From Chloracidobacterium sp. CP2_5A (lineage in GTDB: Bacteria; Acidobacteriota; Blastocatellia; Chloracidobacteriales; Chloracidobacteriaceae): DNA of 32,623 bases. Positions 1 to 32,623 of the stretch are shown one piece after another. Where the stretch lies: contig NKPT01000039.1 in NCBI GenBank assembly GCA_002254845.1, positions 1 through 32,623 on the forward strand, read 5' to 3'. The position numbers and the translations under genes are program-made. Within the stretch, counting starts at the first letter, position 1, and each line of letters begins with the position of its first letter. The notes below the pieces were generated by a model. That model did not search any database. It was given only the letters and a program-made list of their open reading frames with translations, and had not been told where the DNA came from.

Positions 1-16
1 GGAGGCACCATCTTCA

Positions 17-616
17 ATGACCGCGCCAGCTACCGCGATTCAACCGCACCGCCATCCCGATTTGGCGGACATGTTTCGGCAGGCCGAAGGCAAGTACTTT
101 ACGGATGCCGAGTTCGCCAAGCTCGAAAGCTATTATCCGAACCTCTCGGCGCACATTGAGGCGGCTAAGGACGTGCGCGCCAAGGAAACCGGCATCGTCG
201 GGCGCAGCGTGAAAGAGATTTACACGATGTACCCTTACGAGCAGCACCATGAGCACGCCACCGCCAAGTGCGTTCGCGACGCGCGCTACGTGCTGTCATA
301 CGCGACGCTCTCCATGCTCATCGACGACACGCGGTGGTTTGAGGATAAGCTGCTGATTTGGATGAAAACCATCTTACAGGCCTTTGAGTTCCCGGAAAGC
401 GGGCAGACCGATGCCATGCGCGAGGCCTTTGCCAGGATTGACCCGGCCTTGGCGAACAAGCTCAAGCCGCTCAAGGGCAAGGTGAAGTCCATTTATCATA
501 TGTATTACGTTATCAAGCGGGAGTGTCAGCAGGGGCTGCAGCCGACGAGCTTTCGACTGATAGAACCCTATCTTGACCTTGCCATGAACGTGCTGTCGGA
601 GGACTACGGAGCATGA
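17..616 (+). CDS. phycobilisome-domain (globin-fold, phycobiliprotein-like) protein
   Basis: This 199-residue protein resembles phycobiliprotein subunits. The central helix reads AKCVRDARYVLSYAT, followed by an acidic turn and WFEDKLLIWMKTILQAFEFP. This matches the C-L-R-D...RYVTYA...GD...L.GL.E..... pattern around Cys84 of allophycocyanin and phycocyanin. Cys85, Arg87 and Asp88 sit where Cys84, Arg86 and Asp87 attach and hold the bilin in that family. The rest is predicted helical, and the length is a little over the usual 160-175 residues, with an N-terminal extension. There is no signal peptide or membrane segment. The ATG at 17 has GGAGG at 1-5, 11 bases upstream. The stop overlaps the next gene (ATGA). 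Whether it binds a bilin is inference; it could be a structural paralogue with an empty pocket. Confidence 0.72.
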   Translation: MTAPATAIQPHRHPDLADMFRQAEGKYFTDAEFAKLESYYPNLSAHIEAAKDVRAKETGIVGRSVKEIYTMYPYEQHHEHATAKCVRDARYVLSYATLSMLIDDTRWFEDKLLIWMKTILQAFEFPESGQTDAMREAFARIDPALANKLKPLKGKVKSIYHMYYVIKRECQQGLQPTSFRLIEPYLDLAMNVLSEDYGA

Positions 617-1257
617 TGCTTGCCACAACCGATTTGCTCGAAGGCTTAGAGAATTTCTTTGATGAAGCGCGCCTTGGGTTTGACTTGCGCGAAGGCACGC
701 TCTGGAACCCCGCCAAGACGCGCCTGTGCCTGCTGTCAACCGACTTTCTCTCCGGCGTCTATGCCGCCGTCAAGGACGAAGCCGGCCCCGCCTGGCCAGT
801 CATCTTCAAAACCTGCGGACGGATTTGGGGCGAGCGCATTATGCGCCGCCTGGAGCGCGAGGCGCAGACCGTTGGCAATCTTCAGCTCCGCGAAATGCCG
901 GTGACGATGTTTTTGCGATTCTTCCGCGAGTACTTCGTCTATCACGGCTGGGGGCTGATGACGATTGACGTCGCGCAGGCGCGCGAGACAGGCATCGTGG
1001 TTGCCACGCTGGAAGACTCTATCTTCGCCGAAATCATTCGCGATGAAGAGGATTTTTCCGACCCGCTGATCGCAGGCATCCTCGCCGGGATGATGAGCCA
1101 CATTAGCGGTCACGAGCTGGATTGCGTCCAGACCGAGTGCATTTCGCGCGGCGCGGAAGCCAGCCGCTTCGTCGTGACTGGCGCGGCGCGCCTTCGCGGG
1201 ATTGACGAAAAAATCAAGAGCGGCATGACGCACGAGGAAGTCGTCGCCAGCGTGTAG
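613..1257 (+). CDS. V4R (4-vinyl reductase) domain protein
   Basis: This 214-residue protein has a C-terminal V4R domain (roughly residues 100-195), the domain of BchJ and of several small-molecule and tetrapyrrole-associated proteins. Visible hallmarks are DPLIAGILAGMMSHISG, then the Cys171-x4-Cys176 pair in ELDCVQTECISRG, then a closing strand SRFVVTG. V4R domains often carry a further cysteine near that strand; here it is a serine (Ser184), so any metal site may use other ligands. The N-terminal part (residues 35-90) is helical and aromatic-rich. The start overlaps the upstream stop by four bases, so the two proteins are translationally coupled and probably act together. A second in-frame ATG at 616 is possible. 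The ligand is unknown; a bilin or (bacterio)chlorophyll intermediate is a guess from context. Confidence 0.72.
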   Translation: MMLATTDLLEGLENFFDEARLGFDLREGTLWNPAKTRLCLLSTDFLSGVYAAVKDEAGPAWPVIFKTCGRIWGERIMRRLEREAQTVGNLQLREMPVTMFLRFFREYFVYHGWGLMTIDVAQARETGIVVATLEDSIFAEIIRDEEDFSDPLIAGILAGMMSHISGHELDCVQTECISRGAEASRFVVTGAARLRGIDEKIKSGMTHEEVVASV

Positions 1258-1339
1258 GTCGCTGATTTTCGAGCGCGCCGCACCCGGTTATCCGGACTGA
1301 AGGGGCGTCCTGGTCAGGTTCCGGGGCAAGTCTGAGCTT

Positions 1340-3094
1340 ATGGCATATGAGACGCTCAAACTCATTGGCAGCGGCGCCCATGCCATCGTCCACTTGGCGC
1401 GAGACGAGACCACCGGCGAGCTTTACGCGATCAAGGAATTCCTGGGCGGCGGCAGGGCCGCCCATCTCTTTTTCCGCGAGCTATCTTCGCTGGTGACCCT
1501 TCAGCACCCCAACATTGTCCGATGTTTTGATGTCATCTATGGACAGGGCAACCAACGCAACAAGCTGGTGTTGGAGTACGCCACCGGCGGCAGCCTCCGC
1601 GACGTCCTCAACCAGCGCGGCTCGCTGCCCCTGCTAGAAGCGATTCGCGTTATGCGCGATGTGGCGGCCGGGCTTGGCTACGCCCATGACCATCAGATTC
1701 TGCACCGCGACTTGAAGCCGGAAAACATTCTGGTCTTTTCTGACGCAAGCGCCGGGACGACCGTCTACAAGGTTGCCGATCTGGGCATTGCCAGTCACTT
1801 GGCGAATGTTTCTGACCAACAGAAGCCCAATGGCTCGCCGGCCTATATGGCGCCGGAGCAGTTCTACGACTTTTCGACCTACGCCAGCGACCTTTACTCG
1901 CTGGGCGTCATTTTTTACGAAATCCTGACTGGCGACCGCCCCTTTCACGGCGTGGCGGAAGAGCTGTTTGCCAAGCACGCCAAGCAGCCCCCGGACTTGC
2001 GCCCGGTTCCGGAGTCGGTTCGCCCTATCGTCGAGGCGCTCCTGCATAAGTCGCCTGGAGAGCGGCTTCGCTCAGCCCACAGCTTGCGGTCGGCGCTTGA
2101 CGCCCATTTAGACCCGGCCGCCGCGCCGCGCCGGACGGAAGCGCCGGCCGTCGTCGAGCCGGCCGTGACGCAGCCGCCGGAGATGGCGCTGGAACGGGCC
2201 CACCGCCTCGAGCCGTGGTTTACCCTAGAGCTAGCCGGCAGCCAACGGCTTTTCACGCTCAACCCGGCGCAACGCGCAACGGTTTACATTGTTGACGAAC
2301 GCTCGACGGGCTTTCTCGAGCTCGAGCGACGACGCTTTGTGCCCTACTTCCTGCCGGAGCGCATCACCGCCGCCGCGACTTCAGACCTGGCGTCAACAAC
2401 AAGCTACTTCGCGACGAACCATAGTCTCTACGCTCTCAAGGCCGGAATGGCTTCGCCCCAGCGGCTGTTTCAGCTCCAGTTTCCAGTCACGAGCTTGGCG
2501 GTGACGCCGTCAGAAACGCTGCTCGTTCTGGCCAATCAGGCGAGCGCCGCCGGCTATTCGCCGGAAGGTCGCCGACTCTGGGAAGTCGAGATTTGCAACT
2601 ACGTGCAGTCGCCGCAGATTGTGCCGCTAAGCGACGATGCGATTCTCGTCGTTTCCGGCCCGATTCGGCCGGCTGTGACCTGCCTTGACGCCGCCGGCGG
2701 CGTCAAGTATCGGGTTTCGCTGCCGTCTCCGGCGCTCGCCATTATGCGCTCCACGACTGGAGGCGACTTTCGCGCCGTGCTTTTCGGCGACGGCGACCGG
2801 CAGCCGATGCGGCTGGCCACCTTCGCTGGCGACCAACAGCTCGCCGAGACGGATTTGGGCGAGCCGGTTTACGCCGCCAACTATCATGGGCGGTTTGTGA
2901 CGTTTTTTCATTCCTCTGGCAGCGTTTCCCTGGTATCGGACGGATTACCGATTGCTGAATATCGCCCGTCCGGTATGATACTGGACGACGCCTGGGCGCC
3001 GGCGGCGCGGGCGTACATCAACATCGAACGGCGGCCGCCGCGAACCCTCGTGAATGTTTTTCGCCTGATGGAAGCGACACAGCCCTCTGCCTGA
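1340..3094 (+). CDS. Hanks-type Ser/Thr protein kinase with C-terminal beta-propeller-like domain
   Basis: The 584-residue protein starts with a complete kinase domain (about 5-265). It has a Gly-rich loop GSGAHAIVHLA, Lys32 in AIKEF, catalytic HRDLKPEN (Asp124), DLG at 147-149 in place of DFG, and APE at 171-173. Residues 270-300 form a Pro/Ala-rich linker. Residues 305-580 are short beta-rich repeats (for example LFQLQFPVTSLAVTPSETL and AGGVKYRVSLPSPALAIM) that resemble a degenerate PQQ/WD-type propeller. No membrane segment is evident, so the kinase is probably cytoplasmic. It lies 82 bases after the V4R gene on the same strand. In Synechocystis a V4R-containing operon also carries a kinase (SpkG), which supports a functional link but does not prove it. 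The catalytic residues are intact, so activity is expected. Confidence 0.9.
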   Translation: MAYETLKLIGSGAHAIVHLARDETTGELYAIKEFLGGGRAAHLFFRELSSLVTLQHPNIVRCFDVIYGQGNQRNKLVLEYATGGSLRDVLNQRGSLPLLEAIRVMRDVAAGLGYAHDHQILHRDLKPENILVFSDASAGTTVYKVADLGIASHLANVSDQQKPNGSPAYMAPEQFYDFSTYASDLYSLGVIFYEILTGDRPFHGVAEELFAKHAKQPPDLRPVPESVRPIVEALLHKSPGERLRSAHSLRSALDAHLDPAAAPRRTEAPAVVEPAVTQPPEMALERAHRLEPWFTLELAGSQRLFTLNPAQRATVYIVDERSTGFLELERRRFVPYFLPERITAAATSDLASTTSYFATNHSLYALKAGMASPQRLFQLQFPVTSLAVTPSETLLVLANQASAAGYSPEGRRLWEVEICNYVQSPQIVPLSDDAILVVSGPIRPAVTCLDAAGGVKYRVSLPSPALAIMRSTTGGDFRAVLFGDGDRQPMRLATFAGDQQLAETDLGEPVYAANYHGRFVTFFHSSGSVSLVSDGLPIAEYRPSGMILDDAWAPAARAYINIERRPPRTLVNVFRLMEATQPSA

Positions 3095-3105
3095 ATGACC
3101 TGCGC

Positions 3106-3297
3106 ATGTATCGAAAGCCGCGTTTTCTGGAAAAACTTCACCTCATCCGAGAAGAGCTTGCCGAAGCCTGTGGCTATGATGCAGAGCGATTGACGGACCT
3201 GCTACGGCGTGAGGACTCATCCGCGTTGTCGCCGCTTGACGAGCCGCCACTCCAGCACTCGCTGCCCATTGGGGCGCCGTTTCAATCGAGTCAATGA
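3106..3297 (+). CDS. small hypothetical protein (63 aa), coupled to htrA-like gene
   Basis: I do not recognise this 63-residue protein. The N-terminal half (RKPRFLEKLHLIREELAEACGYDAERLTDLLRR) is predicted as two charged helices; the C-terminal half is Pro/Ser/Gln-rich and probably disordered. It starts 11 bases after the kinase stop, and its TGA overlaps the ATG of the next gene (ATGA at 3294-3297). That tight fit on both sides, with the same GC-rich codon use, is the main argument that it is translated. It could be a small adaptor of the kinase or protease, or simply a leader cistron that drives translation of the protease. No function can be assigned. Confidence 0.6.
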   Translation: MYRKPRFLEKLHLIREELAEACGYDAERLTDLLRREDSSALSPLDEPPLQHSLPIGAPFQSSQ

Positions 3298-4322
3298 CGT
3301 TACCTTGCCTTCGGCTTCTGGCTTGTTTGCTCATCTGGGCGGGCGCGAGTTCAGTGACCGCGCCCGCCCAGCGACCGACAGCCCGCAACGCGCCGCGCAA
3401 TCCCGCGCCGGCAACTTTCCCAAGCATTGCCGATGTCGCGGACCGCGCCAACGGGGGCGTCGTCAACATCCAGTCGGTTTCGGAAGACGGCGGAACCTCG
3501 ATTGGCAGCGGCTTTTGCCTGGATGCCAAAGGCGAGCTGGTGACGAACTTCCACGTCATTCGAGACGCGCTCAAGATTGGCGGCCCCATCCTGGTCGTGA
3601 CCCAAGATGGGCGCACTTTGCCGGCCAGCGTGCGTGGCTACGATGAGGCCACCGACTTGGCTCTGCTCGAAGTTGACCTCGGCCAAGCGCCGCTCCCGGT
3701 TCTTCCGCTCGGGAACAGCGATGCGGTTCGCGTCGGGGATTGGGTCATCGCGATTGGCAGCCCGTTTGAACTCGATCACAGCGTGACGGTCGGCATCATC
3801 AGCGGCAAGGGCCGCAGCGGGCTAGACGGCGCGTATGACGACTTCCTGCAAACCGACGCCGCCATCAACTTCGGCAACTCCGGCGGTCCGCTCGTGGCGC
3901 TAACGGGCGAAGTCATTGGGATCAACACTTTGGTTCTAGCCCGCGGGCAGGGCTTAGGCTTCGCCATTCCGGTCAACATTCTGAAGGACATCCTGCCCGA
4001 CCTGCGAACGCTTGGGCGGGTGCGCCGCAGCTCCATCGGCGTTGAAGCCGCGGATATTTCAGCGTTTGATCGGCGCGGGCTGGGGTTGACCGGCGCGGCT
4101 CGCGGCGTGCGCGTCGTTAAGGTCGAGCGCGGGATGCCCGGCGATCAGGCCGGCATCCGGCGCAACGACGTGATCCTTGCGGTGGAGAACATGCCGGTTG
4201 CCTCCAGCGGACACTTCAACCGGCTGGTGGCGCGCAGCCGTCCGGGCGCGGCCGTCCAGATTCGGATTCGCCGCGAGGAGAAGGAATACACGGTCACCGC
4301 CACGCCCATTGAAAAGAAATAG
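3294..4322 (+). CDS. HtrA/DegP-type serine protease with PDZ domain
   Basis: This 342-residue periplasmic or secreted trypsin-like protease has an N-terminal hydrophobic signal segment (residues 4-25). The protease domain (about 45-235) has the triad His87 (VTNFHVI), Asp121 (ATDLALLEVD) and Ser196 (NFGNSGGPLV). One PDZ domain follows at about 250-340 (GVRVVKVERGMPGDQAGIRRNDVILAVE). Family members trim or degrade misfolded envelope proteins, often as trimers activated through PDZ binding. With a single PDZ domain it is closer to DegS or cyanobacterial HhoA/HtrA layouts than to two-PDZ DegP. The start overlaps the preceding small gene. Its place after a kinase and pigment-like genes would fit envelope or photosystem quality control, but that is inference. 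Confidence 0.9.
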   Translation: MTLPCLRLLACLLIWAGASSVTAPAQRPTARNAPRNPAPATFPSIADVADRANGGVVNIQSVSEDGGTSIGSGFCLDAKGELVTNFHVIRDALKIGGPILVVTQDGRTLPASVRGYDEATDLALLEVDLGQAPLPVLPLGNSDAVRVGDWVIAIGSPFELDHSVTVGIISGKGRSGLDGAYDDFLQTDAAINFGNSGGPLVALTGEVIGINTLVLARGQGLGFAIPVNILKDILPDLRTLGRVRRSSIGVEAADISAFDRRGLGLTGAARGVRVVKVERGMPGDQAGIRRNDVILAVENMPVASSGHFNRLVARSRPGAAVQIRIRREEKEYTVTATPIEKK

Positions 4323-4379
4323 TCATTACACCCAATGTAAGCCCCACCTCATCCGCAAGGAGCGACTTTTTCCCCTCTC

Positions 4380-4823
4380 ATGACCCCGCAAAATCCATAC
4401 CAACAGTCGCCATACCCGCCATCCAATCCTTACCAATCCGGGCCGCCGAGCGGCGGGAATCAACCCGGCCCGCTAGGCCTACCACCGAATGTCGCCAGCC
4501 TGCTCGCCTATGCGCCCTGCTGCATCGGCCTCATTATGTCGATCATCTTGGTCATCACGGAAAAGACCAATCGCTTTGTCAAATTCCACGCTTGGCAGGG
4601 GCTGTTTTTTCACTTGGCGCTGGCGGCGATCGGCATTCTGAACTCGCTTCTGGGGATCGTTCTTGGGAACATCAGCAGCCTGCTTTCACTGGTTTCGACC
4701 CTTTTCGGCCTGGCGATTTTCCTGGGCGGGCTTGGGTTATCCGTTTTTCTGATGGTCAAGGCCTATGGCAACGAAACGCTCAAGCTGCCACTGCTTGGCG
4801 ACATTGCGGAAAAACAGTTATAA
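4380..4823 (+). CDS. DUF4870/UPF0132-like small membrane protein
   Basis: The 147-residue protein begins with a Pro/Gln/Tyr/Ser-rich cytoplasmic tail (residues 1-35, NPYQQSPYPPSNPY). Three hydrophobic segments follow at roughly 38-60, 74-98 and 105-128. The stretch VASLLAYAPCCIGLIMSIIL...EKTNRFVKFHAWQGL is the hallmark of this family: a first membrane helix, an acidic-basic loop, then FVKFHAWQ at the start of helix two. The molecular function of the family is unknown. AAGGAG at 4357-4362 is the nearest ribosome-binding-like sequence, 17 bases before the ATG and so rather far. It lies 57 bases after the protease gene and 17 bases before the next gene, in the same orientation. Confidence 0.8.
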   Translation: MTPQNPYQQSPYPPSNPYQSGPPSGGNQPGPLGLPPNVASLLAYAPCCIGLIMSIILVITEKTNRFVKFHAWQGLFFHLALAAIGILNSLLGIVLGNISSLLSLVSTLFGLAIFLGGLGLSVFLMVKAYGNETLKLPLLGDIAEKQL

Positions 4824-4840
4824 GCCGCCTTGGATGCCCC

Positions 4841-6199
4841 ATGCCGACCGCTATTGACTATTTTCACCAGCTCATCGCCGCTGACCCTTCAGCGGCAAGC
4901 GCCGCCGCCGACCAGCTTGACGCGGCGCTTATCGCCCGTGGCATCCTCTTTGCTGGCAAGGCGATGCCGGTTCACCTGCGCCCGCACTTCCTCGCCCCTG
5001 ATGAGCGGCGGCGGCTTGAGGTCGCCGCGGTCGGCGTCTTGCGCGCCGCGCTGATGGCGGAGCAGGGCCTTTTCGGCGGCGACCGCGAGCGGCTCTACGC
5101 GGCGCTCCGTCTTCACGACGCCGAGCGTCGCCTTCTGCGCATCCATCCGGGCTACGACGACGCCGTTGTCTGGACGCGCCTGGACGCCTTCCCGACGCCG
5201 GACAACGTGTTATTTCTGGAGTTCAACCATGACGCGCCAGCCGGGATTGGCTACTCGGCGGCGATGACGGAAATCTACCTTGAACTCCCCATTCTCAAGC
5301 GCTTCGCCAAGCGGTTCAGCCTGGCGGGCGACGATCCGCGCCCGGCGCTGCTTGAAGCGCTGCTCAAGGCCTACGCGGCGTTTGGCGGGCAAGAGCGGCC
5401 TAACATTGGCATCGTGGACTGGACGGACGTGAGGACTTCGTCTGACCAAGTCATCCTGCGGGACTACTTTATCGCGCAGGGTCATGCGTCGGTCATTGCT
5501 GATCCGCGCGAGGTCAAGTTGCGACGCGGCCGGCTCTATGCCGGCGATCTTCGGCTGGACATCGTCTATCGGCGAGTCGTCACGAGCGAGTTGCTCGCAA
5601 AGCTCGATGAAGCCCGCGACTTCGTTGCGGGCTATGAAACTCGCGCCGCCTGTTTCATCAACTCCTTCCGCTGCCGCGTCAGCGAAAACAAGGCCTTTCT
5701 CGGCTTTCTAACCGACCCGGAGCAGCTTTCCTTCCTCTCGGATGACCTGCGGCAGGCGCTGCTTCGGCATCTTCCCTGGACGCGCGTGGTGGCCGAGCAA
5801 TCAACCAGCTTGTCTGATGGCCGCCGCATTGACCTATGCGAGCATGCAGCCCGTCATCGGGCGGACTTCGTGCTCAAGCCGGCGGATGCCTACGGCGGGA
5901 CGAACGTTTATATTGGAAGCGAGACTGACGACGAGACCTGGGAGGAAGCCTTGCAGCGGGCGCTCAAGGATGACGCCCTCTGGGTGTTGCAACAGCGGGT
6001 TTCGACCCCAACCGAGATCTTTCCAATCCGGCAAGCCGACGGGGGCTTCGCCTTGTATCCTATGAAATACAACATCAATCCGTTCTGCCTGGGCGGACGG
6101 GTTACCGGGGCTGTTGCGCGGACCTCGCGGAGCGCCGTCATCAACGTGAGCGCAGGCGGCGGGAGCATTCCCGTCTTCACCGTCGCCCCCGTCTCATAA
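4841..6199 (+). CDS. ATP-grasp-like protein (circularly permuted/glutathionylspermidine-synthase-like fold)
   Basis: The 452-residue protein is soluble and has no signal peptide. I chose the ATG at 4841 (MPTAIDYFHQL), 17 bases after the previous stop. The same frame stays open further upstream but would overlap the membrane-protein gene by more than 200 bases. The N-terminal half has VLFLEFNHDAPAGIGYS, recalling the E-x-N acidic motif of ATP-grasp ligases. The C-terminal half has DFVLKPADAYGGTNVYIG (Lys346 and a Gly-rich loop), WVLQQRV, and a terminal GGGSIPVFTV. These fit a nucleotide-binding ATP-grasp core of the kind that joins a carboxylate to an amine. Substrates are unknown. Its position at the end of the operon does not identify a pathway. 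Confidence 0.68.
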   Translation: MPTAIDYFHQLIAADPSAASAAADQLDAALIARGILFAGKAMPVHLRPHFLAPDERRRLEVAAVGVLRAALMAEQGLFGGDRERLYAALRLHDAERRLLRIHPGYDDAVVWTRLDAFPTPDNVLFLEFNHDAPAGIGYSAAMTEIYLELPILKRFAKRFSLAGDDPRPALLEALLKAYAAFGGQERPNIGIVDWTDVRTSSDQVILRDYFIAQGHASVIADPREVKLRRGRLYAGDLRLDIVYRRVVTSELLAKLDEARDFVAGYETRAACFINSFRCRVSENKAFLGFLTDPEQLSFLSDDLRQALLRHLPWTRVVAEQSTSLSDGRRIDLCEHAARHRADFVLKPADAYGGTNVYIGSETDDETWEEALQRALKDDALWVLQQRVSTPTEIFPIRQADGGFALYPMKYNINPFCLGGRVTGAVARTSRSAVINVSAGGGSIPVFTVAPVS

Positions 6200-6314
6200 G
6201 CTGGTTGAAGCGTCATTCAGTCAATTCGCCCCGCTGTAGTCGCTTTTGCAGCAACGACAGCGCCAGCTGCCCCTGACGCCGAAGGCTGCGGCGCAAGCCA
6301 GGTCAGATCGCTAT

Positions 6315-6908
6315 ATGTCCGAAGCCTTTCGCATCGTGGAAGTTTCCGACCTGGAGACCATCGCCGCTATCCAGCGATTGCGCGCTGAAAGCTGGGCGAC
6401 AACCGGACTGTCAGCGAGCCTGTTTCCTAATGGCCAGTGGCGCGACCCAAGCGAGGAGCGCCCGCCGTTTCGCCATTGGGCGGTCTTTGCCGGGGAGCGC
6501 ATTGTCGCCGCCGGACGGCTTTCTATCCATGCCAAGCTGAGCGAAGCGCCCGGCGGACACCTCTTCGCCCAACTGCCCTGTGAAATTATCCCGCCGATCG
6601 CGTCCATCAATCGCCTGGTCGTGCATCCCGACGCCCGCCGCCAGGGACTGAGCCGGAAGCTCGATGAGGCGCGCCTAGCGGCGGCGCGCGCCGCCGGGGC
6701 GCGAACGGTCCTGGCCTACTGGTCGCGCATCACCGGGATGGCGCGCTATCGCAGCCTGGAAAGCCTTGGCTTTGTTCGGGTCAGCGAGTTTGACTTTTTT
6801 AACGAGCCGCCGACGGGGCTGGTGACGGCGATGATCCTGGCGTGGTCTCCGGCTGGCGACCAGCGCCATCCGTCAGCAAGCGCGACCGACAGCGCAGGGC
6901 TTCAATAG
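6315..6908 (+). CDS. GNAT-family N-acetyltransferase
   Basis: The 197-residue protein (ATG at 6315, MSEAFRIVEVSDL; an upstream TTG is less likely) has the GNAT core. Strand beta4 reads ASINRLVVHPDARRQGLSRKLDEARLAAARAAG, containing the acetyl-CoA loop R/Q-x-x-G-x variant (RRQGLS), followed by ARTVLAYW and a terminal G-F-V-R-V-S strand. The first 60 residues include ETIAAIQRLRAESWAT, typical of an N-terminal helix pair. The substrate is not predictable. The gene lies 115 bases after the ATP-grasp-like gene. Its last 110 bases overlap the 3' end of mqnD on the other strand, which encodes a low-complexity tail here (PSASATDSAGLQ). Confidence 0.82.
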   Translation: MSEAFRIVEVSDLETIAAIQRLRAESWATTGLSASLFPNGQWRDPSEERPPFRHWAVFAGERIVAAGRLSIHAKLSEAPGGHLFAQLPCEIIPPIASINRLVVHPDARRQGLSRKLDEARLAAARAAGARTVLAYWSRITGMARYRSLESLGFVRVSEFDFFNEPPTGLVTAMILAWSPAGDQRHPSASATDSAGLQ

Positions 6909-7671
6909 CGGCGCGGCCTTCGGCTCCCAAATCCCGCGTGAACTCATTGACGTACAGCGCGATGTGCCGCGCCTGAACGTCGGCTGACATCTCCTGCGCA
7001 TGCGCGGCAATGTACGGGCGAATTGCCTCCGGGCGCGCGTCGGCGTAGGACAGACTCTCCCGCGCGGCCTCCGTTACCAGTCGGCGCGTCGTCTCATCTA
7101 GCGTTTGGCGGATGGCAATGCCGCCCAGCGGAAGCGGCAACCCGGTCGTCGCTTCCCACCACTCGCCCAAATCCACAATGCGCGTCAGCCCAAACGTCGG
7201 ATACACAAAGCGGCTTTCGTGAATAATCACGCCGGCGTCATAGTCCCCGGCGGCGACAGCCGGCATGATGCGCTCAAACGGCAGCTCCGTCACAATGGGG
7301 GCATCGTCGGTAAACAGACGAATCAGCAGATGCGCCGTCGTCAGCCTCCCCGGCGTCACAAGGCGCTTACGCCGCAGCGCTTCGGGCGCAAACGGCTTGC
7401 GGGCGACGACCAGCGGGCCGCAGTGGCGCCCCAGCGCCGCGCCAACGTCCAGCAAGGCGTACCGGGCCGCAATTGGCGGCGTCAGCAGCGCGGCAAAGGA
7501 GAGTTTCGTGACATCCAGCCTGCCTTCCAGCGCCCACTCGTTGAGCGTCTGCACGTCAGCCAAGCGAATGTCGAACGTCACGCCAGGCGCGCGAGTCAGC
7601 CCCAGCGCCAGCGCGCCGAAAATGTAGGTATCGTTGGGGCACGGCGAATAGCCAAGCGTCAACGTGGTCAT
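6799..7671 (-). CDS. mqnD: MqnD, 1,4-dihydroxy-6-naphthoate synthase (futalosine menaquinone pathway)
   Basis: The 290-residue protein has the MqnD signature GYSPCPNDTYIFGAL near the N-terminus. It then shows LNEWALEGRLDVTKLSFAAL and an AGVIIHESRFVYP-type segment of the periplasmic-binding-protein-like fold. MqnD converts cyclic dehypoxanthinyl futalosine to 1,4-dihydroxy-6-naphthoate, a late step in the alternative menaquinone route. I place the start at the ATG at 7671, which overlaps the TGA of the upstream membrane-protein gene by four bases; a start eight codons earlier is possible but not needed. The last 30 or so residues (DGAGRQPETTPGSSPSPAPSAAR) are a Pro/Ser-rich tail encoded in the 110-bp overlap with the GNAT gene. 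No other mqn gene is in the window. Confidence 0.93.
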   Translation of the reverse strand: MTTLTLGYSPCPNDTYIFGALALGLTRAPGVTFDIRLADVQTLNEWALEGRLDVTKLSFAALLTPPIAARYALLDVGAALGRHCGPLVVARKPFAPEALRRKRLVTPGRLTTAHLLIRLFTDDAPIVTELPFERIMPAVAAGDYDAGVIIHESRFVYPTFGLTRIVDLGEWWEATTGLPLPLGGIAIRQTLDETTRRLVTEAARESLSYADARPEAIRPYIAAHAQEMSADVQARHIALYVNEFTRDLGAEGRAAIEALRCRSRLLTDGAGRQPETTPGSSPSPAPSAAR

Positions 7672-9206
7672 GGCGGCGCGGTGTCGTTTGCGCAAATGCG
7701 CTGAAAAATCTGGAGCTCCCCGCCGCCGGGCGCGGGCAGAGCGGCGACGCGGCGGTACGTTGCGTCAAACCAGCCGCCCTCGCGCAGCGTCGGAAGCAAA
7801 TCCCACGTCGGACTGGCGACGTACCATTCCGGCGCGAGGACCCGTATCGGCCACGCCAGATCGCGCCGGGCGAAATGGGGGATCGCCTCCGGCGTTGTCA
7901 GGCCGCATAAATCTACAATCCGCTGCTCGCTGTAAAAACCCAAATACCCGACTTCGTGAAAGGCGACGCTGTCAGTCGGTCGGGCATGCGTCCGAAACCA
8001 CGCTGCCAGCGCGCGGTAGGAGTCCGCCCGCCAATCGCCTTGGTAGGTCGCCACCGCGCGCGCCGATGTCGCCAAGCTCCACAGCAGGCCCAGCGCCGCG
8101 ACGGCCGCCCCCGCCGGACGAAGTTTCTCCAAGCGGGCAGCCGTCAGCCATTCAACGACCGTGACCAGCCCCAGCGCGAAAAAAAGCTGAAGCGCAAGAA
8201 AAATCGGAACTTGATACCACCAGTAGCCCGCAACGCCGAGCGCCGCGTAGCCGCCCGCGTACGCTCCCAGCCAGAGCAGCCACAACCGCCACTGGCGGCG
8301 CGACCAAACGGCGGCCACAACGCCGACGCTGACCAGCGCCCACCAGAGACTCAGCAGCGGATGCCCCAGCGCCGGACCGCCCCAGCCTCGCCACCAGTTC
8401 GTCATCAGCTCATGGGCGAACGTCGGCCAGCCCAGCGCCGCCTGGGCTCGCTTGGCGGCCAGCGTTGCCGGGAGCGCGTGTCCAAACGTCGGATAGGCAT
8501 AGAGCGTCCACAGCGCGAAGACCGCGCCGAAGCCGAGCGCCGACCATCCCAAGCGAAGCGCGAGCGCCGCCGCCGCTTTACGCCGGGCTCGGGCGTCCGC
8601 GCGCCGCGCCGCCGCAAGCCACTGGCCAAACAAGGACGCCCCGATGACGCCCAACGCCAACCCGCCTTCGCCGCGCGTCAGGAACAACAGCCCGCCCGCC
8701 AGCCCGGCGGCGGCGTCCCGCCCGGACAGATGGAGCGACAGCGTAAGCGCCAGCAGCGCGTGAAACAGGAATGTCTCAGAGCCAAGCACGCCCAGCGGAC
8801 CGATCCAGCCGCCAAACAACGCCGCCAGCGCGACCAACAGCCCTGACGCGTCCCCAAGCCCCCAGGCGCGGCGGAAGATGAAAAACGTCCAGCCAGCGGC
8901 GATCCAGGCGACTGTCGTCAGCCATACGGCAAGCGCATCCGCCGGCGCGGCGCGCGGCAGGGCGGCAAGCGCGCCGACTAAAAGCGCCAGGAGCGGCGTC
9001 GTCGTGCCGAAGGTGGCCGGCGGATGGTTGAACACAAAGCCGCGCCCGGCCGCCAGATTCTTGGCGTAGGTGAGCGTGATGTAGGCGTCGTCGTTGAGGT
9101 CAAAGCCTTGCCCCAATGCGCACCAAGCCGGAAAGAGGCTCGCCAACAGCAATGCCGCCCAGGCGAGGCGAGGCGCCGGCGCGCCATCAGTGGCGGAAGT
9201 CGTCAT
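7668..9206 (-). CDS. GT-C-like polytopic membrane glycosyltransferase (ArnT/PMT-like)
   Basis: The 512-residue protein has about ten hydrophobic segments. Just after the first segment comes FDLNDDAYITLTYAKNLAAGRGFVFNHPPATFGTTTP, split here as DDAYITL, GRGFVFN and GTTTPLLALL. An acidic pair in the first periplasmic loop, followed by that arrangement, is typical of GT-C-fold transferases that move sugars from polyprenyl phosphates to lipids or proteins. The C-terminal 120 residues are soluble (YRALAAWFRTHARPTDSVAFHEVGYLGFYSEQRIVDLCGL) and probably periplasmic, a layout common in uncharacterised members. Acceptor and donor are unknown. It lies between the DNA methyltransferase (39-base gap) and mqnD (four-base overlap). 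Confidence 0.78.
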   Translation of the reverse strand: MTTSATDGAPAPRLAWAALLLASLFPAWCALGQGFDLNDDAYITLTYAKNLAAGRGFVFNHPPATFGTTTPLLALLVGALAALPRAAPADALAVWLTTVAWIAAGWTFFIFRRAWGLGDASGLLVALAALFGGWIGPLGVLGSETFLFHALLALTLSLHLSGRDAAAGLAGGLLFLTRGEGGLALGVIGASLFGQWLAAARRADARARRKAAAALALRLGWSALGFGAVFALWTLYAYPTFGHALPATLAAKRAQAALGWPTFAHELMTNWWRGWGGPALGHPLLSLWWALVSVGVVAAVWSRRQWRLWLLWLGAYAGGYAALGVAGYWWYQVPIFLALQLFFALGLVTVVEWLTAARLEKLRPAGAAVAALGLLWSLATSARAVATYQGDWRADSYRALAAWFRTHARPTDSVAFHEVGYLGFYSEQRIVDLCGLTTPEAIPHFARRDLAWPIRVLAPEWYVASPTWDLLPTLREGGWFDATYRRVAALPAPGGGELQIFQRICANDTAPP

Positions 9207-9245
9207 GCTGAGGATGTCAAGCAGCGGTCGCGCCGGAGCAGTCTT

Positions 9246-10211
9246 TCAAGCGGTTTTCCGACGGCGCGCCGCCGGGGATTCCGCCGCCGGAGACGGCAGC
9301 GCCGTCACCGCCGCCAGCCGGCGATCAAACACAATTGGCGCGGTCTCAATCGCCGCCGCCGCCGCCGGAATCGCATAATACGCCTGGAGGCGCGGCCAGT
9401 CGCAATCCCGAATCGTCACCAGCATCCCGCGCGCTTGACTGACCCACACATCGCCAATACGCGACGCGGTCTGCGTTTGGGCCAGACGCTCACGGGCGAT
9501 GGCGACATAGCCGGCGTCGAGTTCCGCGCCAAGGTAGCGCCGGCCGAGCTTTTTCGCCGCCACGAGCGTCGTTCCCGTGCCAGCGAAGGGGTCCACGACG
9601 ACATCGCCCTCGTCGGTCGCCATCAGAATAAGCCGCTCCAAAACGGTTTCAGGCAGTTGGCAGGGGTGCGCGGCGCGGCGCGAGGCGTGCTTGATGCGGT
9701 GCAGATCGCTCCAGACATCGGACACCAGCGGGCCAAACGGGTGCAGCCCAGGCTTTTTGCCGCCGTAGTCCTTGTGCAAGACGTTGCACTTGCGACAGCG
9801 CCGGTGCGGGTGCCGGATTTCATAAAACTTCTGGCGACGCCGATCCTTGGCGTAAAACAGAATGCCGTAGTGACGCGGCATGAGCGTTTTACCCAGCGGC
9901 ATCCCCAGCGCATCCCAGGCGATCCAGTGGCGGAAATCCGCCTGCGTGTCGAGAAAGGCGGCGTAGCGCGTAAGCCACTTGGGGATGTTGTGGACAAACA
10001 GGCTTCCGGTGGGCTTCGTGATGCGCAGCAGCTCGCGGAGCCACTGGCGGCACCAGTCAAGGTATTCCTCGCCGCCCCGGCGGTCGTCGTAGGTTTGGTA
10101 CTTTTTGGCTAGATTGAAGGGCGGGTCGGCGAAGGTCAGATCAGCCGTCTCTGACGGCACTTGGCGCAAAACCGCCAAGCAGTCACCGTGCACAACGGTA
10201 TCGAGGGTCAC
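9246..10211 (-). CDS. beta-class site-specific DNA methyltransferase (probable N6-adenine)
   Basis: The 321-residue protein has the catalytic motif DPPF (residues 29-32) before the SAM-binding motif DPFAGTG (207-213). This is the permuted order of beta-class amino-methyltransferases. DPP(F/Y) favours N6-adenine, though N4-cytosine cannot be excluded. A Cys/His cluster (CRKCNVLH, about residues 130-140) may bind zinc, and a basic tail follows (AARRRKTA). Start choice: GGAGGTGAT at 10227-10219 is a strong ribosome-binding site that overlaps a GTG at 10223 but sits 7 bases before the in-frame GTG at 10211. I therefore favour 10211. No restriction endonuclease or specificity gene is adjacent, so it looks like an orphan regulatory or solitary methylase. 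Confidence 0.88.
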   Translation of the reverse strand: MTLDTVVHGDCLAVLRQVPSETADLTFADPPFNLAKKYQTYDDRRGGEEYLDWCRQWLRELLRITKPTGSLFVHNIPKWLTRYAAFLDTQADFRHWIAWDALGMPLGKTLMPRHYGILFYAKDRRRQKFYEIRHPHRRCRKCNVLHKDYGGKKPGLHPFGPLVSDVWSDLHRIKHASRRAAHPCQLPETVLERLILMATDEGDVVVDPFAGTGTTLVAAKKLGRRYLGAELDAGYVAIARERLAQTQTASRIGDVWVSQARGMLVTIRDCDWPRLQAYYAIPAAAAAIETAPIVFDRRLAAVTALPSPAAESPAARRRKTA

Positions 10212-10218
10212 GACGCAT

Positions 10219-10227
10219 ATCACCTCC
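10219..10227 (-). promoter_or_regulatory. strong Shine-Dalgarno of the DNA methyltransferase
   Basis: The minus strand reads GGAGGTGAT, a near-perfect complement to the 16S rRNA tail. It is followed by ATGCGTC and then the GTG I take as the start. The ATG inside that spacer is out of frame and closes after 11 codons, so it is unlikely to be the real start. Confidence 0.6.
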
Positions 10228-10423
10228 AGCGGGAGCTAACCCTGGATGCCCCTTGGCTCGAAACCCCTTGATACAACCCTGGAAAACCTGCCGCCGCCGG
10301 CCTCAAGCCGGATAACAAGCCCAAGCCGGACAACTTCTTAATGGCGGCGATAAGGCGAGCGCGCGCTATATTCAATCAGCAGGCGCGAAAACGCAACTCG
10401 CGCCCTCGCTTGGGTGTCGCCGC

Positions 10424-11110
10424 ATGCCTTCGCCGATTGTCATCATCGCGGGTCACTTCCTCGAATGGCGGGCTTATGCGCCCCTCGCCCAGCGCCTGCG
10501 GGCCGCCCCGTTCCGCCGGCGGGTGTGGATTGCGCCTATCGAGCCGTACCACTGGTGGCAATCGTCTGGCGCGAATTTTCGGCCCGTCATTGACGTGATG
10601 GCCGCGTGCATCGAGCGCGTCGCGGACGAGACCGGCGAGACGGTGACGGTCATTGGCCACAGCGCCGGCGGGCGACTAGCGCGCAAGTTCCTTGGCGAAG
10701 ACGACTACTGCGGTCGCCGCTACGCCGGCCACCGCTTCGTCAACACGCTGGCGTGCCTTGGGACGCCGCATCATAGCTGGGCCGCGGCCAGCTCGGTTTC
10801 AACGCGGTGGGCGAACGAGCATTACCCCGGCGCGTTCTTTGCGCCGAAGATTCGCTACGTCAGCGTGACCAGCCGCTATATCAAAGGCGATCGCCAGGGC
10901 ACGCTCGCCGAGCGGGCGGCCTACGCGATGTATGAAAGCCTGCTCGCCGCGCCGGGCGATGTATGGGGCGACGGCATTGTGCCAGAGCCGTGCATGACGC
11001 TGGACGGCGCAGAGGTTATTCAGCTTGAAGGGGTATATCACCTGCCCGTGCCGCTGACGACGTGGTACGATGCGCCGCAAATCCTGCCTCAGTGGGCTGC
11101 CAACATCTAG
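10424..11110 (+). CDS. alpha/beta hydrolase (lipase/esterase-like)
   Basis: The 228-residue protein has an alpha/beta hydrolase core. The nucleophile elbow is VIGHSAGG (Ser80). The probable acid is Asp183 in GDVWGDGIVP and the base His206 in LEGVYHLP, giving a Ser-Asp-His triad in the usual order. There is an N-terminal IVIIAGHF strand and loop (oxyanion region) and no signal peptide, so it is probably cytoplasmic. The layout resembles short lipase-like hydrolases also found in cyanobacteria and plastids, with no clear lid domain. The substrate is unknown; lipid or ester is likely. The gene is preceded by about 210 bases of non-coding DNA with a TATATT element at 10367-10372 and appears to be transcribed alone. 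Confidence 0.83.
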   Translation: MPSPIVIIAGHFLEWRAYAPLAQRLRAAPFRRRVWIAPIEPYHWWQSSGANFRPVIDVMAACIERVADETGETVTVIGHSAGGRLARKFLGEDDYCGRRYAGHRFVNTLACLGTPHHSWAAASSVSTRWANEHYPGAFFAPKIRYVSVTSRYIKGDRQGTLAERAAYAMYESLLAAPGDVWGDGIVPEPCMTLDGAEVIQLEGVYHLPVPLTTWYDAPQILPQWAANI

Positions 11111-11218
11111 ATGCAGGTTACAGCTGCCGCCGCGCGCTCGCTCACGCCCGACTCGTGGACAGCCAGCCTCCACTCCACAGCGGGACGCTTGGCGTCCGCT
11201 TGAAGCGCTTTTTCCTAC

Positions 11219-14200
11219 GTGACACGGCTTTTGGTCAGTTTTTACAACACCGGCATTCAGCTTGGCTGGCTTTGCCTGTGGTCGGCGCTGGCCCTGGCGT
11301 CCGATGCCAAGTCGCTGCGCGACTACACCCTAGACGCCTGGCGCGACGAGCTGCCCCAAGCGGCGGTGCTGGCTGTGGCGCAGGATCGCCGCGGCTACCT
11401 GTGGATTGGCACGTACGAGGGCCTGGCGCGCTTTGACGGGGCGCGGTTCGTCGTCTTTGACAAACGCGCGACGCCGGCCTTTCGCAATCATAATATCCGG
11501 TGCATCTTCGAGGACCGGGACGGCGCGCTGTGGATTGGAACCTTCGGCGGGGGCGTCGTTCGCTACCAAAGCGGCGAGTTTGAAAGCTTCACCGCCGAGC
11601 AGGGCCTCAGCAGCGACTTTGTGATTGACGTGGCGCAAACGCCCGACGGGGCGCTGTGGCTGGCCACTAGCCGTGGACTGACCCGCTGGCACAACGGCCA
11701 GTGGCGAACCTTTACGGTCCAGGACGGCTTGCCGCTGGACAGCCTGCAACAACTGTCGCTTGCGCCCGACGGCGCGCTGTGGGTTGGCACCTATGGGCGC
11801 GGCCTATCCGTCTTCCGGGACGGCGCCTTTCAGAACTATTCGCTCAATGGCGGCAAGCCGAACGACATCGTGTACGCGCTGCACATCGCGCGCGACGGAA
11901 CGGCGTGGGTCGGCACCAATCAGCAGGGACTGCTCCGCCTGAACGCGCAGGGTCAAGTCCTTGAGCGATACGCGCGGCCGACGGGCTTCCCCGACGATGT
12001 GGTTCATGCCATTTACGAAGACTCCGATGGCGCAATCTGGGTGGGCACTGAAAACGGCGGGCTGGGAAGGCTCGCCCATGGCCGGCAGGACTGGCGCGCG
12101 CCCAGAGACGGGCTTTTGCACCACTTCGTCCGCGCCATCTGCCGCGACCGCGAGGGAAGCTACTGGATCGGCACGAACGGCGGTCTCAACCGCCTGCGCG
12201 AGTCAAAGATTGTCAATCTCGCGACGGATCACGGCCTGACGGACGCCAACGCTCGCGTTGTCTTCGAGGACTCGCGCGGGCGGCTGTGGGTCGGTCTTGA
12301 TGAAGCCGGGCTGGATTGCCTCGAAGCCGGGCGCTGGAAACATTACGGGCTGGCGGAGGGGCTGAAAACGCTTGGCGTTCGCGCCATTGCGGAAGACGAG
12401 CGGGGCGACATCTGGCTCGGTCTCAATCAGGGCGGCGTGGCGCGCTTCGACGGTCGCCGCTGGACATCGATTACGACGGCGCAGGGTCTGACCACCGACA
12501 ATGTCTACGCCCTGTGCGCGGCGCGCGACGGGACGCTTTGGGCGGGCACGGTCGGCGGCGGCATCAACGTCCTCCGCGCCGGGCGAGTTATCCGGATGAT
12601 TGATCCGCAAAGCGACAAGATTACCGGCGGCAACATCCGGGTCATCGCCCAGGGACGCGACGGCGCGATGTGGGTCGGCACCAACGGGCGCGGGCTGATG
12701 CGGGCGCAAGGCGAGGAAATCGCCCGCTTCACTACCAAGGAAGGACTGCCCAGCAATCTGGTGTTCGCCCTTCATGAGGAAGCCGACGGCACGCTTTGGA
12801 TCGGCACCGGGGGCGGGCTGGCGTGGCGCCGCGATGGAAAGTTTGGCGTCATCGCCCACAAGGACGGACTGTTTGACGACACGGTGTTCGCCATTGTGCC
12901 CGACGCCAACGGCGACTTCTGGATGAGCTGTAATCGCGGCATCTTTCGCCTTGAGCGGCGCGAGCGCGAAGCCTTTATGTCCGGCGCGCAATCGCGGGTC
13001 GTCTGCGCCAGCTTTGACATCAGCGACGGCATGGGGGCCAATCAGTGCAACGGCACGTCGCAGCCCTGCGCCATCCGCCGCCGGGATGGCGCGCTGATGT
13101 TTGCGACCATTGGCGGCGTGGCCGTGGCGAAGCCGGAGCATCTGCCCTTCAACGCGCAACCGCCGCCAATCGTCATCGAGCATCTCGAGCTTGACGGCAA
13201 AGCGCTTCCCGCTCAGCCGACGCTGACCGCGCCACTGGGCGCGAAGAAGCTTGACATTCACTACGCGGGGCTGAGCTTTCTCGCGCCGCAGCGCATGCGC
13301 TTCCGCTTTCGCCTTGAAGGCTTCGACCGCGCCTGGGTCGAGGCCGGAACGCGCCGGACGGCGTACTACATGAACCTTCCGCCGGGAACCTATCGGTTTC
13401 ATGTCACCGCCTGCAATAACGACGGCGTCTGGAACGACGCCGGCGCGACGATGACCATCGTCATCCAGCCGTTTTTCTACCAGACGGCCTGGGCCAAAGG
13501 GCTGGCGGTCTGCGCGCTGGGGCTGCTCCTTTGGGGCGGCTTCCGCTGGCGCACGCTGACGCTGCGACGGCGAGCGGACGCGCTGGAGCGCCAAGTTGCG
13601 GTTCGAGCGGCGCAACTCCAGGAAAAAAACGCCGCGCTGGAGCGCGCGCTGGCGGAGGGTCAGGCAGCGCAGCGGGAAGCGCAGGTCAAAAACCGCGAGC
13701 TGGCGCGTAAAAACGAGGCGCTAGCGGAACTCCACCGACGCGCCGACGCCATCTTCACGGCGCTGACGGATGTGTTGCCGGGGACGGTCATTGATGGCAA
13801 GTACCGCATTGGCGAGAAAATCGGCGGCGGCGGCTTTGGCATTGTCTATCGCGCCGAGCAAATCGCGCTGCAGCGCCTGGTCGCCATCAAGATTTTTCGC
13901 CCAAGCGGCAAAAACGCCACGACCGCTAGCGTCGAGCGATTCCGCCGGGAAGGCGTTTCCGCCTGCCGGATTAACCATCCCAACGCAGTCGGCGTCATTG
14001 ACTCCGGCGTGTCGGCGGACGGCATCGCCTATCTCGTTATGGAGCTATTGCAAGGCGTCTCGCTGGCGACGGAAATCAGCCTCTGCGGCCCGTTCTCGGT
14101 CGAGCGGAGTCTGGCCGTGATCTTGCCGGTGTGCGACGCGCTGGCGACCGCTCATGAATCCGGCGTCATCCACCGCGACATCAAGCCGGACAACATTTTT

Positions 14201-14848
14201 CTGCATCAGATGCCGGAGGGCGAGGTCGTCAAGGTCGTGGACTTCGGGATCGCTAAGCTGATCGAGCCGGATGCCAATGACCCGCTGGCGGCGATGACGG
14301 AAACAGGCGGCGTGGTCGGGACGCCGATTTACATGGCGCCGGAGCGATTGGACGAGCGCCCGTACGATGGGCGCTCGGATGTCTACAGCGTCGGCATTAT
14401 GCTTTACGAGATGCTCTGCGGGCGCCCGCCATTCCCCCCGACGGAGACCGGCATGCTGGGCGTCATCATCGGGCATCTCAAGCAACCGCCGCCGCCGATG
14501 CCTGGCGTCCCCCGGGAAATTGCCGCGGTCGTCTTTCAGGCGCTGGCGAAGTCGCCGGACGAGCGCCCGACCGCGCGGGAGCTTGGCGATCGCTTGGCGG
14601 CAGCGGCCGGCATCGCGCCTTACCACGGGGCGCCGGTCACAACCGGGCGGCTGAAGCTGAGGCCTTCGCCGCTCGACGAAGAGGACTCGGAAACAGTCCC
14701 GCCCCAATCGCAAGCCACGACCCTGATGAGACGCTCGCTGACGGACCGAAGCTGCCCGCCGGAGACGCAATCGAGCTGCGGCGATGGCGCCGCCGCCCGC
14801 CGCCCGCTCCTCAGCGGCGACGTGACAACCGCCACCGATTGTGATTGA
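11219..14848 (+). CDS. membrane receptor kinase: double propeller + Y_Y_Y + TM + coiled coil + Hanks Ser/Thr kinase
   Basis: This 1209-residue protein is an unusual fusion. A signal peptide (about 1-28) leads into some 13 repeats of the two-component-regulator propeller type (LWIGT..GLARFDG), spanning residues 45-580 and enough for two seven-bladed propellers. A Y_Y_Y domain follows at about 680-750 (GTYRFHVTACNNDG), then one membrane helix (about 757-777) and a coiled coil (780-850). The kinase domain runs from about 862 to 1125, with Lys891, HRDIKPDN (Asp987), DFG (Asp1008) and APE (1040-1042). A Ser/Thr-rich tail ends it. The sensor half is that of periplasmic glycan-sensing hybrid two-component proteins, but the output is a Ser/Thr kinase, not a histidine kinase. 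The GTG at 11219 is the first start after an in-frame stop at 11201; TTG at 11231 is an alternative. Confidence 0.92.
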   Translation: MTRLLVSFYNTGIQLGWLCLWSALALASDAKSLRDYTLDAWRDELPQAAVLAVAQDRRGYLWIGTYEGLARFDGARFVVFDKRATPAFRNHNIRCIFEDRDGALWIGTFGGGVVRYQSGEFESFTAEQGLSSDFVIDVAQTPDGALWLATSRGLTRWHNGQWRTFTVQDGLPLDSLQQLSLAPDGALWVGTYGRGLSVFRDGAFQNYSLNGGKPNDIVYALHIARDGTAWVGTNQQGLLRLNAQGQVLERYARPTGFPDDVVHAIYEDSDGAIWVGTENGGLGRLAHGRQDWRAPRDGLLHHFVRAICRDREGSYWIGTNGGLNRLRESKIVNLATDHGLTDANARVVFEDSRGRLWVGLDEAGLDCLEAGRWKHYGLAEGLKTLGVRAIAEDERGDIWLGLNQGGVARFDGRRWTSITTAQGLTTDNVYALCAARDGTLWAGTVGGGINVLRAGRVIRMIDPQSDKITGGNIRVIAQGRDGAMWVGTNGRGLMRAQGEEIARFTTKEGLPSNLVFALHEEADGTLWIGTGGGLAWRRDGKFGVIAHKDGLFDDTVFAIVPDANGDFWMSCNRGIFRLERREREAFMSGAQSRVVCASFDISDGMGANQCNGTSQPCAIRRRDGALMFATIGGVAVAKPEHLPFNAQPPPIVIEHLELDGKALPAQPTLTAPLGAKKLDIHYAGLSFLAPQRMRFRFRLEGFDRAWVEAGTRRTAYYMNLPPGTYRFHVTACNNDGVWNDAGATMTIVIQPFFYQTAWAKGLAVCALGLLLWGGFRWRTLTLRRRADALERQVAVRAAQLQEKNAALERALAEGQAAQREAQVKNRELARKNEALAELHRRADAIFTALTDVLPGTVIDGKYRIGEKIGGGGFGIVYRAEQIALQRLVAIKIFRPSGKNATTASVERFRREGVSACRINHPNAVGVIDSGVSADGIAYLVMELLQGVSLATEISLCGPFSVERSLAVILPVCDALATAHESGVIHRDIKPDNIFLHQMPEGEVVKVVDFGIAKLIEPDANDPLAAMTETGGVVGTPIYMAPERLDERPYDGRSDVYSVGIMLYEMLCGRPPFPPTETGMLGVIIGHLKQPPPPMPGVPREIAAVVFQALAKSPDERPTARELGDRLAAAAGIAPYHGAPVTTGRLKLRPSPLDEEDSETVPPQSQATTLMRRSLTDRSCPPETQSSCGDGAAARRPLLSGDVTTATDCD

Positions 14849-14881
14849 ATCGCAGCCTGTCGCTCATTGTGACAGACCTAA

Positions 14882-14958
14882 CGGGATGTGGCGCAGCCTG
14901 GTAGCGCGCACGCTTGGGGTGCGTGAGGTCGCTGGTTCAAATCCAGTCATCCCGACCA
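14882..14958 (+). tRNA. tRNA-Pro (anticodon GGG)
   Basis: A full cloverleaf can be folded. The acceptor stem is CGGGATG/CATCCCG, the D arm contains GCGCAGCCTGGTAGCGC, and the anticodon stem CACGC/GCGTG encloses the loop TTGGGGT (anticodon GGG, reading CCC and CCU). The T arm is GCTGG-TTCAAAT-CCAGT, with one G-T wobble pair at its base. The C1-G72 pair and A73 are typical of bacterial proline tRNAs. The 3' CCA (14956-14958) is encoded. The gene stands alone between the receptor kinase and surE. Confidence 0.95.
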
Positions 14959-14973
14959 CGCTTGATGACCTGC

Positions 14974-15003
14974 GCGGCGAGACGGTCGTGACTGCCTCGC
15001 CGC
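14974..15003 (+). terminator. stem-loop after tRNA-Pro, possible terminator
   Basis: A perfect 8-bp inverted repeat GCGGCGAG / CTCGCCGC with a 14-base loop begins 16 bases after the tRNA. It is followed by TTCGCTTTC, only weakly T-rich, so intrinsic termination is uncertain. Confidence 0.35.
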
Positions 15004-15090
15004 TTCGCTTTCAACCGCTTACCGCGACGGCGCCGCTAGTTTGCCACTTCGGCTTGGCGCGCCGCGACCAGTTGCGTTATTGACCGCGCC

Positions 15091-15846
15091 ATGCCGCTTA
15101 TCCTCGTTACGAATGACGACAGTATCTATGCGTCGGGGTTGCGCGCGCTTGTCGAGCGCCTCGAGCCGCTGGGCGACGTGATGGTGGTGGCCCCGGCCAG
15201 CGAACACAGCGGCTGCTCGCGCTCGGTCACGCTGGGCCGCCCGCTGCGCATTCGTAAGCAGCGCGAGCGAGACGGGTGGTACGCCGTCGAAGGCACGCCC
15301 ACCGATTGCATCGTCCTGACGCTTCACTGGCTCTTGAAAGGGCGACCGCGCCCGGACCTTGTGGTTTCCGGCATCAACCGCGGCGCGAACCTCGGCGACA
15401 GCGTGACCTATTCCGGAACAGTTGCCGGCGCGCTGGAAGGCGCGGTCAATGGCATTCCCAGCATCGCGCTTTCGCTCGTGTCGCGGACCGAATTTGACTA
15501 CACGCACGCCGCTGATTTCGCGCAGCGGCTCGCGCGCAAGGCCCTGAATTCAGGCCTTCCCCAAAACACGCTGCTCAACGTCAACATCCCGCCCGGCCCG
15601 ATTCGCGGCTACCGCTTCACGCGCACAGGCGCGAAGCTCCTCTGCACGAACATTGAAGAGCGCTTTGACCCGCGCGGCCGGCCCTACTACTGGATCGGCA
15701 CAGAAGCCGATGGGCGGGACGAGTCGCCCGACGCGGACTACGCGGCGATCGCTGACGGCTTGGTGGCCATCACGCCATTGCGCAATGACCTAACCGACCG
15801 CAACGCCCTTGCCCAGCTGAGAAGCTGGGAGACCGAAGACCTCTAA
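15091..15846 (+). CDS. surE: SurE 5'/3'-nucleotidase
   Basis: The 251-residue protein is a standard-length SurE. It opens with PLILVTNDDSIYASGLRAL, whose Asp9-Asp10 pair binds the catalytic divalent metal. Ser40 in APASEHSGCSRS and Asn96 in VSGINRGANLGDSVTYSGTVAGA complete the known metal and active site. SurE removes phosphate from nucleoside 5'- and 3'-monophosphates, sometimes also exopolyphosphate, and contributes to stress survival in several bacteria. It is the first gene of a tight cluster with plsC (18-base gap), era and prmA. Confidence 0.96.
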   Translation: MPLILVTNDDSIYASGLRALVERLEPLGDVMVVAPASEHSGCSRSVTLGRPLRIRKQRERDGWYAVEGTPTDCIVLTLHWLLKGRPRPDLVVSGINRGANLGDSVTYSGTVAGALEGAVNGIPSIALSLVSRTEFDYTHAADFAQRLARKALNSGLPQNTLLNVNIPPGPIRGYRFTRTGAKLLCTNIEERFDPRGRPYYWIGTEADGRDESPDADYAAIADGLVAITPLRNDLTDRNALAQLRSWETEDL

Positions 15847-15864
15847 GCAACCAAGCGTACCGAC

Positions 15865-16626
15865 ATGAAGATCATCACCGCGCTGCGACTGGCGACGACC
15901 ATCCTGCTGGCAGCCCTGATTCTGCTGGTTCCGGCGCTGGTCGCGCTTCCCTTCCAACAACCCGCCCGGACGCGCATCATGACATACCCGTTTCAGTTCT
16001 TTTCCTATCTGCTCCGGTGGGTTTTCGGCACGCGTCTCATCGCCGAAGGGCACCACCACACCCGCGGCCCGCTGATGAAGAATCATTTATTCATCAGCAA
16101 TCACCTCAGCTTAGCCGACACGCCGCTCTTGCTCTCGCTCAGCCCCTATCCGTTCATCGGCAAGAAAGAAGTCATGCGCACTCCCATCATCGCGTTCGCC
16201 GGCAACATCGGAGGCAACCTGCTTTTTGACCGAGCCAACCCGGAAGACCGCAAGCGCGTCCAGCGCGACGCCGTGCGCCGCATGCGCGAAGTCAGCTCCA
16301 TCTATCTCTTTCCCGAAGGCACCCGCAGCAAAACCGGCGAGCCGAAGCCCGAGCCGCATTGGGGACTCATCTGGACAGCTTGGCAGGAGAACATCAGCGT
16401 TGTCCCCATTGCGATTTTTGGCTCGGAGAAAATCCTTGAGCAACTTACCACGCGGGTGTGGGTCAAGTATGGTCAGCCGCTGCTGCCGGCTGACTTCAGC
16501 ACAAAGGAACAGTTCGCCACAGCCTGCTGGCAGCGCGTCCATGTCATGTTCAACGAGCTGAAAGCGGCAGCCGAAGCGATGGTCTCCGGCATTGCCATCC
16601 AACCGGCCGAGAGCTCCGGCCAGTAG
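15865..16626 (+). CDS. plsC: PlsC-like 1-acyl-sn-glycerol-3-phosphate acyltransferase
   Basis: The 253-residue membrane-associated acyltransferase has an N-terminal hydrophobic helix (about 8-30). The catalytic H-x4-D motif is SNHLSLAD (His80, Asp85), and the substrate-binding motif is FPEGTRS (Glu151-Arg154). A further motif VVPIAIFGSEK supplies the conserved proline region. These features fit lysophosphatidate acyltransferases that make phosphatidate from lysophosphatidate and acyl-ACP or acyl-CoA. Acyl chain and acceptor preference cannot be read from sequence, and close homologues act on other lysolipids. It sits between surE and era with very short gaps. Confidence 0.92.
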   Translation: MKIITALRLATTILLAALILLVPALVALPFQQPARTRIMTYPFQFFSYLLRWVFGTRLIAEGHHHTRGPLMKNHLFISNHLSLADTPLLLSLSPYPFIGKKEVMRTPIIAFAGNIGGNLLFDRANPEDRKRVQRDAVRRMREVSSIYLFPEGTRSKTGEPKPEPHWGLIWTAWQENISVVPIAIFGSEKILEQLTTRVWVKYGQPLLPADFSTKEQFATACWQRVHVMFNELKAAAEAMVSGIAIQPAESSGQ

Positions 16627-16638
16627 CCAGCGCGGACC

Positions 16639-17580
16639 ATGGAGCGATCGGACCCCATCGCGGAACAAGCGCGGACTGAAACGCCCTCGGAAAGCGCCGC
16701 CCGGAGCGGCTTCGTCGCCATCGTTGGACGCCCGAACGCCGGCAAATCCACGCTCATCAACTACTTGGTCGGCGAAAAAATCGCGGCGGTATCGGACAAG
16801 CCCCAGACGACGCGCACCCGCATCCTGGGGATTGTCACGCGCCCGGAAGGGCAAGTCGTCTTTGTGGACACGCCTGGCGTCCACAAGCCGGGCTACCGCC
16901 TCAACAAGCGGATGATGCAGGCCGTTCTTGACGCGCTCGCCACGGTGGACATCGTCGTGCTGCTGCGCGATGCGTCGGTTTCAACCGGCAACGGCGACCG
17001 TTTTACGCTTGATCTGGTTAGGCAATCGGGCCGGCCGGCGCTCCTGGCGCTTAACAAAACCGATCGCCTGCGCGACAAGGGCAAGCTCCTGGCGCTGACC
17101 GACTTTTACCGTCACGAACACGAGTTTCTCGACTACATCCCCATTTCGGCCCTCACGGGCGAAGGAACGGAGACGCTGCTTGACAGCTTGCTTCGCCGCC
17201 TGCCAATCGCGCCCCCGCCGTTTGCCGAAGATGACCTGACCGACCAGACCGAGCGGACGCTCGTCGCGGAATTGCTTCGGGAGCAACTCCTGCGCCAACT
17301 CTCCGCCGAGCTGCCGTTTGTCGTCGCCGTCGCGGTTGAGAAGTGGGAAGAGCGCGAGGACGGCGGCCTCAACCTGGCGTGCGTCATCCTCGTTGAACGA
17401 CAATCGCAGCGAGCGATTGTTCTTGGCCGCGGCGGCCTGCGCCTGCGCGACATGGCGACCGCCGCCCGCGCCGAGATGGAAGCCATGCTTGGGCGCAAAG
17501 TGTTTCTCGAAATTTTCGTCAAGGTTGAGCCTCGCTGGCGCAACGACGAGCGCCGCTTGGATGAGCTGGGCATTAGCTAA
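16639..17580 (+). CDS. era: Era GTPase
   Basis: The 313-residue GTPase has P-loop GRPNAGKST (30-38), switch I threonines in PQTTRTRILGI, G3 DTPG (77-80), G4 NKTD (139-142) and a G5-like PISALTGEG. A C-terminal KH domain follows (about 225-300, VAVAVEKWEERE...ILVERQSQRAIVLGRGG...KVFLEIFVKVEPRW). Era binds the 3' end of 16S rRNA and drives 30S subunit maturation. The first 22 residues are an extra Ser/Glu/Arg-rich extension not usual in the family; a later start is not obvious. The gene follows plsC by 12 bases. Confidence 0.97.
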   Translation: MERSDPIAEQARTETPSESAARSGFVAIVGRPNAGKSTLINYLVGEKIAAVSDKPQTTRTRILGIVTRPEGQVVFVDTPGVHKPGYRLNKRMMQAVLDALATVDIVVLLRDASVSTGNGDRFTLDLVRQSGRPALLALNKTDRLRDKGKLLALTDFYRHEHEFLDYIPISALTGEGTETLLDSLLRRLPIAPPPFAEDDLTDQTERTLVAELLREQLLRQLSAELPFVVAVAVEKWEEREDGGLNLACVILVERQSQRAIVLGRGGLRLRDMATAARAEMEAMLGRKVFLEIFVKVEPRWRNDERRLDELGIS

Positions 17581-17620
17581 CGCTCGATCCTTTCCATAAC
17601 TTTTGTTATCAGATGTAAGT

Positions 17621-18520
17621 ATGCCGTTCCACCTTGTGCAGGCGACCATTCCGCCCGATGCCGCGGACGCTGTCAGCGAAGCCTTCTGGCAAGCTGGCGC
17701 GCAGGGCATCGAAACGCTTGCCGAAACCGAAGCCGGGCTGACCCTGCGGGCGTCCTTCCTCGCCGCGCCAGACGCTCCGGCGCTCCAGGCGGCGCTTGAA
17801 CAAACGCTGGCGGCGTTTGACTACCCGGCCGAGCGCCTACAGGATTTTTCGACCGAGCCGCGACCTTACGAAGACTGGCTAGCCAAGTGGAAGGCTGACT
17901 GGAAAGCCCAGCCGGTCGGGCGGCGCTGGCTCATTGTCCCTCCGTGGCGACGCGACGAAGCCCGTTCCCAAGCGGAATGGGCGGAGCGTATCCCCCTTGA
18001 CATTGAACCCGGCATGGCCTTTGGCACGGGAACGCACGAGACCACCCGCGCCTGCCTCCGGCTGCTTGAAGACCTGCCGTCGCCGCGCGCCATTCTGGAT
18101 ATTGGAACGGGCACGGGCATTCTAGCGATCGCGGCCGCCAAGCTGTTTCCTCAAGCTGACTGTGCAGCCTGCGATACCGACCCTGACGCAGTCGCCATCG
18201 CCCTCGAAAACGCTCGGCTCAACGGCGTCGAAGGGCGCGTCCGGCTGTCGGCGGGGAGCGCGAAAGACTTCCCCGCCAGCCGCTTTGACCTGGCGCTAGC
18301 CAACCTAACCGCGGAAGTCATCGCGTCGCTGGCGCCGGACTTGGCGCGGGTTCTGCGCCCCGGCGGAAAGCTCATCGTAGCCGGCGTATTGACCGACCGC
18401 CGAGCTGGCGTCATCGCGACCCTGAGCGCCGTCGGGCTACAGCTCAGGACCGAGCGAGTCGACGGCGAATGGTGGGCTGGGCTGGCCGAAGCGGCGCCCC
18501 GTCGCCCAAGCCCGCGATGA
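17621..18520 (+). CDS. prmA: PrmA, ribosomal protein L11 methyltransferase
   Basis: The 299-residue protein starts at the ATG at 17621 (MPFHLVQATIPPDAAD); an in-frame TTG 18 bases upstream is less likely. An N-terminal ferredoxin-like L11-binding domain (about 1-65) is followed by a Trp-rich linker (YEDWLAKWKADWKAQPVG). The Rossmann methyltransferase domain has FGTGTHETTRACL and the SAM-binding DIGTGTGILAIAA. The catalytic-site segment ANLTAEVIASLAPDLARVLRPGG matches PrmA (family NLLA replaced here by NLTA). PrmA methylates several amino groups of L11. It closes the surE-plsC-era cluster and converges on ccsA. Confidence 0.94.
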   Translation: MPFHLVQATIPPDAADAVSEAFWQAGAQGIETLAETEAGLTLRASFLAAPDAPALQAALEQTLAAFDYPAERLQDFSTEPRPYEDWLAKWKADWKAQPVGRRWLIVPPWRRDEARSQAEWAERIPLDIEPGMAFGTGTHETTRACLRLLEDLPSPRAILDIGTGTGILAIAAAKLFPQADCAACDTDPDAVAIALENARLNGVEGRVRLSAGSAKDFPASRFDLALANLTAEVIASLAPDLARVLRPGGKLIVAGVLTDRRAGVIATLSAVGLQLRTERVDGEWWAGLAEAAPRRPSPR

Positions 18521-18549
18521 AGCCGGCGTTTCGCGTCCAGTCCGGCTTC
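18519..18549. terminator. stem-loop between convergent prmA and ccsA
   Basis: An 8-bp perfect inverted repeat GAAGCCGG / CCGGCTTC with a 15-base loop fills most of the 41-base gap between the two stop codons and overlaps the prmA stop. Neither side has a clear T-tract, so it is a possible bidirectional terminator only. Confidence 0.4.
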
Positions 18550-18561
18550 CATCCGCGCCGT

Positions 18562-20196
18562 CTAGTCCACGCCGGCGTAGGAGTGAAGCCCCGGCAAGAG
18601 GAAGCTGACGCCTAGATACGTGAAGAGCACGAAGATGAAGCCCAGAACGGCGAAGTAGGCCGAAGTCCGCCCTTTCCACCCGTGGACGATCCGCGTATGG
18701 AGGTAGCCCGCGTAAGCCAGCCAAGTGACCAGCGCCCAGGTTTCCTTTGGATCCCAGCTCCAGTAAGTGCCCCACGACTCGTTCGCCCAGACCGCGCCCG
18801 TCACCAGCATCATGAGCAGCAGCGGAAAGGCGACCGAAACGGTCTTGTACGTCAAGTCGTCCAGCGCATCCAGGCTTGGGAGCTTTTCCAGCATACGCTG
18901 ACCGCGCCAAGCGAACAGCGCGACAAACGCCGTGCAGGCAATGAGGGCCAGAATGGCGGACAGCTCGACCGGATTCGAATTGAAGCTAATCTCTAAGCCG
19001 CTGGCGTTTTGATTGAGCCAGCGCCCGCCTTCCGCTTCTAACTGCTGTGGGGCCAAGGTTGCCAGGTCGATGTCTGAGCGCTTCGCCAGCCACGCGCCAA
19101 AGGCTTGATACTGGTTCGGGCTGATAGCCCCTTTGATATCCATCAGCGACTTCATTTGATAAAAAATCGCGCCGAAAACCAACGCTTGCACGATAAGCGC
19201 GGCGACCACGAGGCGATTCCCCCACTGGCGGGCCAGCTCATCCCGACGGAAGAAATAAACCGTCAAGGCAATCCCCGCCGCCGCATAGACCAGCCAGCCA
19301 AGCTGCATCAGCATCCCGACGCCGGGGAGCGTCGCCCGCAGCGAGCCGCCGCCGGCCAGGTTCAGCCCGCTGCCCATCCACCGGACGCCCAAGCCGTATG
19401 TCCCCGTCGTCAACACCTTGTAGTCGCCAATCGTGGCGTAGGTTGCCAAGCCGAAGACCGCCACGCACAGCGCCATGCTTTCGATTCGGACGCCGTCCTT
19501 AAGCAGATACAGCACGGCAATCCCGAAGCTCACCAAACACACGCCATAGCTGATCGCGGCGATGCTGACGTGAATTGGTCGCCAGTAGCTCCGCAAAATC
19601 GGCTGGAGCGTCGTCACCTCGCTGCCCAGAAACGCCACAAGCGTCAGCGTGAGCGCCGCCAGCGGCATGGTCACCGCGCCAATGAAGCGATACTTGTCGC
19701 GCGTCGTAATGACAAGGCTGGAGAGAACAGCGAAGCTCGTGAACGCCAAGCCAATGTCGTAGAGATTGTTGAGCGGGTAGGTGTGCGAGATTTTCTCCAT
19801 GAGCGGCAGCGTGTGCCAAATCGCCTGCATGGCGGGCTTGGTTTTCTCAAACTCGACGTATTCAATCCATCGGACGCCCCAGGCGGCAAGGTTCATCACA
19901 TAGCCGAAGGCCATGACGCCGATGCCGAGGCGCAGCAGCAGCGACTCGCGCCCCAGCATCCACATTACGTATGCCGCGGTCGCGCCCAAGTAGGCCAGCA
20001 GCGCCAAGATCGTTAGGCTGCCCTCTTTCAAAACGGTTGGGGCCGTTCCGGAAGCGCGCGTCAGAACCAAAGCGGTTGCCGCGATGACTGGGATAATAAA
20101 CAACAGGCTTCGCGGCCAAGCCGATTTGGCCTCCGGCGAGGAAGGCGCGGACGATGACGTGAGGGAAGACTCTAACTTGAGCGCGTCGGTGGACAT
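18562..20196 (-). CDS. ccsA: CcsA/ResC-like cytochrome c biogenesis (System II) membrane protein
   Basis: The 544-residue polytopic protein carries the heme-handling motif WGTYWSWDPKETWALVTWLAYAGYLHTR (WSWD at 479-482), the hallmark of CcsA/ResC/CcsB-fusion proteins. These export heme and attach it to apocytochromes c at the outer face of the membrane. Around ten hydrophobic segments are visible, with histidines beside some of them (for example WHTLPLMEKISHTYPL and RPIHVSIAAISYG). I take the ATG at 20196; the frame stays open further upstream but would run into rmlB on the other strand. It is longer than a minimal CcsA (about 320-400) because of a hydrophobic N-terminal part and a periplasmic loop (about 340-430). 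Its usual partner ResB/Ccs1 is not in the window. Confidence 0.9.
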   Translation of the reverse strand: MSTDALKLESSLTSSSAPSSPEAKSAWPRSLLFIIPVIAATALVLTRASGTAPTVLKEGSLTILALLAYLGATAAYVMWMLGRESLLLRLGIGVMAFGYVMNLAAWGVRWIEYVEFEKTKPAMQAIWHTLPLMEKISHTYPLNNLYDIGLAFTSFAVLSSLVITTRDKYRFIGAVTMPLAALTLTLVAFLGSEVTTLQPILRSYWRPIHVSIAAISYGVCLVSFGIAVLYLLKDGVRIESMALCVAVFGLATYATIGDYKVLTTGTYGLGVRWMGSGLNLAGGGSLRATLPGVGMLMQLGWLVYAAAGIALTVYFFRRDELARQWGNRLVVAALIVQALVFGAIFYQMKSLMDIKGAISPNQYQAFGAWLAKRSDIDLATLAPQQLEAEGGRWLNQNASGLEISFNSNPVELSAILALIACTAFVALFAWRGQRMLEKLPSLDALDDLTYKTVSVAFPLLLMMLVTGAVWANESWGTYWSWDPKETWALVTWLAYAGYLHTRIVHGWKGRTSAYFAVLGFIFVLFTYLGVSFLLPGLHSYAGVD

Positions 20197-20387
20197 GGCA
20201 CATCCTTGATGCGTGAGAGCTGAAGCGAGCGAGCATCGCTCAGGGGGTGATGCCCGAAGCGCGCGCTTGGCGGCATCGCTCGACTGAAAGCGTGTGAAAC
20301 TATACCGAGCGCTTCCCGGAGCGGCAACCCCTAGCCGGCGCTTTAGCGGCAACGACGCCTTGCTCTCGCCTTCAGCGTCGGGCGGCT

Positions 20388-20417
20388 TTGCGCGCCCCCG
20401 AACCCGCGCGCTATAAG
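20388..20417 (+). promoter_or_regulatory. candidate promoter of rmlB
   Basis: TTGCGC (20388-20393) and TATAAG (20412-20417) are spaced 18 bases, and the ATG lies 40 bases after the -10. The -10 is close to consensus, the -35 is weak. The 261-base gap between ccsA and rmlB holds no open gene and must contain both divergent promoters. Confidence 0.35.
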
Positions 20418-20457
20418 CCCCGGCGATTTTGACCCGACACCCAAGGATGGCACGCGC

Positions 20458-21465
20458 ATGGCAATCTTTATCACGGGCGGCGCAGGCTTCATTGGCTCGG
20501 CTTTTATTCGGGCCTGGGCGAAGCGGTATCCGACCGACACGATCATCAACTTCGACAAGCTGACCTACGCCGGCAACCTCGACAACGTCGCCGAGGCGGC
20601 CGACCATCCGGGCTACCAGTTTAGGCGCGGCGACATTTGCGACGCCGCGGCGCTGCGAGCGGCCATCCCCGACGGCTGTGACGCCATTGTTCACTTCGCG
20701 GCGGAGTCGCATGTGGATCGCAGCATCCTGAGCGCCCGCGAATTCATTTTGACGAACGTGCTCGGCACGCAAACGCTGCTCGACGTCGCGCGGGAAAAAG
20801 GCGCCCGCCGCTTCCTGCACATCTCAACCGACGAAGTTGGCGGCAGCATCCCTGACGGACATTTTTTCGCGGAAGACTCGCCGCTCGCGCCAAGCAGCCC
20901 TTACGCCGCGAGCAAGGCCGCAGCCGAACACCTCGCCCGCGCCGCGGCGCATACCTTCGGGCTGGACGCGGTCATCATTCGCGCGAGCAACAACTACGGA
21001 CCCTACCAATTCCCGGAAAAACTCATCCCGCTGGCGCTGACCAACGCGCTGGAGGACCGCCCGATTCCAGTCTATGGCGACGGCCAGCAAGTGCGCGATT
21101 GGATTCACGTTGATGACACCTGCGCCGCGCTGCGGGCGGTCTTGGAAAAGGGCCAGTCGGGCGCGACTTACCATATTGGCGGGCGGTCGCCGCTGCCCAA
21201 TCGCGCGCTGCTGACCAAGCTCCTGGATTTGCTGGGAAAGCCGACCTCGCTGCTGACGGAAGTCGCGGACCGGCTTGGTCATGACCGGCGCTACGCGGTG
21301 GATTGCTCAAAAATCGAGCGCGAGCTGGGTTGGCGGCCTGAAATCCCCCTTGAGGAAGGCCTAGCCCAAACCATCGCTTGGTACCGCGAGCAGGCGACGT
21401 GGGTGGCGCGGGCGCGGAGCGGCGAATATCGGCAGTACTACGCCCAAGTGTACGGCGCGTTGTGA
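20458..21465 (+). CDS. rmlB: RmlB-like dTDP-glucose 4,6-dehydratase
   Basis: The 335-residue extended SDR has NAD-binding GGAGFIG (7-13), the family segment DKLTYAGNLDN, and VHFAAESHVDRSI. It carries the catalytic T124-D125-E126 and Y149-x3-K153 (SPYAASKAAAEH), then RASNNYGPYQFPEKLIPL and GDGQQVRDWIHVDD. This dehydratase makes dTDP-4-keto-6-deoxy-glucose, the precursor of rhamnose and other deoxysugars in cell-surface polysaccharides. One oddity: the conserved STDEVYG reads STDEVGG here, with Gly128 for the usual Tyr. No rmlA, rmlC or rmlD is nearby. It ends 5 bases before the VWA gene on the other strand. Confidence 0.92.
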   Translation: MAIFITGGAGFIGSAFIRAWAKRYPTDTIINFDKLTYAGNLDNVAEAADHPGYQFRRGDICDAAALRAAIPDGCDAIVHFAAESHVDRSILSAREFILTNVLGTQTLLDVAREKGARRFLHISTDEVGGSIPDGHFFAEDSPLAPSSPYAASKAAAEHLARAAAHTFGLDAVIIRASNNYGPYQFPEKLIPLALTNALEDRPIPVYGDGQQVRDWIHVDDTCAALRAVLEKGQSGATYHIGGRSPLPNRALLTKLLDLLGKPTSLLTEVADRLGHDRRYAVDCSKIERELGWRPEIPLEEGLAQTIAWYREQATWVARARSGEYRQYYAQVYGAL

Positions 21466-21470
21466 CCAGC

Positions 21471-23980
21471 CTACCGCGTCCAGCGGCGGTACAGGCGGGG
21501 CAGCGCCTCCGGCAGTTGGGACGCCGCCCGGATGCGGGCGTAGCGCCCGCGCCCAAACAACGCCTCCAGCAGGGACGCATCTTGTCCGGCTTCCAGCGCG
21601 ATCCCTAGCGGCTTGACGCCGACGGCCTGCGCTTCAGCCAGCGCCTGCGCCGTGTCGGCCACGGCATAGGTCACGTCGCCATAGTCGCTGTCCTGCGGCA
21701 GGCCGTCCGTCACCGTCAGCAATAGCCGCTGACGCGCCGGCTGCGCCAGCAACAACTGGGTGGCATGTCTGACCGCCGCGCCAAGGCGGGTGCTTGCCGC
21801 CGGCGCGAGCGCCGCCAGGCGCGACGGCAGCCGTCCTGACGGTTCGCCAAACGCCTTCAGCTGAAAGCAATGCACCGCGTCCCGCCCCCGACTGTTGAAC
21901 GCATAGACGGCGAACCGGTCGCCAAGCTGTTCCAGCGCGGCGGCCAGACAGCGAGCGCTTTCAACTTCGCCGTCCAGCACCCGCCGCGCCGCGCCCGCTT
22001 CCCCATCCGCGTCCAGAGGCTCGCCGGTCGAGCGCGAAACGTCGAGCAGCAGCAGGGCCGCCACGGAGCGGGTCGTCCGCCGCCGGACGGCGTACACCGC
22101 ATCCGAGGCCCGCATCCGCCGCCGCCGCTCGACATAGCGCTCAATCACGGCGTCCAAAAACAACTCCTGCCCATCCGCGGTCGGGCGCGCCCAGGCGAAG
22201 TCCGCCGGACGCCACCGCTCAAAAGCCTTCCGCAGGCGTGCAACCGTCGCGTTGTCGCTTGGCTCCGGCGACGCCGCTCCATCGCTTGGCAATCCAAAGT
22301 CAAAGACGCGACACCAATCCGGGCGGTAATCGCCCAGACGAGCGTCCCATTCCGGGTAATGCCGCGTCCCGAGAACGGCCCACGTCGCCGCCGAGTCGCC
22401 GGACGGGGTCGTTGGATTTGGCCCGAGCGCTCCGGCGGACTCGCCTGATCCAGCGGCGCTCGCGTCATCGGCGCGCGCGCGCTCGGTCAGCCCGTTGGCG
22501 ACAGCGCGCGCCGAGGTCTGGATTTCAGCCAGGGCGATCGGCTGCGCGCCGTCCGGCGACGCGGCTGGTCGCGGCGGAGCGCCGTTGGACGGCGCGGCTT
22601 CCGGCGACCAGCGGCGCTGCGCCGGCGGCGGCAACAGCCGGTAGATGTCCAGCGTCGCCCGGAGCGAATCGGCAACCGTGGCGTCGTCGGTCAGGCAGGA
22701 CGCCAGGGCCGCCTCAAGCGTCGCGGTCAAAGCGGCGTACTCGGCTTCAAGGCCCACGCCGGCCCGACCGACCAGCGCCAGCCGGAACAGCAGCTCCACC
22801 GCCGCCATTGTCAGCGGCGCCCCGGCCAGCGACCGGCGGCTTGCCGGCAGCGGCTCGGCCAGAGCCGCCGCGTCGCGCTCAACGCCGCGATACCGGCTGC
22901 GCATGCGCCGCAGGACGCGCGCCATTTCAATCACGTCAAACAACGCCCCGGCCATCGCGGCGTCGGGAAACAGCGCCAAGGCGTCGCTCGCCGCGATGGA
23001 CGCCGGCCGCGGCGGCAAGACGCGCTCCGTCGCCCGGTCGCGGATAACGGCGAAATCCACGTGCGACAGCCCGCCCGCCCCCGCGCCCAAGTCAGAAAAA
23101 AACGCCCGCGTCGCCTCGTAGGCGGCGATGAGCGGCGGCGTGTCCGGCGTCTGCGTCCCAAACAGCAGCCGACCGGCGGCCTGAGCGGCCAACAGCTTAT
23201 AGAGTGAAAAGTTCCGCTCGCGCTCCGCAAAAACGGCGACCCGGCGCGGCAACACCAGACAGTGCGCGTCGGCGGCTGGCACGACGCGCCCGCCGACCTC
23301 ATCGCCGACGACATCCGCCGGGGGCGACGCCAGCCGGAACGGAAGCCCGGTGAGGGCGCGCAGGTAATGTTGCAGCGTCGGCGCCGCTTCCCCCAGCGGC
23401 AAACCTGGCAGGCGGGACTCCAACAAGCTTCGCGCCTGCGCCGTTTCCAGCCGCAGGAACGCGCCCAGCTTCGCCGCGTCCCGGCCGCAGCGGGATCGCC
23501 CCTCCGCCAGCCAGTCCGCAAAGGCTTCCACTGTCAGCTCCGGGCGGCGCGCCGCCGCGCCCAAAGCCGCCGCGCCCAGTAGCGGATGCTCGGCGTAAAG
23601 CGCGGCGGCCGCGCCCAACAGGGCCGCGCTCCGCTCGTCGCGCCCCAGAGCCTCCGCCGCCTGACAGGTTGCCTGAATGATGTCCGTCAGTCGCGCTGCA
23701 TGGCGCGTCCCGCTGGCCGCCTCCAGCAGCTGACAGACTTCCGTAAACGCCCGTTCGCCAAGCCGGTCGGCCAGGGCCGGCGCGCGAGCTGCAAAGTCGT
23801 CCGCCGTTTGCGGCGACAAGCGCCCAAGCGCGGCGCCGACGGACGCGAGCGCCGCCGCCGCCGCCGCCGAAAGGGGCGCGGAGCGGACTGGAGCGCTCGC
23901 CGAAACCGAGTCGGGCGCGGTCGCAGGCGGGCGACCAGCCGCCCGCCTGCGAAACAGCTGCGTCCAGGCGGCGAATAGCA

Positions 23981-23981
<1 letters not shown>
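21471..23981 (-). CDS. NorD/CbbO-like VWA-domain protein
   Basis: The 836-residue soluble protein ends in a von Willebrand A domain (about 640-836). Its MIDAS begins ALLLLDVSRST (Asp647, Ser649, Ser651) and continues with LLLTVTDGLPQDSDYGD. The domain is preceded by the YVERRRRMRASDAVYAVRRRTTRSVA segment usual in NorD/CbbO proteins. The N-terminal 220 residues are an Ala/Leu-rich helical repeat region as in long CbbO types. Such proteins normally work with a MoxR-type AAA ATPase (NorQ, CbbQ) to remodel or activate a metalloenzyme. No such ATPase is in the window. I start it at the ATG at 23981, whose A is also the last base of the RND pump stop (TAATG), so the two are translationally coupled. 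Confidence 0.84.
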
Positions 23982-27136
<3,155 letters not shown>

Positions 27137-27170
27137 AACTTCCTGAAGGCGCGGCCGCCAAAGGCGACGC

Positions 27171-27950
27171 TCAAGCGGAAAGCTTTTTCACGCTGTCGCG
27201 GTCGCGGTAGCGCGCCTGCGTTTTCGGATTTCCCAAAATGGCGTCGGCGATGAGGGGAATTTTGCCGAGGTACATCAGCGGGCGGTACCACCACGGCACA
27301 ACGATTTTGCGCCGCGGGGACCGAATGGCTTGCTCAATGGCGCGGGCAACGATTTCCGGTCCCGGCATGCGGTAGCGCAATCCGGCGGTCATTTCCGTCC
27401 GAATAAAGCCCGGCGCGACCAAGACGACGCGAATCCCCCGCCCCTTGACCTCGCGCCGGAGGGCGTCATTGAAGCCGCGCGCGGCGAATTTCGACGCGGC
27501 GTACATTCCAACCGTCGCCACCTCGCCGGCGACCGAGCCGATGTTGACGATGACGCCGCCGGGCGGAAGATGCGGCATCGCGTACTTGGCGCAGAGCGCG
27601 CAGCCAAGGACGTTGACCTCCAGCACGCGCCAGAGCAGGTCGTCACGGGTGTCGCATAGGTTAAGACCGCCGCCCATGCCAGCGTTGTTGACCAGCGCAT
27701 CCAGTCGCCCGAAGGCGGCGAGAGTTTCCCGCATCAGGCGCTGCACGTCGGCGCTCCGCGTCACGTCGCCGGGGACGACCAGCGCCTCGCCGCCATCCTG
27801 CCGGATGGCTTCCGCTAAGCTTTGCATTTCCGCTTCGCGACGGGCGAACAGGGCGAGCTTCGCGCCGCGCGCGGCAAGGTGCCGCGCCGTCGCGGCCCCA
27901 ATGCCGCTGGAAGCCCCGGTAATAATGACCGCCTTGCCGTTGAGTTCCAT
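27171..27950 (-). CDS. short-chain dehydrogenase/reductase (SDR)
   Basis: The 259-residue classical SDR has the cofactor motif TGASSGIG (11-18), NNAGMG (88-93), and the catalytic Ser139, Tyr150 and Lys154 (NIGSVAGEVATVGMYAASK). Arg37-Arg38 after the second strand suggests NADPH preference. The last 40 residues (PRRKIVVPWWYRPLMYLGKIPLIADAILGNPK) are hydrophobic and aromatic. Similar tails occur in membrane-associated SDRs acting on lipids. The gene sits between the fusion protein (23-base gap) and the pump (34-base gap), an unusual place for an oxidoreductase. It may modify the exported compound or a membrane lipid; this is inference. Confidence 0.9.
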   Translation of the reverse strand: MELNGKAVIITGASSGIGAATARHLAARGAKLALFARREAEMQSLAEAIRQDGGEALVVPGDVTRSADVQRLMRETLAAFGRLDALVNNAGMGGGLNLCDTRDDLLWRVLEVNVLGCALCAKYAMPHLPPGGVIVNIGSVAGEVATVGMYAASKFAARGFNDALRREVKGRGIRVVLVAPGFIRTEMTAGLRYRMPGPEIVARAIEQAIRSPRRKIVVPWWYRPLMYLGKIPLIADAILGNPKTQARYRDRDSVKKLSA

Positions 27951-27973
27951 CGGGCGCGCTCCCGTTATCGGCT

Positions 27974-29200
27974 TTAGGAAACCTTGATGGGCATCCCGTC
28001 GGTCAGACGGTCGAGGTTGTCGGTAATGACCTTTTCGCCGGCCTTGAGGCCCTCGGTGATCTCAACGTCCGCGCCGTCGCGCTTGCCCAGCCGAACGCGC
28101 CGCTCCACCGCTTTGCCGTCCGCGGCGACAAAGACTTTCTCAACGCCGGCCACGCTCACCACCGCGCTCAACGGCACAAACACGGCTGGCACGTCGCTGG
28201 CGATGTCCACGTAGACGCGCGCGAACATGCCCGGCTTGAGCAACCCTTGCGGGTTTGGCGCGACGGCTTCCACCATCAGCAGCCGCGCCTGCTGATTGAG
28301 AACGGGGCTAATCCGCGTCACGCGGGCCGGAAAGTCGCGTCCCGGATAGGCGTCAGTCGTGAAGCGCGTCGGCATCCCCTCCTTGACGTAGGAAACGCCG
28401 ATTTCAGCGACATTCGCCTGCACGCGAATCGGATCAAGCCGCACGATGGTCACGATGTCGCGGTTGCCGCCCTGCTCGTTGATGAAGTCGCCGCGCGACT
28501 TGTGGCGGACGCTGACAAAGCCGCTGATCGGCGCGCGCACCGCGGAGTCTTCCAGCTTTTTGCGAGCGAGGCGAACTTCGGCCTGGCGTTGCTCGACTAC
28601 GCCGATGCGCATGACGGTCTCATCGCGGGCGGCCTGGTAGCGAGCTTCGGCGGCGCGGTAGTTGGCTTCCGCCGTATCCCACCGCTGGCGCGGCAGGTCG
28701 CCAGACGCCACCAGCCGCTCGGCGCGCTCCATTTGGGCGCGGGCGTCGTCAAGCGCGGCCCGGGCCTGCCGCGCCATCGGCGCGGCGTCAATGTCGATTG
28801 GATCGCGCCGCCCGGCTTCGCCCAGCATAGCGCGCGCCTGCGCCAGCGCGGCTTCCGCCTGCTGGAGCTTCAGCTCGTATTCCTTGGGCGAAATGCGGGC
28901 GATGACTTGCCCGGCCTTGACCGCGCTGCCGACATCCACCGTCAGCTCGGTAATTTCACCGCCGACCTGTCCGGCGACAACGACTTGCTCATCCGGGACG
29001 AGCGACCCGACAGTTTCAATGGACTTTCGTATCAGCCGCTTGGCGGCGGTTGTCGTTTTGACTTCAATCGCGGGCGGCGGCGCGGGCGCGGCCGCGCTGA
29101 CCGTCTCCTTGTGGCGGGAGCAACCGCTCGCGCACAGCGCCAGCAGCGCCATCGCCAGCCAGGGACTGACTTTCGCGGAACGTAAGCAAAATGCGGTCAT
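27974..29200 (-). CDS. RND periplasmic adaptor (membrane-fusion lipoprotein)
   Basis: The 408-residue protein begins with a lipoprotein signal: hydrophobic helix 12-23 and lipobox ALCASGC with Cys27 as the likely acylated residue. It then has the AcrA/MdtA-type order: a barrel-sandwich half (VVVAGQVGGEITELTVDVGSAVKAGQVIARI), an Ala/Arg/Glu-rich alpha-hairpin (about 100-200, KLQQAEAALAQARAML), the second lipoyl half (RAPISGFVSVRHKSRGDFI), a beta-barrel, and a membrane-proximal domain. It should link the RND pump to an outer-membrane channel. The start overlaps the tetR stop by four bases (ATGA), so regulator and pump are one transcript. Confidence 0.95.
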   Translation of the reverse strand: MTAFCLRSAKVSPWLAMALLALCASGCSRHKETVSAAAPAPPPAIEVKTTTAAKRLIRKSIETVGSLVPDEQVVVAGQVGGEITELTVDVGSAVKAGQVIARISPKEYELKLQQAEAALAQARAMLGEAGRRDPIDIDAAPMARQARAALDDARAQMERAERLVASGDLPRQRWDTAEANYRAAEARYQAARDETVMRIGVVEQRQAEVRLARKKLEDSAVRAPISGFVSVRHKSRGDFINEQGGNRDIVTIVRLDPIRVQANVAEIGVSYVKEGMPTRFTTDAYPGRDFPARVTRISPVLNQQARLLMVEAVAPNPQGLLKPGMFARVYVDIASDVPAVFVPLSAVVSVAGVEKVFVAADGKAVERRVRLGKRDGADVEITEGLKAGEKVITDNLDRLTDGMPIKVS

Positions 29201-29919
29201 GAGGTTCTCGCCGGGGAAGGCCTTGTCGTCGGGGCGGTCGCCCGACGCCGGACGCCGTCAAGGAAAATCGCGGCGTAGTCGCCCGCCAGCGCCTCCGGAG
29301 ACCCGGTAACGGTCTGGTCGCCGTGAAGCTGCTCGAACATGGTTTGCAGAAAAGGCATGGCGAAAAGAGAGCGCGCCGCCACCTGCGGGTTCACTTCCCG
29401 AAACGCGCCCTCGCGGACGCGGGTTTCAATGTAGTCGCCCAAAAAATCAAAAATGTCGCGAGCGTAGAGCCGAAAGAACATCTCGGACAGCTCGTGACCT
29501 TCGAGCGCGCTGAAAAACAGCAGCCGCTGAAAGGAATAATCGGCCCGATGGCGCTCGATGATGTGCTGCATAATGGCTTCAAAAAACTGCCGGTCATCGC
29601 GGCGGGCGGCCAACTGGCGCATCCGCGCCCAGAAAGCCGCGGCGTCGGCGTCTTTCATCTTCTGGTCGAGAATGGCGGCGTACAGGTCATGCTTGGTGGC
29701 GAAATGCCGAAAAATAATGGCTTCGCTGACGCCGGCCTCGGCGGCGATTTCCTTGGTCGTGACGCCGCTGAAGCCTTTCTCGGAAAACCGCCGCATGGCG
29801 ATGCGGACGATTTGCCGCCGCCGGTCCTCGCCCGACATGCGGCGGGGCGCGGCGGCCGGCCGCGAAGCGGTTGAGACGGTCGGCGAAGCGGTTGAAACAG
29901 TCGGCGGGGCGTTGGTCAT
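29197..29919 (-). CDS. TetR-family transcriptional regulator
   Basis: The 240-residue protein (ATG at 29919; a TTG three codons earlier is possible) has a TetR DNA-binding domain at about 28-75. The helix-turn-helix lies in GFSGVTTKEIAAEAGVSEAIIFRHFATKHDLYAAI. The C-terminal all-helical part should bind an inducer and form the dimer. The first 25 residues are low-complexity and contain a tandem PTVSTAS repeat, which is not usual in the family. It is the first gene of the efflux operon. A strong dyad upstream suggests that it represses its own operon and perhaps the divergent acetyltransferase gene. Confidence 0.94.
   Translation of the reverse strand: MTNAPPTVSTASPTVSTASRPAAAPRRMSGEDRRRQIVRIAMRRFSEKGFSGVTTKEIAAEAGVSEAIIFRHFATKHDLYAAILDQKMKDADAAAFWARMRQLAARRDDRQFFEAIMQHIIERHRADYSFQRLLFFSALEGHELSEMFFRLYARDIFDFLGDYIETRVREGAFREVNPQVAARSLFAMPFLQTMFEQLHGDQTVTGSPEALAGDYAAIFLDGVRRRATAPTTRPSPARTS
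29862..29903 (-). repeat. 21-bp tandem duplication inside tetR
   Basis: Two adjacent 21-bp copies (29862-29882 and 29883-29903) differ at two positions. In frame they encode the repeated heptapeptide TVSTASP near the TetR N-terminus, so the repeat keeps the frame. Confidence 0.75.
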
Positions 29920-29949
29920 CGTGCTCAACGGCAGTGTGAGCTAGCTTAC

Positions 29950-29973
29950 GCTAGTTAGTATTCACTTACTAGC
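29950..29973. promoter_or_regulatory. 24-bp dyad, probable TetR operator
   Basis: In the 101-base divergent gap, the arms GCTAGT (29950-29955) and ACTAGC (29968-29973) are perfect inverted repeats. The interior adds AGT/ACT, giving 9 of 12 symmetric pairs centred between 29961 and 29962. Related partial repeats (GCTAGCTTACGCTAG, AGCTAACGCTA) flank it, and the segment is strikingly AT-rich against its surroundings. Size and position fit a TetR-dimer site; binding is inferred. Confidence 0.6.
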
Positions 29974-30020
29974 TAACGCTACACTGGCGCTCGGCGCGCC
30001 GACAAGCTAGTTTTCCGCCG

Positions 30021-30524
30021 ATGACTCCGGAAACGATGACGCCTGAAATAAGCCCAACCGCGCCGATTGAGTGGCGGACGGCCCGCTTTACGGAGCTCGC
30101 GGCGGATGACCTCTATGACGCGCTTCAGGCGCGGCTGGCGGTGTTTGTTGTCGAGCAGCAGTGCGCGTATCAGGATGCCGACGGGGCTGATCGTCGCGCC
30201 CATCACGTCCTGGGCTGGCGATGGACGCCGAGCGGGCGCGTACTGGCGGCCTACTGTCGGCTGGTGGAGCCAGGCGTCAAGTACGCCGAGCCGTCTATCG
30301 GGCGAGTGCTCACGTCGGCGGCCGGGCGCCGTCAAGGGCTGGGCAAAGAGCTGATGCGGCAGGCGTTGGCGCTCCACGACGCGCTTTACCCGGGACAAGG
30401 GAATCGAATTTCCGCGCAGCGTTACTTGGAGCGATTTTACGGGGGATTCGGCTACCGGACGGTCTCCGCGCCCTATGACGAGGATGGTTTGCCGCACGTC
30501 GAGATGCTGCGCGCCGGACGGTAA
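30021..30524 (+). CDS. ElaA-like GNAT acetyltransferase
   Basis: The 167-residue protein matches the ElaA branch of GNAT enzymes: IEWRTARFTELAADDLYDALQARLAVFVVEQQCAYQDADGAD near the start, then HHVLGWR, then the acetyl-CoA loop IGRVLTSAAGRRQGLGKELMRQAL, and a final FYGGFGYRTVSAPYDEDGLPHVEM. The FVVEQ-C-Y-x-D-x-D-x-D pattern is highly typical of ElaA. The physiological substrate of the family is not established. It is transcribed away from tetR, so the dyad in the shared gap might also control it. Confidence 0.88.
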   Translation: MTPETMTPEISPTAPIEWRTARFTELAADDLYDALQARLAVFVVEQQCAYQDADGADRRAHHVLGWRWTPSGRVLAAYCRLVEPGVKYAEPSIGRVLTSAAGRRQGLGKELMRQALALHDALYPGQGNRISAQRYLERFYGGFGYRTVSAPYDEDGLPHVEMLRAGR

Positions 30525-30557
30525 AACCGGCCGCCGGCGACGGCGGGCTCTGCAAAG

Positions 30558-31217
30558 ATGTCGCTTGAAGCTTCAGTGACCACGCTACTTTTGATTCGGC
30601 ACGGCCAGACGGCGGACGGCCCGGCGCCGCGCTGCCATGGCTGGACGGATTTGCCGCTTTCGGAAGAGGGCGCGCGGCAAGTTAAGCGGCTGGCGCAGTA
30701 TTTGCGCGCTTGGCGCGTGGATGCGCTCTATGCCAGCGATCTCATCCGCTCGCGCCATACGGCGGAGATTCTCGCCGCGGGGCGCAATGTGCGCCCGGTG
30801 ATTCGGCCAGAGCTGCGGGAAATCAACTTCGGCGACCTTGAAGGCTGCCTTGTGGACGAGCTGCCGGCGCGCTTTCCGGCAACCGTCGCCGCGTGGCGGG
30901 CGAACCCGGCGACCTGCCGGTTTCCGAACGGCGAGACTTTTCAGGAAGTCAAGCGGCGCGTTCTGCCGACAGTCGAGAGCTTGGTGGCGCGGCACGCGGG
31001 GCAAACGGCGGCTTTAGCGTTACATTCGGGCGTCAACCGGGTGATTTTGGGGTGGGCGCTAGGATTGCCGGATGAGCATCTGGTTCGCCTTGAGCAGGAT
31101 CACGGCTGCCTCAACGTCATCGCGTTTGGGCCGCCATACCCGCGCTTGAGGCTGCACAACTTCCTTCCCGGCTTCCTTCCCGGCGCCGCGTGCCTTGCGT
31201 CCGGGCGAGTCGAGTGA
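30558..31217 (+). CDS. histidine phosphatase family protein (phosphoglycerate mutase/CobC-like)
   Basis: The 219-residue protein has the phospho-acceptor LIRHGQT (Arg14, His15, Gly16), the second pocket arginine in YASDLIRSRHTAE (Arg64), the acid Glu88 in REINFGDLEG, and the second histidine His156 in LALHSGVNRVILG. The sequence pattern is that of alpha-ribazole phosphatase (CobC) and related phosphatases more than of glycolytic mutase. No cobalamin gene is in the window, so the specific substrate stays open. It follows the ElaA-like gene by 33 bases and may be co-transcribed with it. The C-terminus is Pro/Leu-rich (FLPGFLPGAA). Confidence 0.88.
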   Translation: MSLEASVTTLLLIRHGQTADGPAPRCHGWTDLPLSEEGARQVKRLAQYLRAWRVDALYASDLIRSRHTAEILAAGRNVRPVIRPELREINFGDLEGCLVDELPARFPATVAAWRANPATCRFPNGETFQEVKRRVLPTVESLVARHAGQTAALALHSGVNRVILGWALGLPDEHLVRLEQDHGCLNVIAFGPPYPRLRLHNFLPGFLPGAACLASGRVE

Positions 31218-31329
31218 AAGCGCTCGACTCATTGAGCTCAACAGCTTCAGCGAGCTAATGGCGCGCTTGAGCTAACGGCGCGGCGCGCCCCCGCCCAAAG
31301 CTCCGAAAAACGACGCGAAAAACAAGAGG

Positions 31330-31355
31330 GGCGACGCTCCAGGCAAAGCGTCGCC
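31330..31355 (-). terminator. intrinsic terminator of the 5'-nucleotidase-like gene
   Basis: The inverted repeat GGCGACGCT / AGCGTCGCC (9 bp, 8-base loop) can be extended with mismatches by flanking AGGG/CCCT. Read on the minus strand it is followed by CCTCTTGTTTTT, a T-rich run, and lies 37 bases after the stop at 31392. On the plus strand there is no T-run, so it terminates mainly the minus-strand gene. The rest of 31218-31391 shows only a short direct repeat GAGCTAAYGGCGCG (31252 and 31269). Confidence 0.7.
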
Positions 31356-31391
31356 TCCCTAAGGCCGTCTGATGTTCATCCTCCGACAAAG

Positions 31392-32441
31392 CTACGGCGC
31401 AGCCTGAACCATGCTGCGGCGGGCTTCCTCGACGGCGGATTTGGCTTCTTTGACAATCTTGAGCGCGTTTGGCTCGCTTGGGATGCTCGCATCGAGCAGG
31501 ATGAAGCGGCTGCCATAGGACCGCTTGCCATCGTCGGCGAAATAAGCTCGCAACTCGCCGAGCGCTTTGGTTTCGTAGTTGTTCACCACCAGCGCCGCGC
31601 CGCCGACATTTTCCAGCGCGAGCAGCGACGGCTGCATATGCCCGACAATCATAACGTCGATGCCCTCCAGCTCAGCGGCTAGCGCCTTCGCCTGATCGAG
31701 CGGCAGATAGGCCAGCACGACGATTACCTCCGCTTGCTTTTTGAGTTCAGGCAAGACTTCCTTGAGCGCGGTCGCGGGATCGCGCCAGACATAGCCCGTG
31801 CCTTCGCTGGGGGCCTGCTCGCACACCCCAGTGATGCCAATCCGCAACTTGCCGCCCTTCGGAAAGCGCGGCGACTTCACTTCCTTGACAACGAAGCGCG
31901 GCAGGGCGATGTGGGTTTTCTCGTTCGCGGCTGGCGTGGCATTGGCTGAAAGATAAGCCTTCAAGATCGGGAAATCAGCGGCCGCGCGCTTAGCTTTGTC
32001 ATTCTTGAAATAGGACTGAAGCGCTCGCAGGTCTTGGTACGTCAAGTTGACGGCGTCGAACGGATAGGCGCTGTAACCGCGCAGCGCAAAGTCGTTCTGC
32101 ACTAGGACGTCCTTGAAAGGCGGGCTAAGCAGCACGCCTTGGTCATTGAAAATGGATCCGACGCTTAGCTCTAGCAGCGGCGTTTCCTTGAACGTCGAGC
32201 GGAAGGACTGAGCCATGGTCACGCGGCGGTGCAATCCGCCGCTTGGATTGGCCGGACACCCGCAGGTATCCAAGTTGGCGCGAGTCTCGCCTGAAAAATG
32301 GATGGCGAAAGCCGCTTTGTCGTCCGTACCCAGCGCATGCGCCGGAACGACCTGCGTTTGCGCCATCGCTGCAAGCCGCGGCGCGCCGCCAAACAGCGCG
32401 TAAGCGAAACAAGCGACCAACAAAAGGATGCGATTGGGCAT
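31392..32441 (-). CDS. secreted 5'-nucleotidase/metallophosphoesterase-like protein
   Basis: The 349-residue protein has a signal peptide (about 1-28, cleavage near AMA-QT). The motif GETRANLDTCGCPANPSGGLHRR (Cys60, Cys62) resembles the PCGC...GGLARR segment found near the start of a branch of secreted UshA-like phosphoesterases. Later segments fit the same fold: GKLRIGITGVCEQ, AEVIVVLAYLPLDQAKALAAELEGIDVMIVGHMQPS. The usual metal motifs (DxHG at the start, GNHD in the middle) are absent or changed; SAYPFDAVNLTYQD stands where GDYDA-x-GNHD would be. It may therefore be non-catalytic or use another site. GAGG lies 9 bases before the ATG. Function is not assigned. Confidence 0.7.
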   Translation of the reverse strand: MPNRILLLVACFAYALFGGAPRLAAMAQTQVVPAHALGTDDKAAFAIHFSGETRANLDTCGCPANPSGGLHRRVTMAQSFRSTFKETPLLELSVGSIFNDQGVLLSPPFKDVLVQNDFALRGYSAYPFDAVNLTYQDLRALQSYFKNDKAKRAAADFPILKAYLSANATPAANEKTHIALPRFVVKEVKSPRFPKGGKLRIGITGVCEQAPSEGTGYVWRDPATALKEVLPELKKQAEVIVVLAYLPLDQAKALAAELEGIDVMIVGHMQPSLLALENVGGAALVVNNYETKALGELRAYFADDGKRSYGSRFILLDASIPSEPNALKIVKEAKSAVEEARRSMVQAAP

Positions 32442-32475
32442 AGCGACAAACCTCGGCGAAGGGGCGGTTAGGGAG

Positions 32476-32503
32476 ATGATTCCCTGTTTTTGGGATGCGT
32501 CAA
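32476..32503 (-). promoter_or_regulatory. candidate sigma70-type promoter of the 5'-nucleotidase-like gene
   Basis: On the minus strand TTGACG (32503-32498) and AATCAT (32481-32476) are spaced 16 bases, with the ATG 34 bases further on. A perfect inverted repeat AGGGA-gatgat-TCCCT (32470-32485) covers the -10 and could be an operator. Confidence 0.45.
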
Positions 32504-32530
32504 TTTTAGGATTGCGCAGCCTTGCTCGGC

Positions 32531-32623
32531 AACTGATGAATGATGAAACTGATGAATGATGAAACTGATGAATGATGAAACTGATGAATGATGAAACTGA
32601 TGAATGATGAAACTGATGAATGA
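32531..32623. repeat. 16-bp tandem repeat array (at least 5.8 copies)
   Basis: The unit AACTGATGAATGATGA repeats without a mismatch: five full copies from 32531 and 13 bases of a sixth at the window end, so the array continues outside. Each unit is two TGATGAA heptamers plus AC. It is far more AT-rich than the surroundings, is not a multiple of three, and has stop codons in the plus-strand frames. It starts 90 bases upstream of the 5'-nucleotidase-like gene. No spacers are present, so it is not a CRISPR array. Confidence 0.95.

Follow-up and report, generated by a model that had tools for sequence, protein, structure and literature searches.

The occurrence of a phycobilisome-type gene in Chloracidobacterium raises the question of what a protein built like an antenna subunit does outside the cyanobacteria. 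The window, which is the whole stretch of 32,623 nucleotides analysed here, is contig C30 of genome G000 (3.41 Mb in 385 contigs). A sequence-only reading had proposed a phycobilisome-fold protein with the residues of a bilin-attachment site in an apparently non-cyanobacterial genome, and the host is indeed non-cyanobacterial, though phototrophic. The gene and its motif are located as follows.

17–616, plus strand: BBAG-1 (bilin biosynthesis-associated globin, phycobiliprotein-related), 199 aa; identified from PF00502, the AlphaFold2/Foldseek/VIA-align fold, the tree and orthologues in 7/7 genomes of the genus.
269–280, plus strand: bilin-type motif Cys85-Val86-Arg87-Asp88; from the translation and from alignment to allophycocyanin beta and other BBAGs.

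The Phycobilisome family PF00502 is the sole strong Pfam family in the protein, matching residues 23–191 at 77.4 bits (E 1.5e-21); with a cut-off of 22.2, the match is not due to chance, and the HMM search thus bears out the proposed family. Cys85, Arg87 and Asp88, numbered from Met1 and preceded directly by Lys84, align with phmmer onto the Cys-x-Arg-Asp of allophycocyanin-beta, as had been claimed. The AlphaFold2 model, built from an 11-row alignment, is helical throughout (pLDDT 85, pTM 0.83). The fold was supported in both structure searches: Foldseek returned phycobiliproteins or phycobilisome chains in 50 of 50 rows (E ~1e-3 to 1e-2, TM ~0.5–0.6), and phycobiliproteins fill almost all VIA-align rows, of which the best is the small engineered protein smURFP, a biliverdin binder (Z 13.9, rmsd 2.2 over 127 residues), followed by the allophycocyanins. 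The family assignment rests mainly on sequence and less on fold. BBAG is the single PF00502 protein of its genome; six further genomes of the genus have orthologues, and a match in an uncultured Chloracidobacterium sp. reaches 94% identity. Cyanobacterial contamination was rejected on the basis of identical gene order in the two-contig Chloracidobacterium genomes G004, G001 and G005. A phage origin was also rejected (no phage match), as was a plasmid origin (the plasmid matches are cyanobacterial).

In an unrooted tree of 23 rows, the antenna proteins stand apart as a group of their own with support of 98/98. The window protein falls with the BBAG-1 rows in one group (80/91, and 78% of bootstrap trees), and the cyanobacterial BBAGs from Acaryochloris plasmids are the neighbouring or sister clade. 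The best antenna equivalog score of the protein is 36.6 bits, against 228 needed for apcB. From the grouping with BBAG-1 and the scores far under the antenna cut-offs, the protein belongs to a family already published and is its copy in a new species. The BBAG family was defined by Rockwell, Martin and Lagarias in 2023 in PNAS, and Chloracidobacterium was already named there (PMC10151467); the surprise of a phycobilisome-fold protein outside the cyanobacteria is therefore already in print, for this genus among others. We conclude with high confidence that the window encodes BBAG-1, a globin-fold relative of the phycobiliproteins with Cys-x-Arg-Asp, in a Chloracidobacterium operon, and that a pre-PcyA-type FDBR and a third V4R protein lie at a second locus. 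The earlier description of an evolutionary relative of antenna subunits is upheld, as family, fold and Cys-x-Arg-Asp are common to both and the protein lies outside the antenna clade.

The type example of BBAG-1 is POZ53552 from Methylovulum psychrotolerans, which took up bilins in E. coli with no lyase present; the recombinant protein was photoinactive, both BBAG-2 holoproteins were photoinert, and the quantum yields of the tested BBAGs were 3–7% (PMC10151467). The window protein is 36–37% identical to that of the M. psychrotolerans locus (L077) and belongs to the same clade. The two have in common the Cys-x-Arg-Asp, a cluster with a 2Fe-2S protein and two V4R proteins (contiguous with BBAG in G004), and a pre-PcyA FDBR in the genome. 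In contrast to Methylovulum, the FDBR of Chloracidobacterium lies at a separate locus beside a third V4R protein. Moreover, the Methylovulum cluster is paired with a heme oxygenase (HO), whereas no HO, a usual feature of BBAG-1 clusters or genomes, was found in the seven Chloracidobacterium genomes. The authors of the family state Chloracidobacterium as an exception without HO (PMC10151467), and HO is accordingly typical of BBAG-1 and not defining. Lyase-free bilin binding is established for other BBAG-1 members and is predicted by analogy in Chloracidobacterium.

Cyanobacterial BBAGs of the slr0149 type, in Synechocystis slr0144-slr0152 and in the plasmid-borne Acaryochloris copies (L080, L081), likewise stand together with a V4R pair and a 2Fe-2S protein, but they are shorter (155 aa), have a long branch and lack an FDBR in the cluster. 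Light-harvesting phycobiliproteins such as allophycocyanin, phycocyanin and phycoerythrin have the globin fold and motif in common with the window protein. They differ in their separate clade and in a two-subunit assembly with linkers and lyases; the window has no linker or lyase genes, and one PF00502 protein per genome in the seven genus genomes leaves no paired alpha and beta subunits. The photoglobins (BBAG-2) are distant PF00502 relatives fused to B12 domains, whereas the window protein is PF00502 alone with V4R and kinase neighbours. The photoglobin-type copy in the class (G100, locus L032) reads KCLQD in place of Cys-x-Arg-Asp.

The gene adjoining BBAG, which the sequence-only reading left unnamed, and the kinase gene that follows it continue the operon.

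613–1257, plus strand: V4R-B, a V4R-domain protein (PF02830), the next gene after BBAG in 15/15 loci.
1340–3094, plus strand: Ser/Thr protein kinase of 584 aa with a C-terminal propeller-like domain (PF00069, 163.9 bits; YAIK, HRDLKPEN and ADLG intact).

V4R-B scores 28.8 bits against PF02830 in the protein scan, just below the 31-bit cut-off, and 31.1 bits in the genome search. Its start overlaps the BBAG stop as ATGA (613–616), and translational coupling of the two genes is likely. No promoter-like site was found in window positions 1–3400, an uninformative result. The earlier statement that no linker, lyase or other phycobilisome gene is nearby holds within the window but says little of the full neighbourhood, as the window begins at a contig end (G000:C30:1) that severs the operon. 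BBAG, V4R-B and the kinase remain in the window, and the other genes are found on contig C11 of the same genome (L092): a helical protein at 1–491, V4R-A at 540–1220, then the 2Fe-2S, FNR, coiled-coil and response-regulator genes. The two-contig genome G004 shows the genes in the order response regulator with DUF4388, coiled coil, FNR-like reductase, 2Fe-2S, V4R-A, helical protein, BBAG, V4R-B and Ser/Thr kinase.

The kinase directly follows V4R-B in 14 of 15 loci, with one gene between them in the Opitutales locus L075. These loci span Chloracidobacterium, G008, G012, Eremiobacterota, Opitutales, an unclassified bacterium and Methylococcaceae. The catalytic motifs, intact in the window copy, are mostly so in the other loci. 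The C-terminal half is common across phyla: a five-row profile finds the remaining rows at 46.7 down to 6.6 bits, weakest in the farthest. The portions of the published BBAG-1 account available to us do not give the kinase, FNR, coiled coil or response regulator of the Chloracidobacterium operon as core, and set aside the adjoining Synechocystis genes (PMC10151467). At the end of the Synechocystis slr0144-slr0152 operon, slr0152 is the kinase SpkG (PMC3102658), also a Ser/Thr kinase like that of the window when set beside it by published description; the Acaryochloris copies have no adjoining kinase. At L071:4137-5776, the kinase of the BBAG operon occupies two ORFs (kinase and C-terminal domain) with a 4-base overlap, from either a true split or a frameshift. 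At 11219–14848 on the plus strand, the window also has an ORF of 1209 aa, unrelated to the BBAG operon, in which propeller-like segments recur and a Ser/Thr kinase domain with intact motifs lies at the C-terminus.

A search of the genome for heme oxygenase and bilin reductases, suggested with the sequence-only reading, gave a divided answer: one reductase was found and no heme oxygenase. The FDBR occurs in 7/7 genus genomes and in G008 and G012. Its locus (G000:C379; L027:6842-9446), conserved in the genus, comprises FDBR, the third V4R protein, a small protein and a ParA-like ATPase, and all three V4R proteins are kept in 7/7 genus genomes. In the alignment the enzyme has Thr for PcyA His88 and Glu for Asp105, the Glu76 position being uncertain. 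According to published work, pre-1 FDBRs lack PcyA Glu76, His88 and Asp105, and one of them is weakly active despite this loss; the Chloracidobacterium FDBR is consistent with the loss at His88 and Asp105. For heme oxygenase, PF01126 gave nothing above cut-off in 11 genomes with E values up to 1. The control worked in Synechococcus, and PF01126 also recognises the HOs of the Methylovulum and Methylomonas clusters. A profile made from those cluster HOs found no heme oxygenase in the seven Chloracidobacterium genomes, G008 or G012. PF14518 matched clearly in G012 alone, with no match above cut-off in Chloracidobacterium; its weak matches, considered as an alternative HO, resemble a TPR protein in the one Chloracidobacterium genome checked. 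Phytochrome was considered as an alternative bilin user and was found in none of nine genomes searched, which include the seven of Chloracidobacterium and the sister genus.

Motif conservation was scored over 11 aligned BBAG-1 rows. Lys84, Arg87 and Asp88 are invariant in 11/11, and Cys85 is gone in three, representing two lineages: it is replaced by Ala in G008, a phototroph from the same family as Chloracidobacterium, and the Methylococcaceae BBAGs L078 and L079 read KAHRD, keeping Arg-Asp without Cys. Cys85 is retained in 7/7 Chloracidobacterium genomes. With Arg87 and Asp88 invariant and Cys85 variable, the holding of a tetrapyrrole is likely the conserved feature, and covalent attachment is not.

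A link to phototrophy is suggested by gene distribution. G000 carries the type-I reaction-centre gene (PF00223), which is found in 8/147 relatives, and BBAG is present in 8/8 of these; among the 147, BBAG without PF00223 occurs in G012 only, together with FDBR. The other PF00502 match among relatives, in G100, is the B12-domain photoglobin-type protein and not BBAG-1. Since seven of the eight genomes are one genus, the co-occurrence counts as two lineages and not eight. The second lineage is G008 (L071, contig JAAFHI010000108.1), of the same family and another genus than Chloracidobacterium, with the type-I reaction-centre gene, BBAG (Cys85 to Ala) and FDBR. A 2026 paper gives Chloracidobacterium as the sole phototrophic acidobacterial genus. 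The label Actinomycetota of JAAFHI010000108.1 looks wrong. In Synechocystis, the proteins Slr0144-Slr0149 are located at the thylakoid, and AP-MS has confirmed that they interact (PMC9880817); their operon, slr0144-slr0152, has been linked to the assembly and function of PSII (PMC9145668). Chlamydomonas is a case in which PSI and chlorophyll synthesis can be under bilin control although neither phytochromes nor phycobiliproteins take part, and in which bilins can also be made independently of HO (PMC9393634).

We tentatively propose that BBAG is the subunit that binds a tetrapyrrole in a regulatory complex of V4R and 2Fe-2S proteins, and that this complex serves the biogenesis of the photosystem or of pigment; pigment binding, an optional Cys85 tether, the complex, the kinase output and the biogenesis role are what we infer. 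BBAG would bind an open-chain tetrapyrrole without a lyase, with Asp88 and Arg87 holding it by its pyrrole nitrogens and its propionate in the phycobiliprotein manner; Cys85 would be able to tether the pigment covalently and yet be dispensable. By analogy with Synechocystis, it would carry the pigment within a complex that also contains the two V4R proteins and the 2Fe-2S protein; electrons would come from the FNR, and the downstream kinase would relay the state of the complex. The complex would most likely adjust pigment supply, or how the photosynthetic apparatus is assembled or repaired, and not harvest light. As no heme oxygenase was found, the pigment would be either scavenged from the mat or the product of an unrecognised route. 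The tetrapyrrole carrier named in the sequence-only reading is plausible and comes near to this proposal. Against it, the cell may lack bilin altogether, given the HO result; the FDBR is without PcyA His88 and Asp105, Acaryochloris clusters are without an adjoining kinase, and the co-occurrence covers only two genera. In addition, heterotrophs, Methylovulum among them, also have BBAG-1 clusters, and the ancestral role of BBAG-1 therefore cannot have been in a photosystem.

The identity of the ligand and the need for one separate two further explanations from the proposed pigment-bearing complex. The ligand could be a chlorophyll-pathway tetrapyrrole instead of a heme-derived bilin, with BBAG and V4R carrying or sensing intermediates or catabolites and the FDBR relative acting on such a product. 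The missing HO, the retention of BBAG, FDBR and three V4R proteins throughout the genus, the presence of BBAG in every relative with a reaction centre, and the divergence of FDBR at His88/Asp105 are all in its favour. The V4R domain is named after the 4-vinyl reductase BchJ, which also counts for it. We consider this rather unlikely, because heterotrophs such as Methylovulum, which have no chlorophyll, pair the same cluster with HO, and because the Asp/Arg/Cys motif suits open-chain bilins. The absence of HO could also mean that BBAG is a pigment-free (apo) scaffold that kept its complex-forming role and lost pigment binding, and the loss of Cys in the sister genus and in Methylococcaceae fits. 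That is quite improbable with Arg87 and Asp88 invariant, Cys kept in 7/7 Chloracidobacterium genomes, and an FDBR retained in the same genomes that would be pointless without a tetrapyrrole substrate.

Two other roles rely on light. The light sensor, one of the roles offered in the sequence-only reading, would be a BBAG-bilin adduct that senses light and signals via the V4R proteins and the kinase. It would account for the pigment-type motif, the intact catalytic motifs, the response-regulator and coiled-coil genes at the operon head, and the lack of phytochrome in the nine genomes; it is distinctly unlikely in view of the photoinactive POZ53552, the photoinert BBAG-2 holoproteins (PMC10151467) and the loss of Cys85 in the sister phototroph. 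A light-harvesting subunit of a minimal phycobilisome has fold and motif on its side and is otherwise extremely improbable: the protein is single copy with no second subunit, lies outside the antenna clade and under all antenna equivalog cut-offs, and tested BBAGs have quantum yields of 3–7% (PMC10151467). We rejected the antenna role on copy number, equivalog scores and tree position. Chloracidobacterium, moreover, already has chlorosomes.

Beyond the family assignment, the remaining interest lies in the function of BBAG in a phototroph without recognised heme oxygenase and in the conserved kinase. A more specific proposal, speculative and on the unlikely side, is that the BBAG/V4R/2Fe-2S/kinase module works free of HO, on a scavenged or chlorophyll-derived open-chain tetrapyrrole, as a kinase-coupled pigment sensor for type-I reaction-centre or chlorosome biogenesis. 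If true, it would be to an anoxygenic phototroph what the slr0144-slr0152 operon is to cyanobacteria, and would suggest a regulatory complex as the ancestral phycobiliprotein setting. BBAGs are the closest non-antenna kin of phycobiliproteins. The kinase kept beside V4R-B offers a concrete hypothesis for that ancestral role, namely signalling. Chloracidobacterium (C. validum, C. thermophilum) keeps BBAG, FDBR and V4R without a recognisable heme oxygenase, and because it is cultured, with a type-I reaction centre but neither phycobilisome nor phytochrome, the ligand and role of BBAG are directly testable in it.

Giant proteins with Cys-x-Arg-Asp segments adjoin FNR/FDBR or BBAG genes in G012, Opitutales (L075) and Eremiobacterota (L074 and L076).

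L076:14308-19611, plus strand: giant protein of 1767 aa with Cys-x-Arg-Asp segments.
L029:1450-3636 and 3645-5723, minus strand: giant proteins of 728 and at least 692 aa.
L075:1-1596 and L074:6003-6705: giant proteins with Cys-x-Arg-Asp segments.

No Pfam match above cut-off was found for them, and none occurs in Chloracidobacterium. Comparison of their domain with BBAG in hhalign was not significant (2% probability). A four-segment profile has phycocyanin alpha as its best PDB match (E 6e-5), the top rows being nearly all phycobiliproteins, and a low-confidence domain model (pLDDT 68) finds phycobiliproteins first and other globins next. These loci apparently hold a second kind of phycobiliprotein-like domain. 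In L076, the kinase and giant-protein genes of the BBAG locus are separated by a DUF3386 gene (13566–14294; PF11866, 113.7 bits).
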